A DNA stretch of 64,000 nucleotides from assembly GCF_013201665.1 (NCBI RefSeq), contig NZ_CP053840.1, forward strand, positions 2,604,001 through 2,668,000, read 5' to 3'. Source of the DNA: Arcobacter venerupis. GTDB lineage: Bacteria; Campylobacterota; Campylobacteria; Campylobacterales; Arcobacteraceae. Made by a program: the position numbers and the translations under genes. The stretch's first letter is position 1, and every line of letters starts with the position of its first letter. The notes under the pieces were generated by a model. The model did not search any database. It saw only the letters and a list, made by a program, of their open reading frames with translations, and was not told the origin of the DNA. Shown here piece after piece: positions 1 to 64,000 of the stretch.

Positions 1-526
1 GAGCTGTTAAAACAATTTTCTTTCCTGTTTTAACACCATTATCATCTAAAATCTCACCATTAACATTGTAATTTACTATTGTACTTTTTGTGGGATCTGT
101 AGAATCAGGAAGAACAACTCTATCTTCAAGATATAAAATTTCTTGTGCTTTTACTTGAATATTTCCATCAACGTTTTCTACTGATCTTACTGTATATGCT
201 TTAGTAACACCTGATTGATTAATATTTCCATCTTCAACATTTTTTCCAATAATTCCTGATGCATTTGATAAAGAAGATTGTGAAAAAGCCGTTTGCATTG
301 ATTGCATTGCTTTTATCATTTCTTGATTTGTATTCATAGATGACATTTGCATCTGAGTAGAAAGCATTGATGCTGAATCTGTTGGTTTTGTTGGATCTTG
401 CATTTTTAATTCTTGAATCATCAATTTTAAAAAATCATCATTAGTTAAAGTATCATTACTTATTGCTGTTGTATAAGTATTACCGTCTACACCTGTGCTT
501 GAATTTACTTCTACTGTACTAGCCAT
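1..526 (-). CDS. flgD: Flagellar hook-capping protein FlgD, 3' end outside window
   Basis: The minus-strand frame from the ATG at 526-524 stays open to the window edge, so the C-terminal part is missing. The N-terminal region contains DFLKLMIQELKMQDPTKPTD, the typical FlgD signature around residues 30-50, followed by a Gln/Met/Ser-rich stretch and the start of the beta-rich domain. FlgD caps the growing hook so that hook subunits can assemble. A GGAG ribosome-binding site lies about 6 bases upstream of the chosen ATG. It is the last gene visible in the minus-strand flagellar operon, 9 bases after fliN. Confidence 0.88.
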   Translation of the reverse strand, partial: MASTVEVNSSTGVDGNTYTTAISNDTLTNDDFLKLMIQELKMQDPTKPTDSASMLSTQMQMSSMNTNQEMIKAMQSMQTAFSQSSLSNASGIIGKNVEDGNINQSGVTKAYTVRSVENVDGNIQVKAQEILYLEDRVVLPDSTDPTKSTIVNYNVNGEILDDNGVKTGKKIVLTA

Positions 527-535
527 TTTAATCTC

Positions 536-823
536 CTATATCATATGTTCTTCAAAGAAATATCGAACTACATTATCAGAGTCCATAGAATCTTGAACTC
601 TAACAGCCAACTTATCATCCATTACAATAATATCACCTGTTCCAATGATTCTTGTATTTACATAAATTTCGCCACCTGTTCCAGCGGCTTTATGCAAAGA
701 AATTATATCACCATCACTTAATTTAAGAAATTCCGAAACTGTTATATTTGTACTACCTAGCATTACATCGACAACTATCTCTGTATCAACTAATAAATCA
801 TAATCTCTTTCACTAATTTCCAT
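536..823 (-). CDS. fliN: Flagellar motor switch protein FliN (short form)
   Basis: This 95-aa protein is almost entirely one SpoA (FliN/FliM C-terminal) domain: the pattern VDVMLGSTNITVSEFLKLSDGDIISL followed by G.I.V..R.IG.GDIIV is diagnostic. FliN forms the cytoplasmic C-ring with FliG and FliM and, with FliH, docks export substrates. The acidic N-terminal extension seen in longer FliN proteins is absent. It lies between fliH and flgD; the 73-base gap upstream holds a possible promoter. FliY, a related SpoA protein, is the main alternative, but FliY is much longer. Confidence 0.85.
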   Translation of the reverse strand: MEISERDYDLLVDTEIVVDVMLGSTNITVSEFLKLSDGDIISLHKAAGTGGEIYVNTRIIGTGDIIVMDDKLAVRVQDSMDSDNVVRYFFEEHMI

Positions 824-851
824 TTAAATACTTTGCTTATTATTTTGATAA

Positions 852-857
852 ATTATA
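852..857 (-). promoter_or_regulatory. Possible -10 box upstream of fliN
   Basis: On the minus strand a perfect TATAAT (ATTATA on the given strand) sits about 30 bases before the fliN start in the only sizeable gap inside the flagellar operon. No clear -35 box is seen, which is usual for Campylobacterota. It could allow fliN and flgD to be transcribed separately. Confidence 0.35.
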
Positions 858-874
858 TCATAAAGTTACAATAT

Positions 875-906
875 TTACTAAATGATTTTTTTATTACTAA
901 ATGATT
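875..906. repeat. 13-bp direct repeat at the 3' end of fliH
   Basis: TTACTAAATGATT occurs at 875-887 and again at 894-906, separated by 6 bases. The second copy covers the fliH stop codon. It may be a small local duplication that shifted the stop codon, or a regulatory repeat for fliN; nothing in the sequence decides between these. Confidence 0.5.
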
Positions 907-1556
907 AAATCCAAAGAATCGAGCATTGAAGAAACTTTTGATTCAATATTTCCATCGAAATTGCCAAGATCACTTGCAATTACTACACCACCTGCTGTCA
1001 CGTTAGCATCTTTTTTTAATTCTATAAAAGGTTCTAAATCTAATTGACCTTTCAAAATTTCATAATCCTTGGGATTAAGATGTATTTGTACTTTTGAAGC
1101 TGTTTTAATCTTATTTAAAAGATGATTTATTGTTTGTTGTGCAATCTTTGACGAATTTTCACCTACTTCAATACTTATAATTTTTTGTGCAATTGAAATT
1201 GATGTTTTTAATAATTTAGTTTCCATTTGAAAAGTTGCTTGTTCAAAAAAAGCAGCATAATTCTTTAAATCTTTTATTGCTTGAACAACTTGTGCATCAA
1301 CATCCTTTCCTTTTATTCCATCACTTTCAATACTATTAACTTTTTGAGATATCTCATTTATTTTTAAATTTAAATTTCTAATTTCAATAAGAACAGGATC
1401 TGTACGTCCATTTATTTCCCTATCATCTAAAATTGATTTAGAATTTGAAAGTACATTATTATCAATTTCACTATTTATAAAAGTACCTAATTCATATTTC
1501 TGTACTTCTTCATTTTTAGTTAAAATCTTAGCACTAGAATATACATTATCAGCCAT
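897..1556 (-). CDS. fliH: Flagellar assembly protein FliH
   Basis: The 219-aa protein has the FliH layout: a polar N-terminus, a central helical region (about residues 55-110) and a C-terminal part with the FliH/HrpE pattern SIAQKIISIEVGENSSKIAQ and VQIHLNPKDYEIL. FliH regulates the export ATPase FliI and links it to the C-ring. It overlaps fliG by one base (stop/start overlap), which implies translational coupling. The fliI gene is not next to it. Confidence 0.85.
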   Translation of the reverse strand: MADNVYSSAKILTKNEEVQKYELGTFINSEIDNNVLSNSKSILDDREINGRTDPVLIEIRNLNLKINEISQKVNSIESDGIKGKDVDAQVVQAIKDLKNYAAFFEQATFQMETKLLKTSISIAQKIISIEVGENSSKIAQQTINHLLNKIKTASKVQIHLNPKDYEILKGQLDLEPFIELKKDANVTAGGVVIASDLGNFDGNIESKVSSMLDSLDLII

Positions 1557-2566
1557 TAACCATTCTCTCTCTCAATGATGCCATCTTCTATCATTTTTTG
1601 TGCTACATCTAACATTTTTCTTTGAGCAATTTCAATATCTTTGATTTTTACTTTATTCGACATTTCAAACTCTTCTTTGAATCTATCTCTTGCTCTTTGT
1701 GACATTGAAGATGTAACTTTTTCCATATCTTCATCTGTAGCATTCTTCATTGCAATTACAACATCTGCTGTATCTACACCTTGTAAAATCTTCATAATAT
1801 ATTCAGGATCTAGATTTAATAAATCTTCAAATACAAACATATTTTCTTTTATTTTTGTTGCAAGAGAAGTATCAATTCCATTTATATTTTTTAATATATC
1901 TTGCGCTTTTGGTCCTAATTTATTAAGCATATCAGCCACAACTTTTACTCCACCAACATCAACAATTGATGATAATAAAGATTCAAGTTTTTTCTCCAAA
2001 ACTAAGGATATTGTTCTTACAACATCAGGAGATACATCCTTAATAGTTGCTATTTGAATAGTTACTTTCACCCTTATTTCTTCATCTAATTGCATTAAAA
2101 CTTCTGAAGATTTATTCGGATCCATATGAGATAATATTACTGCAATTGTATGAGGAGATTCATCTTTAATAAAGTCACTTAATTGTTTTGGATTAATCCC
2201 ATCTAAATATGAAAAAGCTTGAGATGCTAGTTTCATTTTTGATAATTTTGCTAATACTTCATCAGCTTCATTTTTCCCGAGTGATTTATATAAAATTTCT
2301 CTTGCAAAATCATAACCACCTGAACTTATAAAACCTTTTGTTCTAGTATATAAATGGAATTCTTCGAGAACTGCTATTGACACATCTTTATTTATCGATG
2401 TAATTTGAGTAATTGCCGTTGAAATTGCTTCAACTGTCTCTTTAGGTAAATGTTGAAATATTTTAACAGTTGATTCTTCACCTATTAATACAAAAAATCT
2501 TGCAACTTTTTCCATCATTGACATTCCTTTTAGAATATCATTTTCTTTTGTATTACTTTCAGCCAT
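1556..2566 (-). CDS. fliG: Flagellar motor switch protein FliG
   Basis: At 336 aa this has the normal FliG length. The middle-domain motif usually written EHPQTIA appears as ESPHTIA at residues 136-142, and the C-terminal domain carries the charged torque helix. FliG couples the MS ring (FliF) to stator force and to the FliM/FliN switch. It lies 14 bases after fliF and overlaps fliH by one base, so fliF-fliG-fliH form a tight block. Confidence 0.95.
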   Translation of the reverse strand: MAESNTKENDILKGMSMMEKVARFFVLIGEESTVKIFQHLPKETVEAISTAITQITSINKDVSIAVLEEFHLYTRTKGFISSGGYDFAREILYKSLGKNEADEVLAKLSKMKLASQAFSYLDGINPKQLSDFIKDESPHTIAVILSHMDPNKSSEVLMQLDEEIRVKVTIQIATIKDVSPDVVRTISLVLEKKLESLLSSIVDVGGVKVVADMLNKLGPKAQDILKNINGIDTSLATKIKENMFVFEDLLNLDPEYIMKILQGVDTADVVIAMKNATDEDMEKVTSSMSQRARDRFKEEFEMSNKVKIKDIEIAQRKMLDVAQKMIEDGIIERENG

Positions 2567-2580
2567 TATTTAACACCTTT

Positions 2581-4296
2581 TTATTTAAAAGTTCCACTAC
2601 CTTCATTTAATAGTAACTCAATCATTCTCGCAACTTCAAGTGGATTAGTATTTATATCTTTATCTAATTCTTCAATAAATACTTCATATCTTGCTGCTGA
2701 TTCTTCATCTAAGCCTTCAATATTGTTTAATATTTGACTTTTAACTTTCGATTTTAATCTTCCTTGTGCAGTACTTGAATCAAACTCATTTTCATAATCT
2801 GTTAACATATCTTTAACTAAATTTTCATCTGTTCCATCAACACTTTTTCTTGTGCCATCACCTAATATAACAACTTCATTGCTTGCAATAAATTTTCTAT
2901 AAAAAATAAAAAGTAAAATTGCAGCTATTAAATATTGTATATATTCACTGAAATCTCTTAAAATAGATTTAATCATTGCAACCGTATCAGTAGACTCATC
3001 ACCAACAATTATAGCATTCCCATCTTTATCTAAAGTTTGACTAATTTGTTCTATTGGTTTTACTCCAATAAATTTAAAATCTTTTACTGTAATTTTGTCA
3101 CCTCTTGCTTTATCAAAACCAATTGTATCTTGAACTACAGACTCTAATGAAGTTATAAAATCATCCTTATTTATATCTTTAAGCACAGAAGAATCAAAGG
3201 TTACAGCAGCAGTTATACGCTTAATATTAGTATAATTATTGTCTTTTTGACTAATTATTTTTTTAGAAATTTCATAATTTGTAACAGTGTTTGTACCTTC
3301 ATTATTTGAAGCTATATTATTATTTCCAGTGCTTGTAGCAGGTTGCTGAATATTACTATCAACGCCTGCTACACCACCATTATTTGAAGGCATACCTTGT
3401 GATTTTGAACTATTTTCTATTACTTGTTGTGATCGAATAGTTCCCTCAGGATTATAAATTTCTTCTTCAACATCTTTTTTAACAAAGTCTAAAGATACTG
3501 TAACTTTTGCAACAACTCTTCCAACTCCTACAAAAGGTTCTAATAAAGCAACAATTTTCTTAGAATAATCTTCTTCTAAGCCCTCTTTATATTTATTTTG
3601 TGTTGTTGATTTTAAATTATTAATCTCTTCTGGTGATTGTTCAAGTAAACTTCCATCTTGGTCAATAAGTTGAATGTTTTCATGTTTCAAATCTGGAACA
3701 GCAGAAGCAATAAAGTTTTTAATCCCATCTATTTGCTTTTGAGTTAAAAATATTCCTGGCTTTAATGAAACCATAACAGAAGCTGTAGTGTCACCCCTTT
3801 TTTCAGTAAAAATTGTATCTTTTGGAATTGCAATTTTTACACTTGCTCTTAAAACACCATTTAAAGATTCCAAAGATCTTGATAATTCACCTTCTAGTGC
3901 ACGTAAATATTTAACTTTATTTTCAAAATTTGTAGTACCTAAAGAAGATTTTTCAAATATTTCCCAACCAACATGTTGACTAGTTGCTGCTTCACTTGTA
4001 ACTAATTTGATTTTAGCAATATTTATAAACTCTTTTGATGTTTTTAAAGTTAAACTATTTCCCGTTCCACTTACTGCAAATAAAATTCCTGATGCTTCAA
4101 GCTCATCACTTGCTAACATAACTTGAGATTTAGTTAAATTTGAAGCAATTGTATAATTTAATTTTTTATCTTCTGCATTGATACTTGAAAAAACTAAAAA
4201 ACCAACTAATAATATAAATAATAAAGAGAAACCTCCTATTATTACTGCTCTTTGAGCAGTATTTAAATTACTAATAAACTTTAAAAGTTGATCCAT
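2581..4296 (-). CDS. fliF: Flagellar MS-ring protein FliF
   Basis: The 571-aa protein has the FliF plan: transmembrane helix 1 near residues 16-38, a large periplasmic region with YscJ/FliF ring-building motifs (LEGELSRSLESLNGVLRASV near residues 130-150), and helix 2 near 448-467. The cytoplasmic C-terminal tail ends in the short acidic helical segment that binds FliG. It forms the membrane base of the flagellum and the housing for the export gate. It is 16 bases downstream of flgB. Confidence 0.95.
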   Translation of the reverse strand: MDQLLKFISNLNTAQRAVIIGGFSLLFILLVGFLVFSSINAEDKKLNYTIASNLTKSQVMLASDELEASGILFAVSGTGNSLTLKTSKEFINIAKIKLVTSEAATSQHVGWEIFEKSSLGTTNFENKVKYLRALEGELSRSLESLNGVLRASVKIAIPKDTIFTEKRGDTTASVMVSLKPGIFLTQKQIDGIKNFIASAVPDLKHENIQLIDQDGSLLEQSPEEINNLKSTTQNKYKEGLEEDYSKKIVALLEPFVGVGRVVAKVTVSLDFVKKDVEEEIYNPEGTIRSQQVIENSSKSQGMPSNNGGVAGVDSNIQQPATSTGNNNIASNNEGTNTVTNYEISKKIISQKDNNYTNIKRITAAVTFDSSVLKDINKDDFITSLESVVQDTIGFDKARGDKITVKDFKFIGVKPIEQISQTLDKDGNAIIVGDESTDTVAMIKSILRDFSEYIQYLIAAILLFIFYRKFIASNEVVILGDGTRKSVDGTDENLVKDMLTDYENEFDSSTAQGRLKSKVKSQILNNIEGLDEESAARYEVFIEELDKDINTNPLEVARMIELLLNEGSGTFK

Positions 4297-4312
4297 TGAT
4301 TACTTATCCTAA

Positions 4313-4717
4313 TTAATTTTTTGCAGAAGATTCAATAACTGATCTAAATAATCGAGAATCCCTTTTTATAGATGATTGAATAGCATCGAATAATACTTTA
4401 TTTTTAGACATTTCACTCATTTGAGTATCTAAATTAACATTATTACCATCATTTTGTTCTTCTAATCCTGCAACTTGGATAAGTTTAGGATTTCCTATAG
4501 ATGAATTATTATCTATAGATGCGATGTGTCTTGAATTTGTTTGTTTCATTTTTAAAGTATTATCTAATTTATTGTTTAACACATCATCAAAAACCAAATC
4601 TTTTGTTTTATAGTTTGGTGTATTAATATTAGCTATATTACTTGAAATAACTTTTTGCTTTTCACCTCTAAAGTTTAATTGCTCATAAAGATTGCTTGAT
4701 ACGCTACTTGCTTCCAT
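4313..4717 (-). CDS. flgB: Flagellar basal-body rod protein FlgB
   Basis: This 134-aa protein carries the rod-protein N-terminal motif ISSNIANINTPNYKTKD and the FlgB-type C-terminal run NLDTQMSEMSKNKVLFDA. FlgB is a proximal rod subunit that sits on the MS ring. The start overlaps the stop of the preceding flgF-like gene by one base. FlgC and FliE, which usually follow flgB, are not here; fliF follows directly. Confidence 0.85.
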   Translation of the reverse strand: MEASSVSSNLYEQLNFRGEKQKVISSNIANINTPNYKTKDLVFDDVLNNKLDNTLKMKQTNSRHIASIDNNSSIGNPKLIQVAGLEEQNDGNNVNLDTQMSEMSKNKVLFDAIQSSIKRDSRLFRSVIESSAKN

Positions 4718-5436
4718 TATTTAGTATTACTTCCTATTTTTTCTATTAATGAAGCATTTAATTCATCTATGGATTTAACGGCTTTTTGTGCTTGTTCAAA
4801 ACTTCGGTTTGCATCTATTAATTCAACCATTGTACTAACTGAATTAACATTTGATTTTTCTATAGCACCATTAACAATTAAACTATCATTATTATCAAAT
4901 ATTTCCATTTGATTAGGATTTTTTATTGAAAAAGTATTGTCTCCAATTTTATCTAAGTTTGTATATGGGATTTTAACAACACCAATTTGTGAAGCAAATT
5001 CATCCTCAAGTGTAATTGGCTCATTATCAGCATTTAATATATTATTTCCATTTGAATCAACCAAAAAATTATCTAAATTTTTAAAAGCACCATCTCTTGT
5101 ATAAACTATATCTCCATTTGCATTTTGAACTTTAAAAAAAGTATCAGAATCATTTAATGCAAAATCTAGTTTATTTCCAGTTAATGTAATAGAACCCATT
5201 TCAGAATTAATAAATTTTGAATCAATCTTTGGTATGTTGTTTGTTACTGTATTTATTTTAGTTGGAACAACATTTTGCTCCTGAGCTTTTTGTAAATAAT
5301 AATTAAAAGTAGTTTCTGTTGTACCTTCTTGTTTAAAACCATTTGTATTTAGATTTGCCAAATTATTACTAATTTGATCAAGCCTATTTATTTGGTTTAT
5401 CATTGATGCAGCGAGTGGATAAGTACCTTGATTCAT
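4717..5436 (-). CDS. Flagellar hook/rod family protein, FlgF-like
   Basis: The 239-aa protein belongs to the FlgE/F/G family: N-terminal QISNNLANLNTNGFKQ, the central module with FFKVQNANGDIVYTRDGAF, and a C-terminal segment NVNSVSTMVELIDANRSFEQ that packs as coiled coil. It is shorter and more diverged than the clear FlgG encoded at 6976-7764, which suggests the proximal-rod paralogue FlgF (called FlgG2 in some Campylobacter annotations). Its position upstream of flgB fits a rod role. FlgF versus a second FlgG is not settled by sequence alone. Confidence 0.75.
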   Translation of the reverse strand: MNQGTYPLAASMINQINRLDQISNNLANLNTNGFKQEGTTETTFNYYLQKAQEQNVVPTKINTVTNNIPKIDSKFINSEMGSITLTGNKLDFALNDSDTFFKVQNANGDIVYTRDGAFKNLDNFLVDSNGNNILNADNEPITLEDEFASQIGVVKIPYTNLDKIGDNTFSIKNPNQMEIFDNNDSLIVNGAIEKSNVNSVSTMVELIDANRSFEQAQKAVKSIDELNASLIEKIGSNTK

Positions 5437-5452
5437 AAACTACTCCTCTAAA

Positions 5453-6430
5453 TTATTTATTGTTTGAAAATTCTGCAATTAATTTATCTAAATCATCACC
5501 AATTAAATCATTTGTGTCATCACCATGTATATGTCTTGCAATTGCTACTTCTTTTGTTGCACCATCATCTTCAAATAAGTTATTTAAATACATAGATAAC
5601 TTTCTAATAACAGACATAACTCTTTCGATTTTTTGTCTATTTATATCATTAAATTGCATTAATTCCATTGCTTGAAAAATTTCTAAATCTTCTGAATTAA
5701 GTATACCTTTTAATTTTTTCAAAGAATCTGACATTTTATTTGCGCTAATTAAATGTTCATCAAATATTTTTATATTCGGAAATTTACTATTCAATGAATT
5801 AAGTAAATTTGATTGCATATTAATAAAAGATTCAAAATCTTTTATCTGATTTCTAATTTCATTATTATTATCAAGTGTTAAGCTTAATACATCAAATATC
5901 TGTGAAACTTTTTCTTCTGAATCGTTCGCAACTTGACTTAACTGATTAACAACTTTTGTATCTTTTTCTGCAGGAAGAGGAAAAACACCTTCATTTATTT
6001 TAGTAGATGTCCAATCTTTTACTATTTCATCTTCGCTTCTGTTAGATTTTTGTTCATTTAATAGCTGCATTTTTTCTGATTTAACTGCTGATGATAAATC
6101 AAGCATAGGTTCATCTACTATTGGTTCTAAACTTTTTTCTAGTGTATTTTTTTCATTTACACTTTCGATTTCACTTAATAGTTTCTCAATGTCTGTACTA
6201 TCAACACTACTAGAATTAGATTTAGGTTTAATAACTTCTTCAGATATTACGACTTCTTCTTTTTTTATTTTTTTACTACTATCTTCTTTAAATTCTTCTG
6301 TTTGTGATAATAACTCTTCAATTTCTTGCGTATTGACTTTTACACTCTCTGATGCGTCTTCTGAATCACTATCATCTTCAATATCAAGACCATTCATTAA
6401 AGCTTCAATTTCTTCTTGGCTCATACTCAT
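5453..6430 (-). CDS. cheZ: CheZ-like CheY-P phosphatase with repeated CheY-binding-type motifs
   Basis: The 325-aa protein lies 14 bases after cheY. Near the C-terminus the helix FNDINRQKIERVMSVIRKL matches the CheZ active-site helix (FQDLTGQ type), keeping the Asp (D262) and the catalytic Gln (Q266). The last residues, DDLDKLIAEF, resemble the CheZ tail that binds CheY. The N-terminus SQEEIEALMNGL resembles the FliM peptide that binds CheY-P, and similar segments recur as TQEIEELLSQ (about 34-43) and DIEKLLSEIES (about 79-89), separated by acidic linkers. I infer a remote CheZ homologue of the Campylobacterota type that ends the CheY signal at the motor. Confidence 0.72.
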   Translation of the reverse strand: MSMSQEEIEALMNGLDIEDDSDSEDASESVKVNTQEIEELLSQTEEFKEDSSKKIKKEEVVISEEVIKPKSNSSSVDSTDIEKLLSEIESVNEKNTLEKSLEPIVDEPMLDLSSAVKSEKMQLLNEQKSNRSEDEIVKDWTSTKINEGVFPLPAEKDTKVVNQLSQVANDSEEKVSQIFDVLSLTLDNNNEIRNQIKDFESFINMQSNLLNSLNSKFPNIKIFDEHLISANKMSDSLKKLKGILNSEDLEIFQAMELMQFNDINRQKIERVMSVIRKLSMYLNNLFEDDGATKEVAIARHIHGDDTNDLIGDDLDKLIAEFSNNK

Positions 6431-6444
6431 GATAATACCTTATA

Positions 6445-6816
6445 TTATTTTTTTAATACTCCGTCAAGTTTCTCTTTTAAAACTTCAGCATTAAAAGGTT
6501 TAACGATATAATTATTAACACCAGCTTTTAAAGCTATAATAACTTCGCCTTTCCCACCTTCTGTTGTAATCATAATTATAGGTGTTTTTTGATGGATACC
6601 TTCACTTCTAACTTTTTTAACTAATTCTAAACCATTCATATTAGGCATATTCCAATCTGTTAGAATAACATCATATCGACCTTCACTAAGTAGTTTCCAA
6701 GCTTTTACACCATCTTCAGCTTCATCAAAACTTTCCTTAGTAAATCCTAATTGCATAACCACATTACCAATGATTCTTCTCATTGTAGAGCTATCATCAA
6801 CTATTAGAATTTTCAT
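6445..6816 (-). CDS. cheY: Chemotaxis response regulator CheY
   Basis: This is a 123-aa stand-alone receiver domain. The acidic pair is D7/D8, the phosphorylated Asp is D54 in LTDWNMPNMNG, the switch Thr is T84 and the conserved Lys is K106 in IVKPF. CheY-P binds the flagellar switch to change rotation. It is the first gene of the minus-strand motility operon and diverges from flgG across a 159-base region. Confidence 0.95.
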   Translation of the reverse strand: MKILIVDDSSTMRRIIGNVVMQLGFTKESFDEAEDGVKAWKLLSEGRYDVILTDWNMPNMNGLELVKKVRSEGIHQKTPIIMITTEGGKGEVIIALKAGVNNYIVKPFNAEVLKEKLDGVLKK

Positions 6817-6941
6817 TAACTATCCCTTTTTTTATAAATATCTTCAAATTAGTATGCATTATATATAATTTGTTTTAAATTTATACTTAATGTATCTAAA
6901 AAACTATAAGCTATTTTATCTAAATTTAATTATTCTTAAAA

Positions 6942-6947
6942 TATAAT
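6942..6947 (+). promoter_or_regulatory. Likely -10 box for flgG
   Basis: TATAAT lies 29 bases before the flgG GTG start, in the AT-rich divergent region between cheY and flgG. An AAGGAT ribosome-binding site follows at 6965-6970. No sigma-54 (GG-N10-GC) element was found in the gap. Confidence 0.5.
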
Positions 6948-6975
6948 AAATATATGCAACTTTTAAGGATATACC

Positions 6976-7764
6976 GTGATTAGAGGACTTTACACAGCAG
7001 CAACAGGTATGAACTCAATGCAACATCAAATCGATGTAACATCAAATAATATAGCCAATGTTAATACAACAGGTTTTAAACAAGATAGAGCTGAATTTCA
7101 AGATTTAATGTATGAATCACTAAATTACACAGCAGGACAAACAACTCAAACAACAATGAATCCAACAGGCATTGATGTAGGACTTGGAGTTAGAATTTCT
7201 GGTATTCAAAAGAATTTCACAGAAGGTGATTTAAAACAAACATCAAATGACTTGGATTTAGCAATTGAAGGCAAAGGTTTTTTTCAAATAACATTACCAA
7301 GTGGTGAAACAGCCTATACAAGAAATGGGGCTTTTAAGCGAAATAATGAAGGTTCAATTGTTAATGCAAGTGGTTATCCACTTAGTCCTGAAATTGTTAT
7401 TCCTGATAATGTTACAGATTTAACAATTGGAAAAGATGGTACAGTAACTGCAACTGATCCACAAACAAGTGCAACTGTAGATTTAGGTCAAATAACAATT
7501 GCAGATTTCATAAATCCAGCAGGACTTACCCCATTAGGAGATTCTTTATTTATGCAAAGTGATTCATCAGGCGATGCGTTAGTTGGAAATCCAACAGAAG
7601 AACAATTTGGAAGTCTTCAACAAGGGATGATTGAACAATCAAATGTTAAACTAGTTAATGAAATGGTTGATTTGATTACGGCTCAAAGAGCTTATGAAGC
7701 TAATTCAAAAGCGATAACTACAGCTGATAGTATGCTTGATACTGTAAATAGATTGAAAAACTAA
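6976..7764 (+). CDS. flgG: Flagellar distal rod protein FlgG
   Basis: At 262 aa this has the standard FlgG length. It starts MIRGLYTAATGMNSMQHQID with SNNIANVNTTGFKQ, carries LDLAIEGKGFFQI in the centre and ends with LVNEMVDLITAQRAYEANSK. FlgG forms the distal rod. The start codon is GTG at 6976, set by the AAGGAT site 5 bases upstream. It begins a plus-strand operon with two downstream genes of uncertain role, and diverges from cheY. Confidence 0.95.
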   Translation: MIRGLYTAATGMNSMQHQIDVTSNNIANVNTTGFKQDRAEFQDLMYESLNYTAGQTTQTTMNPTGIDVGLGVRISGIQKNFTEGDLKQTSNDLDLAIEGKGFFQITLPSGETAYTRNGAFKRNNEGSIVNASGYPLSPEIVIPDNVTDLTIGKDGTVTATDPQTSATVDLGQITIADFINPAGLTPLGDSLFMQSDSSGDALVGNPTEEQFGSLQQGMIEQSNVKLVNEMVDLITAQRAYEANSKAITTADSMLDTVNRLKN

Positions 7765-7782
7765 AGTAGCTAAATAAAGTTT

Positions 7783-8163
7783 ATGAATTTAGATGAATTA
7801 AAGAAACTTCGTGAAGAAAAAGTTTTAGCCCATAAAAGAAAAAAAAGGGAATATTATCTCAAAAAAAAGCAAGAAGTAGTAAAAAAAGTTTATGATTATG
7901 ATACAGAACTTAATAATGAGAATTTTACTCTTAAAATAAAAGAGATTATAAAAGCCCAAAAGAATTATCTTGATAATAGAAAAGATATAATTATTTCTAA
8001 ACTAAATGAATATAAAGATAAAAAAAAAGAATATTATGAATTGAATAAAGAAAAAAGACTTGAATACGATAAAGAGTATCGAGAAAAAAGAAAAGAAGAA
8101 CTTAAAGAGTATAGAAAAGAGTATTATAAAAAGAAAAAAGAAAATAAAACTTTAAAAGAGTAA
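7783..8163 (+). CDS. Small highly charged helical protein, unknown function
   Basis: I do not recognise this 126-aa protein. About half of its residues are Lys, Glu or Arg, with many Tyr, and there are almost no hydrophobic core segments, suggesting one long charged helix or coiled coil. It starts 18 bases after flgG and ends 3 bases before the next gene, so the three are probably co-transcribed. Its ribosome-binding site is weak. A flagellar link is only inferred from the neighbour. Confidence 0.6.
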   Translation: MNLDELKKLREEKVLAHKRKKREYYLKKKQEVVKKVYDYDTELNNENFTLKIKEIIKAQKNYLDNRKDIIISKLNEYKDKKKEYYELNKEKRLEYDKEYREKRKEELKEYRKEYYKKKKENKTLKE

Positions 8164-8166
8164 ACA

Positions 8167-9186
8167 ATGCCAGATGAAAAAGATATAGAACCTGAAAATA
8201 TAAATTATACAACTAAGGATTACTCTTCAGGTGGTGGAGATGATGAAGAAACTTCTTCTGAAATCAGTGAAGATATTGAAGATAACAATGAACCTCCAAT
8301 TGAACTAAAAGATGAATTTGTAAAACCTAAAAAAAGTATTTTATTGAAAATATTATTTGGAATTATTGGTCTTTTATTTTTACTTTTAATTATAGGAGCT
8401 ATTTTATATTTCACAGGCTTTTTTAAACCAAAAGAGATAAAACAAACTGAAGCACCTATTGAGGCACAAACTGCTCAAAAGGTTGAACCTGCACAAGATA
8501 CATATAAATTTGATATTAAAGATATAAATTCAAAAAAATTAAATGAGCAATTAGCAAATCTAACTAATGCAAATTTGAATAATGATAAAATTGATGAGTT
8601 AGAAAAAAAAGCAAATGAAGAAAAATTAATAGCTGAACAAAAACAAAAAGAAGATGAATTATTAAAAGAAAAAGAAGATGAATTATTAAAACAAAAAACT
8701 GAACTTGAAGAGAAAAAACAAGAATTAGAAAAACAAAAAGCACAACTTGAATCAATGAAACAAGAAGCTTTACAACTTAAAGAAGAGTTATCTAATATAA
8801 ATGCACAAGAACCAAGTGTATCAACGCAAGATAAAGTTATTCAAGATGCTTCCAATAAAACTACAATGAATCATGATGATAAAAAAGTTGAAAATTTAAA
8901 TAATAATTCTATTAAAAAAGAAAATAAAAATGGATTTTTAATGTTGATTAATGTTGCGAAAATAAAAGGTGTTTTATACAAAAAATATCTTGATAAACTT
9001 ACTAAAATCAATCCTAACATAAAACTATGTAGAGATGATCAAAATAGAATTGAATTGTACTATGGGCCTTTTGAAGATGATACTCAAAGAAGTGAATTAT
9101 TAAATAAATTGATTAGCAATAAATTTAATGAAGCATATGAATTAGAATTTACGCAAGAAGAGTATGATAAAAGATGTAACTATTAA
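8167..9186 (+). CDS. Single-pass membrane protein with coiled coil and SPOR-like C-terminus
   Basis: The 339-aa protein has an acidic cytoplasmic N-terminus, one transmembrane helix near residues 58-84, a Glu/Lys/Gln-rich coiled coil around 140-215, and a C-terminal domain (about 257-339) with the alternating pattern of a SPOR-type peptidoglycan-binding fold (FLMLINVAKIKG ... IELYYGPFEDD). This arrangement is typical of inner-membrane proteins that reach the cell wall. It follows the charged 126-aa gene by 3 bases and converges on rimM with one base between the stop codons. The SPOR assignment is by pattern only. Confidence 0.7.
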   Translation: MPDEKDIEPENINYTTKDYSSGGGDDEETSSEISEDIEDNNEPPIELKDEFVKPKKSILLKILFGIIGLLFLLLIIGAILYFTGFFKPKEIKQTEAPIEAQTAQKVEPAQDTYKFDIKDINSKKLNEQLANLTNANLNNDKIDELEKKANEEKLIAEQKQKEDELLKEKEDELLKQKTELEEKKQELEKQKAQLESMKQEALQLKEELSNINAQEPSVSTQDKVIQDASNKTTMNHDDKKVENLNNNSIKKENKNGFLMLINVAKIKGVLYKKYLDKLTKINPNIKLCRDDQNRIELYYGPFEDDTQRSELLNKLISNKFNEAYELEFTQEEYDKRCNY

Positions 9187-9187
9187 T

Positions 9188-9727
9188 TTAAGAATTTTCT
9201 AAAATAATTAGTGAATCTTTTACTTCTATTTTTTTATCATTGATATTTACATCTAAAATGTATTTATCAAACATATGAGGTATTAAAAATACTTTTGAGA
9301 AACCTTTTTCAACAAGTTCATCAGAAGTTTGAATTTCTAAATAATCATTTAAAGGATACCTTTGTATCTCTTTAACTTTTCCTAACAATAAATCATTTTC
9401 AAATACATTACAAGAAATTAAATCAAACCAAAAAAATTCGTTCTTTTTTAATTTACAGTTCTCTTTTGTTTGCTCAATTGTTGAATATAGTTCTTGATTA
9501 GTTAGTTTTTTAGAAGTTTCGAGATCATCAAAATTTTCAAATTTTATTAGTTCTCGAGTAGTATTATATTCAGCTACTTTTAGTTCTAATTTTTTATTAG
9601 TTTTAAAAACAGCACCTTTTTTAAACTGCTCAGGAAAATCTGTATCCATAAAAAGTCTTAAATGACCTTGTAATCCAACAGCTTTTCCTAACTTAGCTAC
9701 AAATATATCATTACTATTCATAGACAA
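9188..9727 (-). CDS. rimM: 16S rRNA processing protein RimM
   Basis: The 179-aa protein begins with the RimM motif VAKLGKAVGLQGHLRL and has the C-terminal PRC-barrel pattern with FFWFDLISCNVF and FLIPHMFDKYILDVN. RimM assists 30S head maturation and binds S19. It starts directly after the KH-protein stop, in the order rpsP - KH - rimM. The usual next genes trmD and rplS are absent; the convergent membrane-protein gene occupies that place. Confidence 0.92.
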   Translation of the reverse strand: MSMNSNDIFVAKLGKAVGLQGHLRLFMDTDFPEQFKKGAVFKTNKKLELKVAEYNTTRELIKFENFDDLETSKKLTNQELYSTIEQTKENCKLKKNEFFWFDLISCNVFENDLLLGKVKEIQRYPLNDYLEIQTSDELVEKGFSKVFLIPHMFDKYILDVNINDKKIEVKDSLIILENS

Positions 9728-9967
9728 CTATTTCACCACTACTTGTATTTTATATGAAATACCATCTTTTGCTTTACAACCATTTGCCATAGTTTTTAAA
9801 GCATTAATCATATTACCATTTTTACCAATAAGCTTGCCAATATCAACACTGTTTACACTAATAATAATTTCAGCAAAATTATCATCAATTAATTCTTTTG
9901 TAATAGTAACATCCTCAGGAACGCTTACAATTAGTTTTGCATAGTTTTCTATAAATTTAGTAATCAT
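9728..9967 (-). CDS. khpA: KH-domain RNA-binding protein (KhpA/YlqC family)
   Basis: This 79-aa protein is a single KH domain with the GxxG loop inside LIGKNGNMINALKTM. Small KH proteins of this family lie between rpsP and rimM in many bacteria, as here, and bind RNA, possibly during ribosome assembly. It follows rpsP by 18 bases and touches rimM. Confidence 0.88.
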   Translation of the reverse strand: MITKFIENYAKLIVSVPEDVTITKELIDDNFAEIIISVNSVDIGKLIGKNGNMINALKTMANGCKAKDGISYKIQVVVK

Positions 9968-9985
9968 ATTATTTTCTAATTATAA

Positions 9986-10213
9986 TTATTTAGAAGCTAA
10001 TTTTTTAACTTTTTCAGAAGGTTTAGCACCAACACTTAACCAATAGTTATATCTTTCTTCATCAATTTTTAATACTTTTGGCTCAACTACTGGGTTGAAA
10101 TAACCAATTGATTCAATCCATCCTGAATCTCTTCTTTTTCTTGAGTCTGTTACAACGATTCTGTAAAATGGTTTTTTGTTTCTTCCCATTCTTGTTAATC
10201 TAATTACTGTCAT
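9986..10213 (-). CDS. rpsP: 30S ribosomal protein S16
   Basis: The protein starts [20 protein letters not shown] and contains ESIGYFNPV, both characteristic of S16. I place the start at the ATG at 10213-10211 (75 aa) because AAAGGAAAG lies just upstream. An earlier in-frame ATG at 10258 would add 15 residues with no match to the family. It lies between ffh and the KH gene in the usual bacterial order. Confidence 0.95.
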
Positions 10214-10302
10214 GTTTTCTTTCCTTTTTTGATTATAGTATTGAATTCTGAACTCCAAAACATGAAAGTTAAAAGTTCACAGCTCAACACTATTTAATTT
10301 AT

Positions 10303-11655
10303 TTATCTAGGGATTTTTGGCATCCCATTTGGTCCCATTTGAGACAACATATTTTGTAAACCTTTCATTCCGCCCTTAGAAGAAAGTTGTTTTGCCATTT
10401 TTGAAGCATTTTTAAATTGTTTCAAAATTTTATTGATTTGAACTTCTGAAAGTCCAGAACCAACTGCAATTCTTTTTTTTCTGCTAGGATTCATTAAATC
10501 TGGGTTTTCTCTCTCTTTTGGAGTCATAGAACCAATAAGAGCTTTAATTCTTTTAATCTCAGTTGAGTTTTCAAAATCCATATCTTTAATTGGTCCAGCC
10601 ATTTGTGAAAGACCGGGAATCATCCCTATAATAGATTTCATTGAACCTAATTTACTCATCATAGAAAGTTGATCCAAAAAGTCATTAAAGTTAAATTCAC
10701 CTTTTTTAATCTTTTTACTAACTTCTTTTGCTTTTTTCTCATCAATAATTGCAGAAGTTTTTTCAGCAAGTCCTTCAATATCTCCAAGACCTAATAATCT
10801 TGAAACAATTCTATCTGGAATAAATACTTCTAAATCTGGCATTTTTTCACCAGTACCTATAAATCTTAAAGGAACTTCAACTTGATTAGCAATAGAAAGT
10901 GCAACTCCACCTTTTGTATCACCATCATATTTTGATAAAATAACTCCATCAATTCCTATTTTTTCTTTAAAAGTAGTTGCTGTTTTTGTAGCATCATGTC
11001 CTGTTAGTGCATCTGCCACATAAAAGATTTCATTTGGATTAATTGCATCTTTTACATTTTTTAATTGCAGCATTAACTCTTCATCAATTGCAAGTCGTCC
11101 TGCTGTATCTATTAATAAAACATCGTAATGTTCTTTAACTGCTTTTGCTTTAGCTGCAAGTGCAATTTTAATTGGATTAGTTTCATTGTCATCGAAATAA
11201 ATATCAACTTCAATTTGAGCTGCTATTTGTTTTAATTGTTCAACTGCTGCTAGTCTTTGTAAGTCACAAGCTGCTACTAAAACTTTTTTCTTTCTAGTTT
11301 TTAAATAGTTAGCTAATTTACCTGTCGTAGTTGTTTTTCCAGAACCTTGAAGTCCTGTCATTAAAATTGTTGTTGGAGGAGTATTTGAGAAAACAAAACC
11401 TTGATTTCCAGGAACTGTTAAAAGTTTTGTTAATTCACTTTTTAAAGCTCTTAAAAATGAATCTTGACCAATACCTGCATTTTTTGTTTGTAGTTCAATG
11501 GCAGATATTAATTCTTTTGTAGTTTTATGATGTACATCAGCTTTTAATAAAGCTTTTTTAAGTTCTGCTGTTGCTTTTGTTAAAGCTGCAACATCATCTT
11601 GATGTCTTATTTTGTTAACTGCATTTCGAATTGAGCCGGTTATTGAATCAAACAA
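10303..11655 (-). CDS. ffh: Signal recognition particle protein Ffh (SRP54)
   Basis: The protein has the NG GTPase domain with the P-loop TGLQGSGKTTTTGKLA, DTAGR and SKYDGDTKGG, followed by the methionine-rich M domain with SGLSEVQINKILKQF. It binds 4.5S RNA and signal peptides and delivers ribosomes to FtsY. I prefer the TTG start at 11655 (MFDSITGS, 450 aa) because GGAG sits 6 bases upstream; the frame can be read from another TTG at 11670, but that reading overlaps the ribosome-binding site. It is followed by rpsP. Confidence 0.95.
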   Translation of the reverse strand: MFDSITGSIRNAVNKIRHQDDVAALTKATAELKKALLKADVHHKTTKELISAIELQTKNAGIGQDSFLRALKSELTKLLTVPGNQGFVFSNTPPTTILMTGLQGSGKTTTTGKLANYLKTRKKKVLVAACDLQRLAAVEQLKQIAAQIEVDIYFDDNETNPIKIALAAKAKAVKEHYDVLLIDTAGRLAIDEELMLQLKNVKDAINPNEIFYVADALTGHDATKTATTFKEKIGIDGVILSKYDGDTKGGVALSIANQVEVPLRFIGTGEKMPDLEVFIPDRIVSRLLGLGDIEGLAEKTSAIIDEKKAKEVSKKIKKGEFNFNDFLDQLSMMSKLGSMKSIIGMIPGLSQMAGPIKDMDFENSTEIKRIKALIGSMTPKERENPDLMNPSRKKRIAVGSGLSEVQINKILKQFKNASKMAKQLSSKGGMKGLQNMLSQMGPNGMPKIPR

Positions 11656-11760
11656 AGTAAATCTCCACAATTTTTAAATTGCGTAATTCTACTTTAAATA
11701 TGCTTTATTTTAGATTAAATTGCGAAGTAGTTTAAGTAAATATTTATATTTATATTTTTA

Positions 11761-11786
11761 GTAAAACCCTAAATATAGGGTTTTAC
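11761..11786 (-). terminator. Hairpin downstream of the RluA-type gene
   Basis: GTAAAACCCTA and TAGGGTTTTAC form a perfect 11-bp stem with a 4-base loop. It lies 18 bases after the RluA-family stop and before the ffh promoter region. There is no long T run, so it may act as a weak terminator or an RNA 3' stabiliser. Confidence 0.65.
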
Positions 11787-11803
11787 TATTTATCTAAGCT
11801 TAA

Positions 11804-12562
11804 TTATGAATTAAAGTCATACACTTTAAATTCTTTTGGTTCCTTTGATTCAAAAACATAATCAAAGATTTTTGTAATTTTTGAATGAAGTAAAACTCTA
11901 TTTATATTTGAAGCTGTTCTACCATAAATTGCATCTCCAATTATTGGTAATCCAACAGAATTTAGATGAACTCTAATTTGATGAGTTCTTCCAGATTCAA
12001 TAACAACTTTAATTTTTGATTTATTACCCTCAACTAATACAGGATAAACTGTACTTTTTGCTGGTTTTCCTCTTTTTAAATCAATTTTAGATTTTGCCAT
12101 TCCTCTATCTTTTGTAGTTAGAATTGGTTTATCAATTTCTATTTCATCAACAACTTTCCCCTCAACAATAGCAACATACTCTTTGTAAACTCTATTTGCT
12201 TGAAATTCTTTAATTGCTTTTTTCTGAAATTCTTCATTTTTTGCAAACATCATTACACCACTAGTTTCTTTATCAAGTCTGTTTAATAAAATTGCCTTTT
12301 CATATTTTTTTGCAACATCATCAGCAGTTAAAAACGCTGGTTTATCAACTACTAAAATATCATTATCTTCAAAAATTACTCTTATTTTAGAGATCTCTTT
12401 AATATTAAATTTTGTATCACTTCTAATTTCACCACGTGCAATTAAAACCTTTTGCTCACCAACTTTTACAACACCTCTATCGATTAACTCTTTTGCCTTT
12501 GAGTTTGATATATTTTCTTGTAATGCTAATAGTTTATACGCTTTATCATAAGTTACAGCCAT
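11804..12562 (-). CDS. RluA-family RNA pseudouridine synthase
   Basis: The 252-aa protein has an N-terminal S4-like segment (about residues 1-60) and the catalytic motif LLNRLDKETSGVMMF with the nucleophilic Asp at D97, then RTHQIRVHLNSVGLPIIGD, which is typical of the RluA/RluC/RluD group. The target uridine in rRNA or tRNA cannot be told from sequence. It overlaps the end of waaA by 10 bases. Confidence 0.88.
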   Translation of the reverse strand: MAVTYDKAYKLLALQENISNSKAKELIDRGVVKVGEQKVLIARGEIRSDTKFNIKEISKIRVIFEDNDILVVDKPAFLTADDVAKKYEKAILLNRLDKETSGVMMFAKNEEFQKKAIKEFQANRVYKEYVAIVEGKVVDEIEIDKPILTTKDRGMAKSKIDLKRGKPAKSTVYPVLVEGNKSKIKVVIESGRTHQIRVHLNSVGLPIIGDAIYGRTASNINRVLLHSKITKIFDYVFESKEPKEFKVYDFNS

Positions 12563-13701
12563 CTGTTTATCTCCTTTATTATAGGTTCGATAGAACCTGC
12601 TTTTGTTAGTATAGGTTTTTCTAAATTTTTTATATTATTTAAATAATCACCTAATTCATCATTTTGTATTAAATAGTAATTTTTGATACAATCAAAAAGA
12701 GATTTTTGATTAAATATATTTTTACCACTAATAATCTTACAATTAAAAAAAGCAGGCTCAACTGGATTATGCCCACCAATTTTTTCAAATGCACCACCAA
12801 GAATAACTACATCTGATATTGCATAAATATCATTTAGTATTCCCATTTTATCAACTAATATTATATCAGATTCAAAATCCTCTTTTGAAGAATATCTGTG
12901 ATATGAAATATTTTTATTTTTAATATACTCTTTTATAAGTAAATCAACTTTGTCGAATCTTTCTGGATGTCTTGGAACTATTACTAATTTTCCTTGCTGT
13001 TTTTTATAAGCATCTAAAATTAATTTTTCCTCATTTTCATGAGTACTAGCAGCTGTTATTAAAATACCATTTGTTTTTTCAAAACTAATATTCACTTTTG
13101 GTAACTGCGCTAGTTTTATATTTCCAATAACTTCAACATTAGAAGCACCCAATTCTTCAAGCCTTTGTTTATCTGTCAAACTTTGTGCAAAAACTTTATC
13201 AATATTTTTAAATATTCTTTTGTATAAAAAAGAAAATCTTCTATATGATTTATAAGATTTATCTGAAATTCTTGCATTAATTAATAAAGTTTTTGCACCT
13301 TTTTTCTTTGCTATCAAAAAAAGTAGATACCAAAGTTCCGCTTCCATTACAACTAAAACTTTTTGTTTATTTATCCAAAATGGCAAAAATATTTCAAATG
13401 GCAAATATCTTACATTTGAAGATATTTTTTTTGCTTCTTCAAATCCTGTATTTGTTATAACAGAAATATTTGCATCATTCAAATAATTTTCAATCAAAGG
13501 TTTAATAGCTTTTGTTTCACCCATTGAACACGAGTGAAACCAAATACCATTTTCTTTAAATTTACGATTATTTCTTAAAAAAAATTTTGCGGGAATTGCT
13601 TGTCTATATTTAGAATTTTTTGATTTAAAAATTAAATAAGGAATTGCAAGTATATAAATAAAACTTAATATTAAGTAATAAAATATACTAAAAAGGCTCA
13701 A
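12553..13701 (-). CDS. waaA: Kdo transferase WaaA (KdtA)
   Basis: The 382-aa protein has an N-terminal membrane anchor (about residues 5-24), then GIWFHSCSMGETKA, VIVPRHPERF and GGAFEKIGGHNPVEPAFF, the signature segments of the GT30 3-deoxy-D-manno-octulosonic acid transferase. It adds Kdo to lipid A on the cytoplasmic face of the inner membrane. It starts 2 bases after the zinc-ribbon gene and overlaps the pseudouridine synthase. Confidence 0.93.
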   Translation of the reverse strand: MSLFSIFYYLILSFIYILAIPYLIFKSKNSKYRQAIPAKFFLRNNRKFKENGIWFHSCSMGETKAIKPLIENYLNDANISVITNTGFEEAKKISSNVRYLPFEIFLPFWINKQKVLVVMEAELWYLLFLIAKKKGAKTLLINARISDKSYKSYRRFSFLYKRIFKNIDKVFAQSLTDKQRLEELGASNVEVIGNIKLAQLPKVNISFEKTNGILITAASTHENEEKLILDAYKKQQGKLVIVPRHPERFDKVDLLIKEYIKNKNISYHRYSSKEDFESDIILVDKMGILNDIYAISDVVILGGAFEKIGGHNPVEPAFFNCKIISGKNIFNQKSLFDCIKNYYLIQNDELGDYLNNIKNLEKPILTKAGSIEPIIKEINRWL

Positions 13702-13703
13702 GA

Positions 13704-14423
13704 TTAAGCCTCTTCTATTTCATCTTCTTTATAAAGTATTCTTCCACAATGTGGACAATTAACAATCTCTTCTGCTTTAATAACTTCTGCATAAGTTTTA
13801 TCATTAATTTTCATATGACATCCATAACATGCTTGTTTTTTTACAGGTACAACAGCTGAATCTTTAGCCCATCTTTTGATTTTTTCATAAAAAGTTAAAA
13901 TTTTATTATCAAATATTTCTAATAATTCACTTCTTTCTTGATATACAACATTTCTGTCTTTATTAATCTCTTCAATAGTAGAATCAACTGCAACTTGGAT
14001 TTCTTTAATATCTTCTTCTTCAACAGCTAGTTTTTCTTGTAACTCTTTTAAAGTAACTTCTTTATTTTTAGCAAGACTATCTAATCTTTCGATTTCTTCA
14101 TTTGCAAATGAAATTTGCTCTTTTGCAATTTCTTCTTCTAATTGTAAAGCTTTTAACTCTTTTTCATTGTGAACATCTTTGTTCTTTTTAGCAATATTGT
14201 CTAACTTAGTTTTTAATTCAGCTAAGTGAATATTGTTTTTTGTTCTTTTTGATTTTACATCATCAATTTCTAAATAAATTGAATTAATTGATGCTTTAAT
14301 TGAGGCTGCTGTTTCAACAAATGTTGCTAACTTAGCTTTTTCATTCTCAATTTTTGGTTCAAACATACTAATTGCTGTATCAAATTTTGATAATTTGATT
14401 AAATCCTGTAAATACTTATTCAA
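13704..14423 (-). CDS. Coiled-coil C4 zinc-ribbon protein (HP0958/FlgZ-like)
   Basis: The 239-aa protein is a long helical hairpin followed by a C-terminal zinc ribbon with Cys at 199, 202, 223 and 226 (CYGC ... CPHC). The layout matches the DUF164 family. Helicobacter HP0958, a family member, protects the sigma factor RpoN and supports flagellar expression; the same role here is an inference. It overlaps the Nif3-family gene by 8 bases and keeps the family position next to waaA. Confidence 0.85.
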   Translation of the reverse strand: MNKYLQDLIKLSKFDTAISMFEPKIENEKAKLATFVETAASIKASINSIYLEIDDVKSKRTKNNIHLAELKTKLDNIAKKNKDVHNEKELKALQLEEEIAKEQISFANEEIERLDSLAKNKEVTLKELQEKLAVEEEDIKEIQVAVDSTIEEINKDRNVVYQERSELLEIFDNKILTFYEKIKRWAKDSAVVPVKKQACYGCHMKINDKTYAEVIKAEEIVNCPHCGRILYKEDEIEEA

Positions 14424-15171
14424 CCGTTTCTCCTTCTATAAAAAACTCAAATGGATTTTTTGAAGCTGTTATTATAGCTTTTAATTTATTTTTTTTCAAA
14501 TATTCTGAAAGAAGTCCCTCTAACAAGGTGTTGAAGTATCTTTCACTCTCATAGTGTCTTATGTCAATAAGTGATAAACCTCGAGCTTTTGCTTCCATCG
14601 CATCGTGATATTTTATATCACCCGTTAAGAAACAATCAGCCTTTAATTCATCAATTAATGACATTCCAGAACCTGTAACGATTCCTATTCTTTTAATAAA
14701 ATCATTACATCTAACTGTTTTTGTAGTTTTTAAACCCAATTTTGATGAAACATATTTTACTAGCTCATCAAAGTTCATATTTACTTCACAATAAGATATA
14801 AACTCTTTTGAATTCTCTATTTTAAATCCAAGTATCTCTTCTGTTACATATTTATTTAAATGGGTTTTATCAATATTTGTATGCATTGAAATTAAAGAAA
14901 TATCTTTTTTAATCAATTCTTTTAGTAATTTTGTACTATAAGTATCAAAATTTACTTTTTTTAATCCTGAGAAAATCAAAGGATGGTGAGTAATTATTAA
15001 AGAGTTTTTTTCAACTTTTGATAATAATTCTTCATCTAAATCAATACTAATATAGATATTTTTAATCTCATCAGATAATGAACCTACAAGAATTCCTGCA
15101 TTATCCCATTTTTCTTGTAATTCAAATGGAGAAATTTCATTTAAAACATCGTAGATTTCTTGTAGTTTCAA
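14416..15171 (-). CDS. Nif3-family dinuclear metal protein (YbgI type)
   Basis: The 251-aa protein has the metal-ligand motifs of the Nif3/DUF34 family: H62/H63 in LIITHHPLIFSG, H96 and D100 in MHTNID, and a C-terminal GDIKYHDAMEAKARGLSLID followed by HYESE. Family members bind two metal ions in a toroidal hexamer. The substrate is not firmly known. It lies between glyQ and the zinc-ribbon gene. Confidence 0.88.
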   Translation of the reverse strand: MKLQEIYDVLNEISPFELQEKWDNAGILVGSLSDEIKNIYISIDLDEELLSKVEKNSLIITHHPLIFSGLKKVNFDTYSTKLLKELIKKDISLISMHTNIDKTHLNKYVTEEILGFKIENSKEFISYCEVNMNFDELVKYVSSKLGLKTTKTVRCNDFIKRIGIVTGSGMSLIDELKADCFLTGDIKYHDAMEAKARGLSLIDIRHYESERYFNTLLEGLLSEYLKKNKLKAIITASKNPFEFFIEGETVE

Positions 15172-15180
15172 AGTAAACTC

Positions 15181-16119
15181 CTAAACAAATAATTCAGGAT
15201 GTTTTACTTTTAGCTCTTCTAATGCTTTTAAAGAAGCAGGACTTCCAATTCTAGCTAATCTAGCTGGCTCTTGCTCTTTGTAAAGCATTGCGCATCCTTG
15301 AGCTAATTCTCGCACTTTTAAAATGTAATTTTGTCTTTCCGTTACGGAAATTGCTTTTCTTGCATCTAAAGTATTAAAAGCATGTGATGCAATCATACAT
15401 TGATCATATGCAGGAAGTGGAAGAGCTGCATTTAAACATGATTTACACTCATTAAAAGCATCATCAAAATGTTTAAATAACATATCAGTATTTGCTACTT
15501 CAAAGTTGTAAGTAGAAAATTCAAATTCACTCTCTTTATGAACGTCTCCATAAGTTGTTTTACCAAATTTATTTTCATTCCATACAATATCATAAACAGA
15601 ATCTACACCTTGTAAATACATAGCAAGTCTTTCTGTTCCATAAGTTATTTCAACAGCTACAGGATCACAAGCTAATCCACCTACTTGTTGAAAATATGTA
15701 AATTGAGTAACTTCCATTCCATCAAGCCAAACTTCCCATCCAAGCCCCCAAGCTCCAAGAGTTGGTGATTCCCAGTTATCTTCAACAAATCTAATATCAT
15801 GTTTAGATATATCTAAACCTAAAAATTCTAAAGATTGTAAATATAAATCTTGAATATTATCTGGACTTGGTTTTATTAACACTTGAAATTGATAATAAGC
15901 ACCCAATCTATTTGGATTTTCTCCATATCTTCCATCAGTTGGTCTTCTGCTAGGTGCCACATAAGCTGTACTCCAAGGAGTTGAGTCTAAACTTCTTAAA
16001 AGTGTAGCGGGATGAAATGTCCCTGCACCTGCAGGAATATCGTAAGGTTGAACAATATTACAACCTTGATTTGCCCAAAATTCTTGTAATTTTAATAGAA
16101 TTTGTGAAAATGTAACCAT
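15181..16119 (-). CDS. glyQ: Glycyl-tRNA synthetase alpha subunit
   Basis: The 312-aa protein starts [20 protein letters not shown] and contains [20 protein letters not shown] and [15 protein letters not shown], all typical of bacterial GlyQ. It forms the alpha2-beta2 enzyme with GlyS, which is not in this window. The start codon at 16119 directly abuts the glutaredoxin-like stop. Confidence 0.97.
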
Positions 16120-16353
16120 TTATTTAAGTCCTAACTCTTTATTTATTTTATCTTTATCAAAACCACAAATCCATACATTTCCTATTAAGATAACAGGAGC
16201 TCCTGTACATTTGTGCTTTTGACAATCTATTAATGCTTGTTTATTTTTTGATAAATCAACTATGTTGAATTTTATCTTTTTAGTTTTTAAGTAAGTACTA
16301 GCCTCTTTGCACCATTTACAATTTGGTAAAGTAAATAGTGCAACAGGTTTCAT
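16120..16353 (-). CDS. Small glutaredoxin-like protein
   Basis: This 77-aa protein has a thioredoxin fold with the redox motif CKWC (C12, C15), the cis-Pro loop TGAPVILIG, and a short C-terminal helix starting GFDKDKINKEL. Class and partner are unclear. It overlaps purE by one base and abuts glyQ. It may be a disulphide or mixed-disulphide reductase. Confidence 0.8.
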   Translation of the reverse strand: MKPVALFTLPNCKWCKEASTYLKTKKIKFNIVDLSKNKQALIDCQKHKCTGAPVILIGNVWICGFDKDKINKELGLK

Positions 16354-16847
16354 TATAAAAGTACTTCTATTTCTTTAGAATCAGTCTCAACAGCTTTTGC
16401 TTTTACAATTCTGTCTTCTTTTAATTTAATTGATAATTCTTTATCAGTAATTGCTAAAATTTGCATTGCTAAATAAGCAGCATTTATTGCTCCAGATTTT
16501 CCAAGAGCTACAGTAGCAACTGGCATACCTGCAGGCATTTGAACAGTTGAAAGCATTGCATCCATGCCATCCATTGCTCCACCTTTCATAGGTACTCCAA
16601 TAATTGGTTTAGTTGTAGTTGCAGCTAATGCACCAGCTAAATGAGCTGCCATTCCTGCAGCTGCTATGAATACTACAGCACCTTTTTCTTCTGCTTCTTT
16701 AACATAATCTTTAGTTCTTTCTGGAGATCTATGTGCTGATGATATAATCATTTCATACTTAACATTAAATTTTTCAAAAGTATCTGCACAATTTTTCATA
16801 ATTTCAAAATCTGATTTACTACCCATAATAATTGATATAAAATTCAT
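16353..16847 (-). CDS. purE: N5-CAIR mutase PurE
   Basis: The 164-aa protein contains IMGSKSDFEIMKNC, SSAHRSPERT and KPIIGVPM, the PurE signature. PurE converts N5-carboxyaminoimidazole ribonucleotide to CAIR in purine synthesis. It heads a minus-strand group with the glutaredoxin-like gene and glyQ. Confidence 0.96.
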   Translation of the reverse strand: MNFISIIMGSKSDFEIMKNCADTFEKFNVKYEMIISSAHRSPERTKDYVKEAEEKGAVVFIAAAGMAAHLAGALAATTTKPIIGVPMKGGAMDGMDAMLSTVQMPAGMPVATVALGKSGAINAAYLAMQILAITDKELSIKLKEDRIVKAKAVETDSKEIEVLL

Positions 16848-16885
16848 TCTAATCCTTTTTTTATTTTTAAAAGTGCAAGATTATA

Positions 16886-18148
16886 TCAAAAATTATCTAA
16901 TAGTTTTATAATCTTATTTACTTTCAATTTATTCCAAGACTCAAATTTATTTATAGTTAGGCTATCATTATCATAAATGAATTTTGATAAATTTTTTGAT
17001 TTATCTTCTATAAAAATTGGTTTAATATATTTAAAATATTTTATTTTCTTCAAATAATCATTTTGTGTAAAAATTACCACTGTTGGCACCATAAAAGCAT
17101 CACTTATATGAAATGTTGAAGTATCAGCTGTAATAATTCTGTCCATTGAAGAGATAATATACATAAAATCATTTATATTTTTTGATTCTTTTGTTAAATC
17201 AATAAACCTATCATCTTTTATTTTATTATCTATTAAAAGTGTAGAAACTATGATGTAATTTTCTGCTTTTAACAAAAGTGATTTTAATAATTCAATGGCA
17301 ATATTTTGAGGAATTGATTTATTTATATTTGCAGAATATGGATGAAATAAAAGCAATTTACCTTTTGATTTTAGCTCTTTTAATCTTTTTTTTAGACTAT
17401 CTTGAACTTTATAATTTGAAATATCTAATTCATTATATTTTTCATTTTCACTTATTTTTTTATAGTCTATTCCAAATTTTAAAAGCCAAGCATCAACATA
17501 ATTTAAAGAGTCTAGTTCTAAAAAATTTATTGATATACTATTATCTATAAAGTAATCATATTCACACAATTTTTTTGAAGTAATACTCAAGGGAAGAATA
17601 TTATTGATGTAATCTTGTGTTTCATATATCTGTTTATCTCTTGTATAAAAACTATTATTTGAAGCATTAATATACATATCAAATTTTATATTTTTATAAA
17701 TCTCTTTTAGTTTTTTATGAAGTATTCTCAAAGCTGTACAAGAAGAAACCATCTCACTAATACTAGTACCAACTCTTCCAATAATTGCAATTGACACTTC
17801 ATCTTTTTTTATACTTGTTAGTTGTTTATAAATATCTACTTTTTTAATATCTTGGAAAAATTTTTGTTTAAAATTTTCTCTGTAATTATATTCAGCAAGA
17901 TTTCGGATTCCCAATTCAATTGGAAAGTTTTCTGTAGTTCTAATTTTATCTTCATTTAATACTTTTGCAAAATATTTATCTTTATCAACTTTTAGGAATA
18001 TCTCTTTTAAATCTAAGAAATCATCATAAGTTGTAATATAAATAGTAGAGTTTTCCATATCTGATGGAATTTTCAGTTTAAAATAATTAACCAAAGTTCC
18101 ATCAGTAGTTTTAATATTTATATTTTGAGTAACTCTAAAAAATATCAT
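16886..18148 (-). CDS. Heptosyltransferase-like (GT9-type) glycosyltransferase
   Basis: The 420-aa protein ends with a GT-B type nucleotide-sugar region: LLLFHPYSANINKSIP and later DRIITADTSTFHISDAFMVPTVV, equivalent to the GpDTGpmHlAaA motif of heptosyltransferases. The N-terminal third is unusual, with no clear family match. No signal peptide is seen. Substrate is unknown; a role in lipopolysaccharide or protein glycosylation is possible. It follows the U32 gene by 14 bases. Confidence 0.65.
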   Translation of the reverse strand: MIFFRVTQNINIKTTDGTLVNYFKLKIPSDMENSTIYITTYDDFLDLKEIFLKVDKDKYFAKVLNEDKIRTTENFPIELGIRNLAEYNYRENFKQKFFQDIKKVDIYKQLTSIKKDEVSIAIIGRVGTSISEMVSSCTALRILHKKLKEIYKNIKFDMYINASNNSFYTRDKQIYETQDYINNILPLSITSKKLCEYDYFIDNSISINFLELDSLNYVDAWLLKFGIDYKKISENEKYNELDISNYKVQDSLKKRLKELKSKGKLLLFHPYSANINKSIPQNIAIELLKSLLLKAENYIIVSTLLIDNKIKDDRFIDLTKESKNINDFMYIISSMDRIITADTSTFHISDAFMVPTVVIFTQNDYLKKIKYFKYIKPIFIEDKSKNLSKFIYDNDSLTINKFESWNKLKVNKIIKLLDNF

Positions 18149-18162
18149 TTATAGTTTAAAAC

Positions 18163-19449
18163 TTATTCAATAGTTTCTTCAATATTTGCAACTCTAAACA
18201 TTGTTAAATAAGGTAATCTTCCAGGAAGTTTTATTTTGTTAACATTTCCACTATGAACAGATTCTAATTCTTTATTTGTTTCTGTTAATATTTTCTTGAA
18301 ATTAATATAATAAATTCCATCTTTTTTAAAGATCTTTCCAATTTCATTTTCACACTCAACTAATTCATCACCCATTGGTGTAAAAATTTCAATATCTTCA
18401 TTTGGATAAACTTTGTATTTACATAAAAAATGTTCTTCATCTTCTGTTACAAGTCCTGTAACTTCATATGAACCTTTACTTAATGCATATTCATGATTTT
18501 GTGAATCTGTTTTTTCAAATGGTCTATGAATTAAATAAGCATCTGTAAAACCTCTATTTTTTGTTGTATAAAGTTCTCTTTGATATTTGTCAGCTTCAAA
18601 TTTACCATCATAATAGTCATCAATTGCATTTCTATAAGCTTTTGCAGTAACTGCTGCATAATATGGTGATTTTGTTCTTCCTTCAATTTTAAGGGAATCA
18701 ACTGCACCAGAATCAAGTATCTCTTTTATATGAGAAGCTAAGTTCATATCTTTTGAATTAAAAATATATGTTCCAACACCTGGTTCTTCTTCTAATCTAA
18801 ATAATGTACTGTGATCTTCATTTGCTGCGTATAATGTATATTCAAATCTACAGTCATTTGCACAAGATCCTCTATTTGGAACTCTTCCCATTTGAACTGC
18901 ACTTACTAAACAACGTCCAGAATATGCAAAACACATTGAACCATGTACAAAAATTTCTATTTCCATATCTGGTAAGTGTTTTTTAATTTCAACAACATCT
19001 TTTAATGAAATTTCCCTTGCAACTACGATTCTTTTTACTCCCATATCCCAAAAAACTTGGGCATCTAGATAATTTAAAACATTTGCTTGTGTTGATAAAT
19101 GAATATCAATTTGAGGTGCAAGTTCACGACATAATTTAACAACTCCAGGAGCTGCTACAATAAATGCATCGGGCTCAAGTTCTGCCATTTTTATAATATG
19201 TTTTTTTAATAAATCTATTTGAGAATTAAAAGGAAAACCATTAATTGTGGCATAAACTTTTTTACCACGAGCATGGGCATAGTCAATTCCTTCTTTAAAT
19301 GTTTCAAATGTAAATTCTTTTCCCGCTCTAATTCTTAAGCTAAAGTGACTAACACCTGCATATACAGCATCTGCGCCATATTTAATTGCTATTTTTAATT
19401 TTTCTAAATTTCCAGCAGGTGATAATAACTCTACTTTTTCATTATTCAT
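18163..19449 (-). CDS. U32-family protein (TrhP/YegQ-like)
   Basis: The 428-aa protein starts ELLSPAGNLEKLKIAIKYGADAVYAG and contains the U32 signature EIFVHGSMCFAYSGRCLVS followed by R.PNRGSCANDCRFEY with four conserved Cys. Family members once called collagenases are now linked to tRNA or rRNA hydroxylation (TrhP, RlhA). I favour a TrhP-type RNA modification role from the length and motifs, but the substrate is not shown. Confidence 0.85.
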   Translation of the reverse strand: MNNEKVELLSPAGNLEKLKIAIKYGADAVYAGVSHFSLRIRAGKEFTFETFKEGIDYAHARGKKVYATINGFPFNSQIDLLKKHIIKMAELEPDAFIVAAPGVVKLCRELAPQIDIHLSTQANVLNYLDAQVFWDMGVKRIVVAREISLKDVVEIKKHLPDMEIEIFVHGSMCFAYSGRCLVSAVQMGRVPNRGSCANDCRFEYTLYAANEDHSTLFRLEEEPGVGTYIFNSKDMNLASHIKEILDSGAVDSLKIEGRTKSPYYAAVTAKAYRNAIDDYYDGKFEADKYQRELYTTKNRGFTDAYLIHRPFEKTDSQNHEYALSKGSYEVTGLVTEDEEHFLCKYKVYPNEDIEIFTPMGDELVECENEIGKIFKKDGIYYINFKKILTETNKELESVHSGNVNKIKLPGRLPYLTMFRVANIEETIE

Positions 19450-19569
19450 ATAATTCCTTTAAATATTTCATTGTTTTATTTTATTTTTTGATTGGCATTA
19501 TATCTATTTTTTAATAAATATAAAAGAGGATATTTTTACTCTTGTTTACTCTTGTTTATTTAGGAAAGC

Positions 19570-22467
19570 TTAAAAGCTTTCCCATTCATCATCATCTTTT
19601 TTTAATGAAGTAATACCTGTAGTTTTTTGTTTAGTTGCTAATTGTTTATTCTCATGAATATATTCATTACTATTTTTTGTATTTAACTGTTTTGAGCTAG
19701 AAGCTACTTTTTCACTTAATAAAGGCTTTGCATTAACATTATCTTTTTTTAATTGATCTAAACATTTAAACACTTTTAATGTTGAATCATCTAATTTTTG
19801 AGATAAATCACTTAATAGAACATTATCTACATAATCTTTACAATCTTCATTAATATACTCTTGAACACAATTATGAACAAAATCATGATTTAACTTTAGT
19901 TGTTTCCAGTTTTCAGTTTTTGTAAATGCTTTTCCTGAACTTTCTTCTTGCAATAACCATTTACCTAAATCACACTCTGTCGATTTTGTAACACTCCATG
20001 CAACTTTTGTTTTACCAATTTTATCAAAGTTTGTTAACTTAAATTTAATGTGATCATTTTTTAATTTAGAAATTTTAAATACTAAATCTATATCTTCAAT
20101 CTCTTCTTTTGAAATTTCGTTAAATTTAGCTCTATCTGCAATTTTCAATAAATTTTCTGATAGTTTCGTAACTTCACTTGCTAATTCACTGATAATTGTT
20201 GCAGAATTTGCATTAACTTGTGTAGCTTGATCCAAAGTATTAATAGTGTCATTTATTTGTATGATACCTTTCTCTTCTTCTTTGCTTCCTTGAGATACAT
20301 CTTCAATTAAAGTAATTGTCTGGTTAATTTTAGAATTTAAAGTTGCATATCCACCTATCATTTCATTTGCAATAGATTTTCCTTCATTTGCTTTTGATGT
20401 TGCAATTTGAACTATATTTTTTATCTCTTTAGCTGCTTCAGCTGATCTATTTGCTAAGTTTCGCACTTCAGCTGCAACAACGGCAAATCCTCTCCCTGCT
20501 TCTCCAGCAGTTGCTGCTTCAACAGCTGCATTTAATGAAAGAATATTTGTTTGAAAAGCAATTTGATCTATTACTGTAATTGCATCATTAATTGAATTAA
20601 CTTGGTTATCAATCTCATCCATAGCTTTTGTTGTTCTTGAAGCTAATGTTTCACCATCTTTTGAAGAGTTTTGAAGTTCAACAGCTAAATTTGACATTTG
20701 ATGAACTTTTTGTACACTTGATTTTACAATAGAAGTTATCTCTTCAACAGCAGCTGCTGTTTCTTCTAGAGAAGCTGCTTGTTCATTTGCAGATGCAGAT
20801 AATTTATTTGCTGCTGTTGATAAGATATTTGTATCTTCATTTAGTTTTCTACCACTTACAATAATCATAGATAAAAATTCTGAAACGGTAACACCAATTA
20901 ATTGGCTACTTGCTGCTAATGATGAGATAACTCCATTAACTTTTGAAGTATTGAGTTTTGAGTCATCAACACTAAAATTTGAATTTCCATATTCAATTAA
21001 TACATTATTTAATGCAACTAAATTATCATTCGTTTTTTCTATCATTGAATTAATCGAATCTCTTAATTTAATAATTTGTGGATTAGATGATGTTTTCTCA
21101 ATTTTATAAACATAGAATCCATTAATTACTTTTTCAATAACTTCATCAACATTTTCAATAACTTTTGAATCTTCTTCATAACCATCTTTTAATTTACCAA
21201 TATAATCATTGAAACTATCAACTAATTTTCCAATTTCATCATTTGATTTTTTTTGAATTATTGCTGTGCCATTTGTATCATTGCTAATATCAGTAATTGC
21301 TTTGTTTAAATTTTCTAATGGTTTAATAATAGATTGATTAACGAAATAACTATATATTACATAAACAATTATTATTGAAAGTAATGAAAATAATATAATA
21401 TTTAGAATGATTTTATTAATTTCTTTTGTAGTATTTTCTTCCATTAGTATAACTTCATTCTCTATATCATCAACATAAGCACCTGTTCCAATAATCCAAT
21501 CCCAAGGTTCAAATTTTTGCACATAAGAGAATTTTTCTCTAGGTTCCCCTTTTTTATTAGGTTTGTCCCAAAAATATTTTACTAAACCACCATCTTTATT
21601 ATTTTTAACAACTTCAGTCATTTCAACGAAATGTTTTTTACCTTTTGCATCTTTATTTTCAGATAAATCTTGCCCATTTAATTCAGGTTTAATTGGATGC
21701 ATTATCATTTTCGGTGTTGAATCATTTATCCAAAAATAATCATTATTTGCATATCTCATTTCTGATATTGTTTTTAAAGCTTCTTCTTGCATTTTTGAAG
21801 TTACATCCTCAACATATTCACCTGTTCCAATAACCCAATTATATGGTTTAAACAATTTTACAAATGACACTTTTAATTGAGGTGCTTCAAATCCTGGTTT
21901 TGGCCAAACATAATCAACAAAACCTTCACCACTATTTTTTGCAACTGTTGCAAATTCTTTGAATATTTTTTTACCATTTTTATCTTGATAATCAACTAAA
22001 TTTTTACCATTTAATTCAGGTTTAATTGGATGAACTACAATAACAGCATTTGTGTCATTAACCCAAAAATAACCAGTACTTCCGTATCTTGTTGAATTAA
22101 TAATTGATTTTAATCTATATTGTAATGCTTCTTCTGATAAAGAATCTTTTAACTTATCATATTCAGATTGTAAAATTGAAAATAGAAAATTAGTCTGCAT
22201 TTTTAATTGTTCTTGCACTTCAACTTTAATTTTATCAACTGATGTTCTACTATGATATGCTTCAACGGTTTTAATTGCCAAAGATACATAATTTTTAAGT
22301 TCTAGCTCTTTTTTTGCATAAGCTTGATTCTTAAAGTTCTCAATATTTTTATTTGAAAACTTTTTTATTGAATAAATAGAATTCACAGCAATTGCAAATG
22401 ATACTATCATGATTGTCACTAAAGAAAGAAGTAAAATCTTACCTTTAATTGATATGTTTTTGAACAT
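19570..22467 (-). CDS. Chemoreceptor with two tandem Cache domains and a C-terminal CZB domain
   Basis: The 965-aa protein has a first transmembrane helix near residues 10-33, two similar Cache_2 units in the periplasm (each with GYFWVND- or DYFWIND-like starts, HPIKPELNG and a [18 protein letters not shown] end), a second helix near 349-370, HAMP-like sequence, and the signalling tip with [20 protein letters not shown]. Near the C-terminus, CDLGKWL and NHDFVHNC with an upstream DH fit the zinc-binding CZB domain, which may sense hypochlorous acid or zinc state. It signals to CheA/CheY. Spacing to both neighbours suggests a separate transcript. Confidence 0.92.
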
Positions 22468-22536
22468 AAAAAACTCTCCTAGTTATTATAATTGTTTATA
22501 TAATATCCATAGTCAGGATATTTTGTCAAGTTTATG

Positions 22537-24066
22537 TTATTTTAAAAGATTTTTTGCAAATTCTACAGCTTCTGATGTAACTTTTTCTCCACTTATCATT
22601 CTTGCAATCTCATTTACTTTTTCATTATTTTTTAATTCTTTTACAAATGATTTACCATTTATTTTGTCAACTAAAAAATGTTGATTTGCACTTGATGTTA
22701 GCTGTGGTTGATGTGAAATTGCAAATATTTGATATGAATTACTTAATTTTTTTAGAACTTTTGAAATTGCATCGCTTTCTTTTCCACTTAAATTTGCATC
22801 AATTTCATCTAAAAAAAGTATTCCATTATCAACAATATCAAACTCACTCATTGAAGTTAATAATGCCAATCTTAATCTATTGTATTCCCCTGAACTAATT
22901 GTGTCTAAAGATACCCCATTTAATTCAAATAGAACTTCATCTGCACCTGAAAAATCTAACTCTTTTTCATTAATAATTATTTTAGCGTTACTTAAATATA
23001 GAAATTTCAGATACTCATTTATTTTTTTCTCAAGAATTAAAGAACTCTCTTTTCTATAAATAGAAATTTCACTTGCTAACTCTTGTAATTTTAAATTTAA
23101 ATCTTCATATTTTTTTTCTAATTTTTCTTTTTGGAAAAATATATTTTCATAAGATTCTAACTCAATTTTTTTCTGTTCTTTATATTTTAAACACTCTTCA
23201 ATTGAACCAAATCTTTTTTGTAAAGCTGAGAGTTTTTCAATTCTATCCAGTACATTTTCAATATTTATATCATCTAATTCATGTAATGAATCATTGAATT
23301 TTTCAAAGATATTGTTCAACTCATTCATTGTTTCATCAAAAAAACTAGAATCTGTTTCCATTAATTCTAATGCTTGAATAACATTGTGATTAAATTCCAA
23401 AATTCCAGAAGCTTTTTTTATTGCAACTTCTATTTTTTCTTTTTTAGCTAATCTTTTTTTTATTAAATTTAGTTCTTCATATTCATCAATACTTGGATTT
23501 ATTTGCTCAATTTTATCTATTTCAAATCTTGCAAACTCTTTTAAATCTTCTAATTTATTTTCATCATCTAATATTTTTTGTAACTCTTTTTTTACAACTA
23601 TTAATTCTTTATATAAATTATTAAATGTTTCTTTTTTCTTTTTAAAATCTTTTTTCTTTTGAATAGTTAATCTATCTAAAAAATCTAAAAGTTTTAAACT
23701 ATCAAATTCTGAGGTATCTTTTAAGTTAAGATGTTTTATAAGTTTTGTTGAAAAATCACTAAGATTTTTTTTAGAAACAGATTGATTATTTAAAAAATAT
23801 CGTACTTTATCTTTTTTAATACTTTTAATAATAATATCGTCATCAATAGACAAATCATAAGTTTCATCATTAATTTTTGAATTATTTAGTAATACTTCAC
23901 CAAGATTTGCTTTTACATCAGCTAGAGCAAATAATGATAAAATCGCTTGCATCAAAATAGATTTCCCAGCACCACTTGGTCCTGTGAAAATATTTAAACC
24001 ATTTTTAAACTCTAAATCAACCTCTTCAAAAGATAAACAATCTTTTAAATATACTCTTGTAATCAA
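22537..24066 (-). CDS. recN: DNA repair ATPase RecN
   Basis: The 509-aa SMC-like protein has the N-terminal Walker A in IFTGPSGAGKSILMQAIL, long coiled-coil arms, and the C-terminal ISSGEYNRLRLALL signature with the Walker B segment GILFLDEIDANLSGKES. RecN helps join broken DNA ends in recombination repair. It is a little shorter than the E. coli protein. It follows nadK by one base. Confidence 0.93.
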   Translation of the reverse strand: MITRVYLKDCLSFEEVDLEFKNGLNIFTGPSGAGKSILMQAILSLFALADVKANLGEVLLNNSKINDETYDLSIDDDIIIKSIKKDKVRYFLNNQSVSKKNLSDFSTKLIKHLNLKDTSEFDSLKLLDFLDRLTIQKKKDFKKKKETFNNLYKELIVVKKELQKILDDENKLEDLKEFARFEIDKIEQINPSIDEYEELNLIKKRLAKKEKIEVAIKKASGILEFNHNVIQALELMETDSSFFDETMNELNNIFEKFNDSLHELDDINIENVLDRIEKLSALQKRFGSIEECLKYKEQKKIELESYENIFFQKEKLEKKYEDLNLKLQELASEISIYRKESSLILEKKINEYLKFLYLSNAKIIINEKELDFSGADEVLFELNGVSLDTISSGEYNRLRLALLTSMSEFDIVDNGILFLDEIDANLSGKESDAISKVLKKLSNSYQIFAISHQPQLTSSANQHFLVDKINGKSFVKELKNNEKVNEIARMISGEKVTSEAVEFAKNLLK

Positions 24067-24067
24067 A

Positions 24068-24937
24068 TTAATTTCCCCATCTTAGTTTTTCATTTAATAC
24101 TTCAAAATAATCTCTTTGAATTCTATGCATCATTTTTGCTTTTTTATTTGCTATTCTAATTTTAATAGATTGATTTTGTTCAACTTCATAAATATCTTGT
24201 CCATCAACAATTACAACTGCACCTTGATTATCAACTATTTTAAACTCTATTTCAAAATCAGCTGGCATAACTAGTGGTCTTTGTGTTAAAGAGTGAGGAG
24301 CAACTGGCGTTACAATAAAAGCTTCAGTTAAAGGATAAACAAGAGGTCCACCAGCTGAGAGATTATAAGCAGTTGAGCCTGTTGGTGTTGAGATAATTAC
24401 ACCATCACCATAATAAGTATTAAAAGCTTTTCCATTAATTTTACCTTTTATTCTAATCATTGATGAGATAGATTTTCTTGAAATTACAATATCATTAAAT
24501 GCAACAAATTTATTTAAATTTACACTTCCTTCAACCATCATTCTATTATCAATTTTATAAATATTTTTTTTCAAATCTTCAATAAATTTTGGTAATTGTT
24601 CCATACTTATATCAGTTAAAAAACCTAAAGTTCCTAAGTTAATTCCTAAAACTGGAATATCATATTTGAAAGATTTTCTAACGACTGAAAGTAAAGTTCC
24701 ATCTCCTCCAACTGAGATTAGAAAGTCAACTTTATGGCATAATTCATCTAAGGAATGTCCACCTTTTAGGCATATCATATTTGCTGAATTATCTTCTAAA
24801 TAGACTTCGATTTTAGCTTGTTCAAAAAGAGTTTTAATTTTTAAATATATCTCTTTTAATTCTGGACTTGAAGGTTTTAAAATTATTCCTGCACTTTTAA
24901 TATTATTCAATAATTCATTATTTGTTTCTATTCTCAA
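24068..24937 (-). CDS. nadK: NAD kinase
   Basis: The 289-aa protein contains SVGGDGTLLSVVRKS, the NAD kinase GGDG motif, plus GDGVIISTPTGSTAYNLSAGGP and a C-terminal VDGQD segment. It phosphorylates NAD to NADP. It precedes recN with one base between the genes, an arrangement also common in other bacteria. Confidence 0.95.
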   Translation of the reverse strand: MRIETNNELLNNIKSAGIILKPSSPELKEIYLKIKTLFEQAKIEVYLEDNSANMICLKGGHSLDELCHKVDFLISVGGDGTLLSVVRKSFKYDIPVLGINLGTLGFLTDISMEQLPKFIEDLKKNIYKIDNRMMVEGSVNLNKFVAFNDIVISRKSISSMIRIKGKINGKAFNTYYGDGVIISTPTGSTAYNLSAGGPLVYPLTEAFIVTPVAPHSLTQRPLVMPADFEIEFKIVDNQGAVVIVDGQDIYEVEQNQSIKIRIANKKAKMMHRIQRDYFEVLNEKLRWGN

Positions 24938-25013
24938 TGTTATTCCAATTTTAAATTTATGTAAACCATTTTAGCTGATTATTTATAATAACTTAAATAA
25001 ATTTAAAACAAAA

Positions 25014-25045
25014 AAAAAGGGATATGCAAACGCATATCCCTTTTT
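25014..25045. terminator. Bidirectional intrinsic terminator between fusA and nadK
   Basis: A perfect stem (AAAAAGGGATATGC with GCATATCCCTTTTT) and an AAAC loop, flanked by A and T runs on opposite sides, ends the fusA operon on the minus strand and could also work on the plus strand. It lies 134 bases after the fusA stop. Confidence 0.85.
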
Positions 25046-25090
25046 GTACAAAACTAAAGAAAATTTCTATTATTCTATACAGACCTTTAG

Positions 25091-25183
25091 GTGTTATTAG
25101 GAAATCAAAGATTTCTATAACACAAAAAAGCTCGTTAATCACTATAAGAGTGAAATACTTTACTCTTATTTAACGTGATTAAC
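25091..25183 (-). other. Two long hairpins in the fusA 3' region
   Basis: Hairpin 1 is GTGTTAT (25091-25097) with ATAACAC (25117-25123), plus an inner GAAATC/GATTTC stem. Hairpin 2 has an outer 9-bp stem GTTAATCAC (25134-25142) / GTGATTAAC (25175-25183) and an inner 8-bp stem ATAAGAGT / ACTCTTAT. The outer arm of hairpin 2 covers the fusA stop codon. Neither has a T run after it on the minus strand, so they look like RNA stability or processing elements ahead of the true terminator. Confidence 0.6.
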
Positions 25184-27284
25184 CATTTCTCTTTTTAATA
25201 ATTTCATCAGAAACATTTTTTGGAACTTCTGAATAGTTATCAAAAATCATTGAATATGTAGCTCTACCTTGAGACATAGATCTTAAGTCTGTAGAGTAAC
25301 CGAACATTTCAGATAATGGAATTAATGCAACAACTAGTTTAACACCAGCTCTGTCATCCATAGACTGAATTTGTCCTCTTCTTTTATTACAATCGCCGAT
25401 ACAATCACCCATATAATCTTCAGGTGTTTCAATCTCAACTCTCATAATTGGTTCTAAGATTACAGCTTGAGCAGCAGCAGATCTACAACCTTGTTTGAAT
25501 CCCATTGAAGCAGCTAATTTAAATGCCATTTCAGATGAATCCACATCATGGTAAGAACCATCATAAAGTGTTACTTCAATATTAACCATTGGATAACCAG
25601 CTAAAATACCACCTTGCATTGCTTCAAAACAACCTTTTTCAACAGCTGGGATATATTCTTTAGGAACAGTTCCACCTTTAATATCATTGTTAAATTTAAA
25701 GTTTTCTTCACTATCAACTAATGGTTTAATGTCTAAATATACGTGACCGTATTGACCTTTACCACCTGATTGTTTTGCGTATTTATACTCTTGTTTAACA
25801 GCATTTTTAATTGTTTCTCTATAAGCAACTTGAGGAGCACCAACTTCAGCTTCAACTTTAAATTCTCTTTTCATTCTATCTACAAGAATTTCAAGGTGTA
25901 ATTCACCCATTCCTGAAATAATAGTTTGTCCAGATTCTTCGTCAGTATTAACTCTGAATGAGGGATCTTCTTCTGCTAATTTTCCTAAAGCAATACCCAT
26001 TTTTTCTTGGTCAGCTTTAGTTTTTGGCTCAACTGCAACAGAAATAACTGGTTCAGGGAATTCCATTCTTTCTAAGATAACAGGATCTTTTTCAGAAGCA
26101 AGTGTATCTCCAGTAATTGTATATTTTAAACCAACAACAGCACCGATTTCTCCAGCATAAAGCTCTTTGATCTCTTCTCTATTATTAGCATGCATTTTAA
26201 GTAATCTTCCGATTCTTTCTTTTTTCATTTTTGTAGAGTTATAAACATAAGTTCCAGATTCTAAAACCCCTCTATAAACTCTTGTAAATGTTAACTGTCC
26301 AACAAATGGGTCAGTCATAATTTTAAATGCTAGCGCAGCTACTTCACCTTCGTCTGTTGAAGGAACAATAACAGCTTCACCATCTTGAGTTTCACCATTA
26401 ATATCAGCAACTTCAGTTGGAGCTGGTAAATACATAGCAACAGCATCAAGTAAAGTTTGAACACCTTTATTTTTGAATGCAGTTCCACAAGTCATTGGAG
26501 TAATAGTCATATTTAAACAACCAGCTTTAATACCAGCTGTAATTTCTTCTTCAGTTAACTCTACACCCTCAAGATATTTTTCCATTAACTCTTCGATTGA
26601 CTCAGCAGCAGATTCAATCATTTTTTCTCTATATTCTTCTGCAATTTCCATCATATCAGCTGGAATTTCTTCAATATGGTAATTAGAACCCATTGCTGCA
26701 TCTTCATCCCAAACGATAGCTTTCATTTGAACTAAATCTACAATACCTTTGAAGTTTTCTTCTGCACCAATTGGTAATTGAATTGGAACCGCATTTGATT
26801 TTAATCTTTCATTTACTTGGTTTAAAACATTATAAAAATCTGCACCTGTTCTATCCATTTTATTAACGAATATCATTCTTGGTACTCTATATTTATTAGC
26901 TTGTCTCCAAACAGTTTCAGATTGTGGTTGAACTCCACCTACTGAACAAAATACTGCAACAGCTCCATCAAGAACCCTCATAGATCTTTCAACTTCAATA
27001 GTAAAGTCAACGTGACCTGGAGTGTCAATGATGTTAATCATTAAATCATCACCTGTTTTTGGGTGTTTCCAATGACAAGTTGTAGCAGCAGAAGTAATTG
27101 TTATACCTCTTTCTTGCTCTTGTTCCATCCAGTCCATTGTAGCAGCACCTTCATGAACTTCACCAATTTTATGTGAAACACCTGTATAGAATAAAATTCT
27201 TTCAGTAGTTGTTGTTTTTCCAGCATCAATGTGAGCTGCAATACCAATATTTCTAACTCTGTTAAGTGGTGTTTTTCTTGCCAT
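25179..27284 (-). CDS. fusA: Elongation factor G
   Basis: At 701 aa this has the full EF-G length and domain order: G domain with [27 protein letters not shown] and NKMDRTGAD, then domains II to V ending in the [17 protein letters not shown] segment. It drives ribosome translocation. It is the third gene of rpsL-rpsG-fusA, 9 bases after rpsG. Confidence 0.98.
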
Positions 27285-27293
27285 GTTATAATC

Positions 27294-27764
<471 letters not shown>

Positions 27765-27772
27765 CTATCCTT

Positions 27773-28156
27773 CTACTTTTTCTTAGCTTTAGCTTTTTTA
27801 GTACCATATTTAGATCTTGCAACAGTTCTGTTAGCAACACCAGCAGTATCTAAAGCACCTCTTACGATGTGGTATTTAACCCCAGGTAAATCTTTTACTC
27901 TTCCCCCTCTTACAAGTACTATTGAGTGCTCTTGTAAGTTGTGACCTTCTCCACCGATATATGAAATAACTTCAAAACCTGTAGTTAATCTAACTTTTGC
28001 AACTTTTCTTAAAGCCGAGTTAGGTTTTTTAGGTGTAGTTGTATATACTCTTGTACATACTCCTCTTCTTTGTGGACATTCTTTTAATGCTGGCGATTTA
28101 GATTTTTTGATAACCTTTTTTCGCTCATTTCTTACAAGCTGATTGATTGTAGGCAT
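27773..28156 (-). CDS. rpsL: 30S ribosomal protein S12
   Basis: The 127-aa protein is a near-textbook S12. It has [17 protein letters not shown] and [13 protein letters not shown], so the lysines linked to streptomycin sensitivity are the normal ones. It heads the str operon, with AAAGGAAAG just before the ATG and a -10 box about 30 bases upstream. Confidence 0.98.
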
Positions 28157-28186
28157 TTCTTTCCTTTATATAAATTGGTTTGAGTA

Positions 28187-28192
28187 ATTATA
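28187..28192 (-). promoter_or_regulatory. -10 box of the rpsL-rpsG-fusA operon
   Basis: On the minus strand TATAAT lies about 30 bases before the rpsL ATG. Further upstream an inverted repeat TTCAAC (28217-28222) / GTTGAA (28228-28233) sits just upstream of the -35 region. A separate promoter is expected because rpoC is not adjacent. The rest of the 280-base gap to the MFS gene shows no coding sequence. Confidence 0.6.
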
Positions 28193-28438
28193 GCCTTACC
28201 CATGCTTCTCGTGCACTTCAACATTAAGTTGAAACGATACTCCCATTCTAGGAAACTCAATTATTTTAGTTTTCTAAAAAAGTACGGGATTATACTGAAG
28301 ACATGCTTAATAATTGTTTAGTCAAAAATTTCATTACTTCATCCCAAATTTCCAATAATTCTCATTTAAGTCTAAAATAAATATTTCTTACTAAAATTCC
28401 GAATTACATAATTTAAATTCAAAAAAAGATTCTACATA

Positions 28439-29590
28439 ATGACAAAAAAATTACTTCCCCTAGCCTTAGGTGGACTTGCTATTGGTACTACAGAATTTGC
28501 AATCATGGGATTATTACCAGATGTTGCAAATGACTTAAATATCAGTATTCCCGTTGCTGGACATTTAATCTCTATATATGCTTTAGGAGTAGTTATTGGA
28601 GCACCAATTTTGGTTGCTTTAAGTTCAAAATTTCCTGCTAAAAATATCTTAATTGTATTTATGATTTTATTTACATTTTTCAACTTTTTATCTGCTATTG
28701 CTCCTAATTACACTACATTACTAATATCAAGATTTTTAAGTGGTTTACCACATGGCGCTTTTTTTGGTGTTGGTACTGTTGTTGCTGCAAAACTTGCTGA
28801 TAAAGGAAAATCAGCACAAGCAATTGCTGTAATGTTTACAGGACTTACAATTGCAAATGTCGCTATGGTTCCTCTTACTACATATCTTGGTCATACTTTT
28901 AGTTGGAGATATGCCTTTGCAATAGTTTCAATAATTGGTTTAATAACAATTTTCTCTTTATATAAAAATCTTCCAAAACAAAAAGAGGTAAAAACTGTTA
29001 CATTAAAAGAGGAACTAGAATTTTTCAAGACAATCAAAGCTTGGCATATATTAGCTATTGTTGCAACTGGTTTTGGTGGATTGTTTGCATGGATTAGTTA
29101 TATTGCTCCATTGTTGATTCATGTTACAAAATTTGAAGAGAGTAGTGTCTCATATTTGATGATTGTTGCGGGGCTTGGGATGTTAGTTGGAAATATAGTT
29201 GGAGGATATTTAGCTGATAAAAGAAACCCTATAAAAGTTGCAATTTTCCTTTTATCTATGATGGTTATATGTTTAATATTGGTATTTTCCCTATCTGAAT
29301 ATAAGTTTGCAACTGTTGTTCTTACATTTGTATGTGGTGCATTTGCTATGTCTATTGGTGCACCTATTAATATTATCATGTTAGATAGTGCAAAACATTC
29401 TGCCATGCTAGGAGCTGCATTTTTACAAGCTGCATTTAATGTTGCAAATTCTTTAGGTGCATTTTTAGGAGGTATTCCTTTATTTATGGGATTAAACTAT
29501 AATTATCCATCATTAAGTGGTGCTTTAATGGCCTTGGTTGGTGTGGGATTATGTTTAATTTTCCTAAAAAAATATAAAGTGCAGGGATAG
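28439..29590 (+). CDS. MFS transporter (AraJ/YdhP-like drug or sugar exporter)
   Basis: The 383-aa protein has about twelve predicted membrane helices. It begins with LPLALGGLAIGTTEFAIMGLLP, a motif typical of the DHA1 AraJ/YdhP group, and has the motif-A-like loop GGYLADKRNPIK between helices. It is likely a proton-linked efflux pump; its substrate is unknown. It is followed 5 bases later by a hydrolase gene. Confidence 0.85.
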   Translation: MTKKLLPLALGGLAIGTTEFAIMGLLPDVANDLNISIPVAGHLISIYALGVVIGAPILVALSSKFPAKNILIVFMILFTFFNFLSAIAPNYTTLLISRFLSGLPHGAFFGVGTVVAAKLADKGKSAQAIAVMFTGLTIANVAMVPLTTYLGHTFSWRYAFAIVSIIGLITIFSLYKNLPKQKEVKTVTLKEELEFFKTIKAWHILAIVATGFGGLFAWISYIAPLLIHVTKFEESSVSYLMIVAGLGMLVGNIVGGYLADKRNPIKVAIFLLSMMVICLILVFSLSEYKFATVVLTFVCGAFAMSIGAPINIIMLDSAKHSAMLGAAFLQAAFNVANSLGAFLGGIPLFMGLNYNYPSLSGALMALVGVGLCLIFLKKYKVQG

Positions 29591-29595
29591 TTTGT

Positions 29596-30351
29596 ATGAC
29601 AATACTTGGGCATAAAATTGTAGGTAGTGGTAAAAAATATATCTTAGTTTTACATGAACTAATGGGAGACCACACAAATTTCGACCCAATTTTACCATAT
29701 ATTGATGCCACAAACTTCACATATATTTTTGCTGACCACAGAGGTTATGGTTTATCAAAAAACATATGTGGTGAATATACTTGTGAAGAAGCAGCAAATG
29801 ATGTAAAAAACCTCATCACAAAACTAAATCTAAAAGAAGTAAATCTACTAGCTCACTCAATGTCCACGATGATAGCCCAAAAAGTAGCTCTAATCGATGA
29901 CAGAATTAAGCAACTAATTCTAATCACACCAATCTCAGCAGCTGGTATAAAAATGAAACCTCATGCCCAAAATGAGTTAATAAACGCAATGAAAGAGAAT
30001 AAAAATAAAATAGAAGAAATTGTAGAAGCTGCAAGTAAAAGATACAGCAAAACTTGGTTTGATTATAGAGTAAAAATGGCATATGAAGCCTCAACGGTAG
30101 AAGCCAGAGTTGGATATATGACCATGTATCTTACAACTGATTTTATAGATGAAGTAAAAGATATAAAGATTCCTATTAAAATCATGACAGGGAAACATGA
30201 CTTTGCTGTGTTCAATAAACTACATATTAAAAAACTTTTTGAACCTTATTATAATGATTTTGAGATTATAGAGTGTATGGAAGCTGGACACTATCCGATG
30301 ATTGAGTGTCCTGTTTATTTTGCCACTGAGGTTGAGAGATTTTGTAAATAG
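29596..30351 (+). CDS. Alpha/beta hydrolase
   Basis: The 251-aa protein has the fold's landmarks: FADHRGYGLS, the nucleophile elbow LLAHSMSTM with Ser88, an acid in GKHDFAVF and the catalytic His in EAGHYPMIE. Substrate unknown. The tight spacing after the MFS gene points to co-transcription, perhaps degradation and export of the same compound. Confidence 0.85.
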   Translation: MTILGHKIVGSGKKYILVLHELMGDHTNFDPILPYIDATNFTYIFADHRGYGLSKNICGEYTCEEAANDVKNLITKLNLKEVNLLAHSMSTMIAQKVALIDDRIKQLILITPISAAGIKMKPHAQNELINAMKENKNKIEEIVEAASKRYSKTWFDYRVKMAYEASTVEARVGYMTMYLTTDFIDEVKDIKIPIKIMTGKHDFAVFNKLHIKKLFEPYYNDFEIIECMEAGHYPMIECPVYFATEVERFCK

Positions 30352-30383
30352 ATTTGTCTTCAAAAAAAAGAAAACTTATAAAA

Positions 30384-31328
30384 CTATTTTGAATACCTTT
30401 TTAATGTCTTAATAGCTAATTCTGAATCAGCGAAAACTGTTTTATAAGATTTCTTATAAATATATTCATTTAAATTTAATACATCACTTTCATTTATATT
30501 ATCTTTCAAATTATTATATGTATCTGAATCATTAATCATGTAAGCATAACTTGGAGAAAGAGGAAAATATAAATCCATATGTTCTGGGGCTGTTCCTTTT
30601 TTTAATTCATTTAATGATGAGTGAATATTAATTACAGGAGAATCACTTGTTATAAATTTTAAATTTGTATTATTAACTATAAATATATGATTATTTTTCT
30701 TATGATTTTGATATAAACTATGCCCTAAATTAATTCCAAACATATAAGCAATAAACCACCAGTTTTTTTCCCATAAATCATATAATCTGTCATCTTTGGC
30801 TAAAGCAAATAAGATTTTTTCTTTAAAAGCCTTTGTTCTACTTAATTGATGTCCTATAAAATATAAAAAAGCTATCATTTTTTTATCTTCATGAAGTACT
30901 TGAGAATTTCCTTCTATTAATTCTGATATTACTTTTAATGCTAAATTCTCAATTATTGAATATGTATTTTCTAAAGTATTTGATTTAATTGTATTCACCA
31001 ACTGATTTTGTTCATTTTGGTAAAATTTATTGATTTTATAATTTTCAATATCTAATAAATTTTTAAAATAATTTAACTGTCGTAAATGTATATTTTGTAA
31101 ATTGATAGATGAATATGAAGAAAGCTTTTTAATAAAAAATATATCTTTTTCATTTAATGAATTTATTTTATAAAAATCAATATCTTTTGCAAGTCCTTTA
31201 ACACTATCACAAGAAATTTTGCCTTTTTTTGATATATAAAACACTTTATTATCTTCAAACGACCAACTTTTAAGATAATAACTCCAAACATAATGATGAT
31301 TTCTTTTTATTTGTTCAAACTTTTCCAT
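30384..31328 (-). CDS. DUF4238-type protein
   Basis: The 314-aa protein starts with QIKRNHHYVWSYYLKSWSF, the N-terminal pattern of the DUF4238 family, and contains FITSDSPVINIH and LYFPLSPSYAYMI, also typical. It has no signal peptide or membrane helix. The family has no firm function and is often found in accessory regions; nuclease-like roles have been guessed but not shown here. Confidence 0.7.
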   Translation of the reverse strand: MEKFEQIKRNHHYVWSYYLKSWSFEDNKVFYISKKGKISCDSVKGLAKDIDFYKINSLNEKDIFFIKKLSSYSSINLQNIHLRQLNYFKNLLDIENYKINKFYQNEQNQLVNTIKSNTLENTYSIIENLALKVISELIEGNSQVLHEDKKMIAFLYFIGHQLSRTKAFKEKILFALAKDDRLYDLWEKNWWFIAYMFGINLGHSLYQNHKKNNHIFIVNNTNLKFITSDSPVINIHSSLNELKKGTAPEHMDLYFPLSPSYAYMINDSDTYNNLKDNINESDVLNLNEYIYKKSYKTVFADSELAIKTLKRYSK

Positions 31329-31383
31329 GAATACTAGTATATAACATTTGTAATTAGAATAATAAATTTTTAGCTTTTAATTA

Positions 31384-32040
31384 TTACCCTTTTCTATATC
31401 GAATAATCTGTCCATTAAAAGGTTCATCCAAATACTCTTCCGTATCCAAAGGTTCACTTTGACTATGTTCATATCCTAAAGCAACCATCATTTTAGAAAA
31501 CTTAGCGTGATTTCCTCTTCCTGGGTCTACTATTATTATCTCACAAGTTTCATTTGTGTGTTCATTTAAAAATCTACTTAAATTTTCTAAGTGAAACTGT
31601 TCATATAAAATATCACTTGCAATTATTAAATCAAATTTTCCTAGAGTATCATCACTATTTGCCCAATTTGCACACTCAAAAGGGATTATTTTTCCATAAT
31701 TTATTCTTGTGTTTTCACTTAAGAACTTTTTTACTTCTGGATTAAAATCTGTTGTAGTTATATTTGCATTTCTGTGATTTAAAACTAAACTTGAAAGGGC
31801 TATTCCACACCCTACTTCTAGGATTCTTTTATCTTTGATATTATAGTTATTCATTAAAGTTGCTAGGATTCTAGCTGAGGGCCAAATCACACCAAACAAA
31901 GACCAATTTGCAGAAGAAATTCCAGCAGTTGGGTTTAAATCACATTTTTCATCGTATTGTTGTTTATCTTTTAGTGTTTTGACATGTATGTCAATGTTAT
32001 CAAACTCTATTGTTTGATATATGTATCGTAGTTTTGGCAT
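31384..32040 (-). CDS. Class I SAM-dependent methyltransferase
   Basis: The 218-aa protein has the SAM-binding motif ILEVGCGIALSSLVLN and a following acidic motif TTDFNPEV, then LIIASDILYEQ. The layout matches the METTL/nicotinamide N-methyltransferase-like group of protein methyltransferases. The target is unknown. Confidence 0.8.
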   Translation of the reverse strand: MPKLRYIYQTIEFDNIDIHVKTLKDKQQYDEKCDLNPTAGISSANWSLFGVIWPSARILATLMNNYNIKDKRILEVGCGIALSSLVLNHRNANITTTDFNPEVKKFLSENTRINYGKIIPFECANWANSDDTLGKFDLIIASDILYEQFHLENLSRFLNEHTNETCEIIIVDPGRGNHAKFSKMMVALGYEHSQSEPLDTEEYLDEPFNGQIIRYRKG

Positions 32041-32103
32041 AAGAACCTTTCAAGGTTCAGTATACCCTTTTATTTACTAGTATCTATATTATTGGAAGTT
32101 TTC

Positions 32104-32295
32104 TTATAGAATCTCTTGAACACGACCAACTTGTCCATCTTGAAGTCTTACTTTTATTCCATGTGGATGAGTTGGTGAATTTGTTAAAATATCTTTTACA
32201 ATACCTTGTGTTAATTTTCCACTTCTTTGATCTTCTTTTAAAACAATATTTACTTTTAAACCTTGTTTTACATTAAATCTTTTTTTACCATCCAT
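32104..32295 (-). CDS. YwbE-family small protein
   Basis: This 63-aa protein matches the YwbE (DUF2196) family: GLKVNIVLKEDQRSGKLTQG then VKDILTNSPTHPHGIKVRL. Family members are short basic beta-rich proteins of unknown role. Its start overlaps the stop of the upstream 165-aa gene by one base. Confidence 0.85.
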   Translation of the reverse strand: MDGKKRFNVKQGLKVNIVLKEDQRSGKLTQGIVKDILTNSPTHPHGIKVRLQDGQVGRVQEIL

Positions 32296-32792
32296 TAATT
32301 TTCTTCTGTTTTATAATTTATAACATCTTTTGCAAAATCAACATGATAAAAAAACATCATTTTGTAGAATAAATCAACTTTTGTTTTTTTCTCTACACTT
32401 GTATCTAAAATAGAAAATGAAAACATTTTTGGTTCATCAACTTTTTTTGGAGTAACTGTAATTATAAGAGGTTTTAAAGTTCTCATCATATTCATAGTCT
32501 CTTTGTAATCTTTTGGAGCTAAACCATTTAGCATATCTCCATCTTTTTCTTCTTTTCTCATAGCTGAAAATAGATTATTAATACTTTCTTTAAATAGTTG
32601 TTTATTCCAATTTAATTTACCTTTTGAGAAGTGAAATACACAACTTTTATTTAATAAGGCATGGGGTTTTTCCGTTTTTATATCTTCTATCATTTGAAGA
32701 AAAAAATTAACTCCACCTAAATTTGTTGCAAGTTCCATTGCTTTTGAATGTAATTGTTTTTTTTGTTCTTCATCTAATTGATTAAAATTCAT
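32295..32792 (-). CDS. Unknown 165-aa cytoplasmic protein
   Basis: I do not recognise this protein. It is soluble, with no signal peptide, and mixed alpha/beta. It is translationally coupled to the YwbE-like gene (1-base overlap) and lies 49 bases after the chemoreceptor. The ribosome-binding site upstream is weak. Confidence 0.7.
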   Translation of the reverse strand: MNFNQLDEEQKKQLHSKAMELATNLGGVNFFLQMIEDIKTEKPHALLNKSCVFHFSKGKLNWNKQLFKESINNLFSAMRKEEKDGDMLNGLAPKDYKETMNMMRTLKPLIITVTPKKVDEPKMFSFSILDTSVEKKTKVDLFYKMMFFYHVDFAKDVINYKTEEN

Positions 32793-32841
32793 AATTCTCC
32801 GATTAATTTACTTTTTGCAAGTATAGCTAAATAATCATTTA

Positions 32842-34716
32842 CTATTTACCCTCAAACTCTTTTTCATTTGTATGCTCTACAACTTTTTCTGCAATTTCAC
32901 TTACTTCACGTGCTACTTTGTTTGCTTCTTCAGCTGATGCAGCATTTTGTTGAGTTACTCTATCAAGATTATTAACCGTATCATTTATTTGCTCCATCGC
33001 ACTAAACTGTTCTTTTGATGCTGTTGATACTTCTTTTATTAAAGATAAAGTATTATGAATATTATTATTTAATTTTTCATATCCTTTTATCATCTCTGTT
33101 GAGATATTTTTTCCTTCGTTTGCTTTATTAGTAGCATTTACAACTAAATCTTTTATCTCTTTTGCAGCATCAGCACTTCTTGATGCTAAATTTCGCACTT
33201 CAGCAGCAACTACAGCAAATCCTTTTCCAGCTTCTCCTGCAGTTGCTGCTTCAACGGCTGCATTTAGTGAAAGAATATTTGTTTGAAAGGCAATTTGATC
33301 AATAATTGTAATCGAATCAGCAATTGCATTTGTTTGAGTATTTATCTCATCCATTGATAATGCTGTTCTTGAAGCTAAATCTTGACCAATTGCTACTGAA
33401 CTTGAAACTTCATTTGCGAAAGAAGTCATTTTTACAATATTTTGAGAACTATTTTGCATATTTGATGTTATTTCTTCAATTGCAGCTGCTGTTTCTTCAA
33501 GTGATGCAGCTTGAGTATTTGCAGAAGATGTGAGTTTTTCAACATTTAAAGATAAATTTTCAGCATTAGATGATAAAACTAAACCCATTTCTTTATTTTC
33601 TACTAACATAGATGTTATTGAAACACCTAAATTATTTATGTCTTTGCATAAATCTTTTAAATCTCCATCTAATGCTGATATATCTATTTTTGTTCGATAA
33701 TCATAATTTGTATACAAAGACAAAGTTTTCATGGCTTTATTAATATTTAACTCTGTTGCTTCTAACATTTGATTAATTACATTTTTCAATTCATTTAAAG
33801 ATGGATTTTTTGTTTCACCTTTTATTCTTGCATTTAATAAACCTTTTTTTGCTTCATTTGCGCATGTTATTGCACTTTCAACAACTAATCTATCTTTTTG
33901 AAGTGAATCATTAATATCTAAAATATTTCTATTTACCTCTTTTGCCATAATACCTAATTCATCTTTTGAGTCAATTTCAATTAACTTTGATTCATTTGTC
34001 TCTTGATTTAAGTATTTAAAGAATTCAATTAATCCACTTTGGAATCTTTGTAATGGCTCTTTTATTGAATTTGTAATGGCAAGAATTACAAAAAATAGAA
34101 TAATTAAAACAACTATAACAAGAGTGTACAATGTATATGTTGTTGAATTAATTTTTTCTAATGCAGAAAGATAACTTGATTTATTTTCTTCATTGGCGGT
34201 TTTATTTATTGCATTTAATTTTTCATTTATTTTCAAAAACATCTCATCTGTTATAAATAACATAGGTGTGGCCATTCCTAAATCAACACTTAACATATCA
34301 ACGGCATCTTTTATTGCTAAGTTATATTCAATTAATTCTTTATTAACAGATTCTATACTTTTTTTATTTTCTTCTGTTAAATATGGTGCTTTTAAGAAAT
34401 TTTCCATCTCTTTGACAATACTAATTCTTAATTTTTCTAAAAGAGCTAATTGCTCATCAATCATAAATTGTTCATATTTACCAGTTGAATAACTGAAGGT
34501 TTTATATAAAATTGAATTATACAAATTTACATCACTCAGTAATTTACTACTTGTCTTGTACAATTCAAATTTTACTTGCACTATTTCATTTAATGTACTT
34601 TTGTCAGATTTAAGAGCATTATTAGAAAAAAGTGCCAGAATCAATAAGAATAGAACAGCAATTGCAGGTGCAATTATAATTTTTTTTCCAATTTTCATAT
34701 TTTTTATACCAAACAT
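32842..34716 (-). CDS. Methyl-accepting chemotaxis protein
   Basis: The 624-aa protein has a first membrane helix near residues 12-33, a helical periplasmic region without Cache motifs (likely a four-helix bundle) to about residue 190, a second helix near 195-215, HAMP-like sequence and the signalling tip [20 protein letters not shown] near residue 480. It lies downstream of a secreted Cache protein gene. Confidence 0.92.
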
Positions 34717-34815
34717 TGATAACTCCTGTAGATTAAATTCTCAAATAAATTAAATGCATTTTTTAACTTATTTGGAAATTTAAAGCTTTGAAAAACAAAG
34801 CTTTAAATTAGAAGA

Positions 34816-35259
34816 TTATTTATAAACTCCAGCACCGATTAACTGATTTTCTCCAATTCCAATAACATAAGAAGTTTTTGGAGTTTGTTCTCCTCTTGTT
34901 GGATGATCCCAAACATAATCAACCCATCCAGAACCATCAGCTTTTACTTTATCAATAAATTCTTTGAATAATTGATTTCCAGCTCTATCTTTATATCTGT
35001 ACATATTTTTACCTTTTAAAGGTTTTTTAGGATGTGCTGTGATTATTCCATCAAAGTCATTTGCCCAAATATATAAATCATCTTTTACAAATTCACTATC
35101 AGGTTTATTGAACTCTTCAACACAAGCAGTAACTCCAACTTTTTTACAAAATTCAACACCTTTATCAACTAATGCTTTTGCATCAGCTTGTGTACTCTCA
35201 GCATTTGCAAATGTAACACTTAATAATAAAGCAGCTGTTAACTTAACTAATTTACTCAT
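34816..35259 (-). CDS. Secreted single Cache-domain protein
   Basis: The 147-aa protein starts with a signal peptide (about residues 1-20, cleavage after ANA) and then a single Cache_2-like unit: DLYIWANDFDGIITAHPKKP, LKGKNMYRYKD, GSGWVDYVWDHP and QLIGAGVYK. These match the Cache units of the chemoreceptor at 19570-22467. No membrane or signalling domain follows. It may be a free periplasmic ligand sensor that works with a chemoreceptor such as the 624-aa one encoded 99 bases downstream. AAGGAG precedes the ATG. Confidence 0.85.
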   Translation of the reverse strand: MSKLVKLTAALLLSVTFANAESTQADAKALVDKGVEFCKKVGVTACVEEFNKPDSEFVKDDLYIWANDFDGIITAHPKKPLKGKNMYRYKDRAGNQLFKEFIDKVKADGSGWVDYVWDHPTRGEQTPKTSYVIGIGENQLIGAGVYK

Positions 35260-35607
35260 AATCCATCTCCTTAGTTTATTTTCAAACTTGATATTTACAT
35301 AAAAGAAATTAATCTATTCTTAATATTTTAAAATTATTAATTATAAACTTAAAATTTTATTAAAATGCTATTCTATTGCTATTAATGCTATTTTATAGGC
35401 TTTTCAATTGATAATTAGAATCAATTTTCCCTATATTAACATTTCTAAGTTTATTAATAAAAATTATTTTTTTAAATCTTTAGAATATTAATATATTTTT
35501 ATATAATTAGATATATTTTATATATTTAATATTATATTTGTTATAATATTAATACATAATTTATATTTATATATAGAATTATATATAAATAAAATAAAGG
35601 ATTTATA
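35260..35607. other. AT-rich gap upstream of the Cache gene and parA-like gene
   Basis: The 348 bases hold no gene. The half next to parA is almost pure A/T with many overlapping TATAATATTAATA and ATATATA units and would bend or melt easily. It could hold both divergent promoters and a centromere-like site for the ParA/DNA-binding pair that follows. No unique repeat unit stands out. Confidence 0.4.
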
Positions 35608-36204
35608 TTGTCATTCGTAGTTTATAGTATTAAAGGTGGAGTTGGAAAAACTACCCTATCAGTTCAAATTTCTCAAATGTTAGATTACACATACGTAACA
35701 AATGATTCTCATTCTTCTGCACATAATCTTATGCCGGAAGAAAAAGGTTTTTTAGTTTCAAGTGAAGAGTATGAAGAGATTCCTTTTGATAACAATATAG
35801 TATATGATTTTGGAGGATTTAAAGATACAAGAATCAATGATATTATCAAACAATCAAATAAAATTATCATCCCAACTCTTACATCAATTGTAGATGTTCA
35901 AGCAACACTAGCTACATTAAAAGATGTATATGAAGTTAATAAAAATATAATCATTGTTGTAAATAGGGCTAAAAACAACAACAAAGCTATAGAATTAAAA
36001 GAGTATTTACTTGAAGAAATAAATAAATCATATAAAGAGATAAATGCAACTATACTTTTTGTAAGAGAATCATCTGTATTAGAAGATAGTTTATTTGATT
36101 GTGAGTATGTTGAAACAAAAGCTGGTAGTAATAGATTTAAAAGACATATTTATAGAAATGCAATAGAAGATATGATTACACTAAAAAAAGCTTTGGAGAG
36201 TTAA
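35608..36204 (+). CDS. ParA-like ATPase (orphan partition type)
   Basis: The 198-aa protein begins MSFVVYSIKGGVGKTTLS with the deviant Walker A at residues 9-16 and has VVYDFGGFKDTR and IIIVVNRAKNNNKA, typical of small plasmid-type ParA (ParF-like). The start is TTG at 35608, with AAAGG 7 bases upstream. It is followed one base later by a small DNA-binding candidate. It lies outside the integrated element. Confidence 0.85.
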   Translation: MSFVVYSIKGGVGKTTLSVQISQMLDYTYVTNDSHSSAHNLMPEEKGFLVSSEEYEEIPFDNNIVYDFGGFKDTRINDIIKQSNKIIIPTLTSIVDVQATLATLKDVYEVNKNIIIVVNRAKNNNKAIELKEYLLEEINKSYKEINATILFVRESSVLEDSLFDCEYVETKAGSNRFKRHIYRNAIEDMITLKKALES

Positions 36205-36205
36205 T

Positions 36206-36481
36206 ATGGGATATGCAGATAAATTAAAAGAAAACTCATCAAAAATCCAAACTGAAGAGAAAGTACTGAAAGAAAAAGTTACTAAAAAGAAAATACTAGG
36301 TAGACCAAAAAAAACTGAAAATGAAGTTAGAAACACAGCAATTCCAGTTGCGCTAAATCAACTTGAAAAAGTCTGGATAGAAGAACAAGCCATTAAAATG
36401 TCAAATGAAGTTGGAGTAAAAATTACAACATCAGCTTGGATGAGAATGGTTTTACTAAAAGATATGCCAAAAAACAATTAA
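36206..36481 (+). CDS. Small DNA-binding candidate, ParG/RHH-like
   Basis: The 91-aa protein has a basic N-terminus with an AT-hook-like LGRPKK and a C-terminal half (NTAIPVALNQLEKVWIEEQA ... TTSAWMRMVLLKD) that fits a ribbon-helix-helix fold. Paired with the ParA-like gene one base upstream, it resembles a ParF/ParG-type partition module, but on a chromosome. The RHH assignment is by pattern. Confidence 0.65.
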   Translation: MGYADKLKENSSKIQTEEKVLKEKVTKKKILGRPKKTENEVRNTAIPVALNQLEKVWIEEQAIKMSNEVGVKITTSAWMRMVLLKDMPKNN

Positions 36482-36504
36482 ATATTTTAACTTGTCTTTT
36501 TATT

Positions 36505-36532
36505 AAGGATAATATTTATCCTTTGATATAAT
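36505..36532 (+). promoter_or_regulatory. Palindrome and -10 box upstream of ahpC
   Basis: AAGGATAATATTTATCCTT (36505-36523) is a perfect 8-3-8 inverted repeat, followed by TATAAT at 36527-36532. The palindrome overlaps the expected -35 region of the ahpC promoter and could bind a peroxide or iron regulator such as PerR or Fur. A weak terminator for the preceding gene is an alternative. Confidence 0.45.
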
Positions 36533-36600
36533 TTATTAATAATACTTTAAGAATAAAAGTGTACAATTTCAACATAATAAAAAATATTAAAGGAAAAGAT

Positions 36601-37197
36601 ATGTTAGTAACAAAAAAAGCTCCAGATTTTACAGCAAAAGCTGTACTTGCAGATGGTCAAATTGTAGAAAATTTTAACTTATATGAAAACATTGGTGAAA
36701 AAGGTGCAGTATTATTCTTTTATCCATTAGACTTTACATTTGTTTGTCCATCAGAAATAATTGCATTCTCAAAAAGAATTGAAGATTTCACTTCAAGAGG
36801 AGTATCAGTAATTGGTTGTTCAGTTGATTCTCAATTCTCACACTTTGCATGGAGAGAAACTGCTGTTGAAAATGGTGGAATTGGAAGAGTTAAATTTCCA
36901 TTAGTAGCAGATTTATCAAAATCAATTTCAAGAGATTATGATGTATTATTTGGAGAATCAGTAGCATTAAGAGGTTCATTCTTAATTGATGCAGATGGAA
37001 CAGTAAGACATGCAGTAATTAATGACTTGCCACTAGGAAGAAATATTGATGAAATGATTAGAATGGTAGATACAATGTTATTTACAAATGAGCATGGTGA
37101 AGTTTGTCCTGCTGGATGGACTAAAGGTGACGAGGGTATGAAAGCTTCTACTTCTGGTGTTGCTGAGTATTTAGCTAAAAACGAAGGTAAATTATAA
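36601..37197 (+). CDS. ahpC: 2-Cys peroxiredoxin AhpC
   Basis: The 198-aa protein has the peroxidatic Cys49 in DFTFVCPSE and the resolving Cys169 in GEVCPAGW. It reduces peroxides using thioredoxin-type electrons. I start at the ATG at 36601, preceded by AAAGGA; a GTG at 36559 would add 14 unsupported residues. It overlaps trxA by one base, so the electron donor is made with it. Confidence 0.95.
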   Translation: MLVTKKAPDFTAKAVLADGQIVENFNLYENIGEKGAVLFFYPLDFTFVCPSEIIAFSKRIEDFTSRGVSVIGCSVDSQFSHFAWRETAVENGGIGRVKFPLVADLSKSISRDYDVLFGESVALRGSFLIDADGTVRHAVINDLPLGRNIDEMIRMVDTMLFTNEHGEVCPAGWTKGDEGMKASTSGVAEYLAKNEGKL

Positions 37198-37514
37198 TGG
37201 CAAGTTATATTGAATTAAATCAAACAAATATTCAAGAAACAATTAACGAAGGTGTAGCATTAGTTGATTTCTGGGCACCTTGGTGTGGACCTTGTAGAAT
37301 GATTGCACCTGTAATTGAACAATTAGCACAAGAGTTTGAAGGAAAAGCTAAGATTTGTAAAATAAATACAGAAGAAGAGCAAGAATTAACACAACAATAT
37401 CAAATTAGATCAATACCAACTATTCTTTTTTTCAAAAATGGTGAAATAGTTGACCAATTAATTGGAGCAACAACAAAAGCGATACTTGAAGAAAAATTAA
37501 ATAAATATTTATAA
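37197..37514 (+). CDS. trxA: Thioredoxin
   Basis: The 105-aa protein has the active site FWAPWCGPCRM (C30, C33), and SIPTILFFKNGE with the cis-Pro. It starts within the ahpC stop codon (TAATG). It likely reduces AhpC. A hairpin terminator follows 12 bases after its stop. Confidence 0.97.
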   Translation: MASYIELNQTNIQETINEGVALVDFWAPWCGPCRMIAPVIEQLAQEFEGKAKICKINTEEEQELTQQYQIRSIPTILFFKNGEIVDQLIGATTKAILEEKLNKYL

Positions 37515-37526
37515 ATTTTACAGTAT

Positions 37527-37549
37527 AAAAGCCCTATTTTAGGGCTTTT
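37527..37549. terminator. trxA terminator, part of the element's left junction
   Basis: AAAAGCCCTA and TAGGGCTTTT form a perfect 10-bp stem with a TTT loop, followed by TAGTTTTT. It ends trxA. The target gene's displaced 3' end lies right beside it, so before integration it probably served both convergent genes. Confidence 0.85.
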
Positions 37550-37589
37550 AGTTTTTAGGAAGTAGTTTCATAGGAACTATCTGGAATTC
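37547..37589. repeat. Left attachment site (displaced 3' end of the YciI gene)
   Basis: This 43-bp segment matches 62571-62613 with 3 mismatches and 24 identical bases at the right (37566-37589). Read on the minus strand it encodes EFQIVPMKLLPKN and stop, exactly the end of the YciI-family protein at 62572-62859. It is therefore the left junction, carrying the original chromosomal 3' end of the target gene. Confidence 0.9.
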
Positions 37590-37603
37590 AAAGTATATCT
37601 ACA

Positions 37604-37663
37604 AATACCTATAAAATAGATAGTTTTAAAATTTTATTTTCTAAAATACCTTAAAAAATACCT
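37604..37663. repeat. AATACCT repeats at the left end, candidate integrase arm sites
   Basis: AATACCT occurs at 37604-37610, 37645-37651 and 37657-37663; the last two are spaced 12 bases start to start. A pair with the same 12-base spacing lies inside the right end (62449-62467). Short repeats in this position are typical of integrase arm-binding sites. Confidence 0.55.
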
Positions 37664-37920
37664 TGAAATTCATTGCCACAACATTTACATTTATAATGGT
37701 TTGTACCTCTATTTGAAGGGTCATCCCAATCTCCACTTTCAGGAGGAGTTTGATAATGTTCATGACATGTATATAAATTACACTTTTCACAAAGTCTAAC
37801 TTCCTGTCCTGACTCACAATTTTGCTCTTTCTTACATAGATATCTCTTAAAAACTTTAAAAAAATAAATAATTATAATAATAGCTATTATTATAATTACA
37901 ATATTTATATTGTCACTCAT
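37651..37920 (-). CDS. Small membrane-anchored zinc-finger protein
   Basis: The 89-aa protein has one very hydrophobic Ile-rich helix (about residues 3-20) and then two CxxC-type pairs and His (LCEKCNLYTCHEHY and YKCKCCGNEF), which could bind one or two zinc ions. I start at the ATG at 37920 because AAGGA lies 5 bases upstream; the ATG at 37926 overlaps that site. It follows the KAP-type NTPase in the same direction and its 3' end overlaps an arm-type repeat. Function unknown. Confidence 0.65.
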   Translation of the reverse strand: MSDNINIVIIIIAIIIIIYFFKVFKRYLCKKEQNCESGQEVRLCEKCNLYTCHEHYQTPPESGDWDDPSNRGTNHYKCKCCGNEFQGIF

Positions 37921-37954
37921 AAACATCCTTTTTAGTTAATATAAAATATATTAT

Positions 37955-39871
37955 TTAACAATTATTTAATTTCTCAATTGTATTTTTCACAATATATTTA
38001 TTAAAATTTTCTCTTATCATATAATTCTTTATTTTTTGTTTTTCATCATATTTATAATTATCTATTAACTCATTTACATTAATCCAGAAATCTTTTTCAT
38101 TTGTTAAAAAACGACAATAGCTTACTTGTTCTTGATATAAATAATTATCTGCATATCTTGAAGATAAAATTTCTGCTAAAAATTGTATCCCTTTATTTGG
38201 ACATTCATAAAGTGAGTTAACAAATTTTGTTGTATCTAAATCCTTTAGAATTGGTATATCTTGATATTTCTCGCTGAAAAATGATTTAAGATAGTTTTCA
38301 TCACCATCTCTTATTGATTTAAGAAATAATTCTAATTCATCTTTGTCTTTCAGAACTTTTTGATTATAGAAATATTCTTCATTCTCTTTTAATATTTTGT
38401 TATACATTTTAACAAAATCTTCATCATTACTATTCATAAAGCCAAGTCCAAATCCACCATATATCATATTATTTTTGTTTAAAAGTTTTTTTCCCCATTT
38501 TTCTTTAGTTTTCAATAAACTTATATTTATATCAATTTGCTTTTCGATTGAATCAATAGAATATTCAGATAATTTTTCTTTATAAAAGAATATCAATAGA
38601 GCTATAACATGAAACAATACAATTTCATCAGTATAGTTATTTTTTATAAATTTATCTTTCATATCGGCAAATGCTAAATTAAATTCATCATCATTTAATT
38701 TTCTAAAATTCCATAGTTTATACCAACTAGGTTCATCTCGCTTTTTAATAAAATATGTTGTATTTTCAATATTAGCTTTCAAAATATCTTTATCTAAATA
38801 GCTTTTTATTAAAATATCTGACCAAATATCGTTAGTAAATATATGTTGATTAATTTCATTTTCATTAAGAATATCAATGCATTTCACTATTTTTGATTTT
38901 TCATTTTCTTCTTGATTATTAAACATTCTAGCTTTAAGTTCTTTAGATAAAATAAAATAATTTTTTATCAGTTGTTTAATAAACTCTTTATTTTCCACAA
39001 ATTTATCTTCTAAATATTCAAAAGAATATTCAAATGCCATAATACTTTGTTTAACAATTCTTAAATTAATTGAATCATTATTTTTACATACAACATCAAT
39101 TAAAGTTTCAATATTTTCATTTAATATATTTTTTGTTTTATTTGAATATTCTTCTACAAACGTCTTAATTATTGAATGTATATCCTCTTGTTGTAATTCA
39201 AAAGTTTTTCCAATAACTTTTTCTTTAAACTCAATATATTCTTTATCTGCCAATTTTTTTTCATCTGTAATAATAATTATTTTATACTGTAGTTCCTCTA
39301 ATATAGAATTAATGTACCCTAAGAATAATCTAAAATCCAATTTAGTTCTTTCTAAATCATCAAAAATAAAAACTAATTTTTTCTTGCTTTTATTCTTAGA
39401 AAAATAATCATCAAAATTTGATTTCATATCAAAATTAACATTTAAATCACTTTTACTATCACCATTAAAATCTATATTTGGTATACCTAATTTAACTCCA
39501 TTTTTTAAAATACCACCTGCAAATTTTACATATTTATGACCTAATACAGGGTGTATTTGTTGATATATCTTTTCATCAATTAACTTTAAATCACTTATAC
39601 CAAAAAGACTTATTTTTATAAATTTACATTCTTCTTTCTTAGAATCTTTTTTATAGTCTTCTATATATTCATTTATAAAAAATGTTTTTCCAGTCCCCCA
39701 TTTCGCTGTTAATAAAACTGCAAATTCTGATTTTTCAGATTTTAAATAATTATCAAAATATTTCTTAATATGTAAATTATTTTCTTTTTTTTCCACTTTT
39801 ATATCCTCTGTATAATTATTCTTCTGGAAGTATTTTATAATAAAGTTTGTAAGACTTTTCACAAGTCTCAT
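37955..39871 (-). CDS. KAP-family P-loop NTPase
   Basis: The 638-aa protein has Walker A LLTAKWGTGKTFF (residues about 53-65) and a Walker B/sensor region KLVFIFDDLERTKLDF (D171, D172), with IIIITDEKKLADKEY after it; this is the KAP NTPase pattern. The C-terminal 400 residues are helical and unassigned. Many KAP-like proteins are accessory and some act in phage defence, which fits cargo on an element, but that role is an inference. Its start overlaps the upstream gene by 4 bases. Confidence 0.8.
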   Translation of the reverse strand: MRLVKSLTNFIIKYFQKNNYTEDIKVEKKENNLHIKKYFDNYLKSEKSEFAVLLTAKWGTGKTFFINEYIEDYKKDSKKEECKFIKISLFGISDLKLIDEKIYQQIHPVLGHKYVKFAGGILKNGVKLGIPNIDFNGDSKSDLNVNFDMKSNFDDYFSKNKSKKKLVFIFDDLERTKLDFRLFLGYINSILEELQYKIIIITDEKKLADKEYIEFKEKVIGKTFELQQEDIHSIIKTFVEEYSNKTKNILNENIETLIDVVCKNNDSINLRIVKQSIMAFEYSFEYLEDKFVENKEFIKQLIKNYFILSKELKARMFNNQEENEKSKIVKCIDILNENEINQHIFTNDIWSDILIKSYLDKDILKANIENTTYFIKKRDEPSWYKLWNFRKLNDDEFNLAFADMKDKFIKNNYTDEIVLFHVIALLIFFYKEKLSEYSIDSIEKQIDINISLLKTKEKWGKKLLNKNNMIYGGFGLGFMNSNDEDFVKMYNKILKENEEYFYNQKVLKDKDELELFLKSIRDGDENYLKSFFSEKYQDIPILKDLDTTKFVNSLYECPNKGIQFLAEILSSRYADNYLYQEQVSYCRFLTNEKDFWINVNELIDNYKYDEKQKIKNYMIRENFNKYIVKNTIEKLNNC

Positions 39872-40239
39872 TTTTTAAATCCACTAACGAGAGTTAATAA
39901 ATCTTCTTCAGTAGAAGTCATCTCATTTTTTGAATTTTCTAATTTATTTATTTCATCAAGCTTTTCTATATTTTTAGTCTCTTTTTCTGCAACTTGTTTA
40001 TCATTTTTATTAGTTCGCTTTTCTCTAACTTTTATGAAACTTTGCAATGCAGTTAAACTTTTATCATTTTTTAAATTGTATGTATCTTCTAAAAATTGTG
40101 CTATTCGAGAAATAGGAAAACCTTCTTTTTTTAAAAACATTATATCTGCTTCATAATCTTGATACTTAGATTTTTTTCTATTTATCAGCTCTTTTTCTTT
40201 ATTTTTCACTAAAGCCAAAGCTTGTTTTGAAATTACCAT
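39868..40239 (-). CDS. Small HTH-like protein upstream of the KAP NTPase
   Basis: I do not recognise this 123-aa protein firmly. Residues about 28-60 (EADIMFLKKEGFPISRIAQF and following) look like a helix-turn-helix that recognises DNA; the rest is charged and helical. Such small proteins sit beside relaxases as accessory DNA-binding proteins, and this one diverges from the relaxase candidate across a palindrome-rich gap. Coupling to the KAP gene (4-base overlap) allows the alternative of a regulator for that cassette. Confidence 0.55.
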   Translation of the reverse strand: MVISKQALALVKNKEKELINRKKSKYQDYEADIMFLKKEGFPISRIAQFLEDTYNLKNDKSLTALQSFIKVREKRTNKNDKQVAEKETKNIEKLDEINKLENSKNEMTSTEEDLLTLVSGFKK

Positions 40240-40250
40240 ATATCAATCCT

Positions 40251-40313
40251 AACTATATATTTAACTAATATGAAACTATATAATAAATTATATAAAACTA
40301 TATTTAACTAATA
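40251..40313. repeat. Iteron-like repeats upstream of the relaxase candidate
   Basis: AACTATATATTTAACTAATA (40251-40270) is repeated as AACTATATTTAACTAATA (40296-40313), with more partial copies (CTATTTAACAACTATATTAA) to about 40360. These could bind the HTH-like protein or form part of an origin. Confidence 0.5.
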
Positions 40314-40418
40314 CATTATTTATATAATACTATTTAACAACTATATTAAACAATCTATTAACCCAGTATATAAACTATTCTTTACCTATTAAAATATTTT
40401 TTTTATTAATCAGGTAAT

Positions 40419-40480
40419 GTCATAAAAAATATTAAGCAATAAATTGCTAAAATATTTCCAATGACTAAGCTATATGCTTA
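40419..40480. repeat. Nested palindromes, candidate oriT
   Basis: GTCAT...AATATT...AGCAAT-aa-ATTGCT...AATATT...ATGAC (40419-40465) forms a three-part stem with small bulges, followed by a second perfect palindrome TAAGC-TATAT-GCTTA at 40466-40480. They lie 33-90 bases before the relaxase candidate's ATG, a usual place for a transfer origin and its nick-proximal hairpin. No nick site can be assigned. Confidence 0.5.
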
Positions 40481-40512
40481 ACTATCGTCAAGCTTTTTTA
40501 TAAAGGATTTCT

Positions 40513-42153
40513 ATGAGCAAGAATGAATCATCTTACAGGGTTGATTTACATATTTTAGACCATGCAGAAACTATTTATAATACTCTTGGAGAATACAATC
40601 CTTTAAAACACAAAGCTCACTTTAAATGCTCTATTGATACAAGCCAGTTAATTGCAAATGGATTTAATTCAAAAGATAAAATAAACAATGTAATGAAATT
40701 AATGTTAGATGAGATAATCAATACAAAATATATTTTTAGAGTAAAAACTAGAGAATACATTGATAGAAATGGAAATAAAAAAGAGTATTTTTCAAATAAG
40801 AGTTTTGATTTAGCAAGTGATACATTAAGTGCATATCACAATAGAGCTTTTAGTAGTGAAATTGATTTTGATAATATTGAGCCACATTTTCATTTTTTAT
40901 TAGACTCTTCAAAACAAACTGGTTTAAACTATTACCATTTAAAAAAGCATTTACAAACTGTTGCAAGTAAATATAGTTTAGTATTTCATTTTGATGAAGA
41001 AAAAGATAGAAGTGTAAATAAATTTCAAGGACTTATGGAAAAGTGTTCAAGGTTCTCTTGGTTCACTCAAAAGATGACAGATAAACAAGTAATAAACTAT
41101 GTTAATTCAAAAGCTGATGATTTAACAAAGAACTTAGAGCTTTTATATGATTATGCAACTGCAACTGGTAATTTACAGTTTTATATTAAAGCTATGAACA
41201 ATATCAAAAAAAGATTAAATAGATTAGATTTAGGTTTCGAGTTCAGGAGTAATAATATAAAGCACATCTACCCTATTCCAATTGATGAAATTACAAATGA
41301 AACTTTAATCGCAATTGCAAATAAAGATAAAGAAAAATTAAAAAAGCTAATGACTAGGGATAACTTTTTAGCTAGAGATTACATCAAATATACAAATGGT
41401 TTTCAATCTACAATAATTGATGAGTTAAAACAAAGAGATTATATCTTTCCAATAATTTCTTCAAATGATTTAATACTAGATAATATGAAAGGTAAAAGCA
41501 AAACAGAGTTTAGAAGTAGTGATAAATTTTTATCTTTTAACAATGCTGTTAAAAATGATATATTAGAAGCTTTAAAATATGCAAAAAATGAAATTGAGCT
41601 AAAAGAGATACTTTTAAAATTTGGATATAAAGATTTAGGATTTAGAAATCAAAATATACAAGGAAAAAGAAAAAAAACTGGATTAAAATTTAGCTATGAA
41701 GATAAAAATTACTCTGTATATTTTAATCAAATTGGACTAGATGAAAGTACAATTTTATTTCACTTACAAAATAATGTAAAATCAAATGTAACTAATACTT
41801 TAGATTTAAAACAAAAATCAAATATTCAAAACCTAAAATTCTTTGATTCTTTCCAAAATAAAATCTATAAAGATATTTACAATCTTGAAAGTGATATTGA
41901 TTTATCAAGATACTATATTAAAAAAGAGAATAATTCTGTAAAAATAACTTCTAAATCAAAAGATAAAGACCTTGAAATTATTGACTCTATAAATGAAATT
42001 TTAAGTAGTGGAGAGATTAGTGAACAAGAGGCTAAATTAATAGTTCAACTTATGAAACAAAAGGGATGGACTGATATTAATAAACTTGATTTTAACGACT
42101 CTAGTAAAGAATTTATTTCTAAGATTAGGGATGAGTTTAATAATGAGAAATAA
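40513..42153 (+). CDS. HUH-type relaxase candidate (or replication initiator)
   Basis: The 546-aa protein has PHFHFLLD with the metal-binding pair H125/H127 (an HUH motif), and tyrosines Y140/Y141 in NYYHLKKHL (a YxxK-type arrangement). Near the C-terminus EAKLIVQLMKQKGWTDI (KGW at about 517-519) resembles the KGW segment of relaxase LPD7-like regions. AAAGG precedes the ATG. The gene lies next to palindromes and to a TraD-bearing operon, which favours conjugative DNA nicking; a rolling-circle replication role is the alternative. The catalytic Tyr is not certain. Confidence 0.6.
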   Translation: MSKNESSYRVDLHILDHAETIYNTLGEYNPLKHKAHFKCSIDTSQLIANGFNSKDKINNVMKLMLDEIINTKYIFRVKTREYIDRNGNKKEYFSNKSFDLASDTLSAYHNRAFSSEIDFDNIEPHFHFLLDSSKQTGLNYYHLKKHLQTVASKYSLVFHFDEEKDRSVNKFQGLMEKCSRFSWFTQKMTDKQVINYVNSKADDLTKNLELLYDYATATGNLQFYIKAMNNIKKRLNRLDLGFEFRSNNIKHIYPIPIDEITNETLIAIANKDKEKLKKLMTRDNFLARDYIKYTNGFQSTIIDELKQRDYIFPIISSNDLILDNMKGKSKTEFRSSDKFLSFNNAVKNDILEALKYAKNEIELKEILLKFGYKDLGFRNQNIQGKRKKTGLKFSYEDKNYSVYFNQIGLDESTILFHLQNNVKSNVTNTLDLKQKSNIQNLKFFDSFQNKIYKDIYNLESDIDLSRYYIKKENNSVKITSKSKDKDLEIIDSINEILSSGEISEQEAKLIVQLMKQKGWTDINKLDFNDSSKEFISKIRDEFNNEK

Positions 42154-42210
42154 TATATTTTGATATAATAACTAATTAATAAGATATTTTTAAATTAAAA
42201 AAAAGGTAAC

Positions 42211-43812
42211 ATGATAAAAATTATAAAAAAAGTTTTCAATTCTTTAAATGGAAATAAAAATCTAACAAAAAATACAAATAAAGAATCAACATCAATAGAT
42301 TATAGTGAAAAAGAAGTGAAAGTTGTAACATTCAAAAATAAAAAATTTTCTAATATTGAAAATGAAATAAAAAATGATTTGACTAAGTTTGAAACAATTA
42401 AATTTATTGATTGTACTTTTACTAATTGCTTTTCAGATGATTTAATAATAAATAAAAATTGTGAGTTAATTTTTGAAAAATGCACTATTCAAGGAGAATT
42501 TAGACACATATTTTGTGAATCAATTATTTTTAAAGATTCTGAAATTGAGAGATATTATTTTAATAATCCTTCAGAAGATAAAATTGAAATAAAAGATTTA
42601 TTATTTTTTAATTCAAAAATAGACAATTTAGAATTAGAAGGTGTTGTTCTTAAAAAACAACTTATAAAAAATAACAATAATATAAAAGAAAAATTTAAAG
42701 AAATTAAGTCTCTAATATTAAAAAATTGTTCAATAGAAAAAAATTTCATAATAGATTCATCAGAAAGAAAAAAAGAAAATGATTCTAAGCGATTCAAAAT
42801 TACTGAATTAGATTTAACTAATTCAACATTTGAAGAAAATACAAAAGTAAAAATCCAATTTTGTGATATAAATAAAGCTATATTTTATAATACAAAATTT
42901 AAAGATTTAGCAGACTTTTATCAAAGTAAATTTGAAGAAGTAGATTTTGAAAGAACTGATTTTGAGAAAATATCAGTTTTTAGTGAATCTGAATTTAATT
43001 GTACTTTAAATTTTAAATATACTAAATTCTTAGGAAAAGCGATTTTTAGGGATACAGTAGTTTCAGGAGAATTAGATTTAAGAAATTCTATTTTTGATGA
43101 TGAAGCAAATTTTTTAGATATTACATCAATATCGAGAAAAGAATATGATGAAAAATTAAAAGATTATAAATTTATTGGAGAACCAACTGATATAAATGTA
43201 GCCAATAGAGAAACAGCAAGAATCATAAAAAATTTTTATGATAATTCAAATAATATTATTGAAGCTAATAGATTTTATAAATTAGAAATGAATAAAAGGA
43301 TGGATGAATATAAACTTTTAAAAAGAAGTGATTATCGTACATTTGAAAGATTTGTATTCTGGCTACATAAAATTAGCTCAAATCATTCTCAAAGTTGGTT
43401 TTTAGCTTTTTTTTGGATTATGTTTTTTACATTTACATATTCAGCTTTCATGAACAATTTTAAATATGAATATACTTTAATATATAATGAGTTTTTATCT
43501 CAATATTTTGCAAAAATATTTATATTAATTTGTATAGTTATAATGTTATCATTTCTTGTTTTTTGGAAAATGAAAAATGAAAAAAATTTACTCTATTCCT
43601 TTTTATTTTTTTCAATAATATGTTTATATTTAGCTTACTCATATTTAACACAGGATGCAAATTTAAAATATTTTTCAAATTCAGTAAACCCTTTTTCTAT
43701 AATGACAGGAAAAGAAGAATTAACATTTTGGGGACTAGTTTATAAAACAACTATCGCTTATTTAATTTATCAATTAATTATTTCAATAAGACAAAACACA
43801 AGAAGAAAATAA
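42211..43812 (+). CDS. Pentapeptide-repeat protein with C-terminal membrane helices
   Basis: The 533-aa protein has imperfect pentapeptide repeats over about residues 25-295 (for example AIFYNTKFKDLADFYQSKFE and CTLNFKYTKFLGKAIF). A helical linker (NRETARIIKNFYDNSNNIIE) leads to three or four membrane helices from about residue 390, where the sequence is strongly hydrophobic. This layout recurs in Campylobacterota proteins of unknown role. As element cargo it may be a membrane-acting effector or sensor. AAAAAGG precedes the ATG. Confidence 0.75.
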   Translation: MIKIIKKVFNSLNGNKNLTKNTNKESTSIDYSEKEVKVVTFKNKKFSNIENEIKNDLTKFETIKFIDCTFTNCFSDDLIINKNCELIFEKCTIQGEFRHIFCESIIFKDSEIERYYFNNPSEDKIEIKDLLFFNSKIDNLELEGVVLKKQLIKNNNNIKEKFKEIKSLILKNCSIEKNFIIDSSERKKENDSKRFKITELDLTNSTFEENTKVKIQFCDINKAIFYNTKFKDLADFYQSKFEEVDFERTDFEKISVFSESEFNCTLNFKYTKFLGKAIFRDTVVSGELDLRNSIFDDEANFLDITSISRKEYDEKLKDYKFIGEPTDINVANRETARIIKNFYDNSNNIIEANRFYKLEMNKRMDEYKLLKRSDYRTFERFVFWLHKISSNHSQSWFLAFFWIMFFTFTYSAFMNNFKYEYTLIYNEFLSQYFAKIFILICIVIMLSFLVFWKMKNEKNLLYSFLFFSIICLYLAYSYLTQDANLKYFSNSVNPFSIMTGKEELTFWGLVYKTTIAYLIYQLIISIRQNTRRK

Positions 43813-43929
43813 ATTCATAAAGAATAAACTTGTATTACTATGAATTAATTTAATAACAAAGATGTTAAATCATCCTTCTTATTACTTATATCTATTATAA
43901 AAATTTTGTTGCTATTTCTCTTGATTTTA

Positions 43930-44067
43930 TTAAACATATAAAATTATTTTCTTTAAAATTTGTAACCAACTGTTTCTTAGTTTTTTTACTTTTAGTTTGT
44001 CAGTTACTAATTCTTGCTCTAAATATTCAATTGATTTATTTAGTTGATTTTTTATTATTTGTTGCAT
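43930..44067 (-). CDS. Small 45-aa ORF after the transfer operon
   Basis: A minus-strand ORF (MQQIIKNQLNKSIEYL and on) has AAAGGA 7 bases before its ATG and encodes a 45-aa basic amphipathic helix. It begins 28 bases beyond the operon terminator, so it is not simply its last gene. Nothing else identifies it; it may be a small regulator, an antitoxin-like peptide or a chance ORF. Confidence 0.4.
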   Translation of the reverse strand: MQQIIKNQLNKSIEYLEQELVTDKLKVKKLRNSWLQILKKIILYV

Positions 44068-44094
44068 TTTGATTTCCTTTATGAAATAAAAAAA

Positions 44095-44117
44095 GAGCAA
44101 GAATTATATTCTTGCTC
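44095..44117 (-). terminator. Terminator of the transfer operon
   Basis: GAGCAAGAAT and ATTCTTGCTC form a perfect 10-bp stem with a 3-base loop, followed by seven Ts on the minus strand. It covers the last codons of the 958-aa gene and ends the long minus-strand operon. Confidence 0.85.
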
Positions 44118-46980
44118 CTCCTAATGTTTGAACTCTATCTCCAAGTAAATTTGTTAATCCACTATCACTTTCATCTTTATATTTGAACTTAGATAATATC
44201 ATGTCATCACCTTTTAGGATAATAAAATAAGCTAGTATCATTCCAATAAAATATATAAATATATCTGCAAATCCTGTTATAACACTTTGTGTAACAAAAG
44301 ACAATGCAATACTTGAATCTTCATACAATGAATTAGATAAATTTAAAGTTGAAAAAATAACATCAAATATTAATGAATAAAGTGCAATAAGAATTTCATA
44401 ACTAACAATAAACATGAAAAAAGAAATTACCATTAATGTTGGTTTTGCCATAAAAAGCACAAAACCATCCACAAAATAAGCATTTACTCTATCTGTTTTT
44501 TCTTTTACTGTCATTTGCCAAAGCACAATAAATGGAGACATAAAGAAATACATAAAACAATCCCAGAAATACAATCCTATCTTTAGTATTGCTAATAGTG
44601 TAACAACTGCTGCGAAAATTCCTTGAATCATAAGCTTATATAAAATTACTGCAAGTGTAAAACTAGCAGTATAAGACATAAATGATTTAAATCCAGAACT
44701 TAATACATCTATATTTTTTTGACTAAAAATATTACTTTCTTTACTATTTTTTGATTTTTGCTCATTAGTTTCTTTTACAAACTTATCCAAAGAAGATTTT
44801 GCAAAAGATAGAAGTTTACTTTGCGGTAAAAATATTCCTGCAATCTCAAATAAAGATTCTCCCGTTCCTTCAACAGCTTTTTCAAAAAACTGTCTAATTT
44901 CACTAAAAAAAGGAAACATATTATATACCTGATAAGACATCATTGTAGAAAAAGAATTTTTAATCCAGTTACTTGTCATTGAATTTAAAATCTCTGTATC
45001 TAATGTTTGTTTACTTATATTCTCACCATCTTTTTCATATAAATCATTTGCTTTATTGACTAACATTGTAGTTACTGCTTCGCCGTTTGTTGTTCGTGAT
45101 AATCCATCGTAAGCATTATTAATTATGTTTGAATTCAACATAAATACATGACTTACAGGAAGAGTCGAAGCCATAAACCAACCTATACTTTTAAAGCCTA
45201 ATAGTTGAGTATCTATATATAAATGACTCATTGTTGAGTATGAACTATTATTAGTTGCAAAATTTACATTTGAATTTTTTGATAGATTTGCAATAGTTTT
45301 TTCACTAACTGATTTGGTTCTTTTTAAATATTCCCTTCCTATCATAAGAGAAATTTCTAAATTCTTACACATAAGAGGTGATATAGTTCCAGTATCATTA
45401 AAAATTTTATTACTTCCAGTGTTTACATTCCATAATAAATCAATGTGAGAATCTGCCATTTGAAAACCATTGTATTTTTTATAACTTGCTTCATGAGAAG
45501 CTATACAATTATCTTTGAAAAATGATTGAAGTACTGCTTGTTCAACAATATCTCTTCTATTTTGATTTAGTAGCGTTATTGTATCTCCATAACTTTTTGT
45601 ATGAGTTACCTCTGTTAAATAAGTCATGTAAATAACACCAATATTTGATGCAGTTAAATCAGCTATTTGAGCTCCCATATTTGCTAAAAAGCCAATTACT
45701 TCTTTGAACACAGTTGAATGAGAATCCATTTGTATACTTTGATTATTAATAGTAGTATTTACTTCTACCATTTTATCGCTCTCATTATTGTTTAATGATA
45801 CAGTTTGAGAATTTCCCGTAGGAAAGTGAAGAAAAAATACAGCTAACATAACAACAATTGCTACGATTCTATTTGTAAAAGGAAAATCCCACTCTTTGTT
45901 TTCATTATTATTGTTAATTCTAAACATTAAATATTTATATCCAATGATTCCACCTGAATACATAAATACCATTGCAAGTATCAAAAGCCCTGCATAATTA
46001 AAAATTGATTGCCAACCAAGAGACATAAATCTGTAATAAAGAGCAAATATTTTTTTATCAAAATATTGCTCGAAACTATATACACTTGTATAATTTACAT
46101 CAGTAATTTCATTTCCAGTTGAACTTTTATAAATCTCAGAAACTTTGTCTTTAAAGTTAGCCCATATCCCTTTTTGATACTCAACTGAATCTAAAATAGC
46201 CATTTTATTTTCAACTTCAGAATCAATACTAATATCTCCCATTGAATCTACACCTGTTACAACACTACTATTTAAGGTTACTAAACCAGTTACAAATTGA
46301 GATACAGTAAAATTTTCTTTATCGCTGTTTTGACCTAAAAATTCAAGTCCTAAACTCCTAGCCCTTGACATTACATCATAAGGAGTTGTCACTAAACTAT
46401 TTGAATCATCTGTACTGTTTCCAATAGTTAGTATTTTATTCCCTAATCTTTTAACCGCTTCCCAAGTAGTTTCATAATGCTCAAATTCTGGAAGTACACT
46501 AAGATTTGAAGGTTTATATTCACCATCAAATAAATTATATACATCATTTATTTCAGTAGGTACATCAACTAAACTTTTACCTGATTTTGTGCCATCGATG
46601 AGCCCTAGTAATAAAGTCCAGTTGGAGATTGAAAGAGTTATTGATTTACTGGCATTTCCAAACTCTTTCTCATTTACATAAGAGCAAGTAAATGTTCCCT
46701 CTTTATAGTTAAAATCAATTAGATATTTTTGAGCATCTACTTTTGATTTTGATTTAATGTTTTCGTTTTCATCATAAACATATTTATATAAATCATTACA
46801 TATTGGAGTACTTGTATTAAATTTTAAGCTTTTAGAACTTGCCCCTTTTATTATAGTACTTGCCATTTTATCATCTAGTAAAGAACTTCTATTCTCTGTC
46901 TGGTATCTTGTTATTTCAACTGCTATACTATTTACTGAACAAATAAGTAGTAAAAAGATATATAATATATACTTTTTCAT
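44104..46980 (-). CDS. Large polytopic membrane protein, TraG-N/DotA/VirB6-like
   Basis: The 958-aa protein begins with a signal peptide (about residues 1-20) and a roughly 300-residue exported region. Membrane helices lie near 330-355 and 370-385, a second soluble region spans about 450-770, and a block of four or five helices fills about 775-930 (for example DCFMYFFMSPFIVLWQMTVK). This alternation matches conjugative and DotA-like channel proteins; the exact family is unclear. It is the last gene of the TraD operon and overlaps the 80-aa gene by 4 bases. It is the best candidate for an inner-membrane channel or mating-pair protein. Confidence 0.65.
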   Translation of the reverse strand: MKKYILYIFLLLICSVNSIAVEITRYQTENRSSLLDDKMASTIIKGASSKSLKFNTSTPICNDLYKYVYDENENIKSKSKVDAQKYLIDFNYKEGTFTCSYVNEKEFGNASKSITLSISNWTLLLGLIDGTKSGKSLVDVPTEINDVYNLFDGEYKPSNLSVLPEFEHYETTWEAVKRLGNKILTIGNSTDDSNSLVTTPYDVMSRARSLGLEFLGQNSDKENFTVSQFVTGLVTLNSSVVTGVDSMGDISIDSEVENKMAILDSVEYQKGIWANFKDKVSEIYKSSTGNEITDVNYTSVYSFEQYFDKKIFALYYRFMSLGWQSIFNYAGLLILAMVFMYSGGIIGYKYLMFRINNNNENKEWDFPFTNRIVAIVVMLAVFFLHFPTGNSQTVSLNNNESDKMVEVNTTINNQSIQMDSHSTVFKEVIGFLANMGAQIADLTASNIGVIYMTYLTEVTHTKSYGDTITLLNQNRRDIVEQAVLQSFFKDNCIASHEASYKKYNGFQMADSHIDLLWNVNTGSNKIFNDTGTISPLMCKNLEISLMIGREYLKRTKSVSEKTIANLSKNSNVNFATNNSSYSTMSHLYIDTQLLGFKSIGWFMASTLPVSHVFMLNSNIINNAYDGLSRTTNGEAVTTMLVNKANDLYEKDGENISKQTLDTEILNSMTSNWIKNSFSTMMSYQVYNMFPFFSEIRQFFEKAVEGTGESLFEIAGIFLPQSKLLSFAKSSLDKFVKETNEQKSKNSKESNIFSQKNIDVLSSGFKSFMSYTASFTLAVILYKLMIQGIFAAVVTLLAILKIGLYFWDCFMYFFMSPFIVLWQMTVKEKTDRVNAYFVDGFVLFMAKPTLMVISFFMFIVSYEILIALYSLIFDVIFSTLNLSNSLYEDSSIALSFVTQSVITGFADIFIYFIGMILAYFIILKGDDMILSKFKYKDESDSGLTNLLGDRVQTLGGARI

Positions 46981-47219
46981 AAGTGACTCTTCTCAGAATT
47001 ATTTTTAAGCTCACTTAAAAATATCAAATCATCTACATTTATATTTAATTTTTTAGTGATTAAACCTAAAATAACTACCTCATATTTATTTGGATTTGTT
47101 TTTTTTAAGCCAATTAAACTGCTAATTGAAATGTTATCTATATCGCCAATTAAATCTGTAGATTTCTTTTCTCCAATTACTTTTGCAATTTCAGTAGGAG
47201 ATAACAACTGTATATTCAT
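46977..47219 (-). CDS. Small unknown protein of the transfer operon
   Basis: This 80-aa protein is soluble. It contains LSPTEIAKVIGEKK, which could be a short helix-turn-helix, and KYEVVILGLITKKLNINVDD. I do not recognise it. It overlaps the 958-aa gene by 4 bases and lies 18 bases after the membrane-anchored coiled-coil gene. Confidence 0.6.
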   Translation of the reverse strand: MNIQLLSPTEIAKVIGEKKSTDLIGDIDNISISSLIGLKKTNPNKYEVVILGLITKKLNINVDDLIFLSELKNNSEKSHL

Positions 47220-47237
47220 TTTACATCCTTTTAATTG

Positions 47238-47591
47238 TCATTTAAAGAATAATGCAAAAAGTAAAAAAACAATAACTATCATCAAATAGACAACTTTATT
47301 ATTGCTTTTTGTTTTTTGATTATTCAACATCTTTTCAAACTCTAATTCGAACTCTTCCATTGATTTTGAGATACGAGCGTTTATTTCTAGTTCACTTTGA
47401 GAGTTCAATTTTGCTTTTTGCTCACTTGCTTGTAAAAGGATTATCTCTTGAATCTCTTCCATGATTTCAAATATATCTTTTATTTTTGACTCATAAATAT
47501 CAAGCTTTGAGACAACTTGTTTAATTATCTCTTGACCTAAAGCTTCATGTAAAACTTCTAAGTTATCTCTCTTTTTCTCTTGAGAACTCAT
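47238..47591 (-). CDS. Tail-anchored coiled-coil protein
   Basis: The protein (117 aa from the ATG at 47591, chosen because AAAGGA lies 7 bases upstream) is a long coiled coil followed by a C-terminal membrane helix (about residues 98-116), with a cytoplasmic N-terminus. Its start overlaps the preceding gene. It could tether a cytoplasmic partner to the membrane in the transfer complex. Confidence 0.65.
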   Translation of the reverse strand: MSSQEKKRDNLEVLHEALGQEIIKQVVSKLDIYESKIKDIFEIMEEIQEIILLQASEQKAKLNSQSELEINARISKSMEEFELEFEKMLNNQKTKSNNKVVYLMIVIVFLLFALFFK

Positions 47592-48048
47592 GCTCATTTC
47601 CTTTTATATTTTCTGCTATATTTTGAGGATTGATATATTTTTCGAACTTTTTGTCGTCAAAAATTTCATATAAACTATTGTTATCCAAAAACTCTTTTAG
47701 ATCATGGCTTTCAGCTTTTTCAATAATATTAATTCTTTCTCCAACTTGCTCGAAGAAATCGTTAATCAATTTCTCTTTTTCTGTTGTAATTTCATTTTGA
47801 TTTTCTAATCTATTTAGCTCTTTTTTTGCTAATTGTTTTTTAGTTAGATAATAAATATCAGCTAAAGCCATTAGTCCAAAAATATCATGATTAGACTCTT
47901 GTATCTCTTTTAATTTAGAAGAAAAGATTTTATAGTCTTCATCTTTTGTATCTATTTGTTTTAAAAGCTCTTTTTTTGAGTTTTTTGTTCTTTCTTGCAT
48001 ATCTTTTATTTTTTGAATAAAATCTATTTTTTTAGCGTTTGTTAGCAT
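47563..48048 (-). CDS. Unknown 161-aa helical protein of the transfer operon
   Basis: The protein is soluble, charged and mainly helical, with FGLMALADIYYLTKKQLAKK in the middle. I do not recognise a family. It is packed between the 168-aa gene (1 base) and the tail-anchored gene (overlap), so it is a component of the same transcript. Confidence 0.65.
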   Translation of the reverse strand: MLTNAKKIDFIQKIKDMQERTKNSKKELLKQIDTKDEDYKIFSSKLKEIQESNHDIFGLMALADIYYLTKKQLAKKELNRLENQNEITTEKEKLINDFFEQVGERINIIEKAESHDLKEFLDNNSLYEIFDDKKFEKYINPQNIAENIKGNEHEFSREKER

Positions 48049-48049
48049 T

Positions 48050-48556
48050 TTATAATCCTTTCTCTCTCCATCTTTTTTCTCTATCTCTTTGTTTTTCTTG
48101 TTCTATTTCTTTGTGAGTTCTAAAACTTTGCAGTTCTTCTTCTTTTTTAACATCTAAATCATTACCATTAATTACACTTTTAATGGTTGCTATCTCTTTT
48201 TTTAGTTGGGCTAATTCATCAACTTTTGAGTCAAGTTGAGAAAGCTTCGAGTTATAATTTTTTAAAAAATCTAAAGCTGTTTGTTCATTGTTTAAATACT
48301 CACCTTTGGCTTTTTTTTCTTCAAACTCACTAAACTCTTTTTTTAGTTCATAGTTAGTTCCGTAAACATCTTTTGTTAAGCCATCTTGTTTGAACTCTTT
48401 TGTAAAAAGTAATAACTCTAAATCTATAGAATTTTCTCTCATTTGATGAAGAGTTAAAAAATCTCTTGAAGTTCCATATTCACCTTTTCCAAACCATCTT
48501 CTAACCTTTTCTTTAAGTTGTTCCCATGGAGTTAATTTAAGTGTTTCTTTTGGCAT
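48050..48556 (-). CDS. Unknown 168-aa coiled-coil protein after the TraD-like ATPase
   Basis: The N-terminal half (LTPWEQLKEKVRRWFGKGEY) is mixed; the C-terminal half is a charged coiled coil with QSFRTHKEIEQEKQRDREKR. It abuts the TraD-like gene with no spacing. An adaptor to that ATPase is possible but not shown. Confidence 0.65.
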   Translation of the reverse strand: MPKETLKLTPWEQLKEKVRRWFGKGEYGTSRDFLTLHQMRENSIDLELLLFTKEFKQDGLTKDVYGTNYELKKEFSEFEEKKAKGEYLNNEQTALDFLKNYNSKLSQLDSKVDELAQLKKEIATIKSVINGNDLDVKKEEELQSFRTHKEIEQEKQRDREKRWREKGL

Positions 48557-50635
48557 TTAAACTCCTAGCTCAATTTGTTTTTTTATAATCACATCAACAT
48601 CTACATATCTGTTTAGAACAACATCATCTTTTGCAGTTTTGTATAAGCTTTTTTGCTTCATATACTTAGCCATAAAAGGTGATGCTATAGAGTTTTTAAT
48701 TATGTAGCCCTCACCATTTTTAATATTGCTTAACATTTCAGGTTTAAAAAAGTCTTCTTCACTTTTTGAGAGTTTTGAATCTTCGTTGTTATGAGATTTT
48801 TTTAGATTTTTTTCTCTTTTCATACTCTCTTCAAGAGTGATTTTTTCAACTTTTTGTACTTTTGAATTAAGAAGTTTTATAAGTTCTACATCTTCTAATT
48901 TTAAAGATATAATTGTTTTTACATTTGCTATTATTTGAGAGTTATCAATACTTCCCATCGTCTCTTTTAAATCACTTTGAAATGAAAGAACTGCTCCCAT
49001 GTATAAACCTCTAATAACTGAGAGTAAATCTCCAATTTGATAGCTTTGATTATTTTTTGTTTTAAGCCATGAGTTAATCTCATCAAGTATTACAAGGGTA
49101 GTAGTATCAGGAATAAAATCTTTCCCGCGTCTTTCAGCTAGTAGATTTAAAGTTGATACTAAAAGTTCGGCTAAAATTGGGCTATAGATTTTATTTTGTC
49201 CTGGCAAGTTCACTATTACAATTTTATTACTATCTATAGCATCTAAGATATTTAAGTCACTATTTACATTTTTTAGAATTGGTGCGAAAGAATCAAAGAA
49301 ATTAACTAACTTATCCATCAATCCTTGAGCTACTGAAAGGTCATAGAAAGTTCCACTTCTTTGTGGATATTTTAAACTTACTGCTTCAATACCTTTAATA
49401 GTAGTTCCACTCTCTGTTACTACTCCATTTAAGTATGTTTCTTTTAATTTTTCCCAATCTGGTACATTCGAAAGCATAATTACAACATTTTTTAATTCAT
49501 TGTGAAATTGGTTTTTTACACTACTATCTAAATGAGAAAGTGAACTATTATTTTTACTTTCAACTTCAATAATTTTAATGAACTTTGAATATAACTTAGT
49601 GTTAATCTCATTTTTATTTGTTTCATAAATCTCATCAAAAATTAGTAAAAACTTGATTAATAAATCTGTTTCACTAAGAAGCCTATTAAATGAAAAATAG
49701 TCCAGTTTTACTAAATGTTTTTGATACTCTTCAAACTTATTAGTTGAATTAAAAACTTTATCAATTTTTGAAATATCTAAAAAGAAATTTGCATCTCTTA
49801 GAGTTAATATTACTTTTAAAAGTGATGATAAGAAAAGTTTTGCTTTTCCATTCCATGAGCCATCATCATTTCCCTCTAAGTCAGCTATACTTGTTAGCAT
49901 AGTAATAATATCTTTTGAAGCTCCTAATTCAAAAAGATTAATTGTATTTGAGTTAAATTTTCCTCTTTTATCAGGATTCCAGTTTACTATGTGTAAATCA
50001 GACAATCTATTAAAAGTTGCGCAAATAGATTGAACTCTTTGAAGCATTGAGTTGTCTGCTTTTCCAAAAATTGCAAATACTCCTGAACCTTTTGATATAC
50101 TTGATTCTATATACGAATTCAATAATAACTCTGTTTTTCCACCACCAGTAGTAGCCATCAAAGCACAATGCTGTCTTAGAATTGCATCATCAATTAAAAC
50201 TGGAGTAATTGCATTACTTTTACTTGAAGTTAGTTTTTGAGACGGGATTGTTTTTTCAATTTCATAATCAAATCCAAAAAATTTTCTAACTTGATTGTAA
50301 AGAGTTAAAACATCAACATCTTTTTTATGCTTTTTTACAAGCGTTCCAAGATGTATACTGTATTTATTTTTTAAATTATCATTATTTATGAGAAATAGCT
50401 CTTTAATCTTTTCATATTTATTTTTGTTTTTTAATAAATTTTTTTGAAATTTAAAAGAAAAGAAATAGATAAAAAGTGCAAATGCGAAGAAGTGAATCTT
50501 TAAACCAATACTAAATACAAAAAATAGAATTATCCATAAGCTAGACCAAAAAACTTCGTCAAGTAATTTTTCTTCACTATCATCTATTTTTGTGTAGGTA
50601 TTAACCCTTATTTTATCACTGTTATTATTTTCCAT
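48557..50635 (-). CDS. TraD/VirD4-like conjugative coupling ATPase
   Basis: The 692-aa protein has two N-terminal membrane helices (about residues 29-62), Walker A CALMATTGGGKTELLLNSYI (about 157-176), and a Walker B-type TTLVILDEINSWL. SYQIGDLLSVIRGLYMGAVL and QSDLKETMGS follow, as in T4SS coupling proteins (TraD/TraG/VirD4, FtsK-HerA superfamily). It would bring relaxase-bound DNA to the membrane channel. It is the central gene of the minus-strand operon. No other ATPase of VirB4 or VirB11 type is recognised in the element. Confidence 0.8.
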   Translation of the reverse strand: MENNNSDKIRVNTYTKIDDSEEKLLDEVFWSSLWIILFFVFSIGLKIHFFAFALFIYFFSFKFQKNLLKNKNKYEKIKELFLINNDNLKNKYSIHLGTLVKKHKKDVDVLTLYNQVRKFFGFDYEIEKTIPSQKLTSSKSNAITPVLIDDAILRQHCALMATTGGGKTELLLNSYIESSISKGSGVFAIFGKADNSMLQRVQSICATFNRLSDLHIVNWNPDKRGKFNSNTINLFELGASKDIITMLTSIADLEGNDDGSWNGKAKLFLSSLLKVILTLRDANFFLDISKIDKVFNSTNKFEEYQKHLVKLDYFSFNRLLSETDLLIKFLLIFDEIYETNKNEINTKLYSKFIKIIEVESKNNSSLSHLDSSVKNQFHNELKNVVIMLSNVPDWEKLKETYLNGVVTESGTTIKGIEAVSLKYPQRSGTFYDLSVAQGLMDKLVNFFDSFAPILKNVNSDLNILDAIDSNKIVIVNLPGQNKIYSPILAELLVSTLNLLAERRGKDFIPDTTTLVILDEINSWLKTKNNQSYQIGDLLSVIRGLYMGAVLSFQSDLKETMGSIDNSQIIANVKTIISLKLEDVELIKLLNSKVQKVEKITLEESMKREKNLKKSHNNEDSKLSKSEEDFFKPEMLSNIKNGEGYIIKNSIASPFMAKYMKQKSLYKTAKDDVVLNRYVDVDVIIKKQIELGV

Positions 50636-50636
50636 T

Positions 50637-51479
50637 TTATACCTCTTTTATATAAAAAATTGCGTGTTTAAGGCTTAAGCTAGAGTATTTATCATGAGAG
50701 TAATCTCTTAAGAAATTTAAAAACTCTGTTTCTTCTGGAATTGAAATTTGAAATAATTGGCTGATACTTGGAAAGTATTGATTTTCTTTGAAGATTTCAA
50801 ATTTTGAAAGAATTAAAAGCTTTAGAGTTTTTACTGTTTTTATCTGTTTTAAATCTTCATTTGAGATTTTCTGATAATCAAAAATATCAGCTTTTATGTT
50901 AATGTACTCTATTAATTTTAAATAAAATTGAGTTATTTGAACTGGTTTATCTTGAAGCTTTGAAAACTCTTGCATATCAGCATTAGTGATGTTAATTGTT
51001 ACATTTTGAATAGTAAAGTCTTTAGGACTGTACTCATAGGTAATTCCACTATAAAAATGTGCATAGTCTTTTATTTTTTTAACCACTCTTTGTACAGGAG
51101 AAAGATTAAAAGGAGTGTCTTGTTTTAATTTTACAACTCGCTCATCTACTAACTCCAACTTACGATTATAAAGATAATTTACAACTAAAAAAAATAAAGC
51201 TAACAAACTGAAAACTTGAAATTTAAAGCTTGTCTCTATTTGATTTAAACTATCTTGAATTTGTGTATAAATAAGAGTTAAGATATGATTTAACCCCATA
51301 GATAAAGCAATTAATGATACTAATATGATTCCTTGTTTTATAACCAAGTTTGTACGATTTGAACGCTGATAGCCTGTTAATTTTTTGTCTTTTGTTAAAG
51401 CCCAAAGGATTGATAATAGGATAAAAAAAGTAATGAAAAAAATGTAGTAAAATACTACTCTGTCACTTAGTGGTTGCAT
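50637..51479 (-). CDS. Membrane protein of the transfer operon
   Basis: The 280-aa protein has three membrane helices near residues 8-28, 50-72 and 88-106, then a cytoplasmic region of about 170 residues. I do not recognise its family. It lies one base upstream of the TraD-like gene and overlaps the preceding coiled-coil gene by one base, so it probably works with the coupling ATPase. Confidence 0.7.
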   Translation of the reverse strand: MQPLSDRVVFYYIFFITFFILLSILWALTKDKKLTGYQRSNRTNLVIKQGIILVSLIALSMGLNHILTLIYTQIQDSLNQIETSFKFQVFSLLALFFLVVNYLYNRKLELVDERVVKLKQDTPFNLSPVQRVVKKIKDYAHFYSGITYEYSPKDFTIQNVTINITNADMQEFSKLQDKPVQITQFYLKLIEYINIKADIFDYQKISNEDLKQIKTVKTLKLLILSKFEIFKENQYFPSISQLFQISIPEETEFLNFLRDYSHDKYSSLSLKHAIFYIKEV

Positions 51480-52348
51480 TATTTCTCCTTTTGGTTATCG
51501 TTTAGATTTTCATAATCTTTGATTAATTGAGACTCTGGCTTATTGTATGTGATTTTATTCCCAGTTGTTTTTTCTTGAAACTCAGTTTTAGAATTTTTAG
51601 TTTTATCTTTTAGGGCTTCGATTTTAGATTCTAGTGATTCATTTTCTTTTTCTAAGCCTGATTTTTGAGACTCTATTTTATTTTTTTCAACTAGAAGCTC
51701 TAACTCTTTTTTTAAGTTTTGGTTTTCTTCTTTTAATTTTTCAACCGTTGATTTAAGGTTTAAAATGTCTCGTTCAAGCTCAGCGAACAATTTATCTTTT
51801 TCGCTTTGAGATAAAGAAGCATCTGTTAAGTCGTTAATTTTTGAATAAATTTTTTTGCTGTGATTTTTTAAATCGTTTATATCTATTTCGATTTTTTCAG
51901 CTTTTTTTAAATTTTGCTCAAAAGCATCATTAATAAGCCCAATATTTGGGCTTATTAATGATTTGAATTTATAAAATTGATTTAAAAAATCTGTATTATC
52001 TTTTTCTTTTTTTGGTTCGATTTTTACATCTTTACTTTGAAAATTATCAGATTTTAAATCTTTGATTTTTTGCTCTTGCTCTTGAATTTTTTTAGAGAGA
52101 TTATCTAGCTCGTTTTCATTTTTTAATCCCCACTCTTTTATAAATTGTGAAAAAAAATGTTGCTCTAATTTTTTTTTTGCTTGGTCTTGATTTATTTTAT
52201 CCTTGTAATTAACTAACCCATTTTTATTAAAAATTTCTTTTACATTTTTTTCGGCTTCTTTTTTTACATTTTCAAAATAAAGTGGATTAAGTTTACCATC
52301 TATAATTATTTCTATTTTATTTTTTGATTCTTCTATAATTTTTTTCAT
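51479..52348 (-). CDS. Long coiled-coil protein of the transfer operon
   Basis: The 289-aa protein is mostly coiled coil (about residues 80-260, for example KIQEQEQKIKDLKSDNFQSK and ENESLESKIEALKDK), with no membrane helix. It could scaffold the complex or bind the relaxase-DNA. Not recognised. Confidence 0.65.
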   Translation of the reverse strand: MKKIIEESKNKIEIIIDGKLNPLYFENVKKEAEKNVKEIFNKNGLVNYKDKINQDQAKKKLEQHFFSQFIKEWGLKNENELDNLSKKIQEQEQKIKDLKSDNFQSKDVKIEPKKEKDNTDFLNQFYKFKSLISPNIGLINDAFEQNLKKAEKIEIDINDLKNHSKKIYSKINDLTDASLSQSEKDKLFAELERDILNLKSTVEKLKEENQNLKKELELLVEKNKIESQKSGLEKENESLESKIEALKDKTKNSKTEFQEKTTGNKITYNKPESQLIKDYENLNDNQKEK

Positions 52349-52351
52349 TTT

Positions 52352-52705
52352 TCACTCCAAATTAAATTTATATGTAAAAATTTTAGTGCTGTTACTATTT
52401 CTCTTTTCAATTTCATTTTTTTTGAATTTGAAGAAATAAAATTGATACTCGTGAATATCTTCGATTTCAAATTCATTTTTGATTTTTTGAGCCAAAATCT
52501 CGACATTGGTTGTATCCCAGTATGTTCTAAGATTTTGAGAATATCCATCTATTACTAGCAGCTGATTTTCTAAATCTATAAAAAAAGGTATTGTCTCTGC
52601 ACCTGTTACTTTTACGTTTATTTCAATATTTTCATCTTTTAGTTTTAGGTCTTTTTTTACTATTTTTTTAAGATTCTTCTCAAAAAAATCTATTTTATTT
52701 TCCAT
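52352..52705 (-). CDS. Unknown 117-aa protein of the transfer operon
   Basis: The protein is soluble and mixed alpha/beta, with VTGAETIPFFIDLENQLLVI in the middle. No family is recognised. AAAGGA precedes the ATG at 52705. It lies three bases before the coiled-coil gene. Confidence 0.65.
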   Translation of the reverse strand: MENKIDFFEKNLKKIVKKDLKLKDENIEINVKVTGAETIPFFIDLENQLLVIDGYSQNLRTYWDTTNVEILAQKIKNEFEIEDIHEYQFYFFKFKKNEIEKRNSNSTKIFTYKFNLE

Positions 52706-52715
52706 TTTTATTCCT

Positions 52716-53096
52716 TTATTTCAAAATTATAAAATTTATGCCAGTTGTAACAACTGCAACTATCAACACCACTTTTAAGACAGAGAGATTAAGTATCTTG
52801 TCTGCAAGATTTATTATTTTTTCTATTTTTTTAAGCTCTTGATTTTTCCCTAAATCTTCAAGTTTTTGAGAAAGAAATGAAAGATAAAGTGAGTAGTTTT
52901 TAATCATCTCTTGCTCATTTTTTGGCTCGAACTTGCTTATCATAAATGTATAATCTTTCATTTCTGAATTTAAATCTTGCAGTTGAGTAATATTATTAAT
53001 TACCTCTTGATTTAAAACATCGAGTTTTAAAATTGATGCTTTTAACTCTGCGGTAACTCTTTTTGCTTCACTTAGAGTTATCTCATCATTTTGCAT
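52716..53096 (-). CDS. Tail-anchored helical protein after ParA
   Basis: The 126-aa protein is a helical coiled coil with a C-terminal membrane helix (about residues 105-124, VLKVVLIVAVVTTGINFIIL). It resembles the layout of the 117-aa protein at 47238-47591 but not its sequence. Its start overlaps the end of parA by 11 bases. Confidence 0.65.
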   Translation of the reverse strand: MQNDEITLSEAKRVTAELKASILKLDVLNQEVINNITQLQDLNSEMKDYTFMISKFEPKNEQEMIKNYSLYLSFLSQKLEDLGKNQELKKIEKIINLADKILNLSVLKVVLIVAVVTTGINFIILK

Positions 53097-53868
53097 TAAG
53101 CACCTCGTCTAATACTTGGTGAGCGACATCAATAACTTCTGTTTTGTAGTTTTGAGAATCTTCAAGAATCTCTAGAATAAGACTATATGAATATATTGAG
53201 TTCTTATCATTTTTATCAAAAGATTCTAAAAGTTTTTGATTAATGTTCTCTTTTTCTTGCTCATCTTGAGCAAGTTCATAGACAGTTTTCTTAAGCTTTC
53301 TGCTTAAATCTATACAATCACTCTCTGGCAATATAATATATGGATATTTATTTAATTCTTTATCTTCAAAAAAATCACCGTATTGAAACTGAACTCTTTT
53401 TGGATTTCTCACTCGAGATAAAACAAATAATACTTTTACATTTTTATTCATATCTAATATAATTTTCAGACATTCTTTAGCATTTTTTAAGTCTTGCGAA
53501 CCGCCAGACATGGGAACGATGAATAAATCAACCATGTTGTACATGTGTGTTGATTTAAGCGATCGTAAAAAATTAGTTGTCGTAGCGTTCCCCCCAACAT
53601 CCAACACTGTGTTATTTTTATTTTCAGATAAAAATAAATCTCTAACCGTTTGATTTAAATCTTTTGAATTAGAATCTACAATTATTTGTTTTGTCTTGAT
53701 TTTTGATTTTGAAAATATTTTCGCATCTTGATTTTGATTATCTAACTCCCATAATTCTATTTCTTGACCTTTTGCAAGAAAATAAGTTGATATAATCTGC
53801 ATAGCAGTAGTAGATTTTGAAGCTCCACCTTTAGATTGAACAACTAGAATATTTTTCTGATTTCTCAT
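53086..53868 (-). CDS. ParA-family ATPase of the element
   Basis: The 260-aa protein starts KNILVVQSKGGASKSTTAMQ with a deviant Walker A (KGGASKST) and has NNTVLDVGGNATTTNFL and DLFIVPMSGGSQDL, typical of ParA. It may place or stabilise the element or position the transfer complex. It is the first gene of the tight operon that runs to 44104, with AAAGGA before its ATG. No ParB is recognised next to it. Confidence 0.85.
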   Translation of the reverse strand: MRNQKNILVVQSKGGASKSTTAMQIISTYFLAKGQEIELWELDNQNQDAKIFSKSKIKTKQIIVDSNSKDLNQTVRDLFLSENKNNTVLDVGGNATTTNFLRSLKSTHMYNMVDLFIVPMSGGSQDLKNAKECLKIILDMNKNVKVLFVLSRVRNPKRVQFQYGDFFEDKELNKYPYIILPESDCIDLSRKLKKTVYELAQDEQEKENINQKLLESFDKNDKNSIYSYSLILEILEDSQNYKTEVIDVAHQVLDEVLNAK

Positions 53869-53971
53869 TTTTTAATCCTTTTTTAAATTAAAAAAGGTTG
53901 AATAATCATTGCTATTATCAGTTATGTTATAATGGCAACGGTTAAAAACTATTACTTATGGTTTTACCACT

Positions 53972-54015
53972 CTCTCTCTTTTGTTGCTCGTCGAAAAGTT
54001 TTTTAAAAGAGGGAG
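53972..54015. terminator. Hairpin between the AlpA-like gene and parA
   Basis: CTCTCTCTTTT (53972-53982) pairs with AAAAGAGGGAG (54005-54015) around a 22-base loop, with one G-U in plus-strand RNA. It lies right after the AlpA-like stop. The pairing is better on the plus strand, and the role (attenuation of parA, or a block to plus-strand transcription) is open. Confidence 0.4.
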
Positions 54016-54016
54016 T

Positions 54017-54223
54017 TTATTTTGTTATTTTTCTTTTTTGTTTTTGTTCTTCAATCCATTTTTGTATCTCCTTTACGCTGTATAGACTATGCGCGAATCC
54101 TTGTATAAATATTGGTGTCACAAAATTTCCTTCTTTTATAATTGCATCAAGTTTTGTCTCCCCTATCTTAATGTACTCAGAAAGTACTTCTGTTTTTTTA
54201 ATCAATTTATCTTCTTTTTCCAT
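54017..54223 (-). CDS. AlpA-like small DNA-binding regulator
   Basis: The 68-aa protein has the pattern of AlpA/excisionase MerR-like HTH proteins: VLSEYIKIGETKLDAIIKEG then LYSVKEIQKWIEEQ. AlpA-type proteins regulate integrase genes and can act as excisionase. AAAGGAAAT precedes the ATG. It diverges from the 386-aa gene, and tandem GATTTAATAT repeats lie in between. It may control both the transfer operon and excision. Confidence 0.75.
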   Translation of the reverse strand: MEKEDKLIKKTEVLSEYIKIGETKLDAIIKEGNFVTPIFIQGFAHSLYSVKEIQKWIEEQKQKRKITK

Positions 54224-54260
54224 TTTATTTCCTTTATGTTAATAGAATATATTTCCACTT

Positions 54261-54287
54261 ATATTAAATCATATTAAATCATATAAG
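54261..54287. repeat. Tandem ATATTAAATC repeats between the AlpA-like and 386-aa genes
   Basis: ATATTAAATC occurs twice in tandem (54261-54280) followed by ATATAAG. The same decamer, inverted (GATTTAATAT at 62499-62508), with weaker copies around it, lies between the integrase gene and the right attachment site. Shared repeats suggest one regulator, plausibly the AlpA-like protein, binds both places. Confidence 0.5.
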
Positions 54288-54391
54288 CAGTAATAGAATT
54301 ATATTCCATTAAACTTATTTAAAACTTAAAATGGTAAAATATTCCATAATAACTTATTAATTTTATAATTTGAAAAAGAAAAAGGAATAAT

Positions 54392-55552
54392 ATGCCTGAA
54401 AACCATAAACAACCAGAAAGAGGATTTAAACAATTAGCTTGTGAGATTCTTGATATTAGTACTCGAAGCTATTCTAATTTCAGCAAACAGAAACGATTAA
54501 TAATTACTCTACTAGAAAAATATTTTACTAAAGAAGATTTACAAGAATTCATTGAATTTGGGAAAATAAACAATTTTGAAAACAACAACAGTATTCAAGA
54601 GTATTTTATAGAGACAAAAAAAAATAAATATATTCAAAATTTTAAAAATAATCACTCATCATTAAAGTTTGTTGCCGAAAATGAATATATCACAGATTTC
54701 TATTTCTATTTTTTAACAAATTTAAAAAACAAAAAAAACTTCTTTTCAACTACAGATTATGAGTATGAATCATATTTTATTGAGAGATACGACTTTAATA
54801 AAGCACTCAGTGATTATATATTTGAAAATCAACAAAAAGAATTTGAAAAAAAGAACTTTGAAATAAGACTACTATTTATAAAAGAAGAAAAAGAAGCGGA
54901 ACATGAATATTTTATAAAAGATATTGAAGAATTTTTTCCTCAACAAAAAAATGAAACAAAAAAAGATGAAATTAAATTAAAGAATAATGATTTTAATTTT
55001 GATGAAGAAAAAGAAAAACAAAATTTAATTAAAGAAATAATTGAGCATTCTCAAAAGCAATTTGAACATATATACAATCACTTATCATTTATACAACATT
55101 GGGATAATGATATGTATTTTTTCATAAATTTTTTAATTAAAACAGATTTTGAATTATTTATAAATTCTGGCGATGATGAATTATTATATCATGCAATAGG
55201 ATTTTTGGTTTATTCAAATAATAACTTTAAAGAAGAAGATATTTTATGTGATAATAAAGTATCCGTTGTAAATGAAATTTATGAATATTTTAATAAAAAT
55301 AAAAATGAAATAAATAAAAAACTAATAAAAGATATATCATCAGATTTTGAAAAATTATATGAGTTTAAAAAATATAAAAAAATTAGTGAATATTTAAAAA
55401 AAATAAATAAAGAATTATCTAAAGAGGAAATATACAAAATAATTTCAGAACCTAAAAAATTTGAAAAAATAAGTAAAGAAATAGAAGAATTTGATAGAAA
55501 TGAATTTGGGAAAGAAATTTTAAAAAATCTAGTAGAAAATATTAAATCCTAA
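54392..55552 (+). CDS. Unknown 386-aa protein divergent from the AlpA-like gene
   Basis: I do not recognise this protein. The N-terminus (FKQLACEILDISTRSYSNFS) looks like a small helix-turn-helix, so DNA or RNA binding is possible; the rest is charged and helical with no membrane segments. AAAAGGAAT precedes the ATG. It lies just upstream of the structured RNA candidate, which might be its partner or the next part of the same transcript. Confidence 0.65.
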   Translation: MPENHKQPERGFKQLACEILDISTRSYSNFSKQKRLIITLLEKYFTKEDLQEFIEFGKINNFENNNSIQEYFIETKKNKYIQNFKNNHSSLKFVAENEYITDFYFYFLTNLKNKKNFFSTTDYEYESYFIERYDFNKALSDYIFENQQKEFEKKNFEIRLLFIKEEKEAEHEYFIKDIEEFFPQQKNETKKDEIKLKNNDFNFDEEKEKQNLIKEIIEHSQKQFEHIYNHLSFIQHWDNDMYFFINFLIKTDFELFINSGDDELLYHAIGFLVYSNNNFKEEDILCDNKVSVVNEIYEYFNKNKNEINKKLIKDISSDFEKLYEFKKYKKISEYLKKINKELSKEEIYKIISEPKKFEKISKEIEEFDRNEFGKEILKNLVENIKS

Positions 55553-55572
55553 CCACCTTTTTTATCTCAGTT

Positions 55573-56158
55573 GTCCCCGCTTTTCTGATTTAATCTTTCC
55601 GTTCGCCTTTGGCTAAGTTCAAATGATATGGTAGGGAATGGCTCAAGAGCGGAGACATCTTGCCCTTATACTACTTTGGATTTAACAAAATAGTACAGGA
55701 CAAGTTAGTCTAAAAATTTGCAAATGACACGGCTTTTGCAGGACTTTCGCTTACGACTTAAGTAGATTATTGAACAGCGCTTAATCTACGACACAATTAC
55801 ACTAGACGGTTCCCCTTATCTAGTAACCTATATCTTTAATAAATCCAGTATTAGTTCTCATACTAATTTAAAAACCTCTGTTTTATATATTAACTGGTAA
55901 ATCTATAGGAGTGTCCTTGCTACTGCTTTCGCAGATGAACGGGCATCTCCAAGGTGAATCGTACCACATACACTTCCTCACACCTTGCTGATTTGGTCTC
56001 TTATTTGGCTGTGATTGTTTTCGGTGAGTTCATTCTCACCTTGCATAAGTATTTAATTTTATCGCAGGGTTTCACCTTACTGTGCAGTCCTTATACTCTA
56101 CCGCTTAATAGTTTTTTAGACAATACTTTATCCTCAACACTTAAGTTGATTTTTTTTT
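55573..56158. ncRNA. Candidate large structured RNA, strand uncertain
   Basis: The segment is visibly richer in G+C than its surroundings (25 of 60 bases in 55561-55620) and has no credible ORF. It holds many perfect inverted repeats: GTAGATT/AATCTAC (55762-55789), ACTAGA/TCTAGT (55801-55824), CTGC/GCAG closing a 4-base loop (55923-55934), CAAGGTG/CACCTTG (55950-55987), GGTGAG/CTCACC (56023-56040), and CAAGA/TCTTG with AGGG/CCCT (55633-55666). The loop 55649-55656 can pair with 55573-55580, and GGTT in the 55801 hairpin with AACC outside it, giving pseudoknots. GAAA tetraloop and G-U pairs favour the minus strand; a T-run hairpin at 56134-56158 favours the plus strand. I do not recognise the family. 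Confidence 0.6.
56134..56158 (+). terminator. Short hairpin with nine Ts
   Basis: TCAAC-acttaa-GTTGA followed by nine Ts could end a plus-strand transcript at the right edge of the structured RNA candidate. The stem is only 5 bp. A second T-ended hairpin (AGCAATTC 56223-56230 with GGATTGCT 56256-56263, then seven Ts at 56274-56280) lies further on. Confidence 0.45.
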
Positions 56159-56379
56159 GAAAATTTTTTGGATAAAAGCTTGAAATTTATTTAGATATTT
56201 GTTAAGATGTCATTACTTTTTTAGCAATTCTTTTAGTCGCCAAACTAACAGGGAAGGATTGCTGAAATACTCCTTTTTTTAGACATAAAAATATTCTCCA
56301 ACAATTAAGTGGCTTTCATACTTTTACATTTAACATTTGAATTTATTTTGAGATTTGTATTTAAAATTAGAATGTAGAT

Positions 56380-56487
56380 TTGGCAAGATACATATCTAAT
56401 TAAAATACTTAGAGCTTAGCAAATCTATCGAGCGATAAATCTACCAAGCAGATATGTAGCTTGCCAAGCTCTAAATATTTATAGAGC
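56380..56487. repeat. Complex inverted repeats in the noncoding stretch
   Basis: An 18-bp inverted repeat with one mismatch (TTGGCAAGATACATATCT at 56380-56397, its partner at 56450-56467) encloses AGAGCTT (56411-56417), which pairs with AAGCTCT (56466-56472), a TATCG-ag-CGATA palindrome (56427-56438) and copies of AAATCTA. GCTCTA (56468-56473) also pairs with TAGAGC (56482-56487), so alternative folds compete. It could be a replication or transfer origin or a second RNA. Confidence 0.55.
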
Positions 56488-56667
56488 AAGTATATACGAT
56501 TTTGTGGGCTTTGTAAATAAAGAGTTTTTATAAAAAGTTTATGTTAGTTTGATTTTTTTTGATTTGATTTGAGAAGTAATCATTTGAAAGATAGATAAAT
56601 AAACTTAAATTTATAAATTAACTTTTATATTTTATACTGAATTAATAATATAAAGAAAGTGCCTTGT

Positions 56668-56716
56668 AACAACTGGATTAACTCATTTTTGCTAATAAAT
56701 TGCCTAGCCAGTTGTT
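56668..56716. repeat. Nine-base perfect inverted repeat
   Basis: AACAACTGG (56668-56676) and CCAGTTGTT (56708-56716) are perfect inverted copies, flanked by two CTCATTTTT direct repeats. No gene lies within 250 bases on either side apart from the decayed ORF at 56801. Confidence 0.5.
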
Positions 56717-56800
56717 CGCTCATTTTTCTTAACGGATTTTTGTAAAATCCTAAAAAATCGAGCCCTAGAAATAAAATAGATATTAAAAATTAAAAAAAAT

Positions 56801-57098
56801 CTTAGTGAAGCAAAAAGATATTTCTCAGAAGATTGTTAAAGAAATGAAGATGTTAACTTTAGTGAGAATTCACCTGAACAAGATTTATTGAATTTAGTTA
56901 ATGATTTATGATAAAAATTAAAATTGTGACGCTATATGTGACGCAAGTAATACATCTGATTGTAAAGAGATGACAAGAGCTGATAGTATAGGAAATGTTT
57001 TTGCTTGTAAAGATGAAAATGAAGCAAGAAAATTGTGTGCAGAACATGGAAGAAAAGTTTGTGCTAATTGTATAAGGGAATTATATAAAACTATTTAA
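56801..57098 (+). pseudogene. Decayed small gene(s)
   Basis: One frame reads LSEAKRYFSEDC, a stop, then RNEDVNFSENSPEQDLLNLV to a second stop; another frame then reads CDAICDASNTSDCKEMTRAD and continues Cys-rich (residues ACKDE ... KVCANC) to a stop at 57096-57098. The only in-frame ATG (56970) would give a 42-aa Cys-containing peptide. Frame changes and internal stops suggest a broken gene; a short intact peptide is the alternative. Confidence 0.4.
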
Positions 57099-57279
57099 TA
57101 AAAATTTGTACTGTAATAAAAACAGAATTTATTGAATCTTTGTAGTGAATTAAGAAAAGTAAAGCTTTATAAATAAAATATAGTAGTTATTTACTTGGTT
57201 TAACAATTAAATTGTCTAGACTATTTTTTATAACATACACTATATTTTTTTCTTATTATATGAAATAAAAAAGGTCAAA

Positions 57280-57687
57280 ATGAAGCAAAAATTAAAACTT
57301 ATATACATTTATTTTATAAAAAAAAGTATATTTAAAATACTAATAAGTATTTTTCTTCTTTACAATTTTTCCTATTATTTTATGTATATTATGAATATAG
57401 GGAAAGAAGACTTATTTAAAGACGCTATTTTAGATGACAATTACTGGTTTCAAATGTTAATAAATCTTATTTATTTGCTAATATCTACAGTATTAGTATA
57501 TGATAAAAAAGCAAAATCATTATTTGATAGACATACTCAAATCAACAAACTTTTAATTGTTTTTATTCTGGGATTTATAATTATGATAAATCAAAGAGAC
57601 CAATACTTAGACGATGTTAAATTAAAAAAAGATCTTAATGAAATTAGAAATAAATTAAAACAAATAGAAAATACTTTTAATACTTAA
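57280..57687 (+). CDS. Small membrane protein, unknown
   Basis: The 135-aa protein has three membrane helices near residues 16-38, 58-72 and 88-102 and a helical charged tail. No family is recognised. It stands alone on the plus strand, after the noncoding stretch, with no strong ribosome-binding site. Confidence 0.5.
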   Translation: MKQKLKLIYIYFIKKSIFKILISIFLLYNFSYYFMYIMNIGKEDLFKDAILDDNYWFQMLINLIYLLISTVLVYDKKAKSLFDRHTQINKLLIVFILGFIIMINQRDQYLDDVKLKKDLNEIRNKLKQIENTFNT

Positions 57688-57854
57688 TTTGTTTTTTCTA
57701 ATCTTCTAACTAATTTTAATAAATCTTTTTCCGTTAAAATTATATTATTAAATATTTATTATTTATTTTATACAATGTAGTTCACTGATAAACCAGTCAA
57801 ATATTAAGTCAATTAAAACTGATTTTAAATCATAGTAATTTTAAAAAGGATCTT

Positions 57855-58166
57855 ATGATGCAAAAGATTGAATATAATAAAAGAAAAAGCAAATTTAAAA
57901 ATATTGTTCTTGAACATTTACGTGCTATGACTATTCCTCAACTAAAGGATGATTTAGAAATTAACTTTACTAAAAATGGTTACAATGGAAATTTAATAAT
58001 TGAAATTAGTGAAGAAGATTATTTTTATGCAAATTCTTCATTTTCTGATATATCAAGATTTCCTGCAAGAATAAAAGCTACAGCTTCTGCATTAAAGTCA
58101 CTAAACTTTTTTGGTAAATTCAATATTACTCATTATAATGGTATATTAAGAATTTCCCAAATATAG
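57855..58166 (+). CDS. Small unknown protein
   Basis: The 103-aa protein is soluble, with basic residues near the start (YNKRKSKFKN) and PARIKATASALKSLNFFGKF near the end, which could form an RHH-like or DNA-binding helix pair. No firm family. AAAAGGAT precedes the ATG at 57855. It lies between two convergent genes of the element. Confidence 0.55.
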   Translation: MMQKIEYNKRKSKFKNIVLEHLRAMTIPQLKDDLEINFTKNGYNGNLIIEISEEDYFYANSSFSDISRFPARIKATASALKSLNFFGKFNITHYNGILRISQI

Positions 58167-58252
58167 TATGCTTATATAAAATAAAGTATCAAACATAATT
58201 TAATTTAAAAATATATTGATGGGTACTTATTTTATTTCTATCTAAAAAAAAT

Positions 58253-59764
58253 TTATAATTTTAAATTGTTAAATTTTCTTATAGATAAATTTTCCATAAT
58301 TTTCTTATCATATGAAAAATAGAGTTTTGATTTTTGAATATCTTTTACCTTTTTAATTGTTTTTTGATTTATATTACCAAGACAATCTCTCCAGCTTAAT
58401 TCTAATGACTTCGTACTATCATTATAAATTAACCAAGATAACATATCGTTTTTTACATCACTATGTTGCAAAGTGGAATTATCTAAAAAAGTAAATATTG
58501 TACCCTCTGATAAAGAAAGTTGTATTGCTACAATGTAATATGATCTATCAACAATTTGAAAAAATTTTATTACTTTTAATAGATCTTCTATTTCTGAATT
58601 TTTTTTAACTAATTCATTTAATATTTCTATGTTATTAAATAATTTATCAGGAGAATCTAATTTACTGATAATATTCTCATTAATAGTAGAGATATATTTA
58701 CTATTAAAAAAACTATGTATATCCAAAAAAGCATTATTATGTATTGCACTATTTAAAGTTTTAAATAAAAGGTCATGAACTTGTAAATTTGAATTATCTT
58801 CATTCTGTGCTAATATAAAAGCTATTTCTAAAAGTTGATTAGTAAGGTATGAATGTTTGTCAATAAATTCCTTTAATTCAAAAGCATTAGGATCCTCCAT
58901 AGCTATAAGTTTTATTATTTGACCTAAATGTGACATTAAATAAATCTCATTATTTGGTTTAATTGAGCTGTTATACTTTCTAAGCGTGCTTTTAGCATAG
59001 TCTAAAGCAAATTGTTTATTAAATAATGACACTGTTTCAAATGCTGCTACTTTCCATGAATAATTTATATCAGAATTATTCAATACACTAATTGAATAAG
59101 GTAACATATTTATTGATTTGTTAAGATTTTCGATTAATGATAATTTTTTATAAGAAGTAAAATTATTGCTATTTAATATGTTCAATATAAAATTTTTTTC
59201 TTCAACTTTCTCTTCAAAATTAATGCTATATGGTCCATAACCTAACTTAAGAACTTTTAATCCATCAATAAAGTTGCTTAATAATAAGTCTGGATTAGAG
59301 AGATAATTCATTAATTCTGTTTTTTCTTCTAAATTAAGTTCACTTACTCTTACACTATACTCATCTATACTATTTTTTTCTAATTTAATTAAGTTGGCAT
59401 TAATCATTGTTTCAACTCTAATTTGTTTCATTTCTTTTGAAATTGGAGAATTTTTATCTGAAAAAGTAAGCCAATTATCCATTTCTTTTTGAAAAATATT
59501 TTTATAAAAAGTTTCTAAATTATCTCCAGTTGCCCAAGTAACAAAACCAATAAAAATAATTAGTCCTGAGAATAAAGCAAAAATAAATTGTATATAACTA
59601 TTTATTTTTGATAAAGCTTTTTCTATAATACTATATTCTATTACTTTCATTTTATTTTCAAGTTCATTCAAATATCCCTTACTTTTTTTAATTCTTTCTT
59701 CTAATTCATCTAAATCTGAACTCATTTTACATATCCCTTTTATAATATTAAAATTAATTTTCAA
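58253..59764 (-). CDS. Single-pass membrane partner of the Fic protein
   Basis: The 503-aa protein has a coiled-coil N-terminus, one membrane helix near residues 62-82 (FIFALFSGLIIFIGFVTWAT) and then about 420 residues of helical repeats, with no known family. Its start overlaps the Fic gene by 11 bases, so the two are made together. It may be the target, anchor or antidote of Fic. Confidence 0.65.
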   Translation of the reverse strand: MKINFNIIKGICKMSSDLDELEERIKKSKGYLNELENKMKVIEYSIIEKALSKINSYIQFIFALFSGLIIFIGFVTWATGDNLETFYKNIFQKEMDNWLTFSDKNSPISKEMKQIRVETMINANLIKLEKNSIDEYSVRVSELNLEEKTELMNYLSNPDLLLSNFIDGLKVLKLGYGPYSINFEEKVEEKNFILNILNSNNFTSYKKLSLIENLNKSINMLPYSISVLNNSDINYSWKVAAFETVSLFNKQFALDYAKSTLRKYNSSIKPNNEIYLMSHLGQIIKLIAMEDPNAFELKEFIDKHSYLTNQLLEIAFILAQNEDNSNLQVHDLLFKTLNSAIHNNAFLDIHSFFNSKYISTINENIISKLDSPDKLFNNIEILNELVKKNSEIEDLLKVIKFFQIVDRSYYIVAIQLSLSEGTIFTFLDNSTLQHSDVKNDMLSWLIYNDSTKSLELSWRDCLGNINQKTIKKVKDIQKSKLYFSYDKKIMENLSIRKFNNLKL

Positions 59765-60944
59765 ATAAATCAGGAATAAGATATCCAGATAATTTACTAT
59801 TTAATTTAAATCTGAGCTTTCCTCGTGGACTGTTTGTTTCTAAATAATCTTCTTCTAAAAGCTCTTTTACAATAGATATTGCAGTAGGTGCACTTACATC
59901 TAAAACCTCTTGTGCTTCTCCTCTCGTTACTTCTCCATGAATTAATAGATGTTCCAAAAGCTTATTTGATTCTTTAGGTAATGGCTTTATATTATGAAGT
60001 AAACCTTTTTGTGATAGTTCTACAAATGCCTTTATTTTTCTTGCCATAGAATCTAATTTTAAATATTCACTCATAAATAATACTTGATCCAATGCAATAT
60101 CTAACATAAACTCTAAAAAAGCCTCTAAACCTTTTAATGTCAAAGGACCTCTTCCATCATTGTATCCATTGAATTGTTCATCTGCTTTTGCTAAAAACTT
60201 TCTATAATCTTCTTGATTACGAGCTAAGCCTCTTGATATATTCCATAGACCATATCCTTGAATACCTGAATGAAATAGCAAATAATCTAAATAAAGCCTT
60301 GATACTCTACCATTCCCATCATAAAATGGGTGAATATAAGTTAATCGATGATGTGAACACAGAGCATAAATTAATTTCATTGTATGAGTTGAATGTTTAG
60401 ACTGATTGTATAATGTCTCAAACTCATTGAAACAAGATTGTAATTCATTACTTTCAGGTGGTATATGTTGACCTACTCGAACATATCCTTCTCTTAATTT
60501 ACCAGGAATCATTTCCACTTCTAAATCACCATTTTTAATATTTAAAGCATACTTCATTTCTTCTTTATTATAAAACACGTTATGGATTTCTAATATTTTT
60601 TCTAATGAATATGATGGAGTAGATATATCTAATGTACTTTCAAGATATTTTTGTACTTCAATATGTACTAATGATAATTGTTGCATACTCTTCTTTTTAT
60701 CATCTTGAGAAAAATCGTTTTTCATTGCTCTTTCAATATCAATTGGATGAGTACCCTCAGATTCAATTTTGTTAGAGTAATATGAATTTATTGTACGTAA
60801 ATTATCTTTTATTGCATTGATTACATGAATATTTAAATTACCTGTTAACTTAGCGCTTTCAATTATAATACGTTCTGCTTTATTAATTATCTCTTGCTTT
60901 AAAGAGTAATGTTCTGTTTGAGGTATAATTGGAGTTGTGTACAT
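59754..60944 (-). CDS. Fic-family protein (AMPylase) with C-terminal HTH
   Basis: The 396-aa protein has the Fic core HPFYDGNGRVSR (H205 to R216), the catalytic His and the phosphate-binding loop complete. Upstream, YYSNKIESEGTHP (around residues 55-67) resembles the inhibitory helix motif of class II Fic proteins, with Ser in place of the usual Gly/Asn right after the Glu. A winged-helix segment follows near the C-terminus (GEVTRGEAQEVLDVSAPTAI). Fic proteins transfer AMP to target hydroxyls and may act as toxins or regulators. A strong promoter with a palindrome lies upstream. Confidence 0.88.
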   Translation of the reverse strand: MYTTPIIPQTEHYSLKQEIINKAERIIIESAKLTGNLNIHVINAIKDNLRTINSYYSNKIESEGTHPIDIERAMKNDFSQDDKKKSMQQLSLVHIEVQKYLESTLDISTPSYSLEKILEIHNVFYNKEEMKYALNIKNGDLEVEMIPGKLREGYVRVGQHIPPESNELQSCFNEFETLYNQSKHSTHTMKLIYALCSHHRLTYIHPFYDGNGRVSRLYLDYLLFHSGIQGYGLWNISRGLARNQEDYRKFLAKADEQFNGYNDGRGPLTLKGLEAFLEFMLDIALDQVLFMSEYLKLDSMARKIKAFVELSQKGLLHNIKPLPKESNKLLEHLLIHGEVTRGEAQEVLDVSAPTAISIVKELLEEDYLETNSPRGKLRFKLNSKLSGYLIPDLFEN

Positions 60945-61021
60945 TCGTAACCTTTTTATATAAAAAAACTATTTATATTTATCATTTTTTTAATAGTAAT
61001 TTTAAATCTGTTTATCTAAAA

Positions 61022-61050
61022 AATATACCATAACCGTGGTATTATGTCAA
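61022..61050 (-). promoter_or_regulatory. Sigma-70 promoter with operator palindrome for the Fic operon
   Basis: On the minus strand TTGACA (61050-61045) and TATATT (61027-61022) are spaced 17 bases, close to consensus. ATACCA-N6-TGGTAT (61025-61042) is a perfect inverted repeat inside the spacer and -10 box, suited to repression, perhaps by the HTH domain of the Fic protein itself. Confidence 0.65.
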
Positions 61051-61120
61051 GTTTATCATATAAATATTTTACAAATATTTTATAAGATTTTTTAAAAACT
61101 AAAAGATGCTAATGAATTAA

Positions 61121-62431
61121 TCAATAAACACTCATTTTTAATTTGTCTAACCAATCGGCATACCACTGAACTAGTTCTTTTTTCTCTTCAAAATATTTAT
61201 ATTTTGATTCTCTGTTGTAAGCTGCTTTAGTTTGATTCCTTTCTTTATGAGACAGGCAAGATTCAATAATATCAGAATGAAAACCATGTTCTTTATATAA
61301 TTCATGTGCTATTGTAGAAAACATACTTCTAAAGCCATGGAAAGTGTGTTTATCTTGATAGCCTAACTTATTTAATGTATTTGATAATGTAGCTCCTGAA
61401 ACTCCTCTATCATTCTTATATGGAGAAGGAAATACAAATTTACTTTTATGTCTTGAAAAAGGTTCTATTTGTTTTAGTATATAAATTGCTTGAGTTGGTA
61501 ATGGACAAACAAAATCAACTTTCATTTTCATCTTTTCTTTTGGTATTGTCCAAATACCTTTTTCTAAATCTATATTTTCCCAACACATAAGTCTTATATT
61601 ATCACTTCTAACAAATACATAAGGAATTAATTTAAATATAAATATTGTACTTATTTCACATCTTAATTTTTCTCCTATTAAGTTTATATCAATAAGTAAT
61701 TGTTTTATATCCTTTGGTTCAGTTAATGCAGGAAGATGAGTATCTTTTTTATTTGGAACTAAAACAGCATTTTTATCTATATCAGCAATTATATTATGTT
61801 CTATATACTCTTTAGTAACTGCATACATATATATTTTATTTATTATCGATAAAAGCCTATGAGCTGATTCTATAATTCCTTTATTTTGCATTTTTTCTAA
61901 TGCAGTTATAATATTAACTCTTTTTATGTCTTTGATTGCAACACTACCTAACCAATTTGTGATATTTTTTAAAATTCTTGTATTTTGAATAATTGTTGCT
62001 TCACTAGAACTTTTTTTTCTTAATTCAATCCATTCATCTACAACATTTTGTAAAGTCAAAGATTCTGAAGCTTTTTTAATTCGTTTTGCTGAAATGGGAT
62101 TGATATTATTAGTTAATAATTGTCTAGCTTCTTCTCTTTTTTCTCTTGCTTCTTTTAAAGTTACTTCTGGATAAACACCAAAAGACATACTAAGATTTTT
62201 ATTTCCATATCTAAAATCATATCTCCATACTTTAGAGCCATTAGCTTTTATAATAAGATACAAACCTTTTCCATCTGCTAACTTATTTTTTTTTATTGCT
62301 TTTTCATTTGAATTAGATTTTTCTAATTCTTTCTTTAACAGCTCAAATTCTTCATCAGTAGTGTATTTAGCATTTTTAATCTCTGTATCACTAAGAGGTT
62401 TTGATATTTTTGGCATTTTTAAGGTACTCAT
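61121..62431 (-). CDS. P4-type tyrosine integrase
   Basis: The 436-aa protein has the N-terminal DUF4102 arm-binding domain (LADGKGLYLIIKANGSKVWR), a core-binding domain and the tyrosine recombinase catalytic set: R in FVRSDNIRLMCWENI, HGFR (H365, R368), H395 in LSHKE and Y405 in AAYNRE. It sits 140 bases inside the right attachment site, so it is the integrase of this element. Repeats near its promoter may bind it or the AlpA-like protein. Confidence 0.95.
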   Translation of the reverse strand: MSTLKMPKISKPLSDTEIKNAKYTTDEEFELLKKELEKSNSNEKAIKKNKLADGKGLYLIIKANGSKVWRYDFRYGNKNLSMSFGVYPEVTLKEAREKREEARQLLTNNINPISAKRIKKASESLTLQNVVDEWIELRKKSSSEATIIQNTRILKNITNWLGSVAIKDIKRVNIITALEKMQNKGIIESAHRLLSIINKIYMYAVTKEYIEHNIIADIDKNAVLVPNKKDTHLPALTEPKDIKQLLIDINLIGEKLRCEISTIFIFKLIPYVFVRSDNIRLMCWENIDLEKGIWTIPKEKMKMKVDFVCPLPTQAIYILKQIEPFSRHKSKFVFPSPYKNDRGVSGATLSNTLNKLGYQDKHTFHGFRSMFSTIAHELYKEHGFHSDIIESCLSHKERNQTKAAYNRESKYKYFEEKKELVQWYADWLDKLKMSVY

Positions 62432-62448
62432 CTTTTAATAATTCTTAT

Positions 62449-62467
62449 AGTACCTGAAATATTACCT
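62449..62467. repeat. TACCT repeats at the right end, candidate integrase arm sites
   Basis: AGTACCT (62449-62455) and ATTACCT (62461-62467) are spaced 12 bases start to start, matching the 12-base spacing of the AATACCT pair at the left end (37645-37663). They lie just upstream of the integrase start. Confidence 0.55.
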
Positions 62468-62490
62468 AAAAAAAACTTGATTTAGTCTAA

Positions 62491-62520
62491 TTTATTATGA
62501 TTTAATATGATGTAATGTGA
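62491..62520. repeat. Imperfect 10-bp tandem repeats near attR
   Basis: TTTATTAT, GATTTAATAT and GATGTAATGT run in tandem (62491-62518). The middle unit is the inverted form of the ATATTAAATC repeats beside the AlpA-like gene. This is a likely site for the element's regulator. Confidence 0.5.
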
Positions 62521-62534
62521 GATTTACAAGTAGA

Positions 62535-62561
62535 AATAAGCCCTATAAAATGGGCTTATTT
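62535..62561. terminator. Terminator of the YciI gene, element-supplied
   Basis: AAATAAGCCC pairs with GGGCTTATTT across a 7-base loop. It follows the YciI gene on the minus strand and is inside the element, replacing the terminator lost to the left end (37527-37549). Confidence 0.75.
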
Positions 62562-62570
62562 GATGTATTA

Positions 62571-62613
62571 TTTAGTTTTTTGGGAGTAATTTCATAGGAA
62601 CTATCTGGAATTC
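62571..62613. repeat. Right attachment site (3' end of the YciI gene)
   Basis: It pairs with 37547-37589 (43 bp, 3 mismatches). It forms the last 13 codons and stop of the intact YciI gene. The three mismatches lie outside the 24 identical bases, in the terminal part, and do not change the encoded residues. Confidence 0.9.
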
Positions 62614-62859
62614 GTCCATATTCCAAACATTATTTTTTACATATGGCTCATTTTCTAACCATTCATCTAACTCTTCATCAGTTTCAAAATCAATTAATAG
62701 TGTAGATCCAACCATAACTTCATCTTCTATTAGTGCGCCAGCATTAATTATTTTTCCCTCAGCCATTAATTTTCTAGCACCATCAATATGAGCTTGTCTT
62801 GATTCTAATCTTCTTTCTAGTGCATTTTCATTGTCATAAGCTATTACTAAATATTGCAT
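62572..62859 (-). CDS. YciI-family protein, integration target
   Basis: The 95-aa protein has the YciI ferredoxin-like fold pattern: LVIAYDNENALERRLESRQA, HIDGARKLMAEGKIINAGAL and a C-terminal EFQIVPMKLLPKN. YciI proteins are small enzyme-like proteins of unclear role. The element inserted at its 3' end without breaking it: the final codons are supplied by the element. The gene faces trxA in the pre-integration order. Confidence 0.9.
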   Translation of the reverse strand: MQYLVIAYDNENALERRLESRQAHIDGARKLMAEGKIINAGALIEDEVMVGSTLLIDFETDEELDEWLENEPYVKNNVWNMDEFQIVPMKLLPKN

Positions 62860-62919
62860 TAATATCCTTTTTAATTTAATTTTATCATTTTACCATAATA
62901 TTAAAATGATAAAATTAAA

Positions 62920-63306
62920 CTATGTCAATTTGATTGCAAATAAAAATGTCAATGGATATATTATGACATTAAAGTATCTTAACAAAGGAGTCATAAGAAT
63001 ATTCATTGGAATAATCTCTTCAACTAAATTTCCATTAGAGAGTTTTTTCATAATAAATAATTTAAAACTAATATCTGCAAACTTTACTATAAAAATTGAA
63101 CTCATCCAAAAACCAAAATTATTATAATAAAAAGATAAATAAATTGTATAAAAAAATGTTAGATGTAACAAAAAATATAGAAAAATATTTTTTCTGAAGA
63201 AATTGAAGTTATTATTTAAAAAGCCAAATAAAGAATCAGATTTTTGCCAAGTTGACTCAAAAAATTCTAAGGCAATAAAGATTAAAAGTAATGAGATAAA
63301 ATCCAT
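62920..63306 (-). CDS. Small integral membrane protein
   Basis: The 128-aa protein is very hydrophobic, with about four membrane helices and no recognised family. It starts 9 bases after the rpoC terminator hairpin on the minus strand. It is chromosomal, outside the element. Confidence 0.6.
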   Translation of the reverse strand: MDFISLLLIFIALEFFESTWQKSDSLFGFLNNNFNFFRKNIFLYFLLHLTFFYTIYLSFYYNNFGFWMSSIFIVKFADISFKLFIMKKLSNGNLVEEIIPMNILMTPLLRYFNVIIYPLTFLFAIKLT

Positions 63307-63314
63307 TGTAAGAA

Positions 63315-63341
63315 AATCAATAGGGGAAAACCCTATTGATT
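63315..63341 (-). terminator. rpoC terminator
   Basis: AATCAATAGGG and CCCTATTGATT form a perfect 11-bp stem around a GAAAA loop right after the rpoC stop. On the minus strand it is followed by TTCTT, so release may be partial. It shows that the rpoBC transcript ends here rather than running into rpsL. Confidence 0.75.
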
Positions 63342-63345
63342 AATA

Positions 63346-64000
<655 letters not shown>

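Follow-up and report, generated by a model that had tools for sequence, protein, structure and literature searches.

Embedded in an AT-rich element of Arcobacter venerupis lies a G+C-rich island that raises a simple question: does it encode a structured RNA and, if so, on which strand and to what end? The island belongs to a stretch of 64,000 nucleotides (contig NZ_CP053840.1, positions 2,604,001 to 2,668,000), which is called the window in the following. An earlier note, made from the letters alone, had taken the island for a large structured RNA with two possible pseudoknots and had linked it with phage or element biology.

A G+C-rich stretch in a repeat-bounded element

The base composition bears out the earlier note, with a G+C content of 37.9% between 55553 and 56140 as compared to 24.5% for the element and 26.3% for the window. 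The statement that the island is free of ORFs holds for the minus strand, where none of at least 50 aa occurs in the region, but not for the plus strand, on which one antisense ORF of 68 aa with a GTG start (55954-56160) overlaps it. The region is present once in the genome. Folding of the single sequence gave -149.8 kcal/mol for the minus strand (z -3.4) and -138.9 kcal/mol for the plus strand (z -3.2, 20 shuffles each); as both strands beat their shuffles, the single-sequence fold alone does not settle the strand. When the alignments described below are taken into account, the minus strand looks as if it encodes a structured RNA, so far unnamed, that we term class A. Its bounds are those of a conserved block of about 570 letters, and the ends of the transcript are putative.

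~55551-56119, minus strand: structured RNA of class A, the conserved block that follows repeat R2 (14-sequence alignment and structure counts; 17-sequence alignment including another family)

A search of the window against Rfam at gathering score returned no credible match apart from tRNA genes. At permissive E values (up to 10 for the region), the region and 15 related loci yielded, besides tRNA genes, only matches below the gathering score, nine for the region and one to a microRNA model (E 0.068) inside the copy at locus L060.

The RNA lies inside an element of 25 kb bounded by a perfect 24-bp repeat (wider match, 43 bp at 93%), in agreement with the earlier view of a large RNA of mobile DNA. 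Besides the RNA, it encodes an integrase, a Fic protein, a ParA-like protein and a coupling protein:

37566-37589, strand not applicable: att-like direct repeat, left end
62590-62613, strand not applicable: att-like direct repeat, right end, at the 3' end of a YCII-family gene (62572-62859)
61121-62431, minus strand: tyrosine integrase of the element
53086-53868, minus strand: ParA-like ATPase (phrog_164, E 2.3e-10; one other match below cut-off)
48557-50635, minus strand: TraD/TrbC-like conjugative coupling protein (below curated cut-offs)
54392-55552, plus strand: gene for 386 aa, convergent with the RNA, without match to a family; in locus L039, the RNA is followed by a relative

Between 58253 and 60944, the Fic-domain gene runs at its end into the start of a gene for 503 aa without assigned family, with which it overlaps, and the two are possibly a two-gene cargo module. 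The cargo end beside the left repeat (37955-43812) encodes a KAP-family NTPase, a 546-aa protein without Pfam match and a pentapeptide-repeat protein.

Two related loci, L031 and L038, are islands at tRNA-Glu genes. Their repeats are separated by about 8.5 and 5.8 kb, respectively, and enclose the RNA, which is thus inside a repeat-bounded element in three cases (25, 8.5 and 5.8 kb). The island of L038 contains a gene for an AbiEii-type protein and one from the integrase cluster. In the stretches searched at ten other loci, no att pair was convincing. In locus L079, two perfect copies of an 80-bp direct repeat, one about 930 bases upstream of the RNA start and the other 2040 bases downstream of it, enclose the RNA, a 334-aa gene and a repressor-like gene; they could mark a nested mobile unit.

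Distribution of class A RNA

Among 104 genomes of the family to which A. venerupis belongs, BLAST gave 14 strong matches including the window's own copy, besides weaker ones; the other copies are 79-96% identical to it, five of them over only part of the query. A full-length fifteenth family copy (L018) was detected by profile (E 6.8e-15). Five of the family copies come from records for Arcobacter cryaerophilus LMG 9065 and for MAGs labelled Arcobacter or Aliarcobacter. One genome, G001, has a truncated class A 5' end at a tRNA-Glu site (L044, 9923-10037) and a whole copy elsewhere. With class A present in only 15 of the 104 genomes, either the elements manage without the RNA or the elements themselves are rare.

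A covariance model of one class A module (R1), searched against 398 genomes of the order, gave ten matches at E <=1, namely eight family copies, one in genome G209 of another family (E 0.005) and a weak one in G343 (E 0.75), which was not accepted. Profile alignment showed the G209 copy to be near full-length (E 8.3e-11), and a sibling copy was then found in G572. A core model built with both (R2), searched against the 228 genomes of that other family, added a third copy in G513 (E 9.4e-8), in which core, pseudoknot partners and 3' tail are all present by reading. Such distant copies score 37.5-51.8 bits by profile, and that of G513 scores 49.2 bits by covariance model. Six further weak matches of model R2 were not accepted; among the weak matches, L153 looks coding by reading. 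Searches by blastn in plasmids and in a phage collection gave no class A match, and in IMG/VR no exact match to the core pattern and no viral contig with the patterns was obtained.

A covarying fold with a pseudoknot

The 14 family sequences were aligned (alignment A3), and a wider alignment comprised 17 sequences including those of another family. RNAalifold predicted 117 pairs with 27 double-sided changes for the 14-sequence alignment, from which a refined structure of 112 pairs, including one pseudoknot and a 3' stem, was drawn by hand. In this structure, 96.0% of the cells are paired as compared to 90.0 in shuffles, 33 of the 112 pairs are double-changed (19.6 +- 2.4 in shuffles) and the covariation score is 0.266 (0.146 in shuffles), values that none of 500 shuffles reached; further pair types number 79 as compared to 71.8, a value reached by one shuffle in 500. 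Sliding the partners by 1-3 columns left 36-44% of cells paired and at most 11 double-changed pairs. Since the structure was taken from the tested alignment, which favours it, the shuffle and slide controls are not fully independent of it. Neither a known Rfam family nor a lack of covariation, two outcomes that by the earlier note would have spoken against such an RNA, was seen; the covariation among homologues is strong and lies above the controls. The alignment fold also separates the strands, with -96.4 kcal/mol in the sense (minus) direction, -65.2 in antisense (plus) and -34.7 +- 5.8 in 20 column shuffles. G-U cells exceed A-C cells by 124:20 in the 14 rows, partly by construction because the structure was chosen on the minus strand.

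55942-56005, minus strand: most conserved core, AGACCAAATCAG...GTGTGAGG...GGTACGATTCAC...TGGAGATGCCC (alignments)
55981-55987 with 55950-55956, minus strand: core helix
55937-55940 with 55809-55812, minus strand: pseudoknot GTTC/GAAC (alignments)
55646-55658 with 55571-55583, minus strand: helix 15, closing stem of the 3' domain, crossing helix 1

Among the 14 rows, the pseudoknot beside the core is formed by GTTC/GAAC or by GCTC/GAGC, two G-U variants included, and by reading the partners at the same position are GTCT/AGAC in L018 and GTAG/CTAC in L079 and L080. For one of its two proposed pseudoknots, the earlier note had singled out an AACC loop; this arm (about 55808-55812) was right, the proposed partner was not, and the partner supported by the alignment is GTTC at 55937-55940. 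Its other pseudoknot, 55573-55580 with 55649-55656, survives as a pairing within helix 15. By crossing helix 1 (55630-55634/56098-56102), helix 15 plausibly forms a pseudoknot, and only plausibly, as support for helix 1 is weaker (94.3% paired, zero double-sided changes). Helix 15 itself is also weaker at 80% paired, in part because two rows have a 3' domain of a different version, which does not align in register; in L011/L014 and in L079/L080 its sequence is different and, by reading, still complementary. A GAAA loop is indeed present on the minus strand (55927-55930). It is not conserved, and relatives have other loops on the covarying stem.

Loci L005, L011 and L014 (listed as L034, L040 and L043 in the neighbour analysis) have upstream chromosomal gene clusters in common. 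At this one chromosomal site, the RNAs of L005 and L011 are 96% identical in their 5' part (columns 1-456) and 42% identical in their 3' part, while L006 and L007 follow the reverse pattern (78% and 95%, respectively). From these contrasts, the 3' domain looks to have been exchanged as a block, with the closing stem apparently kept complementary.

A common upstream region and a second RNA

Upstream of the RNA, a hairpin is framed by two direct repeats:

56120-56148, minus strand: repeat R2, a small palindrome CAACTTAAGTGTTG followed by GGATAAAGTATTGTC, common to class A and class B
56223-56263, minus strand: upstream hairpin with loop AGTTTGGCGAC
56282-56312, minus strand: repeat R1, the other copy of the direct repeat resembling R2

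The hairpin stems vary between loci yet, by reading, remain complementary. Of the 14 class A loci in the family, nine have R1, as do roughly half of the class B loci; L079 and L080 have the hairpin and neither repeat. Judged by its letters, R2 is a candidate promoter/operator or relaxase site. When its motif was searched with three mismatches in the 104 genomes, 22 sites in 21 genomes were obtained, as compared to one match for a reversed control pattern; by coordinates, class A accounts for 14 sites, class B for seven and the truncated copy L044 for one. A short peptide across the hairpin, tempting in L079 and L080, was rejected as its frame is lost in other loci by reading. In L080, a second AGTTTGGCGAC without obvious stem lies at 12024, 2.8 kb after the first.

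The second class emerged from four loci (L015, L016, L017 and L028) whose weak matches are confined to the first 60 bases of the class A query. In these loci, R2 together with the AGTTTGGCGAC hairpin, which has one additional letter in L017, precedes a different RNA, class B. The 104 family genomes contain eight near-full class B copies, a partial match in G050 and a fragment in G083. The fold of a nine-sequence alignment gave -51.9 in sense, -32.6 in antisense and -21.8 +- 3.9 in shuffles. Four class B loci had no match in Rfam, and blastn with one class B copy found none in plasmids. The G050 copy lacks R2 and adjoins relatives of the integrase and of the repressor-like and excisionase-like genes associated with class A, the surroundings of class B in L139; in one element, class B occupies the gene position of class A.

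When 288 genomes of the order were searched with a class B model (R3), 13 matches reached E <=0.1, of which 11 were new and weak. Six of these, from three further families, align as one very conserved RNA and are recognised by the class B profile (E 2.5e-15 to 6.4e-7), so that class B is known from at least four bacterial families. The contrast is weaker in the fold of these six (-94.1 in sense, -76.7 in antisense, -60.8 +- 4.9 in shuffles). One new match is a truncated class B copy in G209 and one more (G174) has the motif. Several of the copies from other families stand behind a tRNA array that also precedes class A in L080. Upstream of the RNA by about 150 bases, the loci L161-L167 (L163 excepted), all from other families, show two long inverted repeats that interlock, CAACGGG / GTACCAAGTG / CCGTTG / CACTTGGTAC, a candidate pseudoknot or switch as judged from the letters; by reading, class A in L079 has a related stretch in front of it. 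No family genome among the 104 contains both classes, and G209, from another family, combines class A with the truncated class B copy. Mutual exclusion of the classes between genomes was considered, and the numbers are too small for it.

What the structure could be other than a trans-acting RNA

The upstream arrangement invites an explanation at the level of DNA. R1, hairpin and R2 would then be an origin of transfer, and the RNA-sense strand the leading region, which would be first into the recipient and fold in it, as a single-strand promoter or priming site; folded single-stranded DNA would also produce part of the strand bias seen above. R2 ends in GTATTGTCT, which we take to resemble the nic site of R388, and direct repeats and a hairpin stand before it. 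L079 and L080 have TrwC relaxases, and the small islands L031 and L038, without relatives of the transfer-gene clusters, would need mobilisation. Nevertheless, we consider this explanation unlikely. The letters of GTATTGTCT are not kept in every copy, L079 and L080 lack this form of R2, and we know of no origin of transfer with a covarying structure as large as these 600 nt. TrwC occurs in four of 104 family genomes, of which only G023 bears the RNA, on another contig, so that a link to TrwC in the sense of a MOBF origin is not supported; the absence of TrwC from the window's own genome weakens the explanation further.

Somewhat less probable again is an RNA for replication or partition, that is a primer or copy-control RNA of a transient circle, encoded near ParA. 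ParA-like genes of one cluster lie near the RNA in the window, L033, L039, L042, L079 and L080, a ParA-like gene stands just behind the class B copy of L167 by reading, and direct repeats and palindromes are found upstream. However, L031 and L038 show no member of that ParA cluster, and no replication initiator was identified among the selected proteins. ARRPOF, a large RNA of a mobile replicon, has been suggested to act in replication of a Fusobacterium plasmid. Class A is comparable as a large RNA of a mobile replicon; it differs in that it has no Rfam match and that its link to replication is conjectural.

The protein-coding neighbourhood was then compared by clustering neighbouring ORFs by BLAST, with a 3' neighbour available for 17 class A loci. 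The 17 3' neighbours fall into 14 gene clusters, eleven of them single and three shared (window and L039; L035 and L041, HsdM-type; L036 and L037, a small ORF), and across loci the RNA has no fixed protein neighbour. In an uneven scan for protein families, which did not extend to the L031 cargo or the L039 genes, restriction-modification, AbiE-type or patatin proteins turned up near the RNA in seven of the 14 family loci (L034, L035, L036, L038, L040, L041 and L043), as would suit an antitoxin or abortive-infection RNA that is part of defence or toxin-antitoxin cargo. We regard such a role as improbable, as the neighbours belong to many families and the direct 3' neighbours in the window, L033 and L079 match no known family. 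Regulator or efflux genes are the neighbours in L032 and L037, and those of L033 and L042 gave no clear family match. The neighbours in L079 include a repressor-like and an excisionase-like protein, both with weak scores, and in L079 as in L080 the RNA is part of an element with ParA-like and TrwC relaxase genes.

That the RNA is large, compact and pseudoknotted might recall an intron, a retron or another ribozyme class, as a member or a remnant, which we hold to be very improbable. Group I and II introns, RNase P RNA and tmRNA gave no match with Rfam or ARAGORN models, as the earlier note had judged from motifs for all but group I; no Rfam model of any intron or ribozyme matched, no reverse transcriptase or homing enzyme was found among the neighbours scanned, and the RNA sits between genes. 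A cis-acting leader, riboswitch or attenuator is the least likely reading, since the 3' neighbours are mostly convergent (12 of 17) and of many families, and the five co-directional ones that would suit it belong to three clusters, with two HsdM-type genes (L035, L041) and two copies of the shared small ORF (L036, L037) among them.

Comparison with known large RNAs

Only a small number of large ornate RNAs is known, and little is understood of what they do (PMC12286853). GOLLD and ROOL are described as large RNAs of phages and prophages that lie often near tRNA islands, have no known function and form RNA-only cages, and ROOL as an RNA of about 660 nt, highly structured and without known protein partner (PMC12286853). 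Class A resembles ROOL in its large size, structure, occurrence in mobile DNA and apparent independence of a fixed protein partner. The setting agrees in part: class A and class B are near tRNAs in 14 loci, but within integrative or conjugative-type elements and islands, some of which have coupling-protein or relaxase genes, instead of phages and prophages. RNA and tRNA are on one strand in all 14 verified tRNA-adjacent loci, with the L044 fragment and the truncated copy L163 counted. With GOLLD, class A has in common that it is a large mobile-element RNA near tRNAs with one conserved and one variable part; the sharpest swap in class A, however, concerns the 3' part, whereas the 3' region of GOLLD is conserved and its 5' region less so (PMC12286853). 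Neither the ROOL nor the GOLLD covariance model of Rfam matched. In the best reading, class A is like GOLLD and ROOL in kind and a member of neither.

Structured RNAs have been sought before in G+C-rich intergenic regions of a related genome, that of Arcobacter sp. L (Stav et al. 2019; PMC6429828), a setting much like the present one. Most of the candidates that remained in that search were rare, did not occur outside Arcobacter and received no name (PMC6429828), and an earlier, unnamed sighting is therefore possible: class A may be among these motifs. A published description of class A was not found among the matches listed in a literature search.

Proposed role and implications

We consider it moderately probable that class A is a standalone folded noncoding RNA, a core part of a family of integrative elements of the Campylobacterales, and that it serves the element. 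A trans-acting RNA is preferred over an RNA for replication or partition and over a structure in single-stranded DNA. Points against it are the small share of family genomes with class A, the part of the strand bias that folded single-stranded DNA would produce, the three pairs of loci with a 3' neighbour family in common and the ten loci at which no att pair was convincing. Transcription would start from the R2 region, where the palindrome lies just upstream of a -10-like stretch, and R2 might be controlled by the element's own repressor. The folded product may act in trans, possibly after assembling into oligomers like those described for GOLLD and ROOL, and would serve upkeep or transfer of the element and not its cargo. 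The block-exchanged 3' domain would carry the variable or type-specific part.

A wider proposal, possible though we would rather bet against it, unites both classes in a superfamily of large ornate RNAs of integrative elements, in which the RNA and the integrase are the main backbone parts recognised in the smallest islands, the 3' domain is swapped like a specificity cassette and the RNA has an assembly, mobilisation or exclusion function in conjugative and defence islands, as a counterpart of GOLLD and ROOL in phages. The scanned class A and class B copies match no family of Rfam 15. A new pair of giant-RNA families, located not in phages but in small elements in which the RNA adjoins an integrase and cargo, would make the role of giant RNAs of mobile DNA testable by deletion and transfer assays, for which the domain swap and the common 5' repeat and hairpin provide concrete handles on function.
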